From Solibacillus sp. FSL H8-0523 (GTDB taxonomy: Bacteria > Bacillota > Bacilli > Bacillales_A > Planococcaceae), in the NCBI RefSeq assembly GCF_038051985.1, contig NZ_CP150291.1, forward strand, positions 1,736,001 through 1,800,000: a stretch of DNA of 64,000 bases, written 5' to 3'. Below are positions 1-64,000 of this stretch, in pieces. The notes below the pieces were generated by a model, which saw only the letters and a list, made by a program, of their open reading frames with translations, was not told the origin of the DNA and made no database searches. Positions within the stretch are counted from its first letter, which is position 1. Each line of letters opens with the position of its first letter. The translations under genes and the position numbers were made by a program.

Positions 1-472
1 GTGTATCACGGAAATTTTCTACTTCTGGACGAATCGCACCGCGGAAGTGGCCGACATCATATTCATACGTATTTCGTACATCAAGGACAACTGTATTTTC
101 ATCTTGCATCTCAGCAAGGAATTGTTCTGGTGACAGGTGACGACCTGTTAATTCGTGCGGGTTGACATCTTCTTCTAACCCTAAGTGCACAAGCTCTGGA
201 CGTGGACGCACATGCATTTTTTTGAATGTATGGCCCTCTGCTGCATCGATTTTGAATACGATGCCGTCAAATAACGGATCGGCGTGCATGTTTGCCATGT
301 ACTGTTCCGTTTGCTCAATTGTACCTGAAACAGTTCCGTTAATGCCTTCGTTGGCTACTAAAATACGCCCTTTTAAGCCGATTTCTTTACACATTGCTAA
401 ATGCTGTGCAGAAAATGCAGCTGGGTCTTCAATCGTTGTGTAATGGTAATATAATAAAACTTGATAATTCAT
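1..472 (-). CDS. trhO: tRNA uridine 5-hydroxylase TrhO / YceA-type rhodanese protein (3' end outside window)
   Basis: About 157 N-terminal residues are present, starting [20 protein letters not shown]. They contain the family stretch [13 protein letters not shown], the [13 protein letters not shown] segment, and the beginning of a rhodanese domain ([18 protein letters not shown]). The part carrying the catalytic cysteine loop lies beyond position 1, so activity cannot be judged here. The known family role is O2-dependent hydroxylation at C5 of the wobble uridine in some tRNAs. The ATG at 470-472 is supported by AGGTGG just upstream on the minus strand. The gene runs out of the window and no operon partner is visible. 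Confidence 0.9.
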
Positions 473-611
473 AATTTCCACCTATCATCTCATATATTTG
501 CAGGATATACCTGATAGCGTCGTTTTGCGACTTAACTATCATAAGGTACCAGGGGGAGAAAAGCTATCGGACGTTTGACTGAATTATTATTGCCGGATAA
601 GGAAATCCACA

Positions 612-652
612 TAAAAAAGCCATCCTTTCGCGTCAAAGAGAAAGGATGGCTT
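612..652 (-). terminator. Rho-independent terminator after copD
   Basis: A perfect 13-bp stem (617-629 with 640-652) is followed, read on the minus strand, by a run of six T. It starts six bases past the copD stop codon, so it ends the copC-copD transcript. Confidence 0.9.
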
Positions 653-657
653 TGAAG

Positions 658-1737
658 TTATTTAAAAAACACAATCGACATGAAGCCCATATAAAAGCAA
701 ATACCAATCGCACACGCCATCGCAATCGATACGATAGTCGGTGCGTGTTTAATATAGCTTACGATGGTTAAGCCGATAAATAGCGCGGTGAATAAAAAGA
801 ACATTAAGCCAATGCCGGTCATTTGGAAATAGGCTTGCATGCCAATTGCCACGCTATCTCGGTACAACCATTCGAAAACAGGCGAGATTGCTTCCACCGT
901 AAAGTTCGGAGGCTGTTGTTCGCTGAAAATGGCTGTTAACAATAAAATAACCGTTAGTAAACCTAGCTCAACCTTGACCCAAGTACGCGGTTCAAAGAAA
1001 GGCTTGTTTAGATTTAAACGAACGAGTAAGGCATTGCCTAAAATAATTATTGCGAGTGGTAACAGCAGTACATGCTTCATGAGCATAAACTGGCCGTACG
1101 TGCTTGTCCAGCTCGTCACGTATTTAGGTACGATGACTTCTAGCATGAGTACGCCACTCAGTCCAACCGCTGTAAACGCAACAAGCGCGGTAGGGGAGAA
1201 CCATTTTAAAAACGCTTCCCAATTTTTCGCATCCGTTGAAAAATAGCTGACCATGACTAAGATCCCAAGCCACACACTGACAGCAACTAAATGGATGAAA
1301 TCATAGACTGAGCCTTCCACACCCGCCATTGAACCTGCGTGTCCGGCATAGCCAATCGCGGCCATTATCGTAATGAGGATAAAAATCGCGCATACATGAA
1401 TCCAGGTCGCCGCTTTTTTAGTCGCTGCGAAAACGAGAAGGATAAGTAAAATCGACAGGGCGAAAATCGCAAGCCACGCGTGACCGACTTTAAATTTTGT
1501 AATAATCATCGTTAACGATTCAATCAGGCCAAATTGTGGCACTAAAATCGATAACAGCTGGGTGTTTGGCAAAAATGCAGCAATTGGAATCGCAATCGTG
1601 CTTCCAATAAGCCATTTTGGTGCAATCGTAAAGCTTGGACGATACATTTCTGGTACGCATTTCATGATGAAGGCGCCCATAAGAATACTTAAGCTTGCAT
1701 ATAAAAGAAATTGACTAAGTACAACGATTACCATCAT
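658..1737 (-). CDS. copD: CopD-family copper resistance membrane protein
   Basis: This 359-residue polytopic membrane protein has about nine hydrophobic segments. The middle part (IHLVAVSVWLGILVMVSYFST) is the CopD-domain core, where a His and a Trp of a transmembrane helix are typical. The family works with CopC in copper import or handling at the cytoplasmic membrane; in Bacillus the two activities are fused in YcnJ, but here they are separate genes. The start overlaps the copC stop by one base (TAATG), which indicates translational coupling. A second ATG follows immediately (MM), so the exact start is uncertain by one codon. Confidence 0.88.
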   Translation of the reverse strand: MMVIVVLSQFLLYASLSILMGAFIMKCVPEMYRPSFTIAPKWLIGSTIAIPIAAFLPNTQLLSILVPQFGLIESLTMIITKFKVGHAWLAIFALSILLILLVFAATKKAATWIHVCAIFILITIMAAIGYAGHAGSMAGVEGSVYDFIHLVAVSVWLGILVMVSYFSTDAKNWEAFLKWFSPTALVAFTAVGLSGVLMLEVIVPKYVTSWTSTYGQFMLMKHVLLLPLAIIILGNALLVRLNLNKPFFEPRTWVKVELGLLTVILLLTAIFSEQQPPNFTVEAISPVFEWLYRDSVAIGMQAYFQMTGIGLMFFLFTALFIGLTIVSYIKHAPTIVSIAMACAIGICFYMGFMSIVFFK

Positions 1738-2270
1738 TATTTCTTTTTACGCATTACTAGGGCAATGCCGCTCACAAAAATAATGGCAAGAAGAATACCA
1801 CCGACAAAAATAAGGGGAGACGTTTTTTCAGTTGTCTCTTCCTCGCTTGCTACTGTTGTTTCAACCGGAGTTTCCTCAGTCGTTTCTTCTTCTACTTGTT
1901 CAGCAGGCTCAATTTCAACAGGTGCGTCAACCGTAAAGCTAAATTCACCTGATAATGGGTGCCCGTCTTGACTAATACTATTCCATTTTACTGTGTACAC
2001 GTCGTTTGGTAGGGCGGGCTCAAATGTCCCTGTTAATACACCGTCAACAAGCTCCACGTTCGCGGGCGTGTATTCTGTGCCATCTGCTGCTACAGCCTTA
2101 AATGTACTACCTTGTTCAATTTTTCCTTGGTACGTTAGCACGACTTGTGACACATTTTCTGTGACCGTTGCGCCGTCTTGTGGTGTTGTTTCGCTTAAAT
2201 AGGTGTGTGCCGCTGCGTTTGGTACAAATAATACAAGCGCGGCCAGAATCGATAATACTAGTGCTTTCAT
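1737..2270 (-). CDS. copC: CopC-domain copper-binding protein with C-terminal membrane anchor
   Basis: The 177-residue protein begins with a signal peptide (MKALVLSILAALVLFVPNAAA) directly followed by His-Thr-Tyr, so cleavage would expose an N-terminal histidine as in CopC and YcnJ copper sites. A CopC beta-sandwich follows (SETTPQDGATV, VLTYQGKIE, YTVKWNSISQDGHPLSGEFSFTV). Then come a Glu/Thr-rich linker, one transmembrane helix and a basic MRKKK tail, so the domain is tethered on the outside of the cell. It lies upstream of and overlaps copD, forming a two-gene operon. The ribosome binding site AAGGAGA lies upstream of the ATG. Confidence 0.9.
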   Translation of the reverse strand: MKALVLSILAALVLFVPNAAAHTYLSETTPQDGATVTENVSQVVLTYQGKIEQGSTFKAVAADGTEYTPANVELVDGVLTGTFEPALPNDVYTVKWNSISQDGHPLSGEFSFTVDAPVEIEPAEQVEEETTEETPVETTVASEEETTEKTSPLIFVGGILLAIIFVSGIALVMRKKK

Positions 2271-2587
2271 CTTAATCGATTCTCCTTTCTTATTAATATT
2301 TTCTCATTGTTCATTGTAACGAAATAATGGCAGGTTTTCACTCTTTTGGTGTTGGAATCAAAGCGGTTATGGCAAATTTATGACATCGTGTTTTTCTATT
2401 CCCTTTTAAAAAGAATGGACGAGATTAAAAGTTACGAGTTCTCTTTAGAAGGGAAGGCATAATTAAAAATATCTAGGGGTACTTTATGTACTAAAACGCA
2501 TAAAACAAGGTTTATTGTTATCTTTGTCGAATCTAATTACTATAATAAATTGTCGTGAAATTCATTTATATAAAGGGGGTGTAAAAG

Positions 2588-2818
2588 GTGGATTTATTAC
2601 TTTGGTTCACTATTGGTTTCATAATAATCGGATTTGTTGTTTTATTTTCTATGAAAAAAGGTATGGAAAGTAAGGTCGTTTATATAAAAGCAAATGTGGA
2701 AGACGAAGAAAACCCATTAAAAGCTAGATCGGTAATTTTGTGGATATGGAGTGTCGTTGCTTTCGGGATAGTGAGTATGTCTCTTGTTGTTTGGTGTTTT
2801 CAAAATTACTTTGGATAA
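2588..2818 (+). CDS. Small two-helix membrane protein, unknown function
   Basis: This 76-residue protein has an N-terminal hydrophobic helix (LLWFTIGFIIIGFVVLF), a short charged loop with KANVEDEENPLKARS, and a second helix (VILWIWSVVAFGIVSMSLVVWCF). It starts at GTG with AAAGGGGG upstream. It is monocistronic and has its own terminator. I do not recognise the family. The 317 bases upstream contain no gene, but they hold a partial copy of a dispersed repeat around 2431-2450. Confidence 0.6.
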   Translation: MDLLLWFTIGFIIIGFVVLFSMKKGMESKVVYIKANVEDEENPLKARSVILWIWSVVAFGIVSMSLVVWCFQNYFG

Positions 2819-2857
2819 CTGTTGGCTTGAAAATTGTTTAAATTCACTGAACTACCG

Positions 2858-2892
2858 AAGCCCGTTTCCATCAAGAGGAAACGGGCTTTAAT
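2858..2892 (+). terminator. Rho-independent terminator
   Basis: A perfect 12-bp stem (2858-2869 with 2877-2888) has a 7-base loop and is followed by TTTAAT. It lies between the small membrane gene and the convergent zinT region. Confidence 0.75.
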
Positions 2893-2899
2893 ATAGAAT

Positions 2900-2997
2900 T
2901 CAAACAGCTACCATTCCACCATCAACGATTCCTTCTAAACGATACATATCCAATTCGACTGCGTCTGTTTTCGTTAAAAGGCGTGATGCTTTCGGTA
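2900..2997 (-). pseudogene. Possible coding remnant downstream of zinT
   Basis: In a frame different from zinT, the minus strand reads about 35 protein-like residues ending LEGIVDGGMVAV and then TGA. There is no start codon or ribosome binding site of its own. It may be the tail of a gene mostly replaced by or deleted next to zinT. I do not recognise the family, and chance coding is possible in a stretch this short. Confidence 0.25.
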
Positions 2998-3714
2998 TTA
3001 GTGCGCCATCATTTCATGTGCAATTGTATGGCCATCCATAGAAGAAGGGTAGTACGTAGGCCAGTGTGTCACTTCTTCTAATAACGTTGCACGATCATCG
3101 CCTAAATAAATGTGGTAGTGACCAGCGACAGTAGGGAAGATACTATGGTCACTGAATTGAATATATGTTGGCAGTCCTTCTGTTGGCTCGGCTAATTTAA
3201 AGCTATAGCGTACACCGCGGTTGCCTTTTTCATACGTTAAAATTTCATGGCCATCACTTACATACGTACCCGTACGTTCTTGACCTTGGTCCGTAAACGT
3301 CACTTGATCGCCGTCAATGACAATGCGTTCGATCGTTGTTTTATAGCCTACTTCATAATAGTCTCTGTACTCATCGACGGTCATCGTGCCACCGTTTTTA
3401 ACCTTATATTCAAATACCTCATCTAATGTGCCATCCAGTAAATACGGATAGACCGATTGCCAATCGCCGGCCCAATCAGTTAACTCACGGGCTTGCACTT
3501 GCTCGTCGTCAAAATAACCGGCATAAATCTTTTTCGATGCCTCATCGTCTGCGTGAGCATGGTCGTGGTTATGATCGTGATCGTCTTTTTCAACCGCTGC
3601 GATTTCCTCTTCTGCTTTATTTTTTGATGTTTCCTCTTCTGCTGCTGCGTTACATCCTACTAGTAATGCGCTCATTGCGAAAGCACCAATCCATTTACTT
3701 GTCGTTTTCTTCAT
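2998..3714 (-). CDS. zinT: ZinT/YodA-family zinc-binding lipoprotein
   Basis: The 238-residue precursor has a lipoprotein signal peptide with lipobox LLVGC, an acidic linker, a His-rich metal-gathering stretch (DDHDHNHDHAHADD) and a complete ZinT domain from about residue 60 (GYFDDEQVQARELTDWAGDWQS). The conserved histidine region is near the C-terminus (FPTVAGHYHIYLGDD, HEMMAH). ZinT proteins bind zinc outside the membrane and support uptake under zinc limitation; in Gram-positives the domain occurs alone or fused to AdcA. Here it stands alone with no adjacent ABC importer. Two Zur-like boxes lie upstream, so zinc-dependent repression is the likely control. The ribosome binding site AAGGAG is well placed. 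Confidence 0.92.
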   Translation of the reverse strand: MKKTTSKWIGAFAMSALLVGCNAAAEEETSKNKAEEEIAAVEKDDHDHNHDHAHADDEASKKIYAGYFDDEQVQARELTDWAGDWQSVYPYLLDGTLDEVFEYKVKNGGTMTVDEYRDYYEVGYKTTIERIVIDGDQVTFTDQGQERTGTYVSDGHEILTYEKGNRGVRYSFKLAEPTEGLPTYIQFSDHSIFPTVAGHYHIYLGDDRATLLEEVTHWPTYYPSSMDGHTIAHEMMAH

Positions 3715-3731
3715 AATTAATTCTCCTTAAA

Positions 3732-3746
3732 CAGTAATGATTACAC
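3732..3746. promoter_or_regulatory. Candidate Zur box, zinT-proximal
   Basis: The core GTAATGATTAC matches the inner arms of the Bacillus Zur box (TCGTAATNATTACGA) exactly; the outer bases differ. It sits 18 bases upstream of the zinT start, where bound repressor would block transcription. Confidence 0.65.
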
Positions 3747-3787
3747 TTTATGATTATAGAGACACCTTTCCTCAATGTCAACATAAA

Positions 3788-3802
3788 TAGTAATTATTAC
3801 GA
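3788..3802. promoter_or_regulatory. Candidate Zur box, zinT-distal
   Basis: TAGTAATTATTACGA differs from the Bacillus Zur consensus 7-1-7 palindrome at one position. It is 56 bp upstream of the first box, between zinT and the next gene on the same strand, so both sites can act on the zinT promoter. Confidence 0.72.
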
Positions 3803-3839
3803 TTAATGGATAAAAAGTGACGCATCCGTTTATGAAAAT

Positions 3840-5147
3840 TTATTCAGAGAGCTCTTTTTGTACCTTTAAACGATAATCTTTTTGATTTAATAATTTGGAC
3901 TCAAATGATTTACGATTGTTAGTTAATAATAAACGTTTAATGAAATTTAGCTCATCTGTTAAATAGACAATTTCATACTGATCACCGTTAAGATTTTCGG
4001 CATACATTGCGTTATTCAAGACGAACAATGTAGAGCCACCCTTTGAACCGATATGAGTAAAACGCTTATGGTTGTCTTCATTTAATTGCATGGGCCACTC
4101 CATTATGTCACGTAAAGTGTTTGCAGCAACATTTGGTAATTTATCATTTGCTATAATAGCTAGTAATTTACCATAATCATTCGCAGATGCACCGATTAAG
4201 CGATCTGACCAAACTCTTTGCAGGGCAGGTGACAAATCAAGTGTTGTGTCATGTAAATTAAGTTCGCCAGTGCGCATTTGTTCGCTTAAATTAATAGCAA
4301 TTGAACGATAGTCAGCGATTGGCATTTCGTTTAGTTCATTGACTAATTCTTTTTCATCCATCCCTGTTTGTGGAATATGCTCTGAAATGAAGAGGGCACT
4401 TACAATTGGATAAACATCTTCATGCTGTTGTAAATCTAACTGATCTATACGGCTATTAATGGATTCCATCCCGAGTAGATGAATTAAATAATCTGTATTC
4501 GCATTTGAACTGTAAGTAATCATCCCTTTTGCGACGTCATGCAACGAAACCTCATTATTTTGTATTTTCCCGTCACTTTCCATCGTATTTAACCAAGCTT
4601 CATGGCCACCACCATCTGAATTTTTTAAATAAAATCGCTTTAATTCATCTAAAGAGACAGTTTGATCTTTTTTCACGATATTTTCCTCAACTTGCATCGC
4701 ATATTCTAGTGCAATAATAATTTTGACGGTACTCGCTAATGGACGTATAACATCTGATTGATAGGTAATAATCGGTTCTCCGTTTTCTGAGAGATAGAGA
4801 GAGGAGCTTTGCGGATTTTCTTTTAAATGTTTGATCACATAGTCAGGATTGTCCCGATATAGCGCATACGCTGCTATACTAACGATCAGGACGAGAGAGC
4901 CGTATATAGCTAAGCGCTTTTTCGTATAAGTTTTCGGATCTAGTAAAATCGTTGCAAGAAATCCAACAAATAAAGCGAAAACATAATTTACATGAAATAT
5001 AGACACCGCAATAATAATACAGATAATACAGGAAACCGTTACAATTGCTTTTCGAATATCTTCGCGTGTTCTATCTTTTTTCAACAGTAACAGTAAAATT
5101 GTGAAGAATATAAGGCATAACAGACTAATCCAAGCCAAAGTGTGCAT
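3840..5147 (-). CDS. Membrane-anchored class A beta-lactamase-like serine hydrolase
   Basis: The 435-residue protein has four hydrophobic segments in the first ~100 residues, then an extracellular domain with the serine beta-lactamase/penicillin-binding fold. The motifs in order are STVK (SxxK nucleophile box, about residue 138), SSNAN (SxN box) and a GSKGGS element in place of KTG. This fits the beta-lactamase2 group, whose members include esterases, carboxypeptidase-like proteins and true beta-lactamases; the substrate cannot be told. It precedes nothing co-transcribed on its 3' side and is separated by 34 bp from the Xre-associated pair upstream, so read-through from that pair is possible. 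Confidence 0.75.
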   Translation of the reverse strand: MHTLAWISLLCLIFFTILLLLLKKDRTREDIRKAIVTVSCIICIIIAVSIFHVNYVFALFVGFLATILLDPKTYTKKRLAIYGSLVLIVSIAAYALYRDNPDYVIKHLKENPQSSSLYLSENGEPIITYQSDVIRPLASTVKIIIALEYAMQVEENIVKKDQTVSLDELKRFYLKNSDGGGHEAWLNTMESDGKIQNNEVSLHDVAKGMITYSSNANTDYLIHLLGMESINSRIDQLDLQQHEDVYPIVSALFISEHIPQTGMDEKELVNELNEMPIADYRSIAINLSEQMRTGELNLHDTTLDLSPALQRVWSDRLIGASANDYGKLLAIIANDKLPNVAANTLRDIMEWPMQLNEDNHKRFTHIGSKGGSTLFVLNNAMYAENLNGDQYEIVYLTDELNFIKRLLLTNNRKSFESKLLNQKDYRLKVQKELSE

Positions 5148-5181
5148 CGTTAAACTTCCTCTCTATTTAAGAAATCGTAGG

Positions 5182-5484
5182 TTAATACTTTCGTTTTAAT
5201 ATCGAAATATTTGTTGCGTGTAAAATCATTAAACTGGTCATTAAAAACCAAATAACGAGCTTGTACGTATCATATTGTAGGGGTTGAATAAACTGGTCAT
5301 ATAATTCAATAGCAAACCAGCCAAGTGGTAGTAAAGGAAAGACGAATCCATAAGATTTGTTTGAAATGCTTTTTCCGCGTTCATCCTTGTTCTCTTCTCC
5401 TAACTCAAATTTTAAAACGATAAAAATGGCTAGAAAGAATATAAGTACATAGGAAATTCTAAAAACTGTAAGTAAAATACTCAT
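5182..5484 (-). CDS. Small three-helix membrane protein, partner of Xre regulator
   Basis: This 100-residue protein has three hydrophobic segments separated by a charged loop (KFELGEENKDERGKSI). Its start overlaps the stop of the Xre gene by 4 bp, so the two are translationally coupled. Xre plus small membrane protein pairs of this kind are common in Bacillales, but their role is not established. I cannot assign a named family. Confidence 0.7.
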   Translation of the reverse strand: MSILLTVFRISYVLIFFLAIFIVLKFELGEENKDERGKSISNKSYGFVFPLLPLGWFAIELYDQFIQPLQYDTYKLVIWFLMTSLMILHATNISILKRKY

Positions 5485-5717
5485 TGTAACTCCTCCTTTT
5501 TTTCTCCATACTGAAAGACTTCTTGTAGTTCTACACCAAATAGGTAAGCAATTTCAAAGGCTAATTTTAATGATGGATTATAGCGATTTTTTTCAAGTGA
5601 AATAATCGTTTGCCGACTCACCCCGAGTTGGTCGGCTAAATCTTTTTGAGAGATACCATTTTCAGCTCGGAACACAACGATTCGATTATGAATCACTCTC
5701 TCATTTGATTTTGGCAT
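5481..5717 (-). CDS. Xre/Cro-type helix-turn-helix regulator
   Basis: The 78-residue protein is almost entirely one HTH_3 domain. Helix-turn-helix residues run from ENGISQKDLADQLGVSRQTIISLEKNRYNPSLKLAFEIAYLFGVEL, the pattern of YgzD-like small regulators. The ribosome binding site AGGAGG lies upstream of the ATG. Three near-identical palindromes immediately upstream are good candidates for its own operator, suggesting autoregulation of the pair. Confidence 0.9.
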   Translation of the reverse strand: MPKSNERVIHNRIVVFRAENGISQKDLADQLGVSRQTIISLEKNRYNPSLKLAFEIAYLFGVELQEVFQYGEKKEELQ

Positions 5718-5746
5718 TTATTGTCACCTCCTGATTACTATAAAAT

Positions 5747-5804
5747 GTAAACTATTTTTGACTTAAAGTAAACTATTTTTTACCTAAAGTAAACAATTTT
5801 TTAC
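5747..5804. promoter_or_regulatory. Three tandem operator-like palindromes upstream of the Xre gene
   Basis: GTAAAnnnnnnTTTAC occurs three times, at 5747-5762 (one mismatch), 5768-5783 and 5789-5804. The repeat spacing is exactly 21 bp, two turns of the helix, so bound dimers would line up on one face. The array is only 30 bp from the regulator start and overlaps the likely promoter. Confidence 0.72.
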
Positions 5805-5900
5805 ATATGAGGCAAGCCAGTTGCCAAGAATTGCTACTAGCATATGGTCTAAGCTTTATGATGTAGGGGGTAGGGGGATTGTGAACCAATAAAAAAGTAG

Positions 5901-6008
5901 AGTGAGAAAAAGCTTGCAGCACTTGAAAAAGCACGAGAGAAAAGTCGTGCGAAGTATACTTGTGTAGAATGTGGCGAAGTTATAGGAAGTAAAAATTTTA
6001 CCCATTAA
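5901..6008 (+). pseudogene. Possible gene remnant with CxxC motif
   Basis: One frame reads about 35 residues including LEKAREKSRAKYTCVECGEV and stops at TAA 6006-6008. It has a zinc-ribbon-like CxxC but no start codon; a stop lies just upstream. It looks like the tail of a decayed gene. The family is not recognised. Confidence 0.3.
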
Positions 6009-6022
6009 ACAATGTTCTAGTG

Positions 6023-6064
6023 AAAAAGGTACAAACGTTGATATAACAGCGTTTGTGCCTTTTC
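6023..6064. terminator. Terminator-like hairpin
   Basis: A 14-bp stem with one G-T pair joins AAAAGGTACAAACG and the matching downstream arm; TTTT ends the plus-strand arm and AAAA starts it, so it can act in both directions. The loop text (gatataacagc) recurs in hairpins near 15.3 and 49.1 kb. It lies at the 3' end of the minus-strand VOC gene. Confidence 0.65.
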
Positions 6065-6093
6065 CGTGATTCCCAAACTTACATTTGCGAACG

Positions 6094-6513
6094 TTATTTG
6101 TGTTTGGCTTGTATATTTCTGAAATTTGGACTTAATTCGCTCCAAACATCAAATTTATTATCGTCTAAATCAAAGAAAATAAAATTCCTTCCAGCATGTC
6201 CTCTGTTTTCAATCTCTCCGACACGTATATCTTTATCTTTGAACTCTCTATGAATTGCCTCTAATGCATTTAGTCCATTTACTTCAAATGTTATAGAAAA
6301 ACGTTCTTCACCATAACAATCATAAAAGTTCGAACTTTGATTTTCTTTAGATTTAACAAGAAAAAAACTTTGGTTTGCAAAATTAAGAATCGCTTTATCT
6401 TCGTCTTTGTAGCTAAGCTCTGCACTTAATTTATTTACATACCATTCTGAAGATAGTTCTACATTAGTCACTGGTATATACGTAGTTCCTACTCTTAATA
6501 ATTTATCACTCAT
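6094..6513 (-). CDS. VOC-superfamily protein (glyoxalase/bleomycin-resistance fold)
   Basis: The 139-residue protein has the paired beta-alpha-beta-beta-beta layout of the VOC fold: an N-terminal module (VGTTYIPVTNVELSSEWYVNKLSAEL) and a C-terminal one (FEVNGLNALEAIHREFKDKDIRVGEIENRGHAGRNFIFFDLDDNKFDVW). The substrate is unknown. I chose the ATG at 6511-6513 because GGAAAGGA sits eight bases upstream; an upstream in-frame ATG at 6534 has no such site. It has its own 3' hairpin. Confidence 0.75.
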   Translation of the reverse strand: MSDKLLRVGTTYIPVTNVELSSEWYVNKLSAELSYKDEDKAILNFANQSFFLVKSKENQSSNFYDCYGEERFSITFEVNGLNALEAIHREFKDKDIRVGEIENRGHAGRNFIFFDLDDNKFDVWSELSPNFRNIQAKHK

Positions 6514-6659
6514 ACTATTAATCCTTTCCAACACTTAGTAGTTTAAGTTTTCTCTCTTTGTATATTTTTCTCCTTCTTAACTCTAGTATTTAATTAGAGT
6601 ATTCTGCTTGTTACCTGAAAAAATGCACCCAAAGCGGTGTTGAAGGGACCCCTAATTAG

Positions 6660-6971
6660 CTAACAAGATACCTGGTTAATCTTTTCTTTTAAACGTTCAT
6701 AGCGCTTGCGAATCGTTGGCGCGGGCTTGTCTATAATAGCAGCTATTTCGTCAAAGCTGTAATGTTCAATAATACGAAACACGATTAATGCGCTTTCGTC
6801 GGGTTTTAATTGATTTAAAATGTGTTGAAGCTGTTCATCTTGCGCATCTTCTACATTTCTTAGCATGCTATAGCAATATTTATAAATTTTGTCGTAATGG
6901 CTTGAAATAAAGACTTCCATATTTTCTACGTTCGCATTTGTTTGACTTAATGCCAAGATTTTTTGGTGCAT
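6660..6971 (-). CDS. Shortened sigma-70/ECF-like protein with internal deletion
   Basis: The 103 residues join a sigma region 2 start (HYDKIYKYCYSMLRNVEDAQD) directly to a sigma region 4 (QLQHILNQLKPDESALIVFRIIEHYSFDEIAAIIDKPAPTIRKRYERLKEKI). ECF factors normally have 60 or more residues between these points, including the -10-recognising part of region 2, which is missing here. The frame is intact and AAGGGGGG precedes the ATG, so a short protein may still be made. It is divergent from the GntR/ABC operon. It may be an in-frame deletion remnant or a DNA-binding protein that kept only the -35-recognition domain. Confidence 0.65.
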   Translation of the reverse strand: MHQKILALSQTNANVENMEVFISSHYDKIYKYCYSMLRNVEDAQDEQLQHILNQLKPDESALIVFRIIEHYSFDEIAAIIDKPAPTIRKRYERLKEKINQVSC

Positions 6972-7062
6972 TATAGTTACCCCCCTTTACTATATAAGAC
7001 AATTACAAATGATGGAATGTGACATTTATAAATAAAAATTTTAAATTTTCCCAAAAAATAGG

Positions 7063-7104
7063 TTGCAACAAATACAATCTCGGTGTAATATCTAACTAGT
7101 ACAC
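7063..7104 (+). promoter_or_regulatory. Promoter and YtrA-type GntR operator of the ABC operon
   Basis: A sigma-A-like promoter, TTGCAA (7063-7068), 17-bp spacer, TAATAT (7086-7091), overlaps a 22-bp palindrome at 7083-7104 with arms GTGTAATA and TAGTACAC. This matches the general form of YtrA-subfamily operators (GTGTA...TACAC). The operator covers the -10 box, which fits repression by the GntR protein encoded second in the operon. Confidence 0.72.
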
Positions 7105-7122
7105 TATAACAGGAGGTTCAAT

Positions 7123-7884
7123 GTGAAGCAGTTTATTGGTTTATTAAAAATGGAGCATCGGCATCTTGGCGTGACGTATCTGGTGTTAGCAGCCTTGTCA
7201 TTGATTGCGCTCTATATTGCGCCATTAGGGATTGTTTATTATTATCCGCACTTAGTTGTAGAGCATGTTCGCTTTACGAGCTTGATTCCGTTAGCGATTC
7301 TAAATTATCTTGCAGGTATTGTTTTATTTAGGAGCAGTTTAAAACGTGATATCAAGGTGAAGGATATTTGGCTCCATAGTGCGAGCACGATGTACATGTT
7401 AGTTGGCGTGAAACTGGTTTATCAATTAATCGGTTTAATCATTGTGGAAGCATGCGTATTTAGTGGCTTTTTCTTCATCGGTGATTTAGTCGAAGGAACC
7501 ATTTTAGAGTTTATCGTATTTGCGTTATTTTCTACGGTTCTTACCATCTTTTTTTATGTGTTCCTTATTGTATTTGTTTACTTTTTCATCGTGCTGAATT
7601 TACAGGGCAAACGATATATCGGTAAATTTAGCATCATTCTTATGTTGGGTGCCTTGCTCGTATACTTCAAAATTTTAGAATGGCTTCCAACAGAGACGCC
7701 ATTACAAGTGGGGAAAGTGGATTTTAGCTGGCTCGAAAACTATATGCCGAACTTTGGCAATGACGTGGATGTTACAGTTGTCTTTTCAAGCTTGTACATT
7801 GTAGAGGAACTGTTTATGTGGGCGGTACTGATTGCCATCTTTATGGGCACAAGTAAATGGTTAGAGAGGGTGTTGATGCGATGA
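7123..7884 (+). CDS. Six-helix membrane protein, first gene of YtrA-type ABC operon
   Basis: The 253-residue protein has about six transmembrane helices and the look of an ABC-2-type permease subunit (MKQFIGLLKMEHRHLGVTYLVLAALS). It starts at GTG with AGGAGG seven bases upstream. Its stop overlaps the start of the GntR gene (ATGA). As first gene of the operon it probably forms part of the membrane domain with one of the two ATPases. No closer family name can be given. Confidence 0.75.
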   Translation: MKQFIGLLKMEHRHLGVTYLVLAALSLIALYIAPLGIVYYYPHLVVEHVRFTSLIPLAILNYLAGIVLFRSSLKRDIKVKDIWLHSASTMYMLVGVKLVYQLIGLIIVEACVFSGFFFIGDLVEGTILEFIVFALFSTVLTIFFYVFLIVFVYFFIVLNLQGKRYIGKFSIILMLGALLVYFKILEWLPTETPLQVGKVDFSWLENYMPNFGNDVDVTVVFSSLYIVEELFMWAVLIAIFMGTSKWLERVLMR

Positions 7885-8240
7885 CGATCGATTTCGCAAA
7901 AGACCGTCCGATTTACTTGCAGCTCGTGGAGTTGATTTGTGGTGACATTATTAAAGGGAAATTACAGTCGGGGGATAAGCTCCCATCCGTTCGAGAATTT
8001 GCGCTAGATTCAGGTGTCAATGTCAACACAGTCCAGCGCGTGTATAAGGAGTTGGAAGTGATGGCGTTGACGGAAACAAAACGTGGACAAGGAACATTTA
8101 TAACAACTGATATGCAGGCGATTTACATGATGCGTGAGCAAATGAAAACACAGGTAGCACAACAGTTTGTCGCATCAATTCAGTCGCTCGGCTTTAACGT
8201 AGAGGAAATTATCGATGTGTTAAAAAGGCAGGAGGGATAA
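7881..8240 (+). CDS. GntR-family regulator, YtrA subfamily
   Basis: The 119-residue protein has an N-terminal winged helix (PIYLQLVELICGDIIKGKLQSGDKLPSVREFALDSGVNVNTVQRVYKELEVMALTETKRGQGTF) and a short two-helix tail. It has no large effector domain, which is typical of the YtrA subfamily that controls ABC transporter operons. I chose the ATG at 7881, which overlaps the previous stop; an in-frame ATG at 7857 would add eight residues. Its likely target is the palindrome at 7083-7104. Confidence 0.9.
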   Translation: MTIDFAKDRPIYLQLVELICGDIIKGKLQSGDKLPSVREFALDSGVNVNTVQRVYKELEVMALTETKRGQGTFITTDMQAIYMMREQMKTQVAQQFVASIQSLGFNVEEIIDVLKRQEG

Positions 8241-8241
8241 G

Positions 8242-8943
8242 ATGGACGTACAGCGACTTTCATTTCGTTATGGTAAAAAAACAATTTTAGACGGCTTAAC
8301 ATTTTCAATCGAGCAAGGGCAAATGATTGGTTTAATTGGCGAAAATGGTAGCGGGAAATCCACGCTCTTAAAATTATTAGCAGGCATCCTGCAGCCAACT
8401 TCTGGTACGGTCTCATTTCAAGGGGAACGTGTAACACGCCGCAGTGCTTCAGTAATTGCTTATCAGCCGGATGTTGATTTATTTCATGAAAAGCTAACGG
8501 GCGATGAAGTATTTGAATTTTATGATTCACAGTTTACAGACTTTTCGATCGACAAAGCACATGAAATCGCAGCATTTTTACAAGTGCCGACGACAGTGCA
8601 GCTTGGAAAATTGTCGAAAGGGAATCGCGGGCGTATTAAAATGGCGACGTTTTTAGCACGTGACGCGAAGCTGTATTTGTTTGATGAGCCATTTGCAGGG
8701 TTAGATCCAATTGCACGAGAATTGTTAATGAAGGCAATGATTAAGTTTATCGATACGACAAATTGCGCGGTGGTGCTGTCGACACATGAGGTCAACGAGG
8801 TCGAGCCGATTTTAGATCAGGTGATGATTTTAAAAGATGGCCATTTATGTGCAATGGATCATTTAGAGGAAGTGCGCGATGAACGCGGTGTAGACGCCGT
8901 ATCGTGGATGAAAAGTTTATATGAAAGTGGGAGAAGCAAGTGA
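8242..8943 (+). CDS. ABC transporter ATP-binding protein (YtrB-like)
   Basis: The 233-residue ATPase has Walker A GENGSGKST, a divergent signature (KLSKGNRGRIKMA instead of LSGGQ), Walker B LYLFDEPFAGLDP and the switch histidine STHE. The divergent signature is usual in the YtrB group of ATPases encoded next to YtrA regulators. It starts one base after the regulator stop, and the next gene overlaps its end by 4 bp. It probably energises the membrane protein encoded at 7123. Confidence 0.88.
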   Translation: MDVQRLSFRYGKKTILDGLTFSIEQGQMIGLIGENGSGKSTLLKLLAGILQPTSGTVSFQGERVTRRSASVIAYQPDVDLFHEKLTGDEVFEFYDSQFTDFSIDKAHEIAAFLQVPTTVQLGKLSKGNRGRIKMATFLARDAKLYLFDEPFAGLDPIARELLMKAMIKFIDTTNCAVVLSTHEVNEVEPILDQVMILKDGHLCAMDHLEEVRDERGVDAVSWMKSLYESGRSK

Positions 8944-9842
8944 CAAATCCAATCGTTCAAATCAAAAAGTTAAATAAGACGATTAAAGGCAAGCAGTTAA
9001 TTAAAGATGTCTCGCTCGATTTTTACCCAGGACAAATTACTGGCTTTTTAGGGCCAAATGGTGCGGGTAAGACGACAACGATTCGTATGATGACAGGGCT
9101 GATGCACCCAACAAGCGGCGAAGTGATCATTAACGGCATCTCGCTACAAAAGGATTTTGAAAAGGCAATTGTCCATGTCGGGGTAATTGTCGAAAATCCG
9201 GAAATGTACAAATACATGACGGGCTATAAAAACTTACAGCATTTTGCACGCATGCATAACGTACCGAAATCACGCATTGACGAAGTTGTTGCCCAAGTCG
9301 GCTTACAAAATCGTATTCATGAAAAGGTGCGCACGTATTCACTTGGGATGCGTCAACGACTCGGTTTAGCACAGGCAATGCTACATAATCCGAAGTTTTT
9401 AATTTTAGATGAACCGACGAACGGCTTAGACCCAGCTGGTATTCGTGAGTTCCGTATGTATTTACGTAAAATCGCCGAAGAAGACAATGTGGCAATCGTC
9501 GTTTCAAGTCACTTATTATCAGAAATCGAACTAATGGTTGACCGAGTTGCGGTTATTCAAAATGGTGAAATTATTGATATGCGCGAGTTGACAGCGCAAA
9601 CGGTAGAAGAGTTTTATGTGGAGGTCGGCCAGCCAGAAGCGTTTGAAACGCTAATTGGGGAGCGCGGTCGTCGTGACAAGGGAGGCTATATTGTCACGAT
9701 TACACGAGACTCTGTGCCAACGCTTGTGCGTGAAATGACGGCAGCGAGTATTGATTTATATACAATTCAGCCTGTAACAAAAGGCTTAGAAGAGCAATTT
9801 TTAGAAATGACTGGTGGAGGTGCGATCGATGCGATTCGTTAA
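8940..9842 (+). CDS. ABC transporter ATP-binding protein (BcrA/CcmA-like)
   Basis: The 300-residue ATPase has Walker A GPNGAGKTT, signature SLGMRQRLGLAQA, Walker B FLILDEPTNGLDP and switch SSHL, followed by the ~80-residue C-terminal extension typical of ATPases that pair with ABC-2 permeases. The GTG start overlaps the previous stop. It almost certainly pairs with the permease that follows. Family members export peptides, lipids or antibiotics, or remove them from the membrane; no substrate can be read from the sequence. Confidence 0.9.
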   Translation: MTNPIVQIKKLNKTIKGKQLIKDVSLDFYPGQITGFLGPNGAGKTTTIRMMTGLMHPTSGEVIINGISLQKDFEKAIVHVGVIVENPEMYKYMTGYKNLQHFARMHNVPKSRIDEVVAQVGLQNRIHEKVRTYSLGMRQRLGLAQAMLHNPKFLILDEPTNGLDPAGIREFRMYLRKIAEEDNVAIVVSSHLLSEIELMVDRVAVIQNGEIIDMRELTAQTVEEFYVEVGQPEAFETLIGERGRRDKGGYIVTITRDSVPTLVREMTAASIDLYTIQPVTKGLEEQFLEMTGGGAIDAIR

Positions 9843-10764
9843 AAATGAATGGATAAAAATTTGGAATCAGCGTAGCTCTTGGATTATGCTTGGGCTGTTA
9901 ATTGTCGGCTTAATTGGGATGCTTGGCTTAAATAAATATTTTACAGATGCAAGCGGTACACAAGAGGAACGCCGCGCTGCTAATGAAGAAACGATCACGT
10001 TTTATGAAGAACAGTTAGCAAATGAAACAGATGAGGCGTATAAAGCGGAACTCGAGCAATCAATTGCGTTAGCACAGTATCGTATTGACAATGATTTACC
10101 ATCAGAAGGTACGATGACAGCGATGGAGGGGATTGATTTTACATTATCGTTTAGTATTGTCATTGTTGGTATTTTCACAATGGTGATCGGCGCGTCCATC
10201 GTCTCGAATGAGTTCGGAACAGGAACGATTAAAATGCTATTAACACGTCCAGCCGCGCGATGGAAAATTTTATTATCAAAGCTTGTGGCAACACTTCTTT
10301 ACGGAGTTGCTTTATTGATTGCAGGGCTTGCAGTTGGTGCGATTACGAGCTTTATCATGTATAATTCGAGTGCACCAATTCAAATTATTATGGAAAACGG
10401 TCAAATTGTTGAAAAAGCAATGGAATTTAATTTTGCTGAGCAGCTTGCATTAAACGCGGCGTCAACGTTTATGGTTGTAATATTTGCGTTTATGCTTGGT
10501 ACGCTATTTAGCTCAAGTACATTAGCCGTATCGCTTGCGCTGGGGATTATGTTCTTCGGCTCGATGATTACGATGTACTTATCAAATTATGAGTTTGCGA
10601 AATATATTTGGTTATCGAATGACTTAGCACAATTTGTCGGCGAAGGAACACCAATTATTTCTGACATTACATTTAGTTTTGCAGTGATTGTCAATATTGT
10701 TTACGCAATCATTTTCTTAGCGGTGACGTTCATTTACTTCATCCGTCGCGATATTACGGCATAA
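9829..10764 (+). CDS. ABC-2 type permease
   Basis: The 311-residue protein has an N-terminal helix (SSWIMLGLLIVGLIGMLGL), a ~70-residue charged extracellular coiled region (residues about 40-110) and five further helices, the common ABC-2 permease plan. I chose ATG 9829 because TGGAGG lies eight bases upstream; a GTG at 9814 is in frame but lies inside that site. The start overlaps the ATPase gene by 14 bp. It is the last gene before a strong terminator. Confidence 0.88.
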   Translation: MRFVKNEWIKIWNQRSSWIMLGLLIVGLIGMLGLNKYFTDASGTQEERRAANEETITFYEEQLANETDEAYKAELEQSIALAQYRIDNDLPSEGTMTAMEGIDFTLSFSIVIVGIFTMVIGASIVSNEFGTGTIKMLLTRPAARWKILLSKLVATLLYGVALLIAGLAVGAITSFIMYNSSAPIQIIMENGQIVEKAMEFNFAEQLALNAASTFMVVIFAFMLGTLFSSSTLAVSLALGIMFFGSMITMYLSNYEFAKYIWLSNDLAQFVGEGTPIISDITFSFAVIVNIVYAIIFLAVTFIYFIRRDITA

Positions 10765-10765
10765 A

Positions 10766-10807
10766 AAAGCGGGATTGTCTAGAATGCTTTCTGGACAATC
10801 CCGTTTT
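10766..10807 (+). terminator. Rho-independent terminator of the YtrA-type operon
   Basis: The perfect stem CGGGATTGTC / GACAATCCCG encloses a 14-base loop and is followed by TTTT. It begins two bases after the permease stop codon. Confidence 0.88.
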
Positions 10808-10924
10808 GCGTCGAGGATGGAGGCCAGCACGATGCTGGTCATGAATGCGTTGTCACAGGATGTGACGAACTTAGCATAGATGCACCGCCCTAAAGCGGTT
10901 AATTAACACATGAACGAAGCACTG

Positions 10925-11050
10925 CGCGAAAAGTGAATACTTTTCGCGTTACGGGTTCTCTTTAGAGGTACAAAATTTAAAATAACTATTGAAATACCCA
11001 GTGAAATATATTTGTTTTCAGAGGATATTTTACCTACTATATCGCATAGT
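10925..11050. repeat. Dispersed intergenic repeat, family A, copy near 11 kb
   Basis: The stretch 10949-11050 (GTTACGGGTTCTCTTTAGAG, then TAAAATAACTATTGAAAT and CTACTATATCGCA) closely matches 55328-55430. It is preceded by a perfect 9-bp hairpin GCGAAAAGT/ACTTTTCGC. The rest of the 10808-11249 gap holds no gene, only a short inverted repeat at about 11104-11128 (GTTCCCAAAC with TTGGGGAC) of family B. Confidence 0.6.
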
Positions 11051-11249
11051 AATTAGATAGAAAGATTATCGTTTTGTCGACTAATTAGTACAATATAAAG
11101 GTGAACGTTCCCAAACGTCGGCTTGGGGACATTTTAAGAGATAAGAAATTATAAAGTTTTGCGTTACAACAGTGTCTAGGCGAAAGTTATTTCGGCTGAT
11201 TTACAGCAAGACAAAATCAGCGAAGTGCTAAGCATACAATGCTCTAAAA

Positions 11250-11293
11250 TATATAAAAATAAACCTTTCTCAGAATAAGAGAAAGGTTTATTA
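11250..11293 (-). terminator. Rho-independent terminator of the YhgE-like gene
   Basis: A perfect 14-bp stem (11258-11271 with 11279-11292) runs into a T-rich tail on the minus strand. It is about 30 bases past the permease stop. Confidence 0.8.
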
Positions 11294-11323
11294 CATGAAT
11301 AAGAAAATTACTTGTAGCACAAT

Positions 11324-12526
11324 TTATGCAGCTTTTTGTTTCTCCACCAGATTTTTAATCCATACGAGTACAAGTGCCACCACTAAAATCCAGACAAGAA
11401 CGATACCGTATTCATTGAATACATTACCCGTAAAGAATAAAACATCTTTTAGCCCTTCTACAAAGAAGCGAAGTGGTAGCCATGAAATGATATAATCACG
11501 GTAAAAATCTGGTACCATCTCTGGTGCTAACTGTACGGCAGCCATACTGAAGAACATCATTAACACATAAAGGATAATACTTGGCAGTTTCAGCCAACGT
11601 AGCGTTGCAAAAATCATAAAGATAAACGTTGCAATGGCAAGTGATACGAATAATGCCACTTTATGAAACGATGCATACTCAAATCCTAAAATCCATGTAG
11701 AATACCACGTAATGACATAGCCACCGACGATCGCGTACACAAACGGTAAAATCGATTGCAATGTATTGAATTTCAGTTTGTTGGCTTTCGTTGCAAATAT
11801 ACGTTTATTACCTGCTAAGAACAACATGACAGCGCCTATTAAGCTCGAAAACCATACAGCAGTCAATAAGCCCGCTGGAACACTTGCTAACCCATTCACT
11901 TCATGTACTTTTACAATTTCCGATTGAATTGGATTCGCAAAGCCGTGTACTTTATCTGGTGCAATCGGTGAAATCATCGCTCCAACTTGTGCTAACGGAC
12001 TATTTTCACCTTGTGCTGCAAGGATTGGAGCAAGGTTTTCTTTCATTTCCTCTGTTTTCTCTCCGACAGCTGTTAACATTTGTGTGCTGACATTTGTATT
12101 CATCATCGATACCATAGTTGTCAGAGCTGTTTGGACAATCGTTGCCACTGTCGCATTGGCACCTTCATTAATATAAATTTGCATCGTTGCTTTTTCTGGT
12201 GTAGGTGTTTGCAATGTTGCAAGCTTACTTGAAAAGTCTGTTGGAATGACTAAAGCCCCGTACGCTTCTCTTTCATCCATCGCTGTCTTTAATGCATCCA
12301 CCGATTCATACTCGGTAAACTTCACAGCTTCTGGCGCATTGGCAAGTAATGCTTGTGACAGCGTTGCCCCCATTTCTCCTTCATCTGATACAACTAAGCC
12401 AATTGGTAAGTCCTTTGGATTCATTTTTACCGTTGGAATATTCGATGACATAAAAATAAGTCCTAAAATAAGCACCGCAATAATCGGTATTAAAAAAATT
12501 CGATTTGAATTTGCTAATTTCTCCAT
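11324..12526 (-). CDS. YhgE/Pip-type ABC-2 family membrane protein
   Basis: The 400-residue protein has an N-terminal helix, a long extracellular domain (residues about 35-210) with the family segment LPIGLVVSDEGEMGATLSQALLAN, then five or six helices. YhgE and phage-infection-protein relatives share this plan; their transported substrate is not known. In Bacillus yhgE lies beside the TetR gene yhgD. Here the divergent TetR gene is cut by an insertion sequence. A 15-bp inverted repeat flanks the likely promoter. The ribosome binding site GAGGAGG is strong. Confidence 0.8.
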   Translation of the reverse strand: MEKLANSNRIFLIPIIAVLILGLIFMSSNIPTVKMNPKDLPIGLVVSDEGEMGATLSQALLANAPEAVKFTEYESVDALKTAMDEREAYGALVIPTDFSSKLATLQTPTPEKATMQIYINEGANATVATIVQTALTTMVSMMNTNVSTQMLTAVGEKTEEMKENLAPILAAQGENSPLAQVGAMISPIAPDKVHGFANPIQSEIVKVHEVNGLASVPAGLLTAVWFSSLIGAVMLFLAGNKRIFATKANKLKFNTLQSILPFVYAIVGGYVITWYSTWILGFEYASFHKVALFVSLAIATFIFMIFATLRWLKLPSIILYVLMMFFSMAAVQLAPEMVPDFYRDYIISWLPLRFFVEGLKDVLFFTGNVFNEYGIVLVWILVVALVLVWIKNLVEKQKAA

Positions 12527-12538
12527 TCAACAACCTCC

Positions 12539-12608
12539 TCGTTCGATTTTGATTCATACAGTAGTATAATTCTTCCGAATTTTTCCTACCATCATCAAAA
12601 TCGAACGA
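12539..12608 (-). promoter_or_regulatory. Promoter region flanked by a perfect 15-bp inverted repeat
   Basis: TCGTTCGATTTTGAT (12539-12553) is repeated inverted at 12594-12608, 40 bp apart. A TATACT -10-like box for the permease gene lies between the arms on the minus strand. The arrangement fits a looping or two-site operator for the TetR-type regulator whose remnant starts at 12728. Confidence 0.55.
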
Positions 12609-12727
12609 TTTATTGATTAATAAACAGATAGAATGAATCTGTTGATAAACCCTTCGTTTTTTAATGAATATTTTGTTGAATAACAAAACTATGAACGCTA
12701 CAATGAAGGATAAATGAGGTGAGAGTA

Positions 12728-12763
12728 ATGGATCGTCGAAAAAGAAAATCCCGCAAAGCAATA
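12728..12763 (+). pseudogene. First 12 codons of a TetR-family regulator, cut by an insertion sequence
   Basis: ATG preceded by GAGGTGAGAG encodes MDRRKRKSRKAI, the typical opening of YhgD-type TetR proteins. The insertion sequence begins at the next base and its first triplet TGA is an in-frame stop. No TetR sequence resumes after the far end of the element, so the rest was lost. Its divergent neighbour is the YhgE-like permease, which is therefore probably without its repressor. Confidence 0.7.
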
Positions 12764-12815
12764 TGAACTGCACCCCATTTGTTAGACACAATACTAACGA
12801 ATGAGGTGTTTTTTC

Positions 12816-13328
12816 ATGGCTAAAATGAGTGCCGGACAAAAATTAGCGGCGGTTGAACGCTATCTAAATAGTAAGGAAAGCTCCAGAACAGTCGCTGCGG
12901 ATTTTGGTATTTCACATCGTTATTTACTCACGTTGGCGAACCAATATCAAAAAAATGGCGTAGAAGTGTTCGTCAGACGATATACAAATTACACAAAAGC
13001 ATTTAAACTAGACGTACTTAACTATATGACTGAACACGGTACGTCCTTAAACGAAACGGCAGCGATTTTCAATATTGCGGCTAGTACGTCGATACGGAAT
13101 TGGCAAAAACAATTCGAAACACTAGGAGAAGATGCCCTTCAGCCAAAGAAAAAGGGGCGTCAATCTATGAAAAAAGAATCGACTAAACAACCTAAAAACG
13201 CACTAGTAGAAGGTTCACCTGAAGCACTACAGGCTGAAATTAATCGTTTACGTATGGAAAATGAGTATTTAAAAAAGTTGAATGCCTTAGTTCAAGCCAA
13301 GGAAGCATCACCAAAGAAGACAAAGTAA
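12816..13328 (+). CDS. IS3-family OrfA (helix-turn-helix transposase subunit)
   Basis: The 170-residue protein has two helix-turn-helix segments (KLAAVERYLNSKESSRTVAADFGISHRYLLTLANQYQ and TSLNETAAIFNIAASTSIRNWQKQF) and a C-terminal leucine-zipper-like coiled coil (INRLRMENEYLKKLNALVQ). The ATG at 12816 has GAGGTG seven bases upstream. The slippery heptamer A AAA AAG at 13271-13277 allows a -1 frameshift into the orfB frame, which is open across this point, to make the full OrfAB transposase. Confidence 0.93.
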   Translation: MAKMSAGQKLAAVERYLNSKESSRTVAADFGISHRYLLTLANQYQKNGVEVFVRRYTNYTKAFKLDVLNYMTEHGTSLNETAAIFNIAASTSIRNWQKQFETLGEDALQPKKKGRQSMKKESTKQPKNALVEGSPEALQAEINRLRMENEYLKKLNALVQAKEASPKKTK

Positions 13329-13360
13329 AAGTCATCTATGAATTAAGGCATAAATACTCG

Positions 13361-14173
13361 GTGAAGGCGCTTGTCGCATTCGCCAAAATCAAACGCAGCA
13401 CGTACTACGATATCGTGAAGAAGATGGATCGACCAGACCGAGACGCTGATTTAAAAGCGGACATTCAAGCAATTTACGATGAACACGAGGGTCGTTATGG
13501 CTACCGTCGTATTCGTGATGAGCTGGCGAATCGTGGGCAAAAAGTGAACCATAAAAAGGTGCAGCGCCTCATGAAAGCGCTTGGTTTAAAGTGTTTAGTG
13601 CGCATGAAAAAATATAAATCATATAAAGGCGGAGTTGGTGAAATTGCGGATAATATTTTGAATCGTAATTTCAAGGCGGAAGCACCAAATGAGAAATGGA
13701 CAACGGATATTTCAGAGTTTAAATTATTTGGCGAAAAGCTGTATTTATCGCCTGTTTTAGACATGTTTAACGGGGAAATCATCACCTACACAATCGGCTC
13801 TAGACCGACTTTCTCTCTTGTTTCAGACATGTTAGAAAAGGCCTTAGAACGCTTACCAGAAGACCATAAACTCCTCATGCATTCCGATCAAGGCTGGCAT
13901 TATCAAATGAAGCAATATCGCCATGCGCTCCAATCGAGAGGCATTGTGCAAAGTATGTCACGAAAGGGTAACTGTTACGATAACTCGGTGATGGAGAATT
14001 TCTTTGGCATCATGAAATCTGAATTCCTTTACTTAAAAGAATTTGAAAGTATTGAGCACTTTAAAGAAGAGCTCGAAAAATATATTCATTATTACAACAC
14101 GAAACGGATTAAGGCTAAGTTAAAAGGCATGAGCCCGATACAATATCGATTACATGCCCAACTAGCTGCCTAA
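13361..14173 (+). CDS. IS3-family OrfB (DDE transposase, rve integrase core)
   Basis: The catalytic triad is visible: first Asp in NEKWTTDISEFKLFGEKLYL, second in LMHSDQGWHYQ, Glu in NSVMENFFGIMKSE, with HTH_21 (YDEHEGRYGYRRIRDEL) at the N-terminus. The listed start is a GTG inside the frame; the frame stays open upstream through KEDKVKVIYELRHKYS, so the natural product is the OrfAB fusion made by -1 frameshifting at 13271-13277. All domains are intact and the element may be active. Confidence 0.9.
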   Translation: MKALVAFAKIKRSTYYDIVKKMDRPDRDADLKADIQAIYDEHEGRYGYRRIRDELANRGQKVNHKKVQRLMKALGLKCLVRMKKYKSYKGGVGEIADNILNRNFKAEAPNEKWTTDISEFKLFGEKLYLSPVLDMFNGEIITYTIGSRPTFSLVSDMLEKALERLPEDHKLLMHSDQGWHYQMKQYRHALQSRGIVQSMSRKGNCYDNSVMENFFGIMKSEFLYLKEFESIEHFKEELEKYIHYYNTKRIKAKLKGMSPIQYRLHAQLAA

Positions 14174-14321
14174 ACGAAACGTAACTATCTTTTCGAAATT
14201 ACTTCTACTTTCATCAATGACCAGTATTAGGGTCTATATTATGGAATGCATAGTTTTCATTGTATGCAAAAACAAAAAAACAAATATGTTAAAATAAGGA
14301 TAAAAAGTAGGAGTGATAGAA

Positions 14322-14483
14322 TTGCGCTCAATTAAAATAATGTTATTAGGTATCGCATTGATGCTTATAGCGATATACATACCACACGAAATTGCTTTTA
14401 GAACAGGTGGTTCTGAAATTTTCCTTTTAGCTTTAGGATTTATTCTTGTAGTGATTGGATTATTAGTAAAGGATAAGCGATAA
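14322..14483 (+). CDS. Small two-helix membrane protein, passenger inside the IS ends
   Basis: TTG start with AGGAG eight bases upstream encodes 53 residues with two hydrophobic segments (IMLLGIALMLIAIYI and IFLLALGFILVVIGLLV) and a KDKR tail. It sits between orfB and the right inverted repeat. It may be a passenger gene, or chromosomal sequence trapped between ends of two different element copies. The function is unknown. Confidence 0.5.
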   Translation: MRSIKIMLLGIALMLIAIYIPHEIAFRTGGSEIFLLALGFILVVIGLLVKDKR

Positions 14484-14686
14484 TCTTCCTATAACTGTCT
14501 AAAATAACCGTGTCTAACTTTTAGGGGTCACTTCAATGACACTTAGGGAGCGTTCGATTCAGCAGCTAAGATTATTTAATTGTTTTAGCTGCAAATTTAA
14601 TTAGACTAACTATATCGTTGGGAATTTTTAGGTTATTATTGATGTAAAGTGCTTTTGAAACAAAATCATTTTACAAGGGGGTCAAT

Positions 14687-15199
14687 ATGAAAACATCTAA
14701 AAAAACTTTAATGCCCATATGGATTGTATTATTGGTTGTGTATTTATTTATATTGTTTATCTATCAAATATCTATAATTGAAATGCCCACTATTATATTC
14801 ACTGTCATTTATATTTGTACTTCCACTATGATTAGTTTATTTGTAATAGGTGTACAATCGGACAATAAAAAATTAATGAATTTTATATCTAGTTTAGCGC
14901 TTGCGATTCTCTTCATTTGTTCAATAGGTGTGGCTAGCTATATTTATAATCATGAAAAGGACGATTTTAAGCAAAAACAGATTTTATTAACGGGTGCATC
15001 GAGTGCATTTCAAACACTTAATATAAAAAGTGAAAATATTCTATGGATTGAGGTTAAAGAATATGATAAAGCAGAAGGTTTTCCTTATAGCTCTAAAGTA
15101 AAAATCATAAGTTCGGATTCTGAAACCCCTTATTATTTTGAATGCTCGGATTATAAATGCGAAACGATGATAAGGCATACCTATCCAGTAGAAGAATAA
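14687..15199 (+). CDS. Four-helix membrane protein with extracytoplasmic tail, unknown function
   Basis: The 170-residue protein has hydrophobic segments at about residues 9-27, 32-57, 65-88 (with a short gap), then a hydrophilic C-terminal domain of about 75 residues (LTGASSAFQTLNIKSENILWIEVKEYDK) ending with two cysteines (YFECSDYKCETM) that could form a disulfide. AAGGGGG precedes the ATG. It is monocistronic. No family is recognised. Confidence 0.55.
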   Translation: MKTSKKTLMPIWIVLLVVYLFILFIYQISIIEMPTIIFTVIYICTSTMISLFVIGVQSDNKKLMNFISSLALAILFICSIGVASYIYNHEKDDFKQKQILLTGASSAFQTLNIKSENILWIEVKEYDKAEGFPYSSKVKIISSDSETPYYFECSDYKCETMIRHTYPVEE

Positions 15200-15237
15200 A
15201 GGGAAAATTATTAATACAGATTCATACAAAATAACGT

Positions 15238-15307
15238 TCCCAAATAAAAGTTTGGGAATAAACCAGACTGGCACTAACGTTAATTTAACAGCATTTGTGC
15301 CTTTTCT
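15238..15307. terminator. Tandem hairpins of dispersed repeat families B and C
   Basis: The perfect hairpin TTCCCAAA/TTTGGGAA (15238-15257) is followed by a second with arms GGCAC/GTGCC around a taatttaacagc loop and TTTTC. The second resembles the hairpins at 6.0 and 49.1 kb. The pair can terminate the upstream gene. Confidence 0.55.
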
Positions 15308-15590
15308 CTTGGTACATTGTTTATACGTTGGTTTATACATTTTCACGAAAAGCCAGTGCCAGAAACGATTTGAGCCTTTTTGTGAGGTGTTTCAACGCTG
15401 ATCGGTTGTATGAAATCGTGCATATTCTCCAACCTCTAATCGTGTGTTTTTTTAATGTAAACTTTATTTAGCAAGTAAATTCTCCTATCCAATTTCCCTC
15501 TAAATAGTTATTCTTTTAGGAAGCTTATAAAACGTATGAGAATGACTATTTGTATAGGATGAATTTAGTGTCAATTTTACGCACAACAAA

Positions 15591-15685
15591 AAAAAGCCTA
15601 TAAAATCAAGTTGATTCAATAAGCTGTTTCAAGTATTAATTTACAATTTGTGATTCAAAAGAGAACCATAACTTTTCGCGCAGCC
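15591..15685. repeat. Decayed terminator plus inverted family A repeat
   Basis: A minus-strand hairpin (AGCTTATTGAATC... ending in seven T) at about 15594-15635 resembles the terminator after the intact HrtA-like gene at 29690-29733. It is followed by a segment (15625-15685, TTTGTGATTCAAAAGAG core) matching 55931-55980. The 15347-15719 interval contains no gene. Confidence 0.55.
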
Positions 15686-15719
15686 CCTTTTTTCTACGTC
15701 TAGCCTTTTGTTTTACTGC

Positions 15720-16004
15720 GCTGTTAAAATCCCGTCTTCCATACGATACACTTTATCGAGAATTCATGCGTTACCATGATGGCTGCTATATTGCGTGATT
15801 TTACTTCATAGCGAATTTGTTTTACGACTTCAAATGCGCGGTTTGAGTCAAGACTTGCTGTCGGCTCGTCCGCTAAAATGATGTTTGAGTTATTAACAAA
15901 CGCACGCGCGATGGCCACACGTTGACGTTCACGACCGGATAATTCGTACGGGAATTTTTTCAACTTGTCGACTAAACCAAGGTCATTTAGTAAGCTAATC
16001 GCAA
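15720..16004 (-). pseudogene. Decayed 3' half of an HrtA/MacB-type ABC ATPase gene
   Basis: The minus strand encodes LLNDLGLVDKLKKFPYELSGRERQRVAIA and continues through ILADEPTASLDSNRAFEVVKQIR, closely matching residues ~130-225 of the intact ATPase at 29001-29678. The N-terminal half with Walker A is absent. The ABC signature is altered (LSGRE for LSGGE). A small deletion after VTHE shifts the frame; the expected ending DKVYRMEDGILT is readable in the next frame. It is a partial duplicate that is clearly not functional. Confidence 0.85.
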
Positions 16005-16122
16005 ATCCAAAATAATAATCAAATACACAAAATGTTCCACAACGCTATTACGAGTGATAGGTTCCATGTTAAAATATGGGGGACATTCAACGAGTGCTAC
16101 ATGAGATAGAAGGAGTACATAT

Positions 16123-16854
16123 ATGCAGGTAGAAGATATTTATTTACAAAATGGCAAGCAAGCCGTGTTATTGCTACATAGTTTTACGAGTAACGCAAAG
16201 GAAATGAAATATATCGCGCAGCGCTTATATGAAGCTGGTTATACAGTATATGCGCCGAATTTAGCGGGGCACGGAGCCGCACCGGAGCGCTTATTCGCTT
16301 CATCCATGGACCATGTATGGCAGGGTGCTTATCAGGCATTTGAGCAGTTAGTGAATAACGGTTTTGAGAAAATTGCAGTAGTAGGACAATCACTTGGTGG
16401 CGTACTTGGCATGCGCCTAGCGAATCGCTACATGGCGTGCAATGGGTTAGCGATTGTGTCATCACCTGTGCTGGAGCGTCCGATTGATGGCTTAGAAAAG
16501 CGTGTGGAATTTTTCTCGCAGCGCTATTTAACAAATAACGGCGCAACAAAAGAAGAGCTCGAAAAATTTTTAAACGAGCATTTCCCACGCCCATCCGACA
16601 AAATGATTGCCTTACAGCAATTCATCGTCGGCTCACAGCGCGAAATGAGTGAACTGAAGCAACCACTATTTTTAGCAAAAGGCATGCTCGATGAAGCCGT
16701 GTTTCATGAAAGTATGGATTTAATCGCAGAGGCCGCCCAAAGTGACGTGATTATGAAGAAGTGCTATGAAAACAGCGGGCATTTAATCACGCTTGGGAAA
16801 GAGCGCGATGTTTTGGCTGAGGATGTTTTAGTGTTTTTGGGGAATTTGGAATAG
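16123..16854 (+). CDS. Alpha/beta-hydrolase, Est30-type carboxylesterase
   Basis: The 243-residue protein has the oxyanion region LLLHSFTSNAKEMKYIA, nucleophile elbow GQSLGG (Ser about residue 93), an acid near GMLDEAVFH and the catalytic His in SGHLITLGKERD. The short cap and overall length match the monoacylglycerol lipase/Est30 carboxylesterase group. AGAAGGAG precedes the ATG. It stands alone. Confidence 0.85.
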   Translation: MQVEDIYLQNGKQAVLLLHSFTSNAKEMKYIAQRLYEAGYTVYAPNLAGHGAAPERLFASSMDHVWQGAYQAFEQLVNNGFEKIAVVGQSLGGVLGMRLANRYMACNGLAIVSSPVLERPIDGLEKRVEFFSQRYLTNNGATKEELEKFLNEHFPRPSDKMIALQQFIVGSQREMSELKQPLFLAKGMLDEAVFHESMDLIAEAAQSDVIMKKCYENSGHLITLGKERDVLAEDVLVFLGNLE

Positions 16855-17471
16855 AGTTTGAATTGAAGAGGTAGAATTAATGTGAAGCGCTTTGAATCCA
16901 AGAGTTTTTGGGTTTGGGGCGTTTTTTTTGGTCATAGATAATTATGTAGATGATGAGGAATGCTTAAATGTACCTTTTGGAAAATTCAAACAAGAGAGTC
17001 GTCTTTTAAAGGGAATCAGTTTTCTATAGAATGTGCAAGCAACGATGAGAATCCAATTAACGGATGAGCAAATAGCTTATATGCAGTTTCATATAGAGAA
17101 TATTTTTAAGCAATAACTATATTTTAGAAACAAGCAGATGAGATAATTTTAAGTAAATCTATAGTAATTGAAAGTGTATTCAAAAGAGAAAAATGATAGT
17201 AAGCCCGGTTTGGTCCCTAATACTTGCACATATCGATTGGATAGGCAATATGTGCGTAATTTTTCAAAGCGATTAGACGGAAATAGAAAATTCCTGTTGG
17301 TTAATGAATTTGACCATACCAATGTGTGATTGAAACATAACATAATAGAACCTTCTACTGCATGATAGGAATATCATCTGTCAATCAAACTTGAACTAAA
17401 TAGATAGTTATCTAATAGATTATTCTTTTTATTATGGGTAGAAGAGACAAACAAAAAAGGAGGATTGTTTT
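16855..17471. other. Gene-free interval with possible decayed sequence
   Basis: An imperfect hairpin with an eight-T tail at 16884-16930 may terminate the esterase gene. Further on, 17048-17119 encodes 23 residues (MRIQLTDEQIAYMQFHIENI and three more) that faintly resemble the end of a PRD regulatory domain, but no start signal or upstream domain is present. No other feature is visible. Confidence 0.35.
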
Positions 17472-19241
17472 ATGAAAGAATGTGGTGATGGCTGTATAAA
17501 TACGAATCCAGCTAACGGATGCTCCGTAGAAGAAGGCAGTGGTACAGTCGCAAGTGGATTTGCTTCTCATGCGGAGGGACTTGATACACAGGCTAATGGA
17601 GCTGCTGCTCATGCAGAAGGAGGGCAGACACAAGCAAACGGCTTATTTTCACATGCAAAAGGAGAAAGTACAATTGCAAGAGCAAGGGCTTCCCACTCGG
17701 AAGGTAATCAAACTCAAGCAAATTTTACAGCTTCGCATGCTGAAGGCTTCCAATCAACGACGAATGCCTATGCATCACATGCGGAGGGAGGAAAAACACA
17801 AACAAACGGCTTATTTTCACATGCAGAAGGAGAAAGCACAACTGCGAGTGGAAGGGCTTCCCATGCGGAAGGATTTAGAACAACTACGAGTGGAAGAGCT
17901 TCGCATGCTGAAGGAATCAACACACTAGCATCTGGAGTCGCTTCTCACGCGGAAGGACAGGAGACCCAAGCAACTGCGCCACAAGCGCATGCAGAAGGGT
18001 TCCAAACAATAGCATCTGGGGTAAATTCACATGCAGAGGGTATAGGGACACAAGCAATAGGAAACTTCTCTCATGCAGAGGGTTTTCTTGTACAAGCAAT
18101 AGGAATTGGCTCACATGCAGAGGGTCAAGGAACACTAACAACTGCACGACAAGCGCATGCAGAAGGGTCCCAAACACTAGCATCTGGAGTCGCTTCACAT
18201 GCAGAGGGTAAATCAACCCGAGCAAGTGGAGACGCTTCACATGCAGAGGGTGAATTAACCCAAGCAAGTGCAACACAAGCACATGCAGAAGGTTTGCAAT
18301 CAATAGCATCTGGAGGCGCTTCACATGCAGAGGGTATGCGAACACTAGCATCTGGAGTCACTTCGCATGCAGAGGGTTTTTTTACAATAGCCAGTGGACC
18401 TTACTCTCATGCAGGAGGCTACCAAACAGAGGCATCTGGAGTCACTTCACATGCACAGGGTTTTATGTCAAAAGCCAGTGGGGACTCGGCACATGCAGAA
18501 GGTCTTAGGAATGAGGCTTTGGCTACTGCTTCTCACGTTGAGGGTATGGATAATTCTGCCACCCATATAGGATCACACATTATGGGGCAAAATGGTGTTA
18601 CGAGATTTCCTTTTTCTTGGCATTTGGCAAATGGTCTGAATGTTGGACCAACTTTAAATTCTGCTGTGATTCATGGGGCCACGGGAAATCTTTATTTGGA
18701 CGGTGCTGTGATTGCCCCTGCAGCTGCTGATTATGCCGAAATGTTTGAGACGGTAGATGGAAATGCAATAGATCCCGGTTTTTTCGTAACGTTAGAAGGA
18801 GACAAATTGCGTATTGCAACGCACAAAGATGATTATATTCTCGGTGTAGTTTCCGCTGCCCCGGCAATGGTTGCGGATGCAAGCGATCTACGTTGGCACA
18901 ATCTTTTCGCCAAGGATGAGTGGGGCAAAGTTCAATACCAAGATGTTGTCGTTCCTGAGAGTAAAGATGAAAGAGGTCAAATGGTAATACCCCAATATAT
19001 CAAACAAGAACCCGTCTTAAATCCCACTTACGATCCTTCTCAAGTTTATGTACCACGTATGGAGCGTCCTGAATGGGTCATTGTAGGCTTATTAGGAAAA
19101 TTACTCGTTCGTGATGATGGATCATGCCTAGTTAATCAGTACTGCAAACCTAATAACCAAGGAATTGCGACTTTATCAAAAGAAGGCTACCGAGTAATGA
19201 AGCGAACAGGACCAAATCAAATTTTAATTATGATCAAATGA
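17472..19241 (+). CDS. SHAEG-repeat fibre protein with C-terminal peptidase-G2-like autoproteolytic domain
   Basis: The 589 residues comprise a short Cys-containing N-terminus without a signal peptide, about 25 tandem 14-residue units of form ASGxxSHAEGxxTx (residues ~28-378), then a C-terminal domain. The repeat resembles the YadA head/left-handed beta-roll pattern. The C-terminal part (GNLYLDGAVIAPAAADYAEM, then VTLEGDKLRIA, DDYILGVVSAAPAMV) matches the peptidase_G2 or IMC self-cleaving domain of phage tail spikes and Bacillus surface proteins. It is probably a trimeric fibre released by self-cleavage. Strong AAGGAGG start signal. Host surface, spore surface and phage-derived origins all remain possible. 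Confidence 0.85.
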   Translation: MKECGDGCINTNPANGCSVEEGSGTVASGFASHAEGLDTQANGAAAHAEGGQTQANGLFSHAKGESTIARARASHSEGNQTQANFTASHAEGFQSTTNAYASHAEGGKTQTNGLFSHAEGESTTASGRASHAEGFRTTTSGRASHAEGINTLASGVASHAEGQETQATAPQAHAEGFQTIASGVNSHAEGIGTQAIGNFSHAEGFLVQAIGIGSHAEGQGTLTTARQAHAEGSQTLASGVASHAEGKSTRASGDASHAEGELTQASATQAHAEGLQSIASGGASHAEGMRTLASGVTSHAEGFFTIASGPYSHAGGYQTEASGVTSHAQGFMSKASGDSAHAEGLRNEALATASHVEGMDNSATHIGSHIMGQNGVTRFPFSWHLANGLNVGPTLNSAVIHGATGNLYLDGAVIAPAAADYAEMFETVDGNAIDPGFFVTLEGDKLRIATHKDDYILGVVSAAPAMVADASDLRWHNLFAKDEWGKVQYQDVVVPESKDERGQMVIPQYIKQEPVLNPTYDPSQVYVPRMERPEWVIVGLLGKLLVRDDGSCLVNQYCKPNNQGIATLSKEGYRVMKRTGPNQILIMIK

Positions 19242-19378
19242 AATTCATACGAATGAACAGTTTGTAATAAAAATCAAATAGTTGCAACAAAATCCCAAAA
19301 TACCCACCCCAAAAGAATAAAACCTCCCCAAAATACCCACCCTAAGCCGATAATAGCTAAAGGGAAAGAAGGTATTCC

Positions 19379-20236
19379 ATGAACAACAACCTAAACAATG
19401 ACATGAACTACGGTAGCGACTACAAATATATCCCAGCTACTTCACTCCGAAGTGGAAACGGCATCGAGGTACTACCTGACTTGTATATGCACACGATTCA
19501 AATTGTGAATATTGTATTCTACGGAAACCCAGATAACAGTGAGTTTGTATTAATTGATGCAGGGATGCCCAAAAGTGCAAAGGAAATCATTGGGGTAGCT
19601 GAAAAGCGGTTTGGCGCAGATTGCAGACCGAGCGCAATCGTTTTGACACATGGTCATTTTGATCATGTAGGCGCGATTATTGAATTAATCGAGTATTGGC
19701 AAGTCCCTGTCTATGCACATCCTTTAGAGTTGCCTTATTTAACGGGTCAAAAAAATTATCCTGAAGCCGATTCAAGTGTTAATGGTGGTTTGATTGCAAA
19801 AGTTTCACCATTCTTTCCTAATGAGGCCATTGATTTAGGTGCGCATGTGAAAGCACTTCCGTTAGATGGAACAATCCCGAATATGGATGGTTTTCGCTGG
19901 ATTCATACGCCCGGCCATACACCAGGGCACATCTCACTATTCAGAGATGAGGATGGTGCGTTAATTGCAGGGGATGCGTTTGTGACGGTAAAGCAAGAGT
20001 CTCTGTATAAGGTGTTGTTACAACAAAAAGAAATCAGTGGCCCTCCAAGATACTTTACGACGGATTGGTTGGCTGCTTTCCATTCCGTAAACACGTTAGA
20101 AGCTTTAAAACCCACAGTAGCCATTACCGGACACGGGGTACCGATGATGGGTGAAGAATTGACGACAAACTTACAAAAGTTAACGAATGAATTTGAACAA
20201 ATTGCGTTGCCTAATCAAGGGAAGTATTTAAATTGA
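19379..20236 (+). CDS. Metallo-beta-lactamase-fold hydrolase
   Basis: The 285-residue protein has the dinuclear-metal motif THGHFDHVGA (HxHxDH, about residue 87), then HTPGHTPGHISLF with the next ligand His, AGDAF with the bridging Asp and TGHGVPM near the C-terminus. This is the glyoxalase-II-like group; the substrate is unknown. It begins at ATG 19379 with AAGAAGG upstream. The 137-base leader contains two copies of AAAATACCCACCC. Confidence 0.88.
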   Translation: MNNNLNNDMNYGSDYKYIPATSLRSGNGIEVLPDLYMHTIQIVNIVFYGNPDNSEFVLIDAGMPKSAKEIIGVAEKRFGADCRPSAIVLTHGHFDHVGAIIELIEYWQVPVYAHPLELPYLTGQKNYPEADSSVNGGLIAKVSPFFPNEAIDLGAHVKALPLDGTIPNMDGFRWIHTPGHTPGHISLFRDEDGALIAGDAFVTVKQESLYKVLLQQKEISGPPRYFTTDWLAAFHSVNTLEALKPTVAITGHGVPMMGEELTTNLQKLTNEFEQIALPNQGKYLN

Positions 20237-20342
20237 AAGTATGGTACCGACTTGCCTTTATATAGTGCTTTTTCGACTCAACACATTAGTAGTGCCACAC
20301 AAAATGGGCATGACAATCCTTACACGTTTAAAGAATGGAAAT

Positions 20343-20408
20343 GCATCTGTATACCTCGCTCTGTTGTTTAGTGGTACTCTAAACTTTAGCGGATACAGAT
20401 GTTTTTTG
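20343..20408 (+). terminator. Possible terminator
   Basis: The arms CATCTGTAT and ATACAGATG are 37 bases apart and followed by six T. It is the only structure in the 309-base gap between the hydrolase gene and the sigma factor gene. Confidence 0.45.
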
Positions 20409-20545
20409 TGTTTAGCAAGAACAGATTTTGGCGCAGAGCCGAAATTTTAACCTTTTACAGTTTTAAGCAAGAAATGAAATAATAAAACTTTTGTGAGTCA
20501 ATATCAATTCGATGCTCGTCTAATTTATAAGGGGAGGTGCAATGA

Positions 20546-21094
20546 GTGATAGATCTTGAAGCAGAATATTCAGAAGTTTCATCAGACGTATTGCTAAATC
20601 AACTGATGGAGGACTATGCAACCGATTTGAAAAGAATTGCTTTCTTATATGTAAATGACATGTCTGAATGTGAGGATATTATTCAAGAAGTCTTTATATC
20701 CTGTTACCAAAAGTTATCTAGCTTCCGACATGAATCTAGCTATAAGACTTGGTTAATCCGTATTACTATCAATAAATGTAAGGATTATAAGAAGCGTTGG
20801 AGTATAAAAAAACTGATTTATAGGCCGATTATTTCATCCGTTTTCACGGCACCATCTGCAGAAGAACAATTTATTAATGAACAGACTTCAAGAAGTATGA
20901 TAGAACAAATAGCTAAACTACCAACTAAATATAAAGAGGTAATCATCCTATATTATTATCAGCAATTAACTATGACCGAAATAAGTGAAATCCTCAATGT
21001 AAATATTAATACGATTAAATCAAGATTACTTCGTGGAAAGAAAATTCTTCAAAATAAATTGGAAAGGAGTGATACTAGTGGACAAGTTCGATAA
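20546..21094 (+). CDS. ECF sigma factor
   Basis: The 182-residue protein has region 2 (DLKRIAFLYVNDMSECEDIIQEVFISCYQKLSSFRHESSYKTWLIRITINKCKD) and region 4 (LPTKYKEVIILYYYQQLTMTEISEILNVNINTIKSRLLRGKKIL). It is a complete factor of the SigV/SigW-like size. The GTG start has GGGGAGG just upstream. The following gene overlaps its 3' end and encodes a membrane protein that fits an anti-sigma factor, so the pair probably responds to an envelope signal. Confidence 0.92.
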   Translation: MIDLEAEYSEVSSDVLLNQLMEDYATDLKRIAFLYVNDMSECEDIIQEVFISCYQKLSSFRHESSYKTWLIRITINKCKDYKKRWSIKKLIYRPIISSVFTAPSAEEQFINEQTSRSMIEQIAKLPTKYKEVIILYYYQQLTMTEISEILNVNINTIKSRLLRGKKILQNKLERSDTSGQVR

Positions 21095-21893
21095 ACATGT
21101 GAAAGAAGAGGTACAGGGATACTTGAATAAACATGTACACTTTTCTCGCGAAGAAAGTCAGCAAATTCGTAGAAAAACAGCAAATAAAAGCTCAACAAAA
21201 AAGTTTTATGGAGTTTATTACACCGTTTTGGCTTCGGCAATTGTTTTGTTTACCATTCTAAGCTTACCGTTTTTTAAAAATTTGAACTTTAATAGTAGCT
21301 CCCAATCTGCTTACTTTGCAGTGGAAGAACAGGAAACTGAGGATAATGAGCATATAAATGTTTCTTTAGATAGTATGGTTAATGGAAAGGCCATTGAAAG
21401 AAGTCGGGAAATGATGTCAAATGAAGTAACAAACAATTTACAACGATCGATTATTAACAATCCAGAAAAGTATGAACTTAAGAAAGCTAGTTTTAATTAC
21501 TTGTCTAAAAGCGGTGAATACAAAGAACCCTATTCTTCAAAGGAAATCACCTTAGCCTTAAGTTTTCAAAGTCAACAAAATGCTTACTTCACCCAAATTT
21601 TTAAAGGTGAAATTAACCTTGAAGACAACCATGAAATAGTAGAAAAAGTAGGAGAATGGAGTCTCATTCCAGAATCTAAAACACATAGGAATATGGAAGA
21701 AAATAAATACATTATAGCTGTTTCGGAAATATTAATGAATCAAGAAAAGTATACAATAATCGTTCAAACTTATGACATTCATGATGATTTTTATGCCAAC
21801 CCTTATTCTAAAACGGATATACTAAATTTTACAGAATCTTTGAAATCAGAATTAGCAGTAAAGAATTTATTAGAAATAAATACCGAGGACTAG
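21078..21893 (+). CDS. Probable membrane-bound anti-sigma factor
   Basis: The 271-residue protein has a cytoplasmic N-terminus of about 50 residues, one transmembrane helix (VYYTVLASAIVLFTILSLPFF) and a ~190-residue extracytoplasmic domain. This is the usual anti-ECF-sigma layout, and the gene overlaps the sigma gene by 17 bp. I chose the GTG at 21078 (AAAGGAG eight bases upstream); an ATG at 21033 in frame would lie inside the sigma gene without a site. The extracytoplasmic domain is not recognised. The role rests on context. Confidence 0.75.
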   Translation: MDKFDKHVKEEVQGYLNKHVHFSREESQQIRRKTANKSSTKKFYGVYYTVLASAIVLFTILSLPFFKNLNFNSSSQSAYFAVEEQETEDNEHINVSLDSMVNGKAIERSREMMSNEVTNNLQRSIINNPEKYELKKASFNYLSKSGEYKEPYSSKEITLALSFQSQQNAYFTQIFKGEINLEDNHEIVEKVGEWSLIPESKTHRNMEENKYIIAVSEILMNQEKYTIIVQTYDIHDDFYANPYSKTDILNFTESLKSELAVKNLLEINTED

Positions 21894-21936
21894 AGTATAT
21901 TTTTTAATAAAATAGAAGATAAGTAATAAAAGCAAT

Positions 21937-21980
21937 AAATGGCCATCTATCTGAATTTTTTATCGGATAGATGGCTATTT
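21937..21980 (+). terminator. Rho-independent terminator of the sigma/anti-sigma operon
   Basis: A 17-bp stem with two G-T pairs (AAATGGCCATCTATCTG with its partner ending GGCTATTT) is followed by TTTT. Confidence 0.75.
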
Positions 21981-22087
21981 TGCATTTGACTCTGATGAAC
22001 GGCTTAATATATATTAGCTGCTTTCGCAATGGCATTCAACGATTGGTTTTGCTTCTTGCTGACAAACTCTAGTGAAGTATATAACGT

Positions 22088-22128
22088 GCCGGGTGCACAA
22101 ACAATTCTGACTTGTTTGTGCACCCGGT
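22088..22128. terminator. Very stable hairpin between convergent genes
   Basis: A perfect 15-bp GC-rich stem (CCGGGTGCACAAACA and its complement) has a 9-base loop. It lacks a clear T-tract on either strand but lies between the convergent sigma operon and transglutaminase gene, so it may act as a two-way barrier or mRNA-stabilising structure. Confidence 0.5.
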
Positions 22129-22194
22129 ACCGATTTTGATCCTTCAATTATTTAGGAGCTTTCAACCACAGATAGTGTATGAACGTTTCCACTA

Positions 22195-23484
22195 TTATAA
22201 ATAGTCCTCTGTAGCAGTAGCCGGATAAAGTGTCGTATCCCACTGATGATTTTTGGTAATCGTTTTGTCAGAAATTAAAAAGTAATCATAGCGAATATTT
22301 TTTCCTTGGTCGGGGAGGGGGTCATTCCAAGTAGTGTCTAAATGATACCAAGCATTGTCTACTTTCACTAGGTTCCATGCATGTGGTCCACCAGCATCAC
22401 CTACGACATATTTTGCTTCGACCCCTAGTTCCTCTAACATAAGGTACGCAGCAAGTGCATAGCCTTCACATACGCCTTCTCCATGAAATAAAATCGCGTA
22501 GGGCGTATGTGGGTTGACCGCGCTTTGGGCATTATATTTGGTTTGTGAAACTAAATAATCGTTCACAAATTTCACTTTTTCAGCGTCTGTTAACCCCGCA
22601 CTTAAACTTTGAGTAACTTGTTTGATTTTCCCCAGTACGAGGGCATTTTGTTCGGCGGTTAAATCGTAAGATATGGTTGCTTGAAGTTCAACAGCACGCT
22701 CGTTGCCAATTGCTCGCGTACTAAAATCACTCATAATCGCCCAGAAATAAGGCTCATTTTCCTTTAAATATTCATAGGCATTTTCTAAATCCTCGTCAAA
22801 ATTTTGAATGTTTCCTTCATATTGAATGGTAAACTGCGCTTCGAAGTTCCGCATGTTCCCCGCAATCGCTGGTCCTAATTGCGCTGCCGAAGCAGTTGAA
22901 GCTGGAGCGTCCTGTGTAGGGTAGATGGGAACAATGTCCTCTGCTTGAATGTCGGGTAATTCAAAGCTTTTCAGTTCATTACTAGACAAAATAGTAGAGA
23001 CCAGTTGTTTGAATCCATCTTCAATATTTCCGCTAACTTGTAATTTGATCTCTGGATTGACTGTAGGCAATGTTAACGAAGATGCCTTATATTCATCGAC
23101 GACAATCGCACCAAAAAGCAGGCTAGCGAGGAAGAAAACGAACGCACTTAAGCCTTTAATAGTAGCGACGGATTTCGAATAGAACCGCGTAAATGGATTT
23201 TTAGTTATTCGCTTGAGCTCGTTATTGACTTGTCGCTCAAATTGACGTCTATTTCGAATCAAAAATCGATTTCGGTCGTAAATGACTTGCTCATAGATGC
23301 GTTTATAAATCTCGAATAATAGGGAATTATAACCTTTTGCTTGCTGAATTTGAGCTCGGTAATTTTTCAGCTCTTTTTTGAGTTTTTTGCGTATATAAAA
23401 CTGCCCCATAAACGATTTGAATGTTACGAAGAACAGGCTAAATAGAAAAAGAAATAGCACAGAAAAAAGAATAAGATTGCTCAT
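22195..23484 (-). CDS. Membrane protein with transglutaminase-like domain
   Basis: The 429-residue protein has an N-terminal helix, a basic coiled region (KKLKKELKNYRAQIQQAKG), a second helix (LSAFVFFLASLLFGAIVV), an extracellular linker domain and a C-terminal transglutaminase core. The catalytic triad is seen as Cys in GEGVCEGYA, His in GGPHAWNLV and Asp in YHLDTTWND. Bacterial members act as proteases or crosslinkers at the envelope. It is monocistronic and faces the sigma operon. Confidence 0.82.
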   Translation of the reverse strand: MSNLILFSVLFLFLFSLFFVTFKSFMGQFYIRKKLKKELKNYRAQIQQAKGYNSLLFEIYKRIYEQVIYDRNRFLIRNRRQFERQVNNELKRITKNPFTRFYSKSVATIKGLSAFVFFLASLLFGAIVVDEYKASSLTLPTVNPEIKLQVSGNIEDGFKQLVSTILSSNELKSFELPDIQAEDIVPIYPTQDAPASTASAAQLGPAIAGNMRNFEAQFTIQYEGNIQNFDEDLENAYEYLKENEPYFWAIMSDFSTRAIGNERAVELQATISYDLTAEQNALVLGKIKQVTQSLSAGLTDAEKVKFVNDYLVSQTKYNAQSAVNPHTPYAILFHGEGVCEGYALAAYLMLEELGVEAKYVVGDAGGPHAWNLVKVDNAWYHLDTTWNDPLPDQGKNIRYDYFLISDKTITKNHQWDTTLYPATATEDYL

Positions 23485-23911
23485 AAGCGGCCTCCATTAA
23501 GTAATAAATCTATTTCTATTGTAAAGTGAAATGTTGAAATTAACCACTTTAATGGAACTGTGCCGTAGTATCGCAAAACTTTAGAAGCCCAGCTACAGAT
23601 GACAATAAAAGTTTTTTAAAGTAAACGTATAAAAGTTAATTATCGACCTATAATATAAAAGATTTCACTTCCAAAATCTAAATGACTAGGAGGGTTAACC
23701 CGATGAGTGCGATTGATCGTTATCTCTGAAGGACCATCAAAACTGATTACAGCTAGAGCAAAATTTTCTTAGGAGAATTAATGTGAAAGCGAGGCAGTGT
23801 GTCATGGAGAATTATATGTAAGTGGTAATCACGCCCGGAAAATAATTTTTCCGGGTTTTTTCTGTTGTGTAATAGATTTCCAATGAACTGATTTTATTTT
23901 ATAATAAAGGA
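23485..23911. other. Gene-poor interval with two tiny frames and a terminator
   Basis: An AGGAGGG site at 23695-23701 precedes a frame of only eight codons (MSAIDRYL). Another AGGAG at about 23771 precedes a 13-codon GTG frame. Both look like remnants or leader frames, not genes. A strong terminator follows at 23834. Confidence 0.35.
23834..23862 (+). terminator. Rho-independent terminator
   Basis: The perfect stem CCCGGAAAA/TTTTCCGGG has a 4-base loop and is followed by TTTTTT. It isolates the two-component operon from upstream transcription. Confidence 0.8.
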
Positions 23912-23947
23912 ATGAACGTAGCACCATTTAGAAGTGGAGTGTTTATA

Positions 23948-24649
23948 TTGAAGAAAAAAATATTGATTATTGAGGATGACCAGGCGATTAGCCAAATGGT
24001 TAGTGATAGTTTATCTAGGGAAGATTATTTAATAACGGCTGTATATGATGGCGAAGAAGCTTTAGATGTCATGAGTCGTGAGCAGGACTTTGATTTAATT
24101 CTGTTAGATTTAATGCTACCTAAAGTGGACGGACTAGAATGTCTAAGGATGATTCGACTTAATAGTGTAGTGCCAATTTTAATTATGTCTGCAAAAGGAG
24201 ATGATGTAGACAAAGCATTGGGGCTTGGGATGGGGGCCGATGACTACATTTCAAAACCTTTTTCAATGATAGAATTAATCGCCAGAATTAAAGCGCTCAT
24301 TCGAAGAACGGCAAATTATTCTACTGAAATTACAAATAAACAAGAGCATATTATTAGAGTAGGAGATTTAGTAGTTGATTTGAACGCGTACGCTGTAACT
24401 AAAAATGGTGAAAATTTGAAACTTACAGCTACAGAATTTAATATTTTTTGTTTATTTTTAAATAAACCAAAGCAAGTATTTACGAAGGAGCAATTATATA
24501 ATCTTGTATGGCAAGCAGAGTATGTGCAAGATATGAATGTAATCAATGTACATATCAGAAGGCTTAGAGAAAAGATAGAAGAAGATCCTTCAAACCCTAA
24601 GTATGTTCAAACTTTATGGGGAATCGGCTATAGAATGGGGGAATTCTAA
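23948..24649 (+). CDS. OmpR/PhoB-family response regulator
   Basis: The 233-residue protein has a receiver domain (ILIIEDDQ acidic pocket; phospho-acceptor Asp in DLILLDLMLPKVDG; Lys in YISKPFS) and a winged-helix DNA-binding domain (LTATEFNIFCLFLNKPKQVFTKEQLYNLVW, then NVHIRRLREKIEEDPSNPKYVQTLWGIGYRM). I chose TTG 23948 (GGAG eight bases upstream, giving the canonical KKKILIIEDD start); an ATG at 23912 would add 12 residues. The kinase follows after 4 bases. Confidence 0.92.
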   Translation: MKKKILIIEDDQAISQMVSDSLSREDYLITAVYDGEEALDVMSREQDFDLILLDLMLPKVDGLECLRMIRLNSVVPILIMSAKGDDVDKALGLGMGADDYISKPFSMIELIARIKALIRRTANYSTEITNKQEHIIRVGDLVVDLNAYAVTKNGENLKLTATEFNIFCLFLNKPKQVFTKEQLYNLVWQAEYVQDMNVINVHIRRLREKIEEDPSNPKYVQTLWGIGYRMGEF

Positions 24650-24653
24650 TAAT

Positions 24654-25586
24654 ATGGTCGTTCTCCTCATTGTTCTCGGACTGTCGCTTTGTTTAAATAT
24701 CTATCTGTATATGAAACGTAATGCACATTACAAACAACTGGAATATATCCATTTAAAGCTGCAACGAATTGTACTAGAAAAAACCGAAGAAAAATTATTG
24801 CTTTATACGGAAAATAGTCAAATCCAGTCTGTACTAACGCAAATAAATCGTTTATTAGATTACAACCAAATCATGGCAGCTGATTACAATCGTATTGAAC
24901 GTTCCATGAGAAGAATGCTGTCGAATATTTCACATGATATTAAAACACCTCTTACAGTTATTCTAGGTTATACAGAAATGATGACCAATGATGAAAGTCT
25001 CAGTCCTCAACAAATGAATTCGTTATTAAATATAGTGAATTTAAAGGCAGAGGAGGTCATTGGATTAATCAATAAGTTTTTTGAATTAGCGAAGCTTGAA
25101 TCAGAGGATAAGACAGTGGAAGTTTCAAAAGTTAATATAAATGAAATCTGTCGAAAAAAAATTCTCGATTATTATGATATAGTGTCGAGTGAAGATTTTA
25201 AAGTATCCATATTAATTCCTGAAGAAAGTTATTATGCCTTTGTAAATACAGTAGAAATGGAGAGAGTTCTCGATAATTTACTGTCTAACGCCATTAAATA
25301 TGGTGCTGATGGAAGAATGGTCGGCGTAGAGGTAAAGGCTGATAAGGGGCATATTTATATAGTTGTATCGGATCAGGGGAAGGGGATAGATGAAATACAT
25401 AAAGAGCATGTTTTTGATCGGATGTATACAATGGATGATTCACGAAATAGTCGTTACCAGGGAAGCGGCCTTGGCTTAACGATTACGAAAACATTAGTAG
25501 AAAAAATGGGTGGAGAAATTTTATTAGAGAGTACGCCTTACGAGAGAACGGCCTTCACCGTTAAATTAAATAGATTTATAGGGTAA
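24654..25586 (+). CDS. Sensor histidine kinase with one N-terminal membrane helix
   Basis: The 310-residue protein starts with a single hydrophobic helix (VVLLIVLGLSLCLNIYLYM) and has no sizeable sensor domain. The kinase core is complete: H-box SNISHDIKTPLTVILGY, N-box LDNLLSNAIKYGADG, G1 DQGKGIDE and G2 GSGLGLTITK. Kinases with a tiny N-terminus beside ABC transporters commonly sense antimicrobial peptides through the transporter or within the membrane. ATG 24654 follows GGGGGAATTC. Confidence 0.9.
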   Translation: MVVLLIVLGLSLCLNIYLYMKRNAHYKQLEYIHLKLQRIVLEKTEEKLLLYTENSQIQSVLTQINRLLDYNQIMAADYNRIERSMRRMLSNISHDIKTPLTVILGYTEMMTNDESLSPQQMNSLLNIVNLKAEEVIGLINKFFELAKLESEDKTVEVSKVNINEICRKKILDYYDIVSSEDFKVSILIPEESYYAFVNTVEMERVLDNLLSNAIKYGADGRMVGVEVKADKGHIYIVVSDQGKGIDEIHKEHVFDRMYTMDDSRNSRYQGSGLGLTITKTLVEKMGGEILLESTPYERTAFTVKLNRFIG

Positions 25587-25593
25587 GCATGTT

Positions 25594-25643
25594 GTTGGAA
25601 TACCTAATATCGAATAGATGTTAAGTATTCCAACTATTTTTTT
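25594..25643 (+). terminator. Terminator between kinase and ABC genes
   Basis: The stem GTTGGAATAC/GTATTCCAAC has a ~21-base loop and is followed by a T-rich run. The ABC genes that follow therefore probably have their own promoter, controlled by the regulator. Confidence 0.65.
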
Positions 25644-25726
25644 GGGAAAGTAAGGAATTCGTAAGGAATGGTTAATAAAAAGGATAGTTTTATTCGATAC
25701 AATTGAATTATGAAAGGGGTTAGAAA

Positions 25727-26650
25727 ATGAACTATATACTACAGGCAAAGAATTTAACGAAAATTTATAAAGATAAGGAAGTTGTTTCAAATGTGAATTT
25801 ACATGTAAAGAAGGGGGAAATTTACGGCTTTTTAGGTCCGAATGGTGCAGGGAAAACAACCATCATGAGAATGATTTTAAATTTGGTAAAGCCATCACAT
25901 GGGGAGATTCTCGTTTTTGATCAAAAATTAACGCCTACATCCTATGAGCTTTTCAAAAGAATAGGTAATATCATTGAATACCCTATATTTTATGACAAAT
26001 TAACAGCTAGAGAAAACTTAAAACTTCACTGTGAATATATCGGTTACTACGATAAAGATGGAATCGATGCTGCGCTCACGATGGTTCAATTAAAGGACTT
26101 TGAAGATAAACCAGTAAAGGATTTTTCATTAGGGATGAAGCAGCGATTAGGCATTGCAAGGGCCATACTTTCCAAACCAGAATTATTAATACTCGATGAA
26201 CCATTAAATGGCCTTGACCCGGTTGGGATTAAAGAAGTTCGCAAGCTTTTCAAGATTTTGAAGGAAGATTATGGGATGACATTGTTGATATCTAGTCATA
26301 ATCTTGGGGAAATCGAAAAAGTTGCAGACACCATTGCCATTATTAAAGAAGGCCGTCTCATTAATGAAGTATTAATGGAAGAAATTCGATTAGAAAATGT
26401 AGGCTATATCGAGTTAGAAACAGATGATATTAAGAAATCTGTGTTTGTAATTAATGAAATATTAAAAATCACGAACTTTAAAATTATAGATACACAAACA
26501 ATTCGCATATATGAGTCGGAAATAGCTGAAGGAGAAATTTCGAAAGCACTTATTTTGAATGACGTTCTTGTAACAAAAATGAATAAGAAAGAACATTCAT
26601 TAGAAGATTACTTTATGAAAATGATCAATGGGGGTGGGCCAATTGCTTAA
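25727..26650 (+). CDS. ABC transporter ATP-binding protein, BcrA-type
   Basis: The 307-residue ATPase has Walker A GPNGAGKTT, signature SLGMKQRLGIARA, Walker B LLILDEPLNGLDP and switch SSHN, and a C-terminal extension. This matches the BcrA/LanF group that gives resistance to bacitracin, lantibiotics and similar peptides. GAAAGGGG lies upstream of the ATG. Its last codons overlap the permease start. Together with the upstream two-component pair it forms a likely peptide-sensing and detoxification module. Confidence 0.88.
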   Translation: MNYILQAKNLTKIYKDKEVVSNVNLHVKKGEIYGFLGPNGAGKTTIMRMILNLVKPSHGEILVFDQKLTPTSYELFKRIGNIIEYPIFYDKLTARENLKLHCEYIGYYDKDGIDAALTMVQLKDFEDKPVKDFSLGMKQRLGIARAILSKPELLILDEPLNGLDPVGIKEVRKLFKILKEDYGMTLLISSHNLGEIEKVADTIAIIKEGRLINEVLMEEIRLENVGYIELETDDIKKSVFVINEILKITNFKIIDTQTIRIYESEIAEGEISKALILNDVLVTKMNKKEHSLEDYFMKMINGGGPIA

Positions 26651-27332
26651 ACTTATTCATCTAGAAATTAAGAAACATAAGCTATTTAATTACTGGTTAG
26701 GGGTCCTAATAGCAAATATAAGTATAATCGCTTTGATGACTATGATATTTATTATAGAAAAAATGGATTTAAATGTTCCATTTGAAGATTTTGATATGTT
26801 AATGAGTATGAGTGATACTGTAATTCGAGCTACATTTCTTATTTTTTCATCGGTTATAATGGTCAAAATAGTCATAGATGAATATAAAAATAATTTAATC
26901 AGCATTATGTTTACTTACCCAATTAGTAGAAAGAAGATTTTGCTTTCGAAGCTACTCATTGTTGTTATCTTTACTTTTACAACGGTTATGTTTTCATCAT
27001 TGTTGATGAGTATTAGCGTTTATTTACTGAATCCCATGCTCCATATAGTCCCTGAATCGATTAGTGGAGAGAATGTTTTAACCTATCTAACGACAAGTTT
27101 TTTCGGTGCACTGGCTGCGGCAGGTGTGAGTCTTATTCCACTATTTTTTGGATTGCGTAAAAAATCATCAAACGCCACAATTATTTCAGCTATTCTTCTA
27201 GCATCCATTACAGGATCAACAATTGATGGGGTTAGTATGGTTAATCTAATTGCCATCCTGGTTTCTCTTGCGCTAATAGGAGTCATCATTGGTTATTTGA
27301 CAGTTAGAAATATTGAACATGTTGATATTTGA
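26643..27332 (+). CDS. ABC-2 permease, LanE/LanG-like
   Basis: The 229-residue protein has six hydrophobic segments and the short ABC-2 plan (LLKLIHLEIKKHKLFNYWLG start, TYPISRKKILLSKLLIV cytoplasmic loop). The TTG at 26643 gives the usual family start and follows GGGGTGG; an ATG at 26628 in frame adds five residues. It overlaps the ATPase gene by 8 bp. Only one permease gene is present, so it likely acts as a homodimer. Confidence 0.85.
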   Translation: MLKLIHLEIKKHKLFNYWLGVLIANISIIALMTMIFIIEKMDLNVPFEDFDMLMSMSDTVIRATFLIFSSVIMVKIVIDEYKNNLISIMFTYPISRKKILLSKLLIVVIFTFTTVMFSSLLMSISVYLLNPMLHIVPESISGENVLTYLTTSFFGALAAAGVSLIPLFFGLRKKSSNATIISAILLASITGSTIDGVSMVNLIAILVSLALIGVIIGYLTVRNIEHVDI

Positions 27333-27422
27333 TTCTTCAATTCTAATAAAAATAGTGTATTTCCATTGATCACACCGCGTTTCTAAATATAGAATATTCA
27401 TATAGGTATATTTTCACTATTA

Positions 27423-27461
27423 GGCTTAAGCTCTGTAACTTGCGGAGCTTAGGCCTTTTTC
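27423..27461 (+). terminator. Rho-independent terminator of the ABC operon
   Basis: A 12-bp stem with one mismatch (AGGCTTAAGCTC with GAGCTTAGGCCT) is followed by TTTTTC. The remaining 27462-27878 interval is very AT-rich and holds no recognisable gene or element. Confidence 0.75.
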
Positions 27462-27878
27462 TTAATTATTTTTTGAATTACTTGCTACGTGTAGATATAT
27501 TTATATATTTAGGGAGCTATCAGTGTTAGCACATAACACGATATAAAATATTTCAATATAACGAATAGGCTAATATTTTTTTGTTAATCTTATTCAAAAC
27601 AACACTAAAATTGCAGTATTTGTTTATATAAATTTTAATATAAAACCTTGAATAGTTTATATAAAGTTTATATTCAGCGTCTATAATTCGAAAGGCGAAG
27701 TAGAGTGAGAACATATTTATCCAAATTCGATAAAGCTATATTCAATTTTTTTCTGTACAAACTTTGTTATTTGAAGATAGTTTTTAAAATTGGGATAACT
27801 TATTTTCATATAATCAATTTTAAAGTAATTAGAAAAATTGAGAAATCTATTCGACATATATATTAGGGGGAACTGAGA

Positions 27879-29000
27879 ATGTTTTTAGCAATAAAAGAAA
27901 TGAAACATTCAAAAACACGTTTTGCAATGATTGGCGCCATTATTATGCTAATCGCATGGCTTGTTTTTATTTTGTCGGGCCTAGGTAATGGTTTATCAAC
28001 ATTAGCAGCGGCAACGATGAAAAATATTGACGGAGATCTTTTCATTTATGAAGAGGGTTCTGAAGGAACGATGATGAAAACGAAAGTGTCTGGAACAATT
28101 GCAGATGATATCGAAGGTAAATACGGTGTCAAAGAAGCAGCAAAACTTGGACAATCTACAATTATCGTACACAATCCTGAGATAACAGACTCAAAAGTAA
28201 ATGAGGACGTTGCTTTCTTAGGGATTGACCCAGGGAAATTTATCGAGCCAAAAGTAATCGAAGGTAAACAGCTTTCAAAAGACGATTTATTCGATGTTAT
28301 TATCGATGAATCATTAGTGGAAAAAGGCTATTCAATTGGCGATAAAATCGAAGTGAAATCTTCTGACATCACGTTAGAGGTTGTTGGTATTACAAAAGGT
28401 GAAACATTTAACCATTTACCAACTGTATTCGCAAATGTTGAAACTTGGCAAACCTATGCATTCGCAGCGCCGGGCTCAGACAACGGGTTAGAAAGCCCAG
28501 TAGCCATGATCGCCCTACAAGGTAAAAACGTTGATGCAGATGCGATTGCAAGCAACTATGATGCAATCGAAACTGTAACAAAATCAGAAGCTATTATGGG
28601 AATGCCTGGTTATAAAGAAGAAAGCGCAACAATTTATATGATGCTAGCGTTCTTATTTGCCATCTCAGCAGTTATTATCGCTGTATTCTTCTATGTATTC
28701 ATCTTACAAAAAACGCAGCAATTCGGCGTTATGAAAGCAATTGGTGCTTCAGACCGTTTTATTAAAAATTCAATTATCTCACAAGTATTTGTTTTATCAT
28801 TAGTAAGCATTATCGCTGGTATCGCATTGACATATTTAACGGCTTTAGTCTTCCCAGAAGGAATGCCATTTAACTTAGACTTTAAAATGGTACTGATATA
28901 TGGCGTTATCTTATTAATTGTATCTGTTTTAGGTTCTGTTATTTCAGCTCGTCAGGTAACAAAAATCGATCCATTAACAGCGATTGGGAGAGTGGAATAA
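27879..29000 (+). CDS. FtsX-like ABC permease, HrtB/MacB type
   Basis: The 373-residue protein has one N-terminal helix, a ~210-residue extracellular domain, then three helices with the FtsX signature (FGVMKAIGASDRFIKNSIISQVFVLSLVS) and the ending KIDPLTAIGRVE. This is the HrtB plan, a four-helix permease that exports haem or other amphiphiles from the membrane. AGGGGGAAC precedes the ATG. The ATPase gene starts at the very next base. No HssRS-like pair is adjacent, so the substrate is uncertain. Confidence 0.85.
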   Translation: MFLAIKEMKHSKTRFAMIGAIIMLIAWLVFILSGLGNGLSTLAAATMKNIDGDLFIYEEGSEGTMMKTKVSGTIADDIEGKYGVKEAAKLGQSTIIVHNPEITDSKVNEDVAFLGIDPGKFIEPKVIEGKQLSKDDLFDVIIDESLVEKGYSIGDKIEVKSSDITLEVVGITKGETFNHLPTVFANVETWQTYAFAAPGSDNGLESPVAMIALQGKNVDADAIASNYDAIETVTKSEAIMGMPGYKEESATIYMMLAFLFAISAVIIAVFFYVFILQKTQQFGVMKAIGASDRFIKNSIISQVFVLSLVSIIAGIALTYLTALVFPEGMPFNLDFKMVLIYGVILLIVSVLGSVISARQVTKIDPLTAIGRVE

Positions 29001-29678
29001 ATGACTGGTTTAGTATTAAAAGGTGTCACAAAATCATTTAAAGAAGGCGACTCAACAGTAGACGCTTTAAAAAATGTATCCTTAACTGTAAATCCTGGTG
29101 ACTTTATCGCTATTATTGGTCCATCTGGTTCAGGGAAAAGTACATTATTATCCATTGCTGGTGCTCTCCTACAACCATCTAAAGGTGAAGTATTAGTAAA
29201 TGAAACAAACATTGGGAACATGAAAGAAAAAGAGCTTTCTTCATTCCGTTTAACAGACATCGGCTTCATCTTACAAACATCGAACTTAATTCCGTATTTG
29301 AATGTATTGGATCAACTTCTACTTGTGTGTAAGATGAAAGGCAAAGTAACCTCTAAAGAAGTCGATTTCGCGAAAACTTTGTTAAATGACTTAGGTTTAA
29401 GCCAAAAATTAACGAAATTCCCGAATGAATTATCAGGAGGAGAACGTCAACGTGTTGCGATAGCTCGTGCATTTGTTAACAACTCAAACGTCATTTTAGC
29501 AGATGAACCTACGGCAAGTTTAGACTCTAACCGTGCATTTGAAGTAGTTAAACAAATTCGAAATGAAGTAAAAGAACGCAACAAAGCTGCTGTTATGGTA
29601 ACCCATGACGAACGTATGTTGGAGTTTTGTGATAAAGTATACCGCATGGAAGACGGCGTATTAACGCTAGAAGCTTAA
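29001..29678 (+). CDS. ABC ATPase of MacB/HrtA type
   Basis: The 225-residue ATPase has Walker A GPSGSGKST, Q-loop region FILQTSNLIPYLNVLDQ, signature LSGGERQRVAIA, Walker B VILADEPTASLDS and switch VTHDE. It pairs with the upstream permease, with no intergenic base. A truncated paralogue with a damaged signature lies at 15720-16004, and the terminators of both are alike, so a duplication covered the gene end and terminator. Confidence 0.9.
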   Translation: MTGLVLKGVTKSFKEGDSTVDALKNVSLTVNPGDFIAIIGPSGSGKSTLLSIAGALLQPSKGEVLVNETNIGNMKEKELSSFRLTDIGFILQTSNLIPYLNVLDQLLLVCKMKGKVTSKEVDFAKTLLNDLGLSQKLTKFPNELSGGERQRVAIARAFVNNSNVILADEPTASLDSNRAFEVVKQIRNEVKERNKAAVMVTHDERMLEFCDKVYRMEDGVLTLEA

Positions 29679-29689
29679 TAAGAGGTTGA

Positions 29690-29733
29690 AATAGCTTATG
29701 AAATCAAACTTGATTTTCATAAGCTATTTTTTT
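29690..29733 (+). terminator. Rho-independent terminator of the HrtBA-like operon
   Basis: A perfect 18-bp stem (AATAGCTTATGAAATCAA and its complement) is followed by seven T. Confidence 0.88.
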
Positions 29734-29894
29734 ACTTATAAAAAAGAACGCTCATTCTTAAATACAAGTAAGATCGCAATATACTTACCTATTTGTTCAT
29801 ATTGGGTGTAAATCAGAGTCGTATTCCCGGAGCTGTTTGCATATACATACCTGATGTCCCTTTAAGGGAATCAGAAAATTGAATGAGGTGTCGA

Positions 29895-31265
29895 ATGAGT
29901 ATCCAGCAATACGAGCAAGCGTTACAAGGGAAGTTACTATTACCGACAAGCGAGCTGTATGAAGAGAAATGCCATATTTTCAACTCCGCGGTCCAGTCAA
30001 AACCTGCAGCCATCATTTTTTGTGAAACAGAACAAGATGTAGTAGAGGCCGTAAACTATGCAAATGCAAGAAGTTTAACGATCGCTGTCAAAGGTGGCGG
30101 ACACCATTTAGCAGGGTTTGCCATAGCAGAAGGTAGTGTGGCAATCGATATGTCAGCTATGAAAACAATGACGGTAAATGAAGAAACGAAAACTGTAGAA
30201 GCGGAAGCCGGCGTAAAGGCAGGGGAACTAACAGCTGAAGTACAAAAGTACGGTTTAGCCGTACCAATAGGAACCGCTTCAAACCCAGGCGCATTTGGTG
30301 TAGCGCTAAGTGGTGGAATTGGCTATTTGCGCGGTGTCTATGGCTTAGCCTGCGACAATATTATCGGCGCGACAATTGTGACGGCAGATGGAGAAATTCT
30401 AACAGTAGATGAATATGCACACCCTGATCTTTTATGGGCACTTCGCGGTGGAGGTGGCAACTTCGGTGTTGTAACGAAGCTTGTATTCCAAGCGTATGAA
30501 ATCGGCACGGATGTATTTGCATTAGATTTAATGTATGACTACGCAGATGCTGAAGAGGTGTTCACCAAGGCACAACGCTTTGTAGAGGCCGCACCAAATG
30601 AAAGTGTGGCGGTCAACTTCACGGTTACGATTTTACCTCCAGTACCATTTTTGCCAGAAGCGCTACACTTCAAAAAAGTCATTATGGTGTTAGGAATGTA
30701 TGCAGGGGCGAAAGAGGACGGCGAAGCAGCAATGCAACCGCTCCGCGAGTTAGCAACGCCAATCATGGACCAATCAGCGATTATGCCGTATCGTGCACTA
30801 CAGCAAAAGCTGGATCCGATGATTCCACCAAGCGTCAACTGCTACGGCACAGCCTTATACTTCGATAAATTAGAAGGGGAAACCTTGCAGACGTTTTTAA
30901 GCTTTATGGATGCACCACCATCACCTGGAATTTTAGGGCAAGTGTGGTCACTCGGTGGCAAGATGAACGAAATGACATCTGAAACGTCTCCATTTGCGAT
31001 GCGTGATGCGGGCTGGGCATTAATCGTGGACGTGATGGCAATGGCTGACGACGATGCAGTATGTGAAACATGGATTGACGATTTATATGCGGGATTATTG
31101 CCGTACGCGCATAAAAAGGCATCTTACTTAAACTCTATTAATCCTACAGAGAATGCAGTAGAGGATGCATTTGCTGATAATTACGCGCGTTTACAGCAAG
31201 TAAAAGCGTTATATGACCCGACAAACGTATTTTGTCATAATCATAATATTAAAGTAGTGAAGTAA
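29895..31265 (+). CDS. FAD-linked oxidoreductase, berberine-bridge-enzyme type
   Basis: The 456-residue protein has a PCMH-type FAD-binding domain (VKGGGHHLAGFAIAEGSVAIDMSAM, with the His of GGGHH in the place used for covalent flavin attachment) and a C-terminal BBE segment (NYARLQQVKALYDPTNVFCHNHNI). A cysteine in YGLACDNIIGATIV may give a second covalent link, as in some family members. These enzymes oxidise alcohols, sugars or ring systems with O2. ATG 29895 is chosen; ATG 29883 is also in frame. It stands alone with its own terminator. Confidence 0.85.
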   Translation: MSIQQYEQALQGKLLLPTSELYEEKCHIFNSAVQSKPAAIIFCETEQDVVEAVNYANARSLTIAVKGGGHHLAGFAIAEGSVAIDMSAMKTMTVNEETKTVEAEAGVKAGELTAEVQKYGLAVPIGTASNPGAFGVALSGGIGYLRGVYGLACDNIIGATIVTADGEILTVDEYAHPDLLWALRGGGGNFGVVTKLVFQAYEIGTDVFALDLMYDYADAEEVFTKAQRFVEAAPNESVAVNFTVTILPPVPFLPEALHFKKVIMVLGMYAGAKEDGEAAMQPLRELATPIMDQSAIMPYRALQQKLDPMIPPSVNCYGTALYFDKLEGETLQTFLSFMDAPPSPGILGQVWSLGGKMNEMTSETSPFAMRDAGWALIVDVMAMADDDAVCETWIDDLYAGLLPYAHKKASYLNSINPTENAVEDAFADNYARLQQVKALYDPTNVFCHNHNIKVVK

Positions 31266-31277
31266 TTAAATAGAGGG

Positions 31278-31316
31278 AGGGTCTGTCTGGAAATTCGTTT
31301 TCAGACGGGCCTTTTT
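31278..31316 (+). terminator. Rho-independent terminator
   Basis: The stem GGGTCTGTCTG pairs with CAGACGGGCC (two G-T pairs) and is followed by TTTTT. Confidence 0.8.
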
Positions 31317-31346
31317 ATGTGTTTTTCATTCAGATCGGGCGTAACT

Positions 31347-31955
31347 CTAAGTGGCTTCTACGGTTATGTAAGTATTGCTATAAGGAAGCATATGAATTCT
31401 CTTTACATTCCATAATTTCTTAAACTCATTAATCGGAACTTTTCGATTATAGCTCTTGAGGCCATCATCGCAATTCACCAGATGCTTTAATGATTCTGCA
31501 AGGTAAATATAGTTCTGGTCATAGCCTACAACAGGGACAAAATGCAAATAATTACGATCCTTTTGTACTTTGATAAAAACAATTACAGGCGTTCCTTTAC
31601 TCACTTCGTACTTTAATGTATTTATATTTCCTTTATAATAGTTTGTTTTAAAGCCTTTTTTACTTAACACTTCTCGGATTCCTTTTGGATATACATTGCC
31701 GGCCTTCGTTTTACTAGGAAAATACTTATATAATGATTCGCCCTCTGCCTCTATACCAAAATGACGCAACAGATACGCTGTTGAAAACGCTGCACATTCC
31801 GAATTTTGTTGAAAATCTATTCGATTGTTTTGTGGAATTAGATAGTTAGCTGGATAGTCTCTTTTTCGTAAAATAGGAATCGGTAATGTCATTAAATAGG
31901 CATTAATGCTAATTGAGATAATAATCCATAAAATAACGGTTCTAACTATAAACAT
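31347..31955 (-). CDS. Membrane-anchored C39-like cysteine peptidase
   Basis: The 202-residue protein has an N-terminal membrane helix and then a papain-fold domain. Cys lies in NSECAAFSTAYLLRHFGIEA (about residue 53) and His in YLHFVPVVGYDQNYIYLAE, matching peptidase C39-like domains. It contains no ABC exporter part. The substrate is unknown; similar stand-alone proteins may cleave leader peptides or surface proteins. It is monocistronic, with no precursor peptide recognised beside it. Confidence 0.75.
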   Translation of the reverse strand: MFIVRTVILWIIISISINAYLMTLPIPILRKRDYPANYLIPQNNRIDFQQNSECAAFSTAYLLRHFGIEAEGESLYKYFPSKTKAGNVYPKGIREVLSKKGFKTNYYKGNINTLKYEVSKGTPVIVFIKVQKDRNYLHFVPVVGYDQNYIYLAESLKHLVNCDDGLKSYNRKVPINEFKKLWNVKRIHMLPYSNTYITVEAT

Positions 31956-32031
31956 ACTATTTCCTCCATTGCTTTAGTGTCCATATCTAAAACGATACCA
32001 CTTGATAATACCATAAATTGGATGTAAATCG

Positions 32032-32064
32032 AAGCCCATTTCCTTTATTGGAGATGGGCTTTTG
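32032..32064. terminator. Hairpin between ku and the C39-like gene
   Basis: The stem AAGCCCATTTCC pairs with GGAGATGGGCTT; TTTT follows on the plus strand, with a weaker T-rich tail on the minus strand. It lies just past the ku stop codon. Confidence 0.55.
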
Positions 32065-32078
32065 TGTCTTGATATAAT

Positions 32079-32909
32079 TCACGCGTTTTTCTTTGTTCTT
32101 GTAGTTGTACGTTTTTTTCTTGTTGTCGGTTTCTTCGTTTTATCTAATGATGCCTGAAGAGCTGACATTAGGTCTGTTACATTATCAGGAAGTGGTCGCT
32201 TATCGTTTACTGTTACAGTTCCATTTCCTTCCGCTTGTTTTGCCTCTATTAATTGCATAAGAGCAGTACGATAATCATCTGTGTATTTTGTAGGATCAAA
32301 CTCCGTCGTTAATTGATCTACTAACATGAGCGCGGTCTCAAGTTCTTTTTGTACAACAGTCTCGACTCCTGGAATGTTTGGTACGTCCTTCGCATCTCTT
32401 ACTTCGTCGGGGAAATGAATGACTTCCATGACCAAAGTATTCTTATATACCCGGACAATCGCTAATTGTTCCTTTGCTCTAATCGTTATTTTCGCAATCC
32501 CAATTTTACCTGATTCCTCTAAAGTTTTTCGTAATAATACATAGGCTTTCGCACCTGTCGTATCCGGTGATAAATAGTAAGTCTTTTCGAAATAGATCGG
32601 ATCAATCTCCTCCAATTTCACAAAGTCTATAATTTGAACTGCTTTGTCTTCCGCTTCTTTACGTATATTTTCTAAGTCTTCTTCATCTAATATGACAAAT
32701 TTGTTTTTGGTATACTCGTAGGCCTTTACGATTTCCTCGTCCTTCACTTCTTTCTGACAACCTTCACATACTTTTTTGTAACTAATCGGTGTATGACATT
32801 CTTTATGGAGCTGTCTCAATTTCACATCTTTATTTTCGGTAGCAGCATGAAGCTTTACAGGGATGTTAACTAAACCAAAACTAATACTACCTTTCCAAAC
32901 TGTATGCAT
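32079..32909 (-). CDS. ku: Non-homologous end joining protein Ku
   Basis: The 276-residue protein begins MHTVWKGSISFGLVNIPVKL and has the Cys pairs CHTPISYKKVCEGCQKEV and the core FVKLEEIDPIYFEKTYYLSPD of bacterial Ku. A Lys/Arg-rich tail (KKPTTRKKRTTTRTKK) fits DNA binding. Homodimers cap broken DNA ends and recruit LigD. It is divergent from ligD with 104 bp between the starts, which is a two-gene NHEJ set as in sporulating Bacillus (ykoV/ykoU). Confidence 0.96.
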   Translation of the reverse strand: MHTVWKGSISFGLVNIPVKLHAATENKDVKLRQLHKECHTPISYKKVCEGCQKEVKDEEIVKAYEYTKNKFVILDEEDLENIRKEAEDKAVQIIDFVKLEEIDPIYFEKTYYLSPDTTGAKAYVLLRKTLEESGKIGIAKITIRAKEQLAIVRVYKNTLVMEVIHFPDEVRDAKDVPNIPGVETVVQKELETALMLVDQLTTEFDPTKYTDDYRTALMQLIEAKQAEGNGTVTVNDKRPLPDNVTDLMSALQASLDKTKKPTTRKKRTTTRTKKNA

Positions 32910-33013
32910 TTTGTCACCTCATTTTTCTTTATTATCTAGATTAAAATTATTTTTATGTATGGTAGTGTAAAAAAAACAAAAGATATTAGAAAAAATGAAA
33001 GTTGGCTTGAATT

Positions 33014-34852
33014 TTGAAACCAATGTTATTAACAGATTCAATTGAAATGCCAGTCGGGGAGGGTTGGCTATACGAAACAAAGTATGATGGGATTCGTTGT
33101 ATTTTAATCTGGGAAAAAGGGGAGCCAGCACCGGTTTTGAAAAGTCGAAATAACAACGTACTTAATGAAATGTTTCCTGAAATCCTTCGTTTTTGTGAGG
33201 CAATATATAACGAGGTTGAACGCTATTTGCCACTTATGTTGGACGGTGAGCTGGTGTATTTGATAAACGATTACCAAAGTGATTTTTCAGTTGTTCAGAA
33301 GCGCGGAAAGCTGCGGAATGGCCAAAACGTTGAAGCTAGTGCTGAATCATTTCCGTGTCATTATATTGTGTTTGATCTATTGGAATATGTGGGGAAGTCA
33401 AAAGTAAATAGCCCATTGACCGTTAGAAAGCAATTACTGAAAGAGCTATTTAATGCCCTCAACCTTCCAACTAGTGTGAAGTACATGGATACTAAACGTT
33501 TACAAGCTATAGACGTTTATAAAGACGGGGATTTACTATGGCGAAGAGTAAAATTATCAAACGGTGAAGGTATTATTGCTAAGAAAAGCACAAGTAAATG
33601 GTTGGAGTCGAAAAGGACGAAAAATTGGTTGAAGATTAAAAACTGGCGATATGTAAATGTGTTAGTAACAAAATTTACTAAATCGAACGGTTTTTTTGAT
33701 GCGGTTGTTTTTAAAGATGAAAATCTGATTGAGGTAGTAACGTTTAAACATGGATTTAATAAGGATGAAGAGAAAACGTTAATGACCCTATTTATGAACA
33801 ATGGCACATTAATAAGCAATGAAATTTGGGAGCTCCCGCCTTCAATCTGTGTATCAATTGCCTGTATTGATTTTGATGGCAATAAATTGAGGGAACCAAG
33901 ATTTCATTCGTTTCAGCTTAATGTAGATCCTAATGAATGTAATTGGCAACAGATGCAACGCCAATTACATCCGATTCCTGAAAATGTTGCAATCACACAT
34001 CCAGATAAACCGGTATTTCCAGCAAGCAAAATTACAAAAGATGATTATTTATTGTACCTGCAAAAAGTTGCTCCTTATATGCTACCTTTTTTAAAGGATC
34101 GATTATTAACTACTATTCGCTATCCTCATGGCGTACCCGGTGAGAGCTTCTACCAAAAAAATTATCCAGACAATATTCCTGACTTTGTAGCCACATATTT
34201 AGTAGAAGATACTAATTTTGCAATTTGTAACAACCTTGAAACGTTATTGTGGCTAGGAAATCAACTAGCGATAGAATTTCATATTCCGTTTCAACCATTT
34301 CCGATTGGCAAACCGACTGAGATTGTATTTGACTTAGATCCGCCTTCTGTTGATGACTTTCACTTAGCGGTGAATGCTGCATTAAAATTGAAAACCATAT
34401 TGGATCATTTTGGCCTTCAATCGTTCGTAAAAACATCAGGTGGAAAGGGGATGCAAGTGTATATTCCATTGCCGCTAAATGCATTTTCATATGAAGAAAC
34501 CGGTGTGTTTACGGAGTTTGTATGTGAATTTTTAGTTCAGCAGTATCCCCAGTCGTTTACAATTGAACGACTTAAGAAAAATAGAGGAAATAAATTATAT
34601 TTGGATTATGTACAACATAAAGAAGGAAAAACCATTGTCGCACCCTATTCTGCGCGCGGAAATGAAAAAGGTTTAATAGCCACGCCATTACACTGGGATG
34701 AGGTAACTGAGCAACTGAGACCAGACATGTTTAACATTCCGCATGTAATTAATCGAATTAATAATGTGGGGGACCTTTTTAAACATTTTAGAGATGTCGG
34801 GGAAAAGCAGGACTTTAAATCGGTTGTTAACCAAATGAATGGATTAAGTTGA
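33014..34852 (+). CDS. ligD: ATP-dependent DNA ligase LigD (ligase plus polymerase domains)
   Basis: The 612-residue protein has an N-terminal ligase domain with the nucleotidyl-transfer lysine in ETKYDGIR (about residue 22) and motif DGELVY, followed by an OB-fold part and a C-terminal primase-polymerase domain (ITKDDYLLYLQKVAPYMLPFL, the metal pair in VFDLDPP, LKTSGGKGMQVYIPL-like motif as VKTSGGKGMQVYIPL). There is no phosphoesterase domain, as usual in Bacillus. The start is TTG with only a weak site upstream; an ATG lies three codons on. It acts with the divergent Ku. Confidence 0.95.
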   Translation: MKPMLLTDSIEMPVGEGWLYETKYDGIRCILIWEKGEPAPVLKSRNNNVLNEMFPEILRFCEAIYNEVERYLPLMLDGELVYLINDYQSDFSVVQKRGKLRNGQNVEASAESFPCHYIVFDLLEYVGKSKVNSPLTVRKQLLKELFNALNLPTSVKYMDTKRLQAIDVYKDGDLLWRRVKLSNGEGIIAKKSTSKWLESKRTKNWLKIKNWRYVNVLVTKFTKSNGFFDAVVFKDENLIEVVTFKHGFNKDEEKTLMTLFMNNGTLISNEIWELPPSICVSIACIDFDGNKLREPRFHSFQLNVDPNECNWQQMQRQLHPIPENVAITHPDKPVFPASKITKDDYLLYLQKVAPYMLPFLKDRLLTTIRYPHGVPGESFYQKNYPDNIPDFVATYLVEDTNFAICNNLETLLWLGNQLAIEFHIPFQPFPIGKPTEIVFDLDPPSVDDFHLAVNAALKLKTILDHFGLQSFVKTSGGKGMQVYIPLPLNAFSYEETGVFTEFVCEFLVQQYPQSFTIERLKKNRGNKLYLDYVQHKEGKTIVAPYSARGNEKGLIATPLHWDEVTEQLRPDMFNIPHVINRINNVGDLFKHFRDVGEKQDFKSVVNQMNGLS

Positions 34853-34898
34853 TCTAAGGTTTGGGGACGGGCAAAATCAATTCAGCTTAATTGTGGAC

Positions 34899-34933
34899 AA
34901 AAGAGTAAACAGGTCATCTGTATTACTCTTTTT
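34899..34933 (+). terminator. Terminator, repeated hairpin family D
   Basis: AAAGAGTAAACAG pairs with CTGTATTACTCTTT and is followed by TT. An almost identical hairpin, including the upstream GGACAA, occurs at 62044-62079. Confidence 0.75.
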
Positions 34934-35079
34934 GCGTTTGTTCAGCAATCGGGACAGATTGTGGAGTAACTTGAGGTAGGTGATTTCAAATTATATACTT
35001 CTTAGTAAACAGGATTTCTTAATATTGCTATTGAATATATATAAAGTATCATAAAAAACATAAGGACAGGTTAACAAGA

Positions 35080-36552
35080 ATGGGGATAAATTTTAAAAGT
35101 TTTTTTAGAGAAGAACTCTCAATAAATGAGATTCAAGTAGCTATGGAAAACGGAGTAATAACTTCAAAAGAATTAGTCATGTATTATTTGTATAGAATTG
35201 CAAAGTATGACCAGAATGGACCAAAAATTAATTCTATGCTGGAAATAAATCCTGAAGCGATATTTATTGCAGAAGCACTAGATAATGAAAGAAATTTAAA
35301 AGGGGTTAGGGGACTTTTACATGGGATTCCGATTGTACTCAAAGACAATATAGAAACAAAAGATTCAATGCATACGAGTGCAGGAACAATTGCATTAGCA
35401 AACAATTTAGCTAATCAGGATGCATTTCTTGTGAAAAAGCTTCGTGAAGCAGGTGCTGTTGTATTAGGCAAGGCAAATATGACTGAATTAGCAAATGGAA
35501 TGTCTAGTGAAATGTGGGCAGGATACAGTTCTAGAGGAGGACAAACATTAAACCCTTATGGTGACCCTAACCTTTTTGTTGGTGGTTCCAGTTCAGGGTC
35601 CGCAGTGGCAGTTGCTTCGAATTTTTCAGTTTTATCCTTAGGAACTGAAACAGATGCATCAATCCTTAGTCCTGCAATTCAAAACTCGGTAGTCGGCATT
35701 AAACCCACTGTAGGTTTGGTAAGCCGAAGTGGTATTATTCCTTTTACATATTCTCAGGATACGGCAGGAACGTTTGCAAGAACCGTTAAAGATGCGGCCA
35801 TTTTATTAGGTGCATTAACAGGTATAGATAAGGATGATGTTGCTACTTATAAAAGTGAGGGCAGATTACAACAAGATTATACAATCTATTTAGAACAGGA
35901 GGGGTTAAACGGTGCTAGAATTGGATTATTTAATAATGCACCTAAAGACTATTATGAATCCGGAGAATATGATGAAAAATTAGTGGGAAATGCTATTCAA
36001 GTATTAATCGAACAAGGAGCCACTGTTATTGAAGACATCGAGATTCCTTCTTTTCATAGAGATTGGGGATGGGGCGTATCCTTATATGAGTTGAAGCATA
36101 GTCTAGATAATTACCTTAATAGATTACCTTCTCATATGCCGGTGCATTCTATATCTGAATTAATTCAATTTAATAAAAGCTTAGAAAAAACTTTGAAATA
36201 TGGTCAAGATAAATTAGAACGTAGAGAAAAGTTTCCTAATACACTAAAAAATCCTGAATATTTAATCTCAAAAATAGAAGACTTATATTTCTCTCAAGAA
36301 CAAGGAATTGATTATACTTTGAAAAAGTATGAACTTGATGCAATTGTCTTTCCTTCTTATATTGGGTCAACAATTAGTGCGAAAGCCGGGTATCCATCTA
36401 TTGCTGTACCAGCTGGGTATATGGAAAGTGGAAGACCTTTTGGTATAACTTTTGCAGGCACTGCTTTTAGTGAAGGAGTTTTAATAAAACTTGCATTTGC
36501 ATTTGAACAGGCAACTAAGTTCCGGAAGGCACCAAAGTTTTATAAAAAGTGA
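35080..36552 (+). CDS. Amidase-signature family hydrolase
   Basis: The 490-residue protein contains the amidase Ser-cisSer-Lys triad: Lys in [19 protein letters not shown], and both serines in [13 protein letters not shown] with the oxyanion stretch [13 protein letters not shown]. It lacks the GatB/GatC context of Glu-tRNA amidotransferase and is a stand-alone amidase, similar in plan to Bacillus amidases acting on small amides or peptides. The substrate is unknown. AAGGACAGG precedes the ATG. Confidence 0.9.
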
Positions 36553-36637
36553 AAATTCCTTTTTCAACAATCGGGCGCGGAATAATAAGCGGCGCCCATA
36601 TTTAGGTATTAAAATCTTAATGATGAGGGTGAAGCAA

Positions 36638-37021
36638 ATGAAACTAGCTATGAAATATGTCATTCTTTACGTAAACAATTTTGAAAAGTCCATGCATTTC
36701 TACAAAGAAATTCTGAAGTTACCTGTCAAAATGCAGCAAGATACATATGTTGAATTTGATACAGGTGCAACAACTCTTTCGATAAATACGCGGCAATCTG
36801 TCAAAGAAGAAATAGGATTAAATGTCCCAGAAGCATCTAGTTCAACTCAAACTTTTGAAATTGGATTTGTTGTGGAAGATGTGCCAGCTACAATTGCCAA
36901 TCTTCGCGGACAAGGTGTACCAATTATAAAAGAACCTGTTAAAAAGCCATGGGGACAGACAGTCGCGTATGTAGCAGACCCAGATGGACATTATATTGAA
37001 ATCTGCACTTCTATTGAATAA
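36638..37021 (+). CDS. VOC-superfamily protein (glyoxalase-like)
   Basis: The 127-residue protein has both beta-alpha-beta modules ([25 protein letters not shown] and [24 protein letters not shown]) and the ending [19 protein letters not shown], with possible metal ligands in EIGFVV and YIEI. The substrate is unknown. ATG 36638 has GAGGGTG upstream; earlier in-frame starts overlap the amidase gene and lack a site. An imperfect hairpin follows at about 37040-37075. Confidence 0.82.
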
Positions 37022-37193
37022 ATTAGGCTGAATGATTCATTAGCAAACATTAACTCGATAAATGTTTGGTTAGAATAAATAAAAAATTATGAAATTTAAA
37101 TCGTGGATATATAGAACTAATTTCCATTCTCGTGTTATAATTGGATGTAGAACATAAGGTCTATTGAGTGGTAAATAAACAGGAGAGTGAAAA

Positions 37194-38387
37194 ATGAAGA
37201 GAACATCTTTGTTACAAGAAGAAAAGCGTTCAACAATACTATTTTTATGGCTATTTTATGTAGTATTTTTTGTTTATGAAATATTTTATTATAACCTTTT
37301 CCCAGCATTTCCGTGGAGCAATGTTGGTGCAAAGAGTACAGTATGGTACGATTTTATGTTTGTTAAATATGGAGTCATCATTGCGCTCATCCCTTTATCT
37401 ATTTATTTGATTAAAAAGGAGAAAACAGAATCTGTAAAATACATATTATTTTTAGGTTATTTTTCAACTAATTTATTTTCAGATATATTGTATTATAAAG
37501 ATAGTACGCTTACTTACACTAGTGGAAATCTAGTAGAACTTGTAATTATACTTTTCTCTCCAATCTTTGTGAATAAGAAATTTACATATTATATAACAGT
37601 TGGTTTATTACTGAAATATATTTTGGTTGGTATATTTATACAGGATCCGTTGGTTTTGTTTCCAATTAGTGTAATGATCGTACTATCATTTATTTCCTTT
37701 ATATTACTTCACCGTTTTTTAAATTATATCAAAGCATTGAAATACTCATACGATGAACAATTGGAGGGTATTGTTAAAGGAGTTATTGCTACACTAGAGT
37801 TGAAGGATCCGTATACTCGGGGACATAGTGAACGAGTTGCTGCATATGCAATGAATATGGCAGAGGCTACAGGGAAATTTAAACCGTCTGAATTAAATTA
37901 TTATTATTATGCCTGTCTATTACATGATATTGGAAAAGTTAATATACCGGATTCAATTTTGACAAAGTCTGGTAGATTGACAGATGAAGAATATGATATA
38001 ATTAAGACGCATCCTGTTGTGGGAGCCGAAGCTATGCGAGATGTAGATGGGGTTGCCGATAATATTGAAGTGATTTACCATCATCATGAAAGATGGGACG
38101 GGAAAGGGTATCCAGATGGACTGGCTGGGGAAAATATTCCGTTTTTAGCCAGAGTTACGGCGGTTGCCGATGCTTTTGATGCGATGACTTCATCCAGATC
38201 CTATCGCCCTGCACTTCAATTTGAAGAAGCGTATCAACGAATTCTCGATGGACAAGGGAGTCAGTTTGATCCACAACTGGTAGAAATATTTAAACAAATA
38301 TACCCAGATTGGGTGCAAATTTCTAAAATATATCGTAAAGGTATGGACATGAGAGGAGGAGAAATACGTGAAAATTCGCAAACTTAA
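37194..38387 (+). CDS. HD-GYP domain cyclic-di-GMP phosphodiesterase-like membrane protein
   Basis: The 397-residue protein has six hydrophobic segments (residues ~15-180) and a C-terminal HD-GYP domain: GHSERVAAYA, LLHDIGKVNIPDSIL, THPVVGAEAM, HHHERWDGKGYPDGLAGENIP and ADAFDAMTSSRSYRP. All metal-binding residues of active phosphodiesterases (HD, HH, GYP) are present, so cleavage of cyclic di-GMP is expected. The N-terminus may sense a membrane signal. Its 3' end contains the ribosome binding site and start of the CWWCW micro-ORF, so the two are probably co-transcribed. Confidence 0.9.
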   Translation: MKRTSLLQEEKRSTILFLWLFYVVFFVYEIFYYNLFPAFPWSNVGAKSTVWYDFMFVKYGVIIALIPLSIYLIKKEKTESVKYILFLGYFSTNLFSDILYYKDSTLTYTSGNLVELVIILFSPIFVNKKFTYYITVGLLLKYILVGIFIQDPLVLFPISVMIVLSFISFILLHRFLNYIKALKYSYDEQLEGIVKGVIATLELKDPYTRGHSERVAAYAMNMAEATGKFKPSELNYYYYACLLHDIGKVNIPDSILTKSGRLTDEEYDIIKTHPVVGAEAMRDVDGVADNIEVIYHHHERWDGKGYPDGLAGENIPFLARVTAVADAFDAMTSSRSYRPALQFEEAYQRILDGQGSQFDPQLVEIFKQIYPDWVQISKIYRKGMDMRGGEIRENSQT

Positions 38388-38436
38388 TAAAATCAAAGTT
38401 ACTTGCTGGTGGTGTTGGATCATTCCGAAAGGATGA
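38368..38436 (+). CDS. 22-residue Cys/Trp-rich micropeptide, candidate RiPP or signal precursor
   Basis: GTG start with AGGAGGA (38354-38360) at ideal distance encodes a basic N-terminal part (KIRKLNKIK) and the core CWWCWIIPKG, then TGA. It overlaps the last 20 bases of the HD-GYP gene in another frame. A terminator-like hairpin follows within 14 bases of the stop, and then a PqqD/M50 protease gene. Cys, Trp and Lys in such a short core suit crosslinked or lipid-modified peptides, but no radical-SAM or other modifying enzyme is nearby. It could also be a leader peptide for Trp/Cys-sensitive attenuation. Confidence 0.6.
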   Translation: MKIRKLNKIKVTCWWCWIIPKG

Positions 38437-38449
38437 GTAAGTACATTTT

Positions 38450-38478
38450 AGGGTGCTGTAATTTTAGCATCCTTTTTT
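38450..38478 (+). terminator. Terminator-like hairpin between micropeptide and protease gene
   Basis: AGGGTGCT pairs with AGCATCCT (one G-T) around an eight-base loop and is followed by TTTTTT. Partial read-through would yield much more peptide mRNA than protease mRNA; alternatively it is an attenuator. Confidence 0.7.
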
Positions 38479-38500
38479 AATTTATAGAGGAGGATTTACG

Positions 38501-39691
38501 TTGAAGGTATCCTTGCAATCAAAAATAACGTTATATCCGCTATCCATTCAAAAAGATAACAAACATTATATCGTGGAGGAGCCGCTTTCCGGTGATTTCT
38601 TTGAATTGCCTGAGATAAGTGTTGATGCAATCAAACGATTGGGAAAAGGTGAAGCATTAGCAGCAATAGAAACGGTACTTAAAGATGCCTACCCAGCGGA
38701 AGATGTGAATATCATTGAATTTGTGGAACAATTGGTCGAGTTAGGACTTGTTCAAAATGTAGATGGTGTGCAAGTTAATAGAAATAAAGAGAAGCAGGCT
38801 AAATCTGCATCAGATGCAGCTGGTTTCTTATGGATTCCACACTGGGTTGGACGTTTGTTTTTTAATAAAACGATGAACCTATTTTACTTGCTTCTGCTCG
38901 TATCGAACATATTAATTCTTTTCTTGAATCCAGAATTTTTTCCTCATTACAAAGATATATTCCTATTCGATTCCATGGTACTAAATATGATTAGTTATCT
39001 ATTAATATCATTGGTGTTAATTTTAATTCATGAGTTTGGGCATGTCCTGGCCATTCGATCGTATGATTTACCAGCTAAGTTAAGTATCGGAAACCGGCTG
39101 ATTTTTATTGTTTTTGAAACCGACCTGACTCAAGCGTGGAAGCTCGAACCTAAACAGCGCAATATCTTGTATCTTGCAGGCATGTCTTTTGAACAGATTA
39201 TTCTTTTCCTATCATTCGGTTTTATGCTGCTTTTTCCAGATGCAAATTTTGTCGGAATTCTTGGCATCGTCGTATTAGATCTTTTTATTAAATTTATATA
39301 TCAATGCTGTTTCTATATGAAAACAGATGTCTATTACGTCATTGAAAATGTAACAGGATGTTATAACCTAATGGAGAATGGCCAAACATATTTGAGTTCA
39401 TTCCTTAAGAAACATCGGAAATCAGGGAAGAATCATAAAGAGATGTTCCAGGATGAATGGAATCTGATTCGTATGTATAGTGTATTTTACATAGTTGGAG
39501 TCTTCTTAACTTTACTTTTAGCAGTTTTGTATTTTGTACCACAGCTCTATTACATGTTTACTACAATTTATTTAAATCTACTGGGAGTAGGAAACCGTGC
39601 AGCGTTTTGGGATGCTATGGCATTTTTTGTAATGATGATGATAATGCTTATCTTATTAGTTTATTTGGCGAGAAAAAAGGAAGTTAAATAA
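38501..39691 (+). CDS. PqqD-like domain fused to M50 family membrane metallopeptidase
   Basis: The 396-residue protein has an N-terminal ~95-residue PqqD-like part (LSGDFFELPEISVDAIKRL, then IIEFVEQLVELGLV), the fold used as a recognition element for RiPP leaders. Membrane helices follow, with the zinc motif HEFGH (about residue 177) and a second-ligand segment YMKTDVYYV (about residue 276), then more helices. The plan resembles YydH-type peptide proteases. TTG start with AGGAGG upstream. It lies directly after the micropeptide and its hairpin, and its own terminator follows, so the peptide is the likely substrate. Confidence 0.85.
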   Translation: MKVSLQSKITLYPLSIQKDNKHYIVEEPLSGDFFELPEISVDAIKRLGKGEALAAIETVLKDAYPAEDVNIIEFVEQLVELGLVQNVDGVQVNRNKEKQAKSASDAAGFLWIPHWVGRLFFNKTMNLFYLLLLVSNILILFLNPEFFPHYKDIFLFDSMVLNMISYLLISLVLILIHEFGHVLAIRSYDLPAKLSIGNRLIFIVFETDLTQAWKLEPKQRNILYLAGMSFEQIILFLSFGFMLLFPDANFVGILGIVVLDLFIKFIYQCCFYMKTDVYYVIENVTGCYNLMENGQTYLSSFLKKHRKSGKNHKEMFQDEWNLIRMYSVFYIVGVFLTLLLAVLYFVPQLYYMFTTIYLNLLGVGNRAAFWDAMAFFVMMMIMLILLVYLARKKEVK

Positions 39692-39700
39692 AAAGCAGGA

Positions 39701-39736
39701 GGCGCTTTCCTAGAACAAGGAAAGGGCCTTTTTTCA
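39701..39736 (+). terminator. Rho-independent terminator of the protease gene
   Basis: The stem AGGCGCTTTCCT pairs with AGGAAAGGGCCT and is followed by TTTTT. Confidence 0.85.
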
Positions 39737-39792
39737 ATAACTGGATAAATTATGTTATTATTTACATATTATATAGACGGGAGATAGCTGTT

Positions 39793-40752
39793 ATGGATCA
39801 AAAAATTCTAGAATTGCTCAACGGAATCTATCCAGTGGATTTTATTAAAGTGGAAGCAGTAACAAATGAAATGTATCGCTGTACCGCAACACAAGGTGAA
39901 TACTTTGCAAGAATTACAAACTACAAAAGTCATGATGAACAAGTAGAAGAGGTTACCTATACCAACTATTTACATAAAGAAGGGCTAGGGGTATCACCTA
40001 CAATCGTTTCAATTAATGGTAAAGAGGTAGAAAAGATTATCCTCAATAACAAGGAAGTATTAACGGTTCTTTATGAAGTTGCTCCTGGTAAGCACTTAGC
40101 AAGAATTCAATGGAATGCAACGGTTTTAAAAGAGTTAGGCAGGCAAATTGGTAAATTACATCGCCTATCTAGAAAATTCGAAGAGATCCATCCGACTAGA
40201 TATATCAATGATTGGTATCAAAATGAGGAATATGCTTTCTTGAAATATATCCCTGAGGAAGAAACTAAGATTAGAGCTGTTGCACAAGAAATTTTAACAA
40301 AGATTAAAGACATCCCAAAAGACAATGCCAATTATGGATTGTTACACGGGGATTTATGGTTAGAGAATGTAGTTGTAGATCAGGATTTAAAACTGACAAT
40401 GGTTGATTTTCAAGATTGTGAGAAGCATTTTTATATCTTTGATTTAGCTGTTCCAATATATAGTGCAATCGAGTATTCATTTGTCGGTGGTGGGAATATC
40501 ATTGACTATGGAAGAGGTATTACAAAAGCAATCATCGAGGGATACCAAGAAGAAAACGACATCCCAAAGGAAATGTTAGAAAAGCTGCCCTTATTTATAA
40601 AACTAAAAGAAGTCTTTGAATATAGCTTAATGCATATGTACTGGAATAAAGATAAGTTAACGGAAGAACAGATAAGAATAATGAACCACTTTAGAATGAG
40701 AATTGAAAGAGATCATTCTTTCCTTGACATAAACGGTTTGTTTTTAAAATAG
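39793..40752 (+). CDS. APH-family phosphotransferase (kinase fold)
   Basis: The 319-residue protein has the aminoglycoside/choline kinase catalytic loop LLHGDLWLENVVV and the metal Asp in MVDFQDC, with the small N-lobe VTNEMYRCTATQGEYFARI. Such proteins phosphorylate antibiotics, sugars, homoserine or thiamine; the substrate cannot be told. A relative lies at 45770. CGGGAG precedes the ATG. It begins a loose series of accessory genes on the plus strand. Confidence 0.82.
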   Translation: MDQKILELLNGIYPVDFIKVEAVTNEMYRCTATQGEYFARITNYKSHDEQVEEVTYTNYLHKEGLGVSPTIVSINGKEVEKIILNNKEVLTVLYEVAPGKHLARIQWNATVLKELGRQIGKLHRLSRKFEEIHPTRYINDWYQNEEYAFLKYIPEEETKIRAVAQEILTKIKDIPKDNANYGLLHGDLWLENVVVDQDLKLTMVDFQDCEKHFYIFDLAVPIYSAIEYSFVGGGNIIDYGRGITKAIIEGYQEENDIPKEMLEKLPLFIKLKEVFEYSLMHMYWNKDKLTEEQIRIMNHFRMRIERDHSFLDINGLFLK

Positions 40753-40864
40753 ACTTAATTTTCCGTAAACATGCGTGTTTCTGCAAAAAGGGTCATCGTT
40801 CGTCTTTAATAGTAGGGTATTGTTCCGAATTTAATTGCTTGGAAGGAGGTTGTATTTCTAGATA

Positions 40865-41995
40865 ATGCTACTTTTAATTGTTTTAATTGCAATTCCTTTA
40901 TATGCCTTAATCAGAATGGTTCAAAGTTTTACTAGGAAGACGCAGTCACATGATGTTGAGGGTGGCTCGGTCAAAATGAAAACAATTGATTCCTATTGTT
41001 CCATGGTTATTTATAGTTTACTTTTGCTTGGCTTTTATCTGAACGGTAGTGCCGTGGAGGCTGGTGAGCGATTGCGTGTTTTTGAATTTACTGGTGCTAA
41101 GGCAAATGGATATGCTTCTCTGGCCAATGAATATATAGTATCAGTTGTTGTCTTATTGACAGTAGGTATGTTTTCTTTTTTGATCATAAGTCTTAATGCT
41201 GGGTCTCTTTCGCCGATTTTGTATGTGATAGGTAGTACATTAATGATATCTAATATCCTATTTGCAGTTGCCTATCTTACTCATACAGGCTTTTCACACG
41301 ATGGTGATGAATATTCGGTCCTCCTTCTGCAAATTAGCTTTGTATCACTATTTTTCTTATATATCGCAAGGTTGAAAGATTCCCTGAATCATTTTCTTAT
41401 TAGCCAAAATGAAAAAGAGGTGGAGTACAGCAATAAATTTATGCTATTTCTCTACAAAATATCTAGCAACTATCAACAGATGTCAAAAGTATGGGCAATA
41501 TGTTTATTTCCAGTCTTGGTCATCATCCAGCTGATTTTGGTCTTGTTTGGCCAACGCCCAGATAGCTTTATCCGCATGTTCCTTGAGACAAGCTCTTTCA
41601 ACTATTCGAATATTCCTGCGCCTAAACCAGAAATAGTACAGGCTGATGGGCATTATTTGTGTACGGTCTCCGCTAAGGGGCATAAAAAATTGGTCAAACC
41701 AATCAGAGCGGGCATTAGAAGCGGATTAAGAATCCCCGTGAACCGCCAGCTGCTGATTGCTAATGCATTTGAAAACATTCTAGAACAATATATGCCAGCC
41801 TTCCATAAAGTCATCCGTAATTTTTACGATCGATATGGCTATCCAATAAGTAGGCATATCAATTCAAAATGGTCCGCAGACGTCATGTACCTTTTAATGA
41901 AGCCTTTAGAATGGTTCTTCCTTGTTGTGCTATATACGGTAGACAAAAAACCGGAAAATAGAATTCATATGCAATATAGTGAGTTGAGAAAGTAA
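40865..41995 (+). CDS. Polytopic membrane protein, DUF6688-like
   Basis: The 376-residue protein has about seven hydrophobic segments and a soluble C-terminal part with GHYLCTVSAKGHKKLVKPIR and IPVNRQLLIANAFENILEQY, which I recognise as the conserved block of a Bacillus family of unknown function (DUF6688). A GGAAGGAGG site lies 15 bases upstream of the ATG, longer than usual. No role is known. Confidence 0.65.
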   Translation: MLLLIVLIAIPLYALIRMVQSFTRKTQSHDVEGGSVKMKTIDSYCSMVIYSLLLLGFYLNGSAVEAGERLRVFEFTGAKANGYASLANEYIVSVVVLLTVGMFSFLIISLNAGSLSPILYVIGSTLMISNILFAVAYLTHTGFSHDGDEYSVLLLQISFVSLFFLYIARLKDSLNHFLISQNEKEVEYSNKFMLFLYKISSNYQQMSKVWAICLFPVLVIIQLILVLFGQRPDSFIRMFLETSSFNYSNIPAPKPEIVQADGHYLCTVSAKGHKKLVKPIRAGIRSGLRIPVNRQLLIANAFENILEQYMPAFHKVIRNFYDRYGYPISRHINSKWSADVMYLLMKPLEWFFLVVLYTVDKKPENRIHMQYSELRK

Positions 41996-42047
41996 AAATA
42001 AAGTTCAAATTGTGGAAATGGATTGACTTAGGAGAGGAGATAAAAAA

Positions 42048-42569
42048 ATGATTGAATTACGAAAAATAGACGGGGATAACATAGATGAAGTAGTAGCACT
42101 TGAGGTTGGAGAAAACCAGAAAGATTTTATAGAAACAACGAACCTCAGAAGCTTTGCAGATGCGCATATGTTGAATGCAGACGGTATACCAGCGACGCCG
42201 CTAGCCATTTATGTGGATGATACGATGGTTGGGTTTTTGATGTATATTTATGATACGACGGATCATGAATCATTTCAAAATGAAGTTTATTACGGGGAGA
42301 AGGCCTATTTCATTTGGCATTTTATGATTGATCAGCGTTATCAAGGTAAAGGATATGGCAAGCTTGCCTTTGAAAAAATGTTGGCGGATATTGAAAATCT
42401 CCCAGATGGGGAATCACAATATGTAGACCTCTTTTATCATAAAAATAATGTCATAGCTAAAGAATTATACGCTTCATTTGGTTTTGTAGAAACAGGTATC
42501 ATTCAGGATAACTCGGTGCATGCGATTAAAAATCTCGATAAGAAAACAACAGAATCCCTAGTAGAATAG
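42048..42569 (+). CDS. GNAT acetyltransferase, diamine/spermidine acetyltransferase-like
   Basis: The 173-residue protein has the GNAT acetyl-CoA loop in FMIDQRYQGKGYGKLAFEKML (R/QxxGxG) and C-terminal VDLFYHKNNVIAKELYASFGFVETG. The N-terminus (LEVGENQKDFIETTNLRSFADAH) matches BltD/PaiA-like polyamine acetyltransferases. Likely activity is N-acetylation of a polyamine or similar amine. GGAGAGGAG precedes the ATG. Confidence 0.85.
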   Translation: MIELRKIDGDNIDEVVALEVGENQKDFIETTNLRSFADAHMLNADGIPATPLAIYVDDTMVGFLMYIYDTTDHESFQNEVYYGEKAYFIWHFMIDQRYQGKGYGKLAFEKMLADIENLPDGESQYVDLFYHKNNVIAKELYASFGFVETGIIQDNSVHAIKNLDKKTTESLVE

Positions 42570-42668
42570 GGGTTTCGGAAAGAACTGTGAGCAATCAACA
42601 ATTTTGGGAACCATATCATGCTAATTCATGTCTATACTATAAATTGGAAAGATATTGGAGGGATCATT

Positions 42669-42950
42669 ATGTGGTTAATATTAGGTCTTCTTGCGATAGC
42701 AGCAACTTTTATCAATCTTTTTATGTACGCAATAGGTAAAGATTACAAACTTGCGATGGCAATGGGGTTGTCACTTACGGCATTGACACTCTGTGCAGAA
42801 CAGAGCCTTGTATCTAATTGGATACAAAGTGAAGATTGGTCAGCTTTAAGGGAAGTACCTGCTATGAATAAGGCATTTTGGTTTCTGACAATTGTTTCGA
42901 TCTTACTAAATATAGCGCCGATACTTTTAGAAATGAAAAATAAAAAATAA
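42669..42950 (+). CDS. Small three-helix membrane protein, unknown function
   Basis: The 93-residue protein has hydrophobic segments at its start (WLILGLLAIAATFINLFMYAI), middle (LAMAMGLSLTALTLCA) and end (FWFLTIVSILLNIAPILL). ATG 42669 has TTGGAGG upstream; an in-frame ATG at 42618 lacks one. No family is recognised with confidence. Confidence 0.65.
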   Translation: MWLILGLLAIAATFINLFMYAIGKDYKLAMAMGLSLTALTLCAEQSLVSNWIQSEDWSALREVPAMNKAFWFLTIVSILLNIAPILLEMKNKK

Positions 42951-43132
42951 GTTCTTATTGGGGTTATACGGATTAGTACGGATTAATCAACCCCCCCTTC
43001 TTAAACACCGGTTTGGGCACATATTTTCGATGTATTGGAGGTTGTTGTAATAGCCATCTCATGTTTATCTATTAATTCAAAATTAAGAGAAAGCAGTAAA
43101 CGACATAAAGAAATAATCAGAGGTGATTAATT

Positions 43133-43309
43133 TTGAATAAATGGTTAGTTTTCTTTTTCATTGGATTAATAATGTTTATGTCTGGGATATATCTATCTAC
43201 TATATGGGTTATAGTCGGAACTGTAATTTGTATTAGTGGAGGTTACTTATTAGGCGTTAGCGCTTATTTTATAGGTGCAAAAAAGTATACAAATAACGTT
43301 CCCAAATGA
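43133..43309 (+). CDS. Small two-helix membrane protein, unknown function
   Basis: TTG start with AGAGGTG upstream encodes 58 residues with two hydrophobic helices (WLVFFFIGLIMFMSGIYL and IWVIVGTVICISGGYLLGV) and a polar tail. The last codons run into a dispersed family B repeat (AACGTTCCCAAA), so the natural C-terminus may have been altered by the repeat. Confidence 0.5.
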   Translation: MNKWLVFFFIGLIMFMSGIYLSTIWVIVGTVICISGGYLLGVSAYFIGAKKYTNNVPK

Positions 43310-43370
43310 CATAGGGAACATTTGATCTAGCAGCTATACAGGTTTGGGGACGTTTTAAATAGACAGTTTT
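43296..43370. repeat. Dispersed intergenic repeat, family B
   Basis: AACGTTCCCAAA at the left and GGTTTGGGGACGTTTTAAA at the right form an imperfect inverted pair about 45 bases apart. Related text (TTGGGGACnTTTTAAA) occurs near 11.1, 34.86, 44.80 and 53.35 kb. Confidence 0.55.
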
Positions 43371-43542
43371 TTGTTATAATTAAAATTAATATTTCATCTT
43401 CCTACCAAAAATACATAATTACAGTACGTTTCGAAAGCCTTAATTTGAATGTTAACTAGTGGTATATCGAAGTGAATTGGAGGAGATACGAGTGTAACTT
43501 TAACTACCTTTTGAATTTTTAATACAAGAAAGGGTAGTGAAG

Positions 43543-44724
43543 ATGAAAAAATCGTTTCATTTTTTATGGATTAGTCAGTTATTTGCAAACTTAGGTGACG
43601 TTTTTTATATAGTTGGGTTAATTTCTATTTTATATCAGGCAAGTGAATCGCCATTTTACATGGCGTTATTACCATTTTTAAACATGACTGGTCGTATGAT
43701 TAGTAGCAGTTTTGCCCCCCTAGTATTTAATCATTATCGTTTAAAGCAGTTACTCGTTATTTCTCAAGCATTAAAAACAGCTTTGTTGTTAATATTGGCA
43801 GTGGGTTCACTCTATACACTGTCATTATACTTTATGTTTAGTATCATCTTTGCCGTCGCATTTTTAGATGGACTTGCACAACCAGCTAGCACTGCGCTTA
43901 TTCCTCGAATCGTGGATAAATCCCAGCTTCTACGCGCTAATGGCCTTTTATCAATGATAAATGAATCGACACAGCTTGGTGGATGGGCACTGGGCGGGAT
44001 ACTTGTGGCAGCAATGAATGGGGAAATTGTTATTTGGATAACGTTCATACTATTTGTACTTTCTACATTGTGTCTGTTGTTTGTTATTGACCATACGCCA
44101 TTTGAAAGAAAAAGAAATATCCCTAAAAAACAACAGTTAACAGAAGGCTTTCAACTAATATGGAACAATCATTCCTTCCGTACGATTCATGTAATGGTTA
44201 TCTTTGAATCCATTGCAAATGTGGTTTGGGTTGCAGCCATTATGTATCTTTTTGTTGCTGACGTACTACATGTCTCTGAGGCATGGTGGGGTTATATTAA
44301 TACGACCTTCTTCATTGGATTAGTTATAGGTGGTTTTATTTGTACCAAATATGAGCAATTTTTTGAAAAAAACTTAAAATATATTGTGTTATTTTCATCG
44401 TTTGCAATGGCGATTACAATGATTTTGTTTGGATTTAATCGCGTGGCAATTGTAGCACTATTATTAAGTCTATTCTTCGGAGTTTTTGATCAGTTCAAAG
44501 GAATCCTACTTGGTACGTGGCTACAATTAAAAGCAACGGATGATCAACTTATAAAAGTGTATAGTGCACAAGGTGTATTAACCTCAATGTTATTCGGTTT
44601 ATCAACATTACTTGCAGGGGTATTTGCAAATGTTTTTTCTGTACAATGGCTTTTCATTGGTGCAGGTTTACTATTACTACTGTCCGCAATTTATTTTAGT
44701 TGTGTACAAAAAAGATTTGTATAA
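43543..44724 (+). CDS. MFS transporter
   Basis: The 393-residue protein has twelve hydrophobic segments and the MFS layout typical of MFS_3-type (enterobactin or macrolide-exporter-like) proteins, e.g. LFANLGDVFYIVGLISILYQ in helix 1 and FLDGLAQPASTALIPRIV before helix 5. The substrate is unknown; drug efflux is common in this group. ATG 43543 has AAAGGG upstream; GTG 43537 is an alternative start. A terminator follows. Confidence 0.85.
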   Translation: MKKSFHFLWISQLFANLGDVFYIVGLISILYQASESPFYMALLPFLNMTGRMISSSFAPLVFNHYRLKQLLVISQALKTALLLILAVGSLYTLSLYFMFSIIFAVAFLDGLAQPASTALIPRIVDKSQLLRANGLLSMINESTQLGGWALGGILVAAMNGEIVIWITFILFVLSTLCLLFVIDHTPFERKRNIPKKQQLTEGFQLIWNNHSFRTIHVMVIFESIANVVWVAAIMYLFVADVLHVSEAWWGYINTTFFIGLVIGGFICTKYEQFFEKNLKYIVLFSSFAMAITMILFGFNRVAIVALLLSLFFGVFDQFKGILLGTWLQLKATDDQLIKVYSAQGVLTSMLFGLSTLLAGVFANVFSVQWLFIGAGLLLLLSAIYFSCVQKRFV

Positions 44725-44730
44725 ATCCTT

Positions 44731-44764
44731 TACACCCTCCATTCAATTGAATGTGGGGTGTTTT
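44731..44764 (+). terminator. Terminator with following repeat, family E
   Basis: ACACCCTCCATTCAATTG is self-complementary with its continuation to GGGGTGT, then TTTTG. The text after it (GACTACTTATGATTAG) recurs after the hairpin at 46798-46828. Confidence 0.75.
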
Positions 44765-44867
44765 GACTACTTATGATTAGAATGCCCCCAAAAAAACAAT
44801 TGGGGACGCTTAAAATTAATGAATTATGATAAAATTGTAAAACATTACATATTATCAGGAGGTTACG

Positions 44868-45062
44868 ATGTTTTTCATTTTTATGGCTGTATATGGAACA
44901 CCTATTTTAGCAATTATATTTTGCTTAAACTTAGCACTTATCATCGATAAATCACGTAATGATAAGGACTTCAAATTAAACGTCTATTTAATGACAGGAG
45001 CATTTACGGTTATGGTATCTTGTATAACAATTGCTCTGTTAACAGTTTTAGATGGGGTTTAA
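44868..45062 (+). CDS. Small two-helix membrane protein, unknown function
   Basis: The 64-residue protein has helices FIFMAVYGTPILAIIFCLNLALII and LMTGAFTVMVSCITIALLTVL joined by a short charged loop (DKSRNDKDFK). AGGAGG stands six bases before the ATG, so expression is likely. Confidence 0.6.
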   Translation: MFFIFMAVYGTPILAIIFCLNLALIIDKSRNDKDFKLNVYLMTGAFTVMVSCITIALLTVLDGV

Positions 45063-45130
45063 TAGTAGTTTAAATATTTAAGGTTCACTTCAATCTCGCA
45101 TTGTTTTAAAATCCAATTAGGAGGCTTGAA

Positions 45131-45565
45131 ATGATAATTTTTGGTAAACGCAATTATGATTTGAATTATTGGAAAAGAAATGGAGCATATGCTGTCATTC
45201 GTAATGACCATCAACAATTTTTATGTGTAGAAGATTTGGATGGAAATTTATTTTTAGTGGGTGGAGGAGTTGAAGGAGAGGAATCTCCTGAACTTGCATT
45301 ATTAAGAGAGAGCATTGAGGAAACGGGTCATGAAATTCAAATCGTTGAAGTTATAGGTAAAGCTGAAAGACACTGGGTTTCAGCAAAATATCCTTATGAT
45401 TCTCAACATAATATCGGAATATTATACGTTTGTGAACTACTAGAAAAGATAGCAGAGCCAGTTGAAAAAGAAACAATGCGTTGGGTCGATTTCAATTATT
45501 TAGAAAAGCATCTTTTCCATGAACATCATTTATACTTAATAAAACAATACTTAAATATTGCATAG
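45131..45565 (+). CDS. Nudix hydrolase
   Basis: The 144-residue protein has a complete Nudix box, GGGVEGEESPELALLRESIEETGHEI (Gx5Ex7REUxEExGU, positions ~45-70), within the Nudix fold. The catalytic glutamates are intact. It cleaves a nucleoside diphosphate linked to another group; the substrate is unknown. GGAGGC lies upstream of the ATG. Confidence 0.9.
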   Translation: MIIFGKRNYDLNYWKRNGAYAVIRNDHQQFLCVEDLDGNLFLVGGGVEGEESPELALLRESIEETGHEIQIVEVIGKAERHWVSAKYPYDSQHNIGILYVCELLEKIAEPVEKETMRWVDFNYLEKHLFHEHHLYLIKQYLNIA

Positions 45566-45769
45566 ATTGTACATATAAAATTCCCATATAGAGGGATTTG
45601 TGGTTTTATGTCGAATTAAAACCTGTCTGGCTATTGATTTTTATAGCCGAAACTTAGGGAAGGGGTGACTTATTGAAAATGATAGAACTTCAAAATAGGA
45701 TGCTAATGAGAGGGATTACTTCTTAATTAAGGTTTAATCCTCTCAAAGGTAATGGGAGGAAAATGCAAG

Positions 45770-46756
45770 ATGATGGATTTAGGGAATATGGTAAGAGGAG
45801 TTGCATCTGACGCACTTGCTCAAAGTCTTCTTCAATTTTGGGAATATGACGAGGGAACTTTGGAACTGTGGCGTGCAAGTTCAAACTTTGTGTATGCTTT
45901 TAACTGTAATCAAGTTCAATACTTTTTAAGACTTAGTTTTGAGCAGGATAATTCGATTGAACAAATAAAAGCAGAGTTAGCGTTTATGCAATATTTACAA
46001 TCAAATGGATTTCCAACTGTAACACCAATTCAATCAAACAATAAAAAATTAATTGAAACGTTAAAAACACCAGATGGTACGTATATTGCCGTCGTCTTTA
46101 ATGCTGCTAATGGAATCAACTTGGATGAAGATACAATTACTGAAAAACAGATGGAGGCATGGGGAAAATCACTTGCATCCCTTCATTGTTTATCAAAAAA
46201 ATACGAGCCGGTTAGTGACAGAAGAAAGAGCTGGCTAGATACCGTACAATTCATGGAAAGTGTATTTAAAAAGCATCCCGGAGAAGAATTAGCGCTTCAG
46301 GAGTTACGTGAGATAACGAATTGGCTTCAATCATTATCTACCGCCAAAGATGTATTTGGATTAATCCATTATGATTTTCAATTAGATAATTTATTTTTTG
46401 AAGAGGATAAGGACCCGTATTTTAGTGTCATTGACTTTGATGATGCCATGTATCATTGGTATGCATTAGACCTTGTAACAGCACTTGATGATTTTATTGT
46501 AGACGATAATCCTCAATCAAAATTATTGGTTCATTCATTTTTAAAAGGCTATCGTACCAAAATGGCTTTAGAAAATGATGTAGTGGCTCAATTTCCACAG
46601 TTTCAAAGATACGCAAACTTATATAAGTATGCTCGATTATTGAAATCTTTAGATTACGGGGAAATTAATGATACGCCACCTTGGTTTAATAATTTAAAGG
46701 TAAAGTTAGTTCATGTTGCAGATAAATTAAGAAATACTATAAATTATACAAAATAA
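45770..46756 (+). CDS. APH-family phosphotransferase
   Basis: The 328-residue protein has the kinase catalytic loop IHYDFQLDNLFF (HxDxxxxN) and metal Asp in VIDFDDAMYHWYALDL, the homoserine-kinase/aminoglycoside-phosphotransferase fold. It differs considerably from the 39793 relative. ATG 45770 has GGGAGGA nine bases upstream. A short 17-codon frame at 45673-45726 with its own AAGGGG site lies just ahead and looks like a gene remnant or leader. Confidence 0.82.
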   Translation: MMDLGNMVRGVASDALAQSLLQFWEYDEGTLELWRASSNFVYAFNCNQVQYFLRLSFEQDNSIEQIKAELAFMQYLQSNGFPTVTPIQSNNKKLIETLKTPDGTYIAVVFNAANGINLDEDTITEKQMEAWGKSLASLHCLSKKYEPVSDRRKSWLDTVQFMESVFKKHPGEELALQELREITNWLQSLSTAKDVFGLIHYDFQLDNLFFEEDKDPYFSVIDFDDAMYHWYALDLVTALDDFIVDDNPQSKLLVHSFLKGYRTKMALENDVVAQFPQFQRYANLYKYARLLKSLDYGEINDTPPWFNNLKVKLVHVADKLRNTINYTK

Positions 46757-46797
46757 ATCTAATGAATATTTCAAAATGCATGCAAGTTAGGATATCA

Positions 46798-46828
46798 ATC
46801 AGCCCTGTTCAATTGAATGGGGCTGATT
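46798..46828 (+). terminator. Terminator-like hairpin, family E
   Basis: ATCAGCCC pairs with GGGCTGAT around TGTTCAATTGAATG. It is followed by text (GGCTACTTATGATCAG) shared with the hairpin after the MFS gene. Confidence 0.6.
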
Positions 46829-46966
46829 TGGCTACTTATGATCAGTAGGTTTCCAATCGAGGGTTTGGGAATATTCGCAATACAAACGACCTATGATAGA
46901 GTAATTTGAATCGAATTTTCTGAATAGACAAATATAAAGGGGATAGTACTCAAAGGAGATATCGCA

Positions 46967-47527
46967 TTGAAAGTGAAAAAGTTCGAATATAATTTAGAAA
47001 CAGATAGATTAATAATAAGGCCATTAACGACGGGTGACTATGAGAATTGGTTGAAGGGATTTGAAAACCGTTTTCCATCACAAAATCGCCACGATCAAGG
47101 AAAAATAGATATGAGTGAATGTACACTAGAATGGTTTCATAACTTAGTACACAAACATCAAGAATTAGCACTTTCAGATAATACATATATATTTGGTGTA
47201 TTTAAAAAAACAGATGGCTCACATATAGGTATGATTGATTTTTCAACTTTAGCAAGAGATGATTTTCAATGGGGCCGGATAGGGTATACCATACATAATC
47301 AGTACTGGAGAAATGGTTACGGTAAAGAATCGGTGAGTGCAGCTATTAGACTGGCGTTTGAACAAATTAAGTTTCATCGTATTGAAGCTCATATTAATCT
47401 GGATAATATACCGTCTATTAAATTAATTGAAAGTGTACGAATGACATTTGAATGCATTCGTAAAGGCTTTATATACGAACATGACGAATGGACCGACCAT
47501 TTAGTTTATTATAAAAACTCACATTAA
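46967..47527 (+). CDS. GNAT acetyltransferase, RimJ/RimL-like
   Basis: The 186-residue protein begins with the family signature ETDRLIIRPLTTGDYENWLKGF. It has the CoA loop YTIHNQYWRNGYGKESVSAAI and the C-terminal IEAHINLDNIPSIKLIESVRMTFECIRKGF. This group acetylates protein N-termini or small molecules such as antibiotics. TTG start with AAAGGAGAT upstream. Confidence 0.87.
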   Translation: MKVKKFEYNLETDRLIIRPLTTGDYENWLKGFENRFPSQNRHDQGKIDMSECTLEWFHNLVHKHQELALSDNTYIFGVFKKTDGSHIGMIDFSTLARDDFQWGRIGYTIHNQYWRNGYGKESVSAAIRLAFEQIKFHRIEAHINLDNIPSIKLIESVRMTFECIRKGFIYEHDEWTDHLVYYKNSH

Positions 47528-47588
47528 TATTTCAGGATTAAATGTCCATGTCGATACATTGGGTTTACAGAGAAAGGGGAAACAAATC

Positions 47589-48383
47589 ATGTCAATTTAT
47601 CATAAAGTAATTGGAGATGGATATCCCATCGTAATGTTACATGGTTGGACACTTGACCATCAGGTGATGTTACATGCAATGGAACCGTTATTCGAGAAAC
47701 GAAGCGGTTGGAAGAGAATATACATAGACTTACCAGGTATGGGGCATTCCGAGTCACAACCATCTATTCAGAACTCTGATGATATTTTAGAAGCAATATT
47801 ACGTCTTTTGGACAAGATTATCCCTGGTCAACCGTTTATTATTTGTGGTAATTCATATGGAGGGTACATTGCCAGAGGTATAGTCCGTACACGACGGGAT
47901 ACAGTTCGAGGATTACTGCTGATGGCTCCATTGACTATACCTGAATTCGATGAAAGGGTAGTACCACCGCAGACCGTTCTAAAAAGAGACAGTAGCTTGA
48001 TATCAAATTTGTCTCCAGAGGAGGCTGATGAATTTTGTTCCATGGGAGTAGTACAAGGTCAAACTGAATGGGAGAGGTTTCGAAATGAAATTTTACTTCC
48101 TTCTAAACAAACAAATTATGAATTCGTAAACCACATTCGTCAAAATGGATATGGCTTTACCTTCGATATAAGATCTAAACTTGAGTATCCCACGCTAATT
48201 ATCACAGGGCGTCAAGACAATGTAGTAGGTTATCATGATGCGTGGCGACTAATTGAAGATTACCCAAGAGCTACTTTTGCAGTGCTTGATATGGCTGGTC
48301 ATAACCTACAAATCGAACAAACCGATGTATTTAATTCACTAGTTCATAACTGGTTAAACAGACTTGAGTCCGAAAATTTCTGA
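47589..48383 (+). CDS. Alpha/beta-hydrolase
   Basis: The 264-residue protein has oxyanion motif MLHGWTLDHQVM, nucleophile elbow CGNSYGGYIARG (Ser about residue 96), an acid in ITGRQDNVVGYHDAW and His in MAGHNLQIEQTD. It is a typical single-domain esterase or lyase-type hydrolase. ATG 47589 follows AAAGGGG; an upstream in-frame TTG has no better site. The substrate is unknown. Confidence 0.85.
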   Translation: MSIYHKVIGDGYPIVMLHGWTLDHQVMLHAMEPLFEKRSGWKRIYIDLPGMGHSESQPSIQNSDDILEAILRLLDKIIPGQPFIICGNSYGGYIARGIVRTRRDTVRGLLLMAPLTIPEFDERVVPPQTVLKRDSSLISNLSPEEADEFCSMGVVQGQTEWERFRNEILLPSKQTNYEFVNHIRQNGYGFTFDIRSKLEYPTLIITGRQDNVVGYHDAWRLIEDYPRATFAVLDMAGHNLQIEQTDVFNSLVHNWLNRLESENF

Positions 48384-48466
48384 ATAGTATAACTTTTCAT
48401 AAATATGAGTTTCCTATTGCACTAACGGGGGATAAACGAAATCTATTTGAAAAGAGGAACTATAAA

Positions 48467-49006
48467 TTGTATAAAGATCAAAACTTAATAATTCGTCCAA
48501 TAGAAGAAACGGATTTACATCGTATTTGGGAATTAGAATTTAACGAAGAAAAACCTGAATGGAAAAAATAGAATGCACCGTATTACCCGCATGAAACAAA
48601 ATCTTTCGATGAATTTTTACCTATCGGCAGAGAGTGGATGAGTCAACAAAACGTTTGGGCAGTTGAAGTAGATGGGATTTTGTGTGGAACAGTATCTTAT
48701 TATTGGGAACATGAAGCCTCGAAATGGTTAGAGATAGGCATTCTTTTTTACGAAGGTGGAAAATGGGGAAAAGGGCTAGGCACTCGTACTCTAAAACTCT
48801 GGATTGATCACCTATTTAATACGATGCCTTTGGTTCGTGTTGGCTTTACTACATGGTCTGGAAATGAACGGATGATTCGTGTGGGAGAAAAGTTAGGAAT
48901 GCAATTAGAGGCCAGTATTCGTAAAGTTCGTTATTATGAAGGGAATTACTACGATTCGATTAGAATGGGAATTTTACGAGAAGAATGGGACGTCCAGAAA
49001 GCTTAA
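48467..49006 (+). pseudogene. GNAT acetyltransferase gene interrupted by one nonsense codon
   Basis: From TTG 48467 (AGAGGAAC upstream) the frame encodes KDQNLIIRPIEETDLHRIWE, then meets TAG at 48569-48571. It continues in the same frame without further defect as NAPYYPHETKSFDEF and a full GNAT core (LEIGILFYEGGKWGKGLGTRTLKLWIDHLF), ending REEWDVQKA. Relatives read KKWDAPYFPH at this point, so a TGG to TAG change is likely. A shorter product could start at ATG 48638, but it would lack the first beta strands. Confidence 0.8.
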
Positions 49007-49074
49007 CCCTGTATAGCTATGCACAAGCAACTGAAAAAACGTTCCGAAATTAAAGTTTCGGAGCACGAAGTAAA

Positions 49075-49113
49075 GCCAAGAACATTGATTTAACAGCGTT
49101 CTTGGCATTTTCT
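49075..49113. terminator. Terminator-like hairpin, family C
   Basis: GCCAAGAAC pairs with GTTCTTGGC around a gatttaacagc-containing loop and is followed by ATTTTCTTT. It is preceded by an inverted pair CGTTCCGAAA/TTTCGGAGC. It lies between the dead GNAT gene and the convergent dehydrogenase. Confidence 0.65.
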
Positions 49114-49221
49114 TTATCACACCAATTGCTTAAAATCTATTAGGAATTTCTACATAAATTCGTGCATTCTTACGTTGTATATCGACAAAAGTAGTTAGCT
49201 GGTCGTCTGCTTTATGTGAAT

Positions 49222-50175
49222 TTAATCAAATACCGCCACTAAACGACCTTTTACTTCGTGATTTTTTAATTTTTCTAAGCCTACGTCGATTTCTTCGAAT
49301 GGAATGGTTGTTAACTGTGGGGTCATTTTACCGGTAGCAAAGCATTCGTATACACCTTGAAGATCTTCTACTGTTCCACCATTACTTCCAAGGAGTTTAA
49401 TTTCCTTTGTAATCATTAAATACGTATTGATTTCTGATTGGAGAATACCCATACCTACTATAACGACCGTCCCTGTAGGCTTAATCGCTTCTAAAGCATC
49501 GGCTGTTGTTTTTCCGAAGCCAGCAAAGTCAACAATTAGATCACATTCAGCTTCTTTCATATCCACAGTATTGTTATATACCTTTTTACATCCTAATTCT
49601 TTCGCTAATTGCATAGCAGCTTCAGATACATCGGATGCATACACTTCACAGCCTTTAATCATCGCCATTTGTAAAGCAAATTGACCAAGACCGCCAACCC
49701 CGATAATGCCAACTTTCATGCCAGGTTTCGCTTGGCCAATTGCGAAAAGCGCATGGTAGGCTGTTAAACCTGCATCAGTTGAAGCGGCACCTTCCACAAA
49801 AGATACGCCCTCGGGAATTTTAACACAGAGCTTTGCAGGAACTAATACTTTATTTGCGTAGCCACCATCATAATTATAACCAGCTGCTTCACGTGTTTCA
49901 CGATCAAGAGGGTTAACCCCTACACGGTCACCAACTTTTAAATTACTAACACCTTCACCAACTTCGGAAATGACACCAGCACACTCATGGCCCATAATGA
50001 CAGGACCATTTGGGAATAACGGCATCCATCCAGGGTCTTGTAATGCTGCAACATCCGAATGACACAATCCTGAAGCCTTTATATCAATTACAACATGATT
50101 CGGTGTTACCTTAGGGTCCTCTTTTTCAATTAGTTTCAATGGAATATTTGTACCTGTAAATAGCCAACCTTTCAT
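49222..50175 (-). CDS. Zinc-type alcohol dehydrogenase (MDR family) lacking the structural-zinc lobe
   Basis: The 317-residue protein has the catalytic-zinc ligands in SGLCHSDVAAL and MGHECAGV and the Rossmann fingerprint GIIGVGGLGQFALQ with NAD-binding region VYASDVSEAA. Typical members have about 340-350 residues with four cysteines binding a structural zinc; here that stretch is replaced by VGVNPLDRETREAAGYNYDGGYA with no cysteine. The substrate is likely a primary alcohol or aldehyde. A good GGAGG lies upstream. It is monocistronic. Confidence 0.88.
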   Translation of the reverse strand: MKGWLFTGTNIPLKLIEKEDPKVTPNHVVIDIKASGLCHSDVAALQDPGWMPLFPNGPVIMGHECAGVISEVGEGVSNLKVGDRVGVNPLDRETREAAGYNYDGGYANKVLVPAKLCVKIPEGVSFVEGAASTDAGLTAYHALFAIGQAKPGMKVGIIGVGGLGQFALQMAMIKGCEVYASDVSEAAMQLAKELGCKKVYNNTVDMKEAECDLIVDFAGFGKTTADALEAIKPTGTVVIVGMGILQSEINTYLMITKEIKLLGSNGGTVEDLQGVYECFATGKMTPQLTTIPFEEIDVGLEKLKNHEVKGRLVAVFD

Positions 50176-50389
50176 TAAAATCCCTCCTGAAATGGTAATT
50201 CCTTTTATCTCCTACTGTTACTAAATACGCAATCACCTTCTTTTGTGATTCATAATAGTTTGTCTAAAGAAGGAGAATATATAATTTGTAAAATTTCGTA
50301 AACGATTAGTAGAAATTTGAATATTAACTAGCTAAGATTATGGATACTACTAAGAAATAAGCGTGCATCGGTATTAAGGAGGATTAATT

Positions 50390-50902
50390 ATGTATAAATC
50401 AATATACGGTATCGTTTTTCTTTTCATATTAATATTATCTGGTTGCAAAGAAGAGGAAGCTGCTAAAATTTCTAGTATCGAAGAAGATTATAAAATTCAA
50501 ATAGAAGAACTAAAAAAAGAAAATAAACGTGCTTCTGACGAATATTTAAGACAGCTTGATGAATATAGTATATATCTACAAATTGCTGATAGTAATTCAA
50601 GAAGAATTATGAGATTAATTAGTGAAAATGATTTCGCGCATCTAAAGTCTGAATTTGGTATCGAAGCAACTATTTCTGATGGTAAAGTATTTTTTAAAAA
50701 AGACTTTGATGATGACGACATAGGCTTACCAATTGAACAGGCAGCATTCCACATGTCTATTGCGTACTTCTTTATTCTTTCTAATAATATAGAAATAGGT
50801 TATTTTTTGGATGATTTAAGCACAGATGAAAGATATTCTGTAACATTCAGCTTTAATAAAGAAGGGGAATTCCAATATTTTGCCAGTGGGTGTATTTGTT
50901 AA
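50390..50902 (+). CDS. Lipoprotein with coiled-coil segment, unknown function
   Basis: The 170-residue precursor has a signal peptide and lipobox ILSGC (Cys at residue 19). A Glu/Lys-rich coiled coil follows (IEEDYKIQIEELKKENKRAS), then a globular domain ending in ASGCIC. It is bound to the outer face of the membrane. AAGGAGG precedes the ATG. The family is not recognised. An IS21 element begins 9 bases after its stop. Confidence 0.65.
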   Translation: MYKSIYGIVFLFILILSGCKEEEAAKISSIEEDYKIQIEELKKENKRASDEYLRQLDEYSIYLQIADSNSRRIMRLISENDFAHLKSEFGIEATISDGKVFFKKDFDDDDIGLPIEQAAFHMSIAYFFILSNNIEIGYFLDDLSTDERYSVTFSFNKEGEFQYFASGCIC

Positions 50903-50989
50903 GCTAAAACTGAGCCACTAACGCAATTGAAATGAGAGCCACTTTATATCAAAATAACCCTAACTGTTAAAAGTTGGGAGGATATAGAG

Positions 50990-52543
50990 GTGATCAGTTT
51001 GGAGAAAAAGCAATTAGTGCTGATTGAGTACTACCAGCACAAGACAAGCCAACGTCAAATTGCGGAGAAGCTCAAGATGTCACGCAATACCGTTAAAAAA
51101 TATATAGAGCAGGATCTCGCAGCAAGACAACAAGATACGAGGAATTTACCGGTTACAGACAATTACGTAACGCCTCCGGCTTATAAAAAGCGAAATGGAA
51201 AAAAGGTAGCTTTAACAAATACGATTATGAAACGACTTCGTCAAATGATGAAACAGAATGAACAGAAGCGTGAATTAAATATGCATAAGCAACAGTTAAA
51301 GATCATTGATATGCATGAAAAGCTTTTGGATGAAGGATTTAAAATTAGCTATACGACCGTTCGCAACTTCGTTAATCGTGAGGAACAAAAGCAGAAAGAA
51401 GTATTCATCCGTCAGGATCCAGCTGTAGGTCGTGAGATTGAGTTTGATTGGGGAGAAGTAAAGTTATTTATCGATGGCAAGCTAAGAAGTTTTTCACTAG
51501 CAGTATTTACCCTAGCCTATAGTAATGAACGCTATGCACGTCTTTATGAATCTGAAACGATGATTTGCGTACAGGATGCACATGTAAAATGTATAGAAGC
51601 ATTAGGATTTGTGCCGAATGTTTTTACATATGACAATATGCGAACAGTTGTCAAAAACTTCGTTGGGAATGACCGCTTCATTACCGATGGTATGAAAAGT
51701 TTATCCTTACATTATCATTTTCAAATAAGACTTTGTCAGCCTCGTAAAGGAAATGAAAAAGGCCATGTGGAGCGAAGTGTAGAATACATTCGTCGGAAAG
51801 CATTTGCGCATCGAGATACGTATATTTCTTTGGAAGAGGCACAGCAATATTTAGTCTCCATCATTGAAAAACTAAATAACCGTCCACATTATTTGAAAGA
51901 GAAAACGCATCATGAATTAATGTTAGAAGAAAGAGCTGAACGAGCAGGTAGTTTAACAGCAGCACCGTTTGATCCAGCAGAATTAGTGGAGCTACGTGTG
52001 GATAAATATAGTACCGTTACCTATCGTCAAAATCGTTATTCTGTCCCTGAGGGACGTGTAGGAGAATACATTAAGTTGAAAGCTCGCGCAGAAGAAGTGC
52101 TTCTATTTAGCGAAGGTGAATGCATCGCGAAGCATAAAAGAAGCTGGCAAGTTCATACTTGGGTGATGAATATCTACCACTATTTAAATACCCTTGAAAA
52201 GAAAAAAGGTGCCTTAGCCCAAAGTGAATGTTTGAGCCAAGCACCAAAAGATATAAAAAATATCTACCAACGCTATTATATCGGAAATGAAAAAGATTTT
52301 CTAGAGCTGCTTGTCTATGTAAAAGAACGAGATTGCCTAACAAGAGTACTAGAAGTAATTACCGAACTTGAAAAGAACCCTTTGGTTCATATAACAACCG
52401 AAAAAATCATTTTCTTAGCAGAGCAGTCAGCTGAAGTACGTACTGTTCTTACTGACCAAGATGATGTCACCAGCCAATCCTTAGATAATTTATCGTCATT
52501 AGCAGCATTATTTCATTCTAAAGGAACAGGAGTGATTCATTAA
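50990..52543 (+). CDS. istA: IS21-family transposase IstA
   Basis: The 517-residue protein has an N-terminal helix-turn-helix (TSQRQIAEKLKMSRNTVKKYI), an integrase core with Asp in EIEFDWGEVKLFI, second Asp in FTYDNMRTVVKNF and Glu in KGNEKGHVERSVEYIRRKAF, and a C-terminal Mu-like domain. All catalytic residues are present. GTG start with GGGAGG nine bases upstream. Its stop overlaps the istB start. Confidence 0.95.
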   Translation: MISLEKKQLVLIEYYQHKTSQRQIAEKLKMSRNTVKKYIEQDLAARQQDTRNLPVTDNYVTPPAYKKRNGKKVALTNTIMKRLRQMMKQNEQKRELNMHKQQLKIIDMHEKLLDEGFKISYTTVRNFVNREEQKQKEVFIRQDPAVGREIEFDWGEVKLFIDGKLRSFSLAVFTLAYSNERYARLYESETMICVQDAHVKCIEALGFVPNVFTYDNMRTVVKNFVGNDRFITDGMKSLSLHYHFQIRLCQPRKGNEKGHVERSVEYIRRKAFAHRDTYISLEEAQQYLVSIIEKLNNRPHYLKEKTHHELMLEERAERAGSLTAAPFDPAELVELRVDKYSTVTYRQNRYSVPEGRVGEYIKLKARAEEVLLFSEGECIAKHKRSWQVHTWVMNIYHYLNTLEKKKGALAQSECLSQAPKDIKNIYQRYYIGNEKDFLELLVYVKERDCLTRVLEVITELEKNPLVHITTEKIIFLAEQSAEVRTVLTDQDDVTSQSLDNLSSLAALFHSKGTGVIH

Positions 52544-53295
52544 TGGACAAGCAAACAGAAATGATTGAAATGTGTAAAGAACTACGTTTACCAAGTATTC
52601 GCTATTTACTTGAACAGGAAGCCATATTTGAGCAGCATTCCTCGCCGGCCGAGTTTATGTATTTCGCTTTAAAACAGGAAATGGAGGACCGATACGTTCG
52701 AGCAAAAGCTAACCGAATCCGATTAGCGAACTTCCCAGAAAAAAAGCTTTTAGAGGAATTAGATGTAGAGGCACTGCCGCAAAATGCGGCGGTTCGCCTT
52801 CCCCATTTGAAAGAACTAAAGTTTATTCAAGAGAAGCAGAATGTATTATTAATTGGATCCCCTGGTACCGGTAAAACCCATCTTGCGATTGGATTAGGAA
52901 TTGAAGCCTGTTTAGCAGGCTATAAAGTGTATTTCACAAGTGTAGCCTCACTTGTGAATCAATTAAAAGAGAGCCGTTCAGCAAGAACGTTACGCTCATT
53001 TGAACTGAAATTTGAGAAGTATGATTTAGTCATTATTGATGAATTAGGTTACATTTCATTTGATAAAGAAGGAGCAGAGCTTCTTTTCACACACTTATCA
53101 TTACGTGCTGGTCGGGCAGCGACCATTATTACAAGTAATCTAACATTTGAGCGATGGGAAGAAGTATTCCACGATCCAGTACTAACTTCAGCTTTAACTG
53201 ATCGACTCACACATCGAGCACACATCATCAACATGGTCGGTAGCTCATACCGTATTTTGGAGACGAAAGAATGGATGGAACAGAGCAACTTTTAA
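52543..53295 (+). CDS. istB: IS21-family helper ATPase IstB
   Basis: The 250-residue AAA+ ATPase has Walker A GSPGTGKTHLA, Walker B DLVIIDELGY, sensor ITSNLTFERWEEVF and the ending LTDRLTHRAHIINMVGSSYRI. It assembles the IstA transposase on the ends and selects targets. It overlaps istA by one base. Intact, so the element may be active. Confidence 0.95.
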   Translation: MDKQTEMIEMCKELRLPSIRYLLEQEAIFEQHSSPAEFMYFALKQEMEDRYVRAKANRIRLANFPEKKLLEELDVEALPQNAAVRLPHLKELKFIQEKQNVLLIGSPGTGKTHLAIGLGIEACLAGYKVYFTSVASLVNQLKESRSARTLRSFELKFEKYDLVIIDELGYISFDKEGAELLFTHLSLRAGRAATIITSNLTFERWEEVFHDPVLTSALTDRLTHRAHIINMVGSSYRILETKEWMEQSNF

Positions 53296-53380
53296 GTGGC
53301 TCATATTTTAATTAATAAATGGCTCAATTTTTAGTTGCGAAATACAAGTGGGGATGTTTAAAATAGGGAGGAAAATAATA

Positions 53381-53791
53381 TTGAGACTTTCTGAACTTCA
53401 TCCAATCTTCTATCACATACGAATCGGGCAAAAAAGACTTTTTCGGTTTTTAGCAAATTTAAAAGAAAGAAAACGATTTGCCACGCATAAAGAGTTATCA
53501 ACTACATTTCCTTATACTGGTAAAAAACACCAATCATTGCTGAGAAGAAAATTAGGAAACAGTGATCCTAAATTACAAGAAAACAAAATAACGAATTTAA
53601 AAATTGCTACGAGTAAAATCGATGGCGTAATCATTAAGCCTGGTGAAACTTTTTCTTTTTGGCAACTAGTAGGGAAAGCGACTAAAGCAAAAGGCTATAT
53701 TGAAGGGATGAGTAACGGGACAAATGATAAAAGAGGAATTACTAATCAAAAACTTTTCAGAGGTGAAGTACCCGATACCGCCCGTTCCTGA
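53381..53791 (+). pseudogene. Truncated vanW-like gene
   Basis: TTG 53381 with GGGAGG upstream starts LRLSELHPIFYHIRIGQKRLFRF and continues into the VanW core (DGVIIKPGETFSFWQLVGKATKAKGYIEGM). Family proteins then continue with a glycine-rich GGGLCQLSN stretch and about 100 further residues; here the sequence diverges after NDKRGI and ends with an unrelated tail. The C-terminal half is therefore missing, probably through a deletion. VanW occurs in glycopeptide-resistance clusters, but this one has no other van gene. Confidence 0.75.
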
Positions 53792-53891
53792 ATTGGCGCG
53801 CGATTTTCAGATCAGTTAGCAATGATTTTTGAAATGGAATAAATAGAATGAATTTGGACTTTGAAACTAATCAATAGGACGTAACATAAAC

Positions 53892-53937
53892 AAATCCCCC
53901 TGCAAATCTAATAATTTGCAGGGGGATTTGTTTTTTT
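53892..53937. terminator. Strong two-way terminator
   Basis: AAATCCCCCTGCAAAT pairs perfectly with its complement (six-base loop) and is followed by TTTTTTT on the plus strand. It separates the vanW remnant from the minus-strand small gene. Confidence 0.88.
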
Positions 53938-53967
53938 AGTTTAGGCATGCTGTTACTGACGTTACTT

Positions 53968-54120
53968 CTAGAAATCACATTCCATTAATGTTCTTGAGTA
54001 GGCGAATTCATATGTGCTTGCTAATGAAGAATCAGTCAAGTTATTCAACTGGTTTGGATCGGATTTAAAATACAGAACTAAAAATTGAACCATGTTTTGA
54101 CGCTCTTTTTCTGAAATCAT
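53968..54120 (-). CDS. BH0509-family small protein
   Basis: The 50-residue protein starts MISEKERQNMVQFLVLYFKSD and continues LNNLTDSSLASTYEFAYSRTL, the pattern of the BH0509 family of short Bacillales proteins of unknown function. ATG 54118-54120 has AAGGGGGG upstream; an earlier in-frame start lies inside the site region. Confidence 0.65.
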   Translation of the reverse strand: MISEKERQNMVQFLVLYFKSDPNQLNNLTDSSLASTYEFAYSRTLMECDF

Positions 54121-54350
54121 TTTAGTACCCCCCTTTTTTTTGGTGTATAACAATAATTATTTATTAAATCTATTATATAACAGAGGGGGAATTAATACCA
54201 CAATAAATTTTAAAAATTCAGAATATTTATTTTTTCGACCGATTTCAAAATGAATCTGTTCAAGAATAAGAAAGTGGATGAATGATTAACATTATCTACA
54301 TAACATTTTTTGAATTTTAGTGCTCATGCTAGTAAAAAGGAGTGATTTTG

Positions 54351-54611
54351 ATGGCAAATAAAAATCGAAACAAAATTCTGGTACCTGAAGCTAGACAAGA
54401 GCTAGATCAATTAAAGGCGAAAGTAATCGGTACTAGTAAACCTGAAGATGCAGCATTAGAGGTAGCTAAGGAATTAGGTATTCCGTTGAAAGATGGATAC
54501 AACGGTCAACTTACTTCTGCTGAAGCTGGTAAAGTTGGCGGAAAAATTGGAGGAAGCATGGTCAAGGAGCTAGTGAAGATGGCACAAGAAAGCATAAGGA
54601 AAGATCAGTAA
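54351..54611 (+). CDS. Alpha/beta-type small acid-soluble spore protein
   Basis: The 86-residue protein matches the alpha/beta SASP family, with an A-type helix PEARQELDQLKAKVIG, the GPR protease cleavage-type region ALEVAKELGIPL, and GQLTSAEAGKVGGKIGGSMVKELVKMA. It is longer at its start than common SASPs. These proteins coat DNA in the spore core and protect it from UV. AAAGGAG precedes the ATG. A GAATG...CATAACA pair at about 54278-54303 is a weak candidate for a sigma-G promoter. It shows the organism forms endospores. Confidence 0.93.
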   Translation: MANKNRNKILVPEARQELDQLKAKVIGTSKPEDAALEVAKELGIPLKDGYNGQLTSAEAGKVGGKIGGSMVKELVKMAQESIRKDQ

Positions 54612-54749
54612 ATTAAAGAGTGAATGGCTCAAATTCAAGTTACACTTAAACCTTATATATAGTATGATCGATGTGGTGGTATTTGTCTTCTTGGTAAGAA
54701 AACGACTGCCACACTAAATAATGATCATATAAAAATTAAGGAGAATTAC

Positions 54750-55319
54750 ATGTCCTGGAGTAAATTAAAGCAAAATTTAGAGAGTTTTCTTAGTCCTGCA
54801 TTACAAGGAAGGGTAGAATACCGCGCAACCGGCTACCGATATTCACCTGATAAAGCAGGGCTTTGTTATATTGCAGTAGATAAAAAGAATATTTTTAATA
54901 TGAGTGATAAAACGACCTTAATCAAATGGTATCAGACGGATCAGGAGATTAAAAATGATGCAGCTATCCAAATTCCAATCAGCGATGAAGAAATTGAAGC
55001 GGTAAGGAAAGAATCAAAGGGCGCCATTCCTGAGGACCGTTTACAAGTAATAGCTAGAAGTCGAAAGCTAACAGAACTTTCAAAAGAAATTTTGGCAGCG
55101 CAATCAGCACTTAGTAAATCAAATTTTACGGTAGTCGCTACTAAGTTTTTAGCCACGCCTATTGATGAAAGCTTAGAGGGCAAGGATATCCTGTTGAATA
55201 TTCTCGCGTTGATGGACAGACGGCTTGGAAAAAAACGACTGTTAAACATGTCCGAGAAGATGAAGTTAAAGCATCCTATTGTGCAGTATTTTTATGAATT
55301 ACGAGTGGGTAAGTTGTAG
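54750..55319 (+). CDS. SF0329-like protein, unknown function
   Basis: The 189-residue soluble protein begins MSWSKLKQNLESFLSPALQGRVEYRATGYRYSPDKAGLCYIAVDKK, the pattern of the SF0329 family. The rest is helical (LTELSKEILAAQSAL, LLNILALMDRRLGKKRLLNM). No catalytic motif is visible and the role is unknown. AAGGAG precedes the ATG. Confidence 0.7.
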   Translation: MSWSKLKQNLESFLSPALQGRVEYRATGYRYSPDKAGLCYIAVDKKNIFNMSDKTTLIKWYQTDQEIKNDAAIQIPISDEEIEAVRKESKGAIPEDRLQVIARSRKLTELSKEILAAQSALSKSNFTVVATKFLATPIDESLEGKDILLNILALMDRRLGKKRLLNMSEKMKLKHPIVQYFYELRVGKL

Positions 55320-55327
55320 TTATCACG

Positions 55328-55430
55328 TAACGGGTACTCTTTAGCGGAGCAAAAATTAAAATAACTATTTAAATCCCCTGTGAAATCTATTTATTTCACA
55401 GGGGATTTGGTCTACTATATCGCACAGGAA
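55328..55430. repeat. Dispersed intergenic repeat, family A, with terminator
   Basis: TAACGGGTACTCTTTAGCGG, AAAATAACTATTTAAAT and CTACTATATCGCA match 10949-11050 in order and spacing. Within it, 55371-55386 pairs perfectly with 55393-55408 as a 16-bp terminator hairpin for the SF0329-like gene. In the other copy this hairpin is degraded. Confidence 0.7.
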
Positions 55431-55447
55431 TGGGGACTTCATAAAAA

Positions 55448-55648
55448 TTAAAATGTTTCAGTTTTTATTTTTAATTTTTTTTCAATACTTTTAAACAAAT
55501 AAATCAATACATTAACAGAAAAAATAGTCAACATAATGCTAGTAATTGCTCGCATTAAATAGGTATCTTTTGGGTATCCAAAAACAATATAGCCTATAGC
55601 ATATATTGCTGCTATCCATTTGATTATAGTAAAAATGGTTTTCTTCAA
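55448..55648 (-). CDS. Small two-helix membrane protein, unknown function
   Basis: The 66-residue protein has helices TIFTIIKWIAAIYAIGYIVFGY and AITSIMLTIFSVNVLIYLF and a basic tail (KSIEKKLKIKTETF). I chose TTG 55648 because GAGGTG stands six bases before it; a GTG at 55657 lies inside that site. Confidence 0.6.
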   Translation of the reverse strand: MKKTIFTIIKWIAAIYAIGYIVFGYPKDTYLMRAITSIMLTIFSVNVLIYLFKSIEKKLKIKTETF

Positions 55649-55657
55649 GTTGCTCAC

Positions 55658-56118
55658 CTCATTCTCACTGTAGTTCGATTAAAACTTATTTATCATTATA
55701 AACTAATTACTAATTTTTACATATTCCGAATTAGTCGCATTACTTAGTATTACCACTTTCACATATGATTTAGTTAAACTAGGGACTTTCGATTGGAATC
55801 CTCTTGCAATAATAATTTGTATGATTGGGGGCAATAGTATTAAAAAAGAATACTAAAAACCCTCAATCTAAAATAAACTAATAAATGCTATAAAGCAGAA
55901 GCACGGATGAATACAGTGTCAATTTCATGGGCTATTTCAAGTATTGTTTTGTGATTTGTGATTCAAAAGAGGACCCGTAAGATAATCTGTGTTCCTCTTT
56001 TACACTAATTTTAAGAAATCCAAAATTTTTTTGAAATAGCTCTCATAAATACCATCCTTTTATCACAGCTTAAAGGTACAACGTTTGTTATTCACATCAT
56101 AGAGCGGGAGTAGATGGA
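55658..56118 (+). other. Intergenic region with coding remnant and inverted repeat family A
   Basis: A frame at about 55734-55857 reads LVALLSITTFTYDLVKLGTF and ends IKKEY, without a start; it may be the tail of a lost membrane-protein gene. 55931-55980 (TTTCAAGTATTG, TTTGTGATTCAAAAGAGGA) matches 15625-15675 closely. No intact gene is seen. Confidence 0.4.
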
Positions 56119-57120
56119 ATGGGTTTATTTGCAAATAAAGGACCGGCAATTGGAATTGATTTAGGTACAGATAATATATTGATTTATTTAAGAAATGAAG
56201 GGATTGTAGTAAATGAACCTACTATAATCGCGATTGATACCAAAACACAAAAAGTCTTGGCGGTTGGAGAGAAAGCGAAAGCGATGCAAGGGCGTACACA
56301 TGCTGGTATTAAAATTGTACGACCTATACGTGATGGGGTGATTACTGACTTTACAGCTACTTCGGCATTACTTCAACATTATGTGAAAGAACTATCTGCG
56401 AAAAGATTTGGAAGTCGAAAACCTTTTATCGTCGTTTCGATGCCCACAGATATAACGGCAGTAGAACGCCGTGCTGTCATTGAAGCAGCCATACAAGCCG
56501 GTGCAAAAGAAGCCATTGTTGTCGAGGATACGGTTGCCGCAGCGATTGGTGCTGGGTTACCGGTTTGGGAACCAACTGGATCGATGATTGTCGATATTGG
56601 TGGTGGTACAACAGAGGTAGCGATTATTTCACTAGGTGGGGTCGTAGTAAGTAATTCGATCAAAGTCGGTGGAGATGAGATGGATCATTTAATTATTAAG
56701 CATGTTAAAAATAAGCATCATCTACTAATTGGTGAAGCAACAGCGGAACAAATAAAAAATAATATTTTTAGTGAAGAACAAAACGGAAAAATGATTGTTG
56801 GCGGTCGTGATGTTGTAAAAGGGTTACCCCAAAAAATTGAGTTGACAGCAACTGAAGTTGAACAAGTATTAAAAGAAGCGATTGATCAAATTAATGGAGT
56901 CATTAAACAAACACTTGAACTAACGCCACCTGAAATTGCTGGGGATATTATTGAACGTGGCTTGCTTCTTAGTGGTGGTATTGCGCTATTACCTTGGCTT
57001 GAAAAAAGTATTAGTGAAGAGACGAAATTACCGGTAATTTTAGCAGAAAATCCTTTAGAAAACGTAGTAAACGGGACAGCTAAAATTATTGAAAATAATA
57101 ATTTCAAGGAGTTCCTGTAG
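56119..57120 (+). CDS. MreB/Mbl-family actin-like protein
   Basis: The 333-residue protein has the actin-fold phosphate-1 loop IGIDLGTDNILIYL, connect-1 region, phosphate-2 loop MIVDIGGGTTEVAII and adenosine motif GLLLSGGIALLPWL. It matches MreB/Mbl throughout and is of usual length. There is no mreC/mreD next to it, so it is a stand-alone paralogue like Mbl or MreBH, probably directing lateral wall synthesis. The start follows GCGGGAG. It has its own terminator. Confidence 0.93.
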   Translation: MGLFANKGPAIGIDLGTDNILIYLRNEGIVVNEPTIIAIDTKTQKVLAVGEKAKAMQGRTHAGIKIVRPIRDGVITDFTATSALLQHYVKELSAKRFGSRKPFIVVSMPTDITAVERRAVIEAAIQAGAKEAIVVEDTVAAAIGAGLPVWEPTGSMIVDIGGGTTEVAIISLGGVVVSNSIKVGGDEMDHLIIKHVKNKHHLLIGEATAEQIKNNIFSEEQNGKMIVGGRDVVKGLPQKIELTATEVEQVLKEAIDQINGVIKQTLELTPPEIAGDIIERGLLLSGGIALLPWLEKSISEETKLPVILAENPLENVVNGTAKIIENNNFKEFL

Positions 57121-57183
57121 GGGAATAGGTAGGTCAAAGTTAATGCGAAACGGTTGCTTGGTGGTGTTAGTATAAATTAAGAA

Positions 57184-57217
57184 GAATGAATTCCTCCGAT
57201 GAATTCGTTCTTTTTCT
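57184..57217 (+). terminator. Rho-independent terminator after mreB-like gene
   Basis: GAATGAATTC pairs with GAATTCGTTC around a seven-base loop and is followed by TTTTTC. Confidence 0.78.
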
Positions 57218-57312
57218 TGTTTATAAAAGGGATTGTTGATTTTTTTGTAGAAAGTATTGAATACTGGAAGGTTAAAGAAACGAACTAACTGCAAAGGAGA
57301 GGGAAGTTAATT

Positions 57313-57864
57313 ATGATAAATATTTTCGTTGGGTTAATCTTTGTTTTCTTCAAGACAAATTTAAGTTTTTTGGATATCGGCGTAACTTATTATGTAACCA
57401 ATATTATTGGCTATATGTCGATTTATTTGGGGATAAACGAGTTGGGGAAAACGAATCAAAAATTGTTAAAGATCAGACCTTATATCATTATTATGATTGC
57501 TCATAGTCTTATCTTTTTCTTATTAAATATTACAGACAATTCGCCGTTAAAGGTAGCTTTGTCCTCAACACCAGAGGTAATTATAGCTTTAGTGGGGTTT
57601 GTGTTTATTATAGCGGGCATGTTTTTAGTATTTGTGATTATTTCCCTAATACTGGACAATTTAATTAGTAAAGTGAATAAAGAACTGTTATATAATCTAG
57701 TAAACATGATGATGCTATTATTCATCTTGTCAGGTATAAGTACATACTTTCAGAATTATATTCCAATGCTAGCAACCGTTATAATGGGTGCTTTATTAGT
57801 AATGGAAGTATTATTTTTAATTAGCTATTATTACGTTTTTCGTTCAGATGAAAAATACACATAA
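57313..57864 (+). CDS. Five- to six-helix membrane protein, unknown function
   Basis: The 183-residue protein is hydrophobic throughout, with helices at about residues 2-13, 21-39, 53-73, 83-112, 120-140 and 146-172, and few charged residues. AAAGGAGAGG precedes the ATG. I do not recognise the family. It ends before a terminator shared with the convergent hydrolase gene. Confidence 0.6.
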   Translation: MINIFVGLIFVFFKTNLSFLDIGVTYYVTNIIGYMSIYLGINELGKTNQKLLKIRPYIIIMIAHSLIFFLLNITDNSPLKVALSSTPEVIIALVGFVFIIAGMFLVFVIISLILDNLISKVNKELLYNLVNMMMLLFILSGISTYFQNYIPMLATVIMGALLVMEVLFLISYYYVFRSDEKYT

Positions 57865-57870
57865 ATATAA

Positions 57871-57918
57871 CAGACAGAAAAGAGCTGCAAACAGGCAAAT
57901 CTTTTCTGTCTATTTTTT
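57871..57918. terminator. Two-way terminator between convergent genes
   Basis: GACAGAAAAGA pairs with TCTTTTCTGTC around a 16-base loop and is followed by TATTTTTTG on the plus strand. Confidence 0.8.
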
Positions 57919-57927
57919 GAAACAATA

Positions 57928-59772
57928 TTAATAATAAAGCTCCCAGCCAAAAATTAAGATAACAATTAGTATTGCAGAGACACAAGAAAGTGCATAGCGA
58001 ATTTTTTGACCGCGTGTTGTCGTTATTTTCCGCCATTCTACTAATAGTGCTACTATACAAACTGCGACTATGCCAAGATAAGCATAATTTATCCATAAAT
58101 GAATTCTTAGCGCGGCATAAGGAGTGTAATTAAATGCTCTATAAAATAAAATAATTAAATTTATAACAGGTACAATATTCGCTAAAAGTAGTATTGCTTC
58201 CCATTTTTTTGAAGTTGTAGATTGAACTGTTTTTTTTCTGTTATTTATGGATTGAATTAAGCTGATTACTAGAGTGATGACTGTATAAAGAATACTAAAA
58301 GTTACAGCTAAGATACTGAGCAGCTTAAAGATTTTTGAACTTTGAGATACCGGTATCATATCGCTTGTTAGTGTTGAAATTTTTTCTATTTGCCCATTAT
58401 TCAATGTCATATGAAGATGATCATTGGAACCATCTGTCGATTGATAAAGATACTGAGCAATTTGTTCATACGTCACTCCAAAAGCATTCATTCTGTTTGG
58501 TTCTGTTATTTCAATATTAGTTATATTTAGCGCCCCATATAGCTTGCTGAAACCTTTATAGGGCTGCCTTGCAAAGTAATAACTTCCCTCATGCTTCTGC
58601 ACATGGGGCATGGCTTGATTTTCGTTTGCGGGTGAATATTCTCCGTACAGGAGTGTAGGTAAGCCATAACTAAGCGCTACTTCATTCTTCTGATTGGTCA
58701 TGATAATTACACCTAATTTGTTATCTTTGGAAAAGATGAAATTGCTAGAAAAACTATCCGTATTTCCTGCATGCCCTAATACATCTACTGCATAAAGACC
58801 TTCCCAAAAACCATGCGCATTTCGTGGTAAGCCATTATCATAGAAATCACTCGTCGTCAGCATTTCTTCTAATGTACGATTGTTTTGAAATAAGGGGCTA
58901 TTCTCACCATCTATTGGCATAAGCGCCGTCATAAATTTAGCTAAATCCGCTATCGTACCAATTGCACTGCCAGCTGGATACATACCGATATAGATTCGCT
59001 CATTTTTTGAAATACTTAACTCACCTTCACTACCATGATATCCAAATACTGCATCTCTTTTTGTCGCTATATTTAGGTTATCTTGCTGTGTAGGGTGAAT
59101 TGATGTGTCTTTCATATTCAAAATAGAAAAGATATGTTCATTTACATATTCATAAAATGGTTGTCCAGTAAGATGTTCTACAATCAAAGCGGCCAGTGCT
59201 ACACCATAGTTTGAATAGGCAACTATACTTCCTGGTTCATGCACTTGAGAAGACTTAACAATGTGAAGCATTTCTTCTAAGGGCTTTATTTCATTTGCTG
59301 ACTTATAGAATAAATCTAAATATCTATCCTCCCATCCAGCATTATGGTGCATAAGATTTAACATCGTAATAGGAGCATTATATTGCAGTTTGGTTAAAAA
59401 TCCGTCTGGTAAATACGTGCGGATATCTTCAGTTAATTCTAACTTTCCCTGCTCTACAAGTTGCATGACACTGGCCCATACAAGAAGCTTCGTAACGGAA
59501 CCCCAATCAAAAACAGTATCTGGTGTGACTTTAATCTGATTTTCAATATCTGCGTAGCCATAGGAAGTATTCATGAAAAGTTCTCCGTCCTTCACAATTA
59601 CAACATTCGCTCCAGCTGTAGATGTTCCAATATATTTAGAAACATATTCATCCACACGATCCTTTAGTTCAGTATAAGGAATTCCTGAAGGTGTCATCAC
59701 ATCTTCATTTGCAGAAACGGCTGAAACAGAAAAAAACACCAGTACAAATACCATTAAAAATATTTTTCTCAT
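57928..59772 (-). CDS. Class C beta-lactamase-like serine hydrolase with C-terminal membrane helices
   Basis: The 614-residue protein has a signal peptide (FLMVFVLVFFSVSAVSA), then a beta-lactamase/penicillin-binding domain: SVTK (SxxK) in FDWGSVTKLLVWA, YSN in VAYSNYGVALA and HAGN in place of the KTG triad. About 350 residues later come a linker and four to five transmembrane helices. It resembles Bacillus YbbE/FmtA-like membrane esterases or D-aminopeptidase relatives. Its role is probably in envelope modification; the substrate is unknown. Confidence 0.82.
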   Translation of the reverse strand: MRKIFLMVFVLVFFSVSAVSANEDVMTPSGIPYTELKDRVDEYVSKYIGTSTAGANVVIVKDGELFMNTSYGYADIENQIKVTPDTVFDWGSVTKLLVWASVMQLVEQGKLELTEDIRTYLPDGFLTKLQYNAPITMLNLMHHNAGWEDRYLDLFYKSANEIKPLEEMLHIVKSSQVHEPGSIVAYSNYGVALAALIVEHLTGQPFYEYVNEHIFSILNMKDTSIHPTQQDNLNIATKRDAVFGYHGSEGELSISKNERIYIGMYPAGSAIGTIADLAKFMTALMPIDGENSPLFQNNRTLEEMLTTSDFYDNGLPRNAHGFWEGLYAVDVLGHAGNTDSFSSNFIFSKDNKLGVIIMTNQKNEVALSYGLPTLLYGEYSPANENQAMPHVQKHEGSYYFARQPYKGFSKLYGALNITNIEITEPNRMNAFGVTYEQIAQYLYQSTDGSNDHLHMTLNNGQIEKISTLTSDMIPVSQSSKIFKLLSILAVTFSILYTVITLVISLIQSINNRKKTVQSTTSKKWEAILLLANIVPVINLIILFYRAFNYTPYAALRIHLWINYAYLGIVAVCIVALLVEWRKITTTRGQKIRYALSCVSAILIVILIFGWELYY

Positions 59773-60077
59773 TAACGCGCCCTCATTTAACGTAGATTTT
59801 TATAAATGTTTAATTATTCCAATTAATTGTATTCTAACAAAGAATAATTAACTAGTAGGGGAGCGAAACTGTACAATTTTGGGGATCTCATCTTCAAAAT
59901 CAATCATGAAATGAAAAGTTCACTGTAATTTCTTGTGGAATCAACATCTTCTTAAATTTTTGCTTTTTTATGAATATTTTTATATTAATAAAACAAAAAA
60001 ATAATATGATTTATAGTATTGACGTTATAAATTAAACTTGATATCATTCATCTACAGTTTTAAAAAAAAGATATATA

Positions 60078-60144
60078 CCTTGTATAAATTCAAGAAGATG
60101 GCTTGAAAGTTTCTACCAGCTACCGATACTAGCTGACTACAAGG
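60078..60144 (+). ncRNA. Purine riboswitch aptamer, guanine/hypoxanthine class
   Basis: P1 is formed by CCTTGTA (60078-60084) and TACAAGG (60138-60144), P2 by TTCAAG/CTTGAA and P3 by AGCT...AGCT. The conserved junction text GTTTCTACC and GACTAC is present. The specificity base in the last junction is C (GAC, not GAT), which predicts guanine or hypoxanthine binding. A terminator follows 40 bases later and a purine permease gene is next, so purine would switch the permease off. Confidence 0.92.
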
Positions 60145-60183
60145 AATGGGAAATTAATAATCTATTTTTTCCATTTTGTAGAG

Positions 60184-60217
60184 AAGCTTTGGCCATAGTG
60201 GTCAAAGCTTTTTTTAT
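60184..60217 (+). terminator. Riboswitch-controlled terminator
   Basis: AAGCTTTGGCC pairs with GGTCAAAGCTT and is followed by a T-run. The segment CCATTTTGTAG just before it can pair with CTACAAGGAATGG at the 3' edge of the aptamer, giving a plausible antiterminator when P1 is not formed. Confidence 0.85.
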
Positions 60218-60276
60218 ATTCTAAAAAAATAAATTATTTCCCATTCAATCAAATCTAGCAACTAGGAGCTTACAAC

Positions 60277-61572
60277 ATGAAAAACTTTTTTAAATTTAAA
60301 GAACGGGGAACTTCGTATAAAACGGAAACGCTTGCCGGGATTACGACCTTCTTATCGATCGCTTATATTTTAATCGTCAATCCCATTATCCTCAGTCAAT
60401 CTGGCATGGATCACGGGGCGGTATTTACTGCAACGGCGCTTACTGCAATCATCGGAACACTGCTGATGGGCTTACTTGCGAACTTCCCAATCGCCATTGC
60501 ACCTAGTATGGGATTAAACTCATTCTTTACGTTCTCTGTCTGTATCGGAATGGGCATTGATTGGCAAGTTACGTTAACGGGCGTTTTTGTTGCTGGGATT
60601 ATTTTTGTGCTTTTAAGTTTATTTAAAATCCGAGAAAAGATTATTAATATCATTCCAATCGATTTAAAATATGCAATCGCTTCGGGTATTGGATTCTTCA
60701 TCACATTTGTCGGGTTAAAAAATGGTGGTATTGTGGTCGGTAATCCAGATACATTTGTGTCGATTGGCGATTTAACGTCACCGATGACACTACTAGCTAT
60801 TCTAGGGATTATTCTGACAATCGTTATGTTAGTACGTGGCATCAATGGCGGGATTTTCTATGCCATGGTCATTACAACAATTGTCGGGATGCTTTTCGGT
60901 CAAATCGAAGTGCCTTCATCGATTGTTGGTAGTATCCCAAGCCTAGAGCCTACATTTGGTGTGGTATTTGGCCATCTAGATGAGATTTTTACACCAGAAA
61001 TACTGACAGTTATTTTCACGTTTTTAATCGTAGCCTTCTTTGATACCGCGGGTGCATTAATTGGACTAACGAGCCAAGCAGGCATGATGAAAGACAATAA
61101 GATTCCGAATATCGGTAAAGGCTTACTTGCTGATTCGGCTGCGGGTGTCATTGGCGCTGTTTTAGGTACATCAACACCTGCGACAAGCGTTGAATCTTCT
61201 GCTGGTATTGCTGTCGGCGGGAAAACGGGCTTTACGTCTGTTGTCATTGCAGCTTGTTTTGTGATCGCGTTATTCTTCTCCCCACTTGTGAGCGTTATTT
61301 CAGTGGAAGTGACGTCAGCGGCATTAATTATTGTCGGTGCACTAATGGCGATGGAAATCCGTCGCATCAACTGGACGAAGCTAGAAATTGTCATTCCGGC
61401 ATTTTTAACAATTATTATGATGCCGCTAACTTCTAGTGTTGTTATCGGGATTGGGTTAGGTTTTGTTCTTTATCCAATATGTTTAATCGCACAAAAGCGT
61501 GCAAAAGAAGTTCATCCAATTATGTATGTGCTTTGTCTATTATTCCTTTTATACTTTGCGTTTATCGTTTAA
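60277..61572 (+). CDS. NCS2-family purine permease, PbuG/AzgA type
   Basis: The 431-residue protein starts FKFKERGTSYKTETLAGITTFLSIAYILIVNP, the signature of AzgA/PbuG hypoxanthine-guanine transporters. It has 12-14 membrane segments and the conserved ANFPIAIAPSMGLNSFF and FFDTAGALIGLTSQAG motifs; the SPATSVESSAGIA-like motif appears as STPATSVESSAGIAVGGKTG. The guanine riboswitch upstream supports guanine/hypoxanthine uptake. CTAGGAG precedes the ATG. It is monocistronic. Confidence 0.93.
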   Translation: MKNFFKFKERGTSYKTETLAGITTFLSIAYILIVNPIILSQSGMDHGAVFTATALTAIIGTLLMGLLANFPIAIAPSMGLNSFFTFSVCIGMGIDWQVTLTGVFVAGIIFVLLSLFKIREKIINIIPIDLKYAIASGIGFFITFVGLKNGGIVVGNPDTFVSIGDLTSPMTLLAILGIILTIVMLVRGINGGIFYAMVITTIVGMLFGQIEVPSSIVGSIPSLEPTFGVVFGHLDEIFTPEILTVIFTFLIVAFFDTAGALIGLTSQAGMMKDNKIPNIGKGLLADSAAGVIGAVLGTSTPATSVESSAGIAVGGKTGFTSVVIAACFVIALFFSPLVSVISVEVTSAALIIVGALMAMEIRRINWTKLEIVIPAFLTIIMMPLTSSVVIGIGLGFVLYPICLIAQKRAKEVHPIMYVLCLLFLLYFAFIV

Positions 61573-61582
61573 ATCAAATCGA

Positions 61583-61618
61583 GATGGTTTCTGTATTATA
61601 CAGGAGCCATCTTTTTTT
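61583..61618 (+). terminator. Rho-independent terminator after the purine permease
   Basis: GATGGTTTCTG pairs with CAGGAGCCATC (G-T pairs allowed) and is followed by seven T. Confidence 0.82.
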
Positions 61619-61755
61619 CGGTTTTAAACGCAGTTTTGTAGTTGTTCAGCTAAAAATAACGATTTATTGATTAGATGCATCAGAAAGTGTGCAATATTGG
61701 AGAAGAGGGGTTTTAGGCTATTTACTAAATGCTGCTACAGTGAAGGAGAAAAGCG

Positions 61756-61947
61756 ATGAGAGAAAATGTTATGTATACAGTTTTAGGGTACATTGTGTTT
61801 GCAATTGTATTTTTTCCGTTGCTCGTTTTTAATCATGCATTATGGATAGGACTGGTCGTGTTAGTTACGATTATTGGCTCGATTTTATTTGGGCAATGTG
61901 TGAAGGTAATGGTGGAAAGTTATAAGCGGAGAAAGAATAATCAATAG
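61756..61947 (+). CDS. Small two-helix membrane protein, unknown function
   Basis: The 63-residue protein has helices VLGYIVFAIVFFPLLVFNHALW and LVVLVTIIGSILFGQCV and a basic tail (SYKRRKNNQ). GAAGGAG precedes the ATG. No family is recognised. Confidence 0.6.
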   Translation: MRENVMYTVLGYIVFAIVFFPLLVFNHALWIGLVVLVTIIGSILFGQCVKVMVESYKRRKNNQ

Positions 61948-62043
61948 TCGCAATAGTCACTAGCTTAATTAAGGATCTTCATTTGGAACAAGAATTTAAA
62001 TAAAATCAGTTTAAAAAGTAATTCCGCGGACAAGTTGCGGACA

Positions 62044-62079
62044 AAAGAGTAAACAGATGGTCTGTATTACTCTTTTTTT
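62044..62079 (+). terminator. Terminator, repeated hairpin family D
   Basis: AAAGAGTAAACAG with CTGTATTACTCTTT, then more T. It is nearly identical to 34899-34933, including the preceding GGACAA. Confidence 0.75.
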
Positions 62080-62188
62080 CGTTGTTCTGTTTTATCTGTA
62101 GTAGGCAGGTGTTTTCTTTGTTCTAAAATTAGGGCTATTAAGGGGTTTATGTTAAAATTTAGGGTAATCTAACTTGGAGGAATACATA

Positions 62189-63064
62189 ATGAAAATAAAA
62201 CCGACAAAAAAAGTCTTATTATCATGGATGGATAGTTATGTACCAGAAAAAGACTTATTTTTCCTATCGAAAGAACAACTTAATAATGAAATTGACTTAA
62301 AAGATGTGTTATTAATGCCAATAGACGAGTTTTATAATCACAGTACATATGGACAATTAAATTATCTAAATAGTTATGAGTATTGGAATATAAAGAATGC
62401 TCAATACGTAATCATTGCTGAAAAGGAATGGATTGAAAGTAGGTCTGTAGAGGTCAAACAATTAATTTTAAATTCTCAAGTGCAAAGTGAAAGAGGGCTA
62501 GTACTACCCGTCTCATTTATACAAGAGATAGAAAAAATCCCTTCAAGTTATGTGGTGAATGGACACGTGGTCATTCAGCGTTCCATGTGGGAGAAACTTG
62601 ACGAATCATCTAAAGAGCAGTTACTTACAACAATGGTTTATGAATGGTGGGATAAAGGAGAATGTGAGAAATCACCGATGTCTTTACCTAGTTTTCTAAA
62701 ACCTTTTGCCAATACTTTTGGTCGTTTCCAAGGTGCAAATTGTTTAGCTGCAGTTTTATTTGCAATTTCAAAAGGGAAACAAGAGTGGTTTATTTATGAA
62801 TGGATCCACCAAAAAACATTTCTTGAAAAGTTAAATCAGTATCACTATGAGGAGTTCTCAGGTGAAGTATTACACCAAGGGAACATCGTAATTTGGAAAG
62901 ATGAAAATGACATCATTCAACATGCTGCTTATTATATTGGAGAAGGGCTCTATTTCAATAAACATGGACAAACAATGTTTAACCCTTGGAAGATACTTTC
63001 GAAAGAAGAACTTTATAAAGAGTGGGAACATCTGACACTTGTGAACTATCGACAATGTAATTGA
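62189..63064 (+). CDS. NlpC/P60-like domain protein
   Basis: The 291-residue soluble protein has a C-terminal region with Cys in GRFQGANCLAAVLFAISKG and His in GNIVIWKDENDIIQHAAYYIGEGLYFNKHGQ, the spacing and context of NlpC/P60-type cysteine hydrolases. The N-terminal ~170 residues are not recognised. There is no signal peptide, so it acts inside the cell or is exported another way. ATG 62189 has GGAGG upstream. A GNAT gene follows after 19 bases, and the two probably form an operon with the third gene. Confidence 0.65.
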   Translation: MKIKPTKKVLLSWMDSYVPEKDLFFLSKEQLNNEIDLKDVLLMPIDEFYNHSTYGQLNYLNSYEYWNIKNAQYVIIAEKEWIESRSVEVKQLILNSQVQSERGLVLPVSFIQEIEKIPSSYVVNGHVVIQRSMWEKLDESSKEQLLTTMVYEWWDKGECEKSPMSLPSFLKPFANTFGRFQGANCLAAVLFAISKGKQEWFIYEWIHQKTFLEKLNQYHYEEFSGEVLHQGNIVIWKDENDIIQHAAYYIGEGLYFNKHGQTMFNPWKILSKEELYKEWEHLTLVNYRQCN

Positions 63065-63083
63065 GCAATTAAGGGGGAGCAAC

Positions 63084-63794
63084 TTGAACTTATTTAATAT
63101 CATAAAAAACAAACAACAATATTGGCTCGTTGATCAAATCAAAAAAGATGATATTCCAATAGAATCATACTTACATCAATTTACACAAATCCTGGAGGAA
63201 TGGGACCATCAGGGGATTGGCTACTTATCTTTACTTATGGATGAACGTTTTGAAAGCTGGCTGCTTCAAAAAAAGTTTTCCAAGATTTCAAGTATTGAAG
63301 AGTACATAAGGGAACTAGCTAGTTTACCGCAAATCGATGATCAAATTTGTTGGCATTCTCTTTCAGAAGGATGGCTAGATGACCAGGAATTTGGGGAATT
63401 ATACGATCTATGCCGATTAGAGTCTGCCAATAAGAATATAAATCAGCCAATAGATCAAGTCATGCTTTCGCTTAAAAATGAATTGGGTACAGAGTGGCGC
63501 CGGCATTGTTATTATTTCACAAAGGATGAAGCGTTAATTGGGATAAGCATTCCTCATATTGAAATGGGAACAGAAGACGAGGGAAGGTTATTTTATTTTG
63601 GCGTAGTCCCAAGTTTAAGAGGGCAAGGGCTGGGGGTAAAAATCCATAAAATCAGTCTCGCATTACTCAAGAACTTCCGGGCTAACTATTATGTCGGCAG
63701 CACCGACGTGAACAATTCTCATATGATTAAGATCTTTGAGAAAAATGGATGTGAACTCCGCGATCGAAAAGGGATTTATAAGATTATTAAGTAA
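63084..63794 (+). CDS. GNAT acetyltransferase with N-terminal extension
   Basis: The C-terminal ~110 residues of this 236-residue protein form a GNAT domain, with the CoA loop YFGVVPSLRGQGLGVKIHKISLALL and the ending NNSHMIKIFEKNGCELRD. The first ~110 residues are a helical extension (IESYLHQFTQILEEWDHQGIG) not recognised elsewhere. TTG start with AAGGGGG upstream. It stands between the NlpC/P60-like and S51-like genes. Confidence 0.8.
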   Translation: MNLFNIIKNKQQYWLVDQIKKDDIPIESYLHQFTQILEEWDHQGIGYLSLLMDERFESWLLQKKFSKISSIEEYIRELASLPQIDDQICWHSLSEGWLDDQEFGELYDLCRLESANKNINQPIDQVMLSLKNELGTEWRRHCYYFTKDEALIGISIPHIEMGTEDEGRLFYFGVVPSLRGQGLGVKIHKISLALLKNFRANYYVGSTDVNNSHMIKIFEKNGCELRDRKGIYKIIK

Positions 63795-63811
63795 AAGCTA
63801 CGGGGGTATCT

Positions 63812-64000
63812 ATGAAAAAGCACTATTATTTAGGGTGGTTTAATAATTTTTTTCCAGACAAACTGGGCAGGGTGTTACAGGAGGACATAACGGATAGAAA
63901 ATCGCTTGTTATGATTAGCTCGAATCCATTATTTTATGAAGATGATGGTGCTACTGAACGCTCGTGGCTTGACCAGGCCGGCATTCTGTTTGATGAATAT
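63812..64000 (+). CDS. Peptidase S51/type 1 glutamine amidotransferase-like protein (3' end outside window)
   Basis: The first 63 residues, with LGWFNNFFPDKLGRVLQEDI and VMISSNPLFYEDDGATERSW, followed by LDQAGILFDEY, match the start of class I glutamine-amidotransferase-like proteins of the peptidase E (S51) group. The nucleophile region lies beyond the window. The ATG follows CGGGGG and is 17 bases after the GNAT stop, so it is the third gene of the operon. Confidence 0.6.
   Translation, partial: MKKHYYLGWFNNFFPDKLGRVLQEDITDRKSLVMISSNPLFYEDDGATERSWLDQAGILFDEY

Follow-up and report, generated by a model that had tools for sequence, protein, structure and literature searches.

Pheromone systems of the agr type combine a short peptide processed by a membrane protease with a multi-helix membrane sensor, and epipeptide loci (epeXEPAB) encode a radical-SAM epimerase and an ABC transporter. 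In the epipeptide system of Bacilli (EpeX/EpeP, yydF-type), a short ribosomal peptide is encoded beside the intramembrane M50 protease EpeP, to which the accessible part of the source tentatively ascribes both cleavage and export of the peptide (PMC10885120). In the TMcin system (TmcA/TmcP), too, the precursor is cleaved at the membrane by a site-2 clan protease, and a disulfide joins two conserved Cys residues; the available portion of that report further describes a transmembrane helix, a 45-residue leader, a DUF3267 protease, and DsbA-like and ABC proteins (PMC13252029). Cell-to-cell signals are read by cyclic di-GMP enzymes in the BDSF-RpfR and AI-2-dCACHE pairs, whose ligands are a small fatty acid or AI-2 and whose sensors are PAS or dCACHE domains, with no ribosomal peptide named in the accessible text (PMC8846402).

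A locus in Solibacillus sp. FSL H8-0523 (GCF_038051985.1, NZ_CP150291.1) has observed or proposed likenesses to these systems and appears to encode a form of peptide signaling in bacilli that has yet to be described. It lies in a 64,000-nt window, the whole stretch of DNA analyzed (1,736,001–1,800,000, forward strand), to which all coordinates below are relative, and consists of a MASE12-HD-GYP gene, a CWWC micropeptide gene, and an RRE-site-2 protease gene, all on the plus strand. Pfam assigns amidase, glyoxalase, MASE12-HD-GYP, APH, and DUF6688 in this neighborhood. As in the epipeptide system, a short ribosomal peptide adjoins an intramembrane M50 protease; unlike there, neither epimerase nor ABC transporter is conserved, and MASE12-HD-GYP is found instead. 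Assignment to the epipeptide system itself was rejected, both genes being absent among these neighbors and not conserved in place beside 39 loci. The TMcin parallel extends to a putative cleavage by a site-2 protease and to the conserved Cys pair of CWWC, for which a disulfide is proposed, whereas the other TMcin components set that system apart; a TMcin-type DUF3267 (PF11667) protease is absent among the 14 Pfam families, headed by M50 and PqqD, matched by 32 protease family members at E ≤ 1. Some loci encode a MASE12 histidine kinase, a likeness to agr, but the main receptor output here would be an HD-GYP phosphodiesterase, and MASE12 is not known to be related to the AgrC sensor. Among the papers listed by literature searches, none describes the MASE12/peptide/RRE-M50 module, which the initial annotation had put forward as a candidate undescribed peptide system; peptide strings retrieved no papers, and "MASE12", an existing Pfam entry, retrieved only Alteromonas locus tags (MASE_12160 and the like) or image processing in the accessible parts of those sources.

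The micropeptide gene (VKIRKLNKIKVTCWWCWIIPKG, 38368..38436) has a GTG start and a TGA stop and encodes 22 residues: a basic leader (KIRKLNKIKVT), the CWWC core, and a variable tail (WIIPKG); its position, length, and basic leader agree with the initial annotation. It is a real gene, because all 53 homologous loci have a homologue of it ahead of the protease gene and codon-level constraint is strong. The 53 loci leave duplicates uncounted (L003, L005, L006, L090, and L092 equal L027, L028, L029, L062, and L052; L087 equals L013; L001 and L091 equal the window). An omega-like ratio of 0.047 was obtained from 50 of the 51 distinct sequences, L052 being left out for a two-residue insertion, and pairwise single-base codon differences, which are not independent events, comprised 5118 synonymous and 1140 nonsynonymous changes against a random expectation of 17% synonymous. 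Selection acts on amino acids across the whole leader. Both the recurrence of the frame in related loci and substitutions that respect it had been named beforehand as checks on the gene, and both are borne out.

Family precursors are 19–24 residues long (about 21); they start with a basic leader, conserved as MKIRKLKKIKxT, and end in CWWC followed by three to eight variable, mostly hydrophobic residues. Thr-Cys is invariant and CWWC shows few changes, 5 of 50 sequences having Phe or Tyr in place of Trp14; the tail varies in length and sequence, its Trp is optional, and the two-residue insertion of L052 sits after the leader and before CWWC. No family model matched these genes of ~20 codons. 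Translation of the micro-ORF would start from an AGGAGG Shine-Dalgarno sequence (38354..38359), located within the end of the HD-GYP gene and spaced 8 nt from the GTG. The description of this site as one of the strongest in the window is fair, the longest anti-SD match being 6 here and 6 for the protease gene, but the site is not unique: 13 micro-ORFs of 15–40 aa in the window, this one included, reach 6.

The downstream gene (38501..39691, TTG start, 396 aa) encodes a protein with a PqqD-fold N-terminus and an M50 intramembrane metalloprotease, as assigned from family Pfam matches and predicted fold. The window protein scores 17.8 bits against Pfam M50, under the cut-off of 27.2, and does not match PqqD; across the family at E ≤ 1, M50 is found in 32 of 32 members and PqqD in 8 of 32. 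The PqqD-M50 identity given earlier is thus right, although it is not obtainable by Pfam on the window protein alone. In the structural model, residues 7–89 (38519..38767) adopt a predicted RRE winged-helix fold that superimposes on leader-bound structures of lasso B1 RREs (6jx3, Z 10.6, rmsd 2.4, 80 aligned; 5v1v, Z 10.6, rmsd 2.8, 83 aligned); Foldseek gave this domain a probability of 1.00 but an E of 0.05, with no row at E ≤ 0.001. The predicted site-2 protease core (residues 157–350, 38969..39550) aligns at moderate Z with SpoIVFB (Z 8.9, rmsd 3.8, 134 aligned) and RseP (Z 8.7, rmsd 4.8, 161 aligned). Its HEFGH motif (39029–39043) and Asp276 (39326–39328) supply H177, E178, H181, and D276, invariant in 32 sequences, and D276 is presumably the third ligand, judging from S2P anatomy; the modeled HExxH fold with this residue places the protein among site-2 (M50) proteases. 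A PDB sequence search with the protease profile gave nothing meaningful (best E 0.1), and the daptide protease model NF041824 was rejected at 9.7 bits against a curated cut-off of 300.

Upstream of the peptide, a 397-aa protein (37194..38387) joins a helical membrane sensor to a predicted cyclic di-GMP phosphodiesterase (Pfam MASE12, E 7e-65; HD_5, E 4.7e-39). MASE12, the candidate peptide receptor, covers residues 8–173 (37215..37712) and probably sits in the membrane, the model placing helices at residues 2–35, 49–74, 78–102, 113–125, 128–149, and 152–204. Among the matches listed in a PDB structure comparison, which one domain filled, the MASE12 fold was barely covered. The HD-GYP part of the model superimposes on the PA4781 HD-GYP (4r8z, Z 27.5, rmsd 1.9, 203 aligned) and on 4mcw (Z 26.4, rmsd 2.0, 197 aligned), and H244, D245, H297, H298, D302, G303, G305, Y306, and P307 are invariant in 38 sequences; motif and modeled fold are those of an HD-GYP cyclic di-GMP phosphodiesterase, the predicted activity. 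The gene overlaps the micro-ORF by 20 nt (37194–38387 versus 38368–38436), confirming an overlap reported in the initial annotation. MASE12-HD-GYP lies directly upstream of the peptide in 52 of 52 readable loci, L032 starting inside the HD-GYP gene so that its MASE12 is unreadable, and the two genes overlap in 32. No promoter motif was evident by eye in the inspected sequences upstream of the HD-GYP gene.

The three genes are found together with great regularity. Among 37 genomes, MASE12, peptide, and protease are present in an identical set of 13; the peptide core pattern matches exactly the 13 that have the protease, whereas a reversed control pattern matches 1 of 37. In a class-wide sample, searched by scoring at most the best eight MASE12 and best four protease candidates per genome, MASE12 was found in 9 of 398 genomes and the top-tier protease in the identical 9. 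An ATG-start peptide pattern matched 7 of 398, all within these 9, the other two having been missed for known reasons. Neither of two peptide patterns revealed an orphan peptide without the protease in the 37- and 398-genome samples, and no RRE-M50 gene of the type in the window lacked the peptide in the loci and genomes searched, so that the third check named beforehand is passed as well. One scan collecting 38 loci leans to close relatives because its query was two short exact protease motifs.

A MASE12 histidine kinase is adjacent in six loci, so two output types have the sensor, MASE12, in common. In seven loci (six named loci and genome G035) the gene immediately upstream encodes a GGDEF protein, and the Solibacillus genome contains 19 GGDEF matches. 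The link between peptide output and cyclic di-GMP suggested earlier for this locus is supported, at the sequence level, by the strict co-occurrence with a predicted MASE12-HD-GYP phosphodiesterase and by the adjacent GGDEF gene in some species. MASE12 as likely receptor, the MASE12 histidine kinases, the hairpin described below, and the wider RRE-M50 micropeptide set were absent from the initial annotation. Mean identity across 29 loci is 0.45 for MASE12 versus 0.72 for HD-GYP, a faster divergence that is not diagnostic because the protease membrane segments diverge as fast (0.43–0.45). Specific tail-MASE12 coevolution was rejected: for the 29 loci present in both alignments, tail variation gave a partial correlation of 0.083 with MASE12 (96 of 1000 permutations as high), 0.167 with HD-GYP (8 of 1000), and 0.184 with the protease membrane segment (3 of 1000).

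We propose, at about even odds, that the locus is a self-contained module in which the protease binds the leader and cuts and releases the CWWC tail, which MASE12 proteins then read. The micro-ORF would supply a precursor with a conserved basic leader and C-terminal CWWC tail, the RRE domain would capture the leader, and the site-2 protease part would cleave the precursor at the membrane and perhaps export the product too, for which EpeP offers a precedent; a separate exporter would then be unneeded. The mature tail, unmodified or disulfide-closed, would be recognized by MASE12 in or at the membrane and would set HD-GYP phosphodiesterase activity and thereby the cell's cyclic di-GMP level, in a direction that may be either up or down; in some species the MASE12 histidine kinase would read the same signal. 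Counting against this module are the tail variation that does not track MASE12 specifically, the moderate Z of the site-2 protease alignments, a peptide that at 22 residues and with no long hydrophobic stretch would be atypical for site-2 protease substrates, the lack of a conserved exporter nearby, and a SPASM match in the module-bearing genome G035.

That match touches on a different reading, in which the peptide is a RiPP or small antimicrobial, modified at its Cys or Trp residues by an enzyme from outside the locus and freed by the RRE-M50 protein to hit other cells, with MASE12 proteins sensing envelope stress or reporting production. RRE domains and M50 proteases do occur in RiPP loci, as far as the available text of the sources extends, the RRE fold is present in the model, and CWWC could bear thioether or Trp cross-links. 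We nevertheless consider this reading unlikely, since modifying, immunity, or transporter genes conserved in place were not found in the flanks of 39 loci; besides MASE12-HD-GYP and the protease, no ORF cluster occurs in more than 14 of the 39, at scattered positions. The earlier statement that no radical-SAM enzyme, cyclodehydratase, or exporter is visible nearby extends in this way to the family. SPASM radical-SAM proteins over the cut-off were found in 0 of 16 genus genomes, sub-cut-off matches occurring in all 16 with or without the module, and in 1 of 18 when two neighbor genomes were added (one in G035, which has the module; none in G017, which lacks it). YcaO was found in 0 of 18. A SPASM or YcaO maturase encoded elsewhere is thus not supported, as neither tracks with the module in these 18 genomes.

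The RiPP reading can also draw on a ThiF-type adenylyltransferase in related RRE-M50 loci, about which literature searches found no publication. Their protease is homologous (27% identity over 378 columns), and their peptides have 18–30 residues, most starting MKI or MKKI; they differ from the CWWC locus in having the adenylyltransferase in place of MASE12, and in peptides of which most lack Cys and none has CWWC. Micropeptides of the MKI type precede related RRE-M50 genes in 13 of 20 such loci, with L148 and L151 similar by eye but uncounted, and this recurrence speaks for the proposed module. The pattern, drawn up after inspection of examples, gave 23 matches on the protease strand over 97 kb, 0 on the opposite strand, and 1 in 1.49 Mb of other flanks.

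Next in standing, and improbable in our estimate, is an intracellular role, in which the small peptide stays unsecreted at the membrane and regulates or carries a cofactor (e.g., senses redox state or metals through CxxC) by binding RRE-M50 and MASE12 directly. The basic leader, the invariant Cys pair, the strict co-occurrence, and the missing exporter would all suit such a role, and invariant Thr-Cys with near-constant CWWC also fits metal or redox binding. Against it, the variable tail and the insertion in L052 are as expected for a leader plus a released product, and the protease retains HExxH and Asp.

Between peptide and protease genes, a terminator-like hairpin, AGGGTGCTG-(6)-TAGCATCCT followed by a T-run (38450..38478, ΔG −14.1 kcal/mol, z −3.67), is conserved in stem sequence across the family (alignment of 35 of 53 loci) and is found by a loose pattern in 50 of 53; Rfam gave no match at E ≤ 1 in 37000–40000. 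In the proposed module, the hairpin would let peptide output exceed protease output. Together with the tandem Trp codons, it could instead point to attenuation, the micro-ORF being a leader peptide whose Trp/Cys codons or ribosome arrest govern read-through into the protease gene. We judge this highly improbable: Trp-codon attenuation is disfavored by the codon test, with its amino acid selection over the whole leader, and by the window fold, in which the hairpin persists in the longer transcript, while Trp14 is replaceable, the tail Trp is optional, nothing evident ties the protease gene to Trp or Cys metabolism, and the RRE domain and MASE12 link are left unexplained. Least probable is a pearlin-like scaffold, in which the peptide would carry a growing small molecule at its end until the M50 protease detaches it, as the membrane M50 proteases TglG and TmoG do according to the accessible part of the source (PMC10885120), since no ligase or modifying gene is linked and CWWC is internal rather than at the peptide end.

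In its fullest form, the module reading holds that MASE12 has as its ligand an unmodified CWWC micropeptide, which a site-2 protease guided by its RRE cuts and releases. That would be a new class of cell-to-cell signaling whose main receptor is a cyclic di-GMP phosphodiesterase, with kinase versions in some species, and one branch of a wider RRE-M50 micropeptide group. We advance this form tentatively, at somewhat less than even odds. Genes of ~20 codons without a family-model match can be found through their pairing with RRE-M50 proteases, and MASE12 gains a specific ligand candidate from the CWWC locus. If the reading is true, this would be, as far as the literature was searched, the first case of a ribosomal peptide pheromone coupled directly to a cyclic di-GMP enzyme. 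Were the peptide the ligand, bacilli would have a peptide signal that acts, without an intervening transcription factor, on the messenger cyclic di-GMP, which switches cells between motility and a settled state.

The window spans 1736001–1800000 of its genome. The initial annotation had described in it a micro-ORF (38368–38436), its ribosome binding site, an overlapping HD-GYP gene and a protease gene, and all of these were confirmed in place, the HD-GYP gene at 37194–38387 and the protease gene at 38501–39691, with all three genes on the plus strand. Conservation in related loci, which the annotation had named as a check, was also borne out: the peptide precedes the protease gene in 53 of 53 distinct loci from all sources. 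Of pairwise single-base codon differences, 82% are synonymous where 17% would be expected; the omega-like ratio is 0.047, and mean variability is 0.11, 0.07 and 0.40 at codon positions 1, 2 and 3. Judged from its conservation and coding constraint, the micropeptide ORF is a genuine gene. Its consensus reads MKIRKL-K/N-K-I/V-K-x-T-C-W-W-C, followed by a variable tail of 3–8 residues. Leu6, Thr12, Cys13, Trp15 and Cys16 are invariant among 50 sequences. At position 14 four of these have Phe and one has Tyr instead of Trp; the sole insertion seen, in locus L052, adds two residues between leader and CWWC.

A search with the window protease matched 13 of 61 related genomes. Within the 37 of these representing the host itself, its genus and its family, a peptide-core DNA pattern matched exactly the 13 protease-bearing genomes and none other (a reversed control matched one of 37). 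Scanning named bacterial genomes with a protease alignment yielded 38 loci in Solibacillus, Ureibacillus, Sporosarcina, Oceanobacillus, Virgibacillus, Gracilibacillus, Ornithinibacillus, Lentibacillus, Aquibacillus, Alkalihalobacterium, Neobacillus, Bacillus and others.

The gene upstream of the micropeptide encodes MASE12 (E 7e-65), a six-helix domain in the predicted model, fused to HD-GYP. Across 38 sequences the residues of the HD and GYP motifs do not vary, and the model superposes on the HD-GYP domain of PA4781 (Z 27.5, rmsd 1.9, 203 aligned). This MASE12-HD-GYP gene lies directly upstream of the peptide in all 52 readable loci and overlaps it in 32. MASE12 is rare: it occurs in 13 of the 37 near genomes, exactly those carrying peptide and protease, in 9 of 398 genomes sampled across the class, and in a phylum-wide sample of 299 only in the window's own genome. 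An ATG-requiring peptide pattern hit seven of the 398, all within the nine with MASE12; the two missed were the host, which uses GTG, and genome G035, which has Asn2. HD-GYP and protease each form a conserved neighbor cluster in 39 of 39 loci; the best other ORF cluster occurred in 14 of 39, at scattered positions. Two genes downstream of the module lies a DUF6688 protein gene with both Pfam domains (40865–41995), for which no conserved association with the module was seen. Elsewhere in the window (32079–34852), what we take from sequence features to be a Ku gene on the minus strand is divergent from a presumed LigD-type DNA ligase gene.

The window protease itself gave a weak M50 score and no PqqD match in Pfam. 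The PqqD–M50 pairing originally proposed holds up through 32 relatives (at E ≤ 1, all 32 match M50 and eight match PqqD) and the predicted structure (mean pLDDT 83.2). Residues 7–89 of the model align with a lasso-peptide RRE solved with its leader (6jx3; Z 10.6, rmsd 2.4, 80 aligned), and residues 157–350 align, at moderate Z, with the site-2 proteases SpoIVFB (Z 8.9, rmsd 3.8, 134 aligned) and RseP (Z 8.7, rmsd 4.8, 161 aligned). The best Foldseek rows are RREs, at a probability of 1.00 although E is 0.05; no row reached E ≤ 0.001. His177, Glu178, Gly180, His181 and Asp276 are invariant in 32 aligned sequences, the HEFGH motif and Asp276 being invariant or nearly so. In the class sample, protease profile scores fall into two clean groups: a top tier (E ≤ 1.5e-148) in the same nine genomes as MASE12, and a second group (best E 1e-73 to 1e-9) in 29 other genomes, all without MASE12.

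These more distant RRE-M50 proteins of the second tier (that of L127 is 27% identical to the window protease) are encoded after a ThiF-type adenylyltransferase gene, as family search confirms in two loci and similar adjoining genes suggest in others. Micropeptides of 18–30 residues, mostly beginning MKI or MKKI, lie upstream of the ThiF-type gene, for example MKIQAKKVESVRTTAVAA; they occur at L124 5214–5503 and L128 5469–5525, in eight copies in L143, and in L137, L134, L144, L150, L152 and others. Six run against NCBIfam matched no model. An MKI-type pattern with a ribosome-site filter, composed after examples had been viewed, gave 23 matches on the protease strand (97 kb) in 13 of 20 loci and none in the other seven; the opposite strand gave none, and 1.49 Mb of other flanks, both strands, gave one. 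RRE-M50 proteases thus often accompany short MKI-type peptides, a pairing that supports leader recognition, although the leaders themselves may not be homologous.

Between peptide and protease lies a hairpin, AGGATGCTA-loop-TAGCATCCT followed by a T-run, at the same site in most loci. The window copy (38450–38473) is the variant AGGGTGCTG/TAGCATCCT (dG −14.1 kcal/mol, z −3.67). A loose stem pattern matches 50 of 53 loci, possibly by chance in the longest spacers; L050, L054 and L093 have different sequences there, with pairing retained in the first two. The exact pattern occurs at eight places in 7 of 13 genomes searched, seven of them within the module; it is absent from the five module-less genomes among the 13 and from the window's genome, which carries the variant. 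By these comparisons the stem is conserved in sequence, not in pairing alone, and is nearly confined to the module in the 13 genomes. Since a plain terminator need not conserve sequence, an additional role is possible; we read the hairpin as a putative attenuator favoring peptide over protease.

The three-part module of peptide, protease and MASE12-HD-GYP almost certainly exists. In the chain proposed for it, the RRE domain would capture the micropeptide leader, the M50 protease would cleave the peptide and probably release its tail, MASE12 proteins would read that tail, and HD-GYP would break down cyclic di-GMP. We regard this full chain as evenly poised between right and wrong; tail variation tracks MASE12 no more than it tracks other segments, which counts against it. 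Searches for SPASM and YcaO found no maturase whose distribution follows that of the module: none of 16 genus genomes has a SPASM match over cut-off, though G035 has one, and YcaO was found in 0 of 18. A precedent for the role proposed here is EpeP, an M50 protease believed to cleave a peptide and export it (PMC10885120).

No description of the module appeared in the literature searched, which took in few subscription papers, and the peptide strings gave no match there. In the searchable text, the term MASE12 occurred only in an Alteromonas paper, as locus tags, and in an image-processing paper. The available portions of two RRE surveys (PMC7470986, PMC12710340), a report on an RRE and signal-peptidase LPP family (PMC13381572) and two ThiF papers (PMC12150305, PMC12250964) do not mention the module. 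Among quorum signals, a census of cyclic di-GMP sensing names BDSF-RpfR and AI-2 receptors (PMC8846402).

A second MASE12 protein, a histidine kinase, stands beside the module in six loci (L056, L057, L059, L064 and genomes G127 and G280). In four of them it lies upstream; of the other two, one has it downstream and one in divergent orientation. The MASE12 kinase genes lie at L056 7191–8495, L057 193–1809 (minus strand, with a PAS domain), L059 7036–8307, L064 9930–11216, L130 4483–5763 and L131 4366–5649, and the CWWC module adjoins in all six loci seen. If MASE12 recognizes the module's own product, sensor swapping between output types within a single kind of locus would be expected, as in these loci. 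A GGDEF (diguanylate cyclase) gene, of which the host genome (4.14 Mb, single contig) has 19 matches, lies directly upstream of MASE12-HD-GYP in L031 (7262–7906), L038 (7961–8611), L039 (7951–8601), L046 (2336–3016), L048 (7994–8632), L055 (1643–2284) and G035 (C1:3264242–3264700). Together, the adjoining MASE12 kinases and GGDEF genes suggest that MASE12 reads the signal and that cyclic di-GMP is one output.
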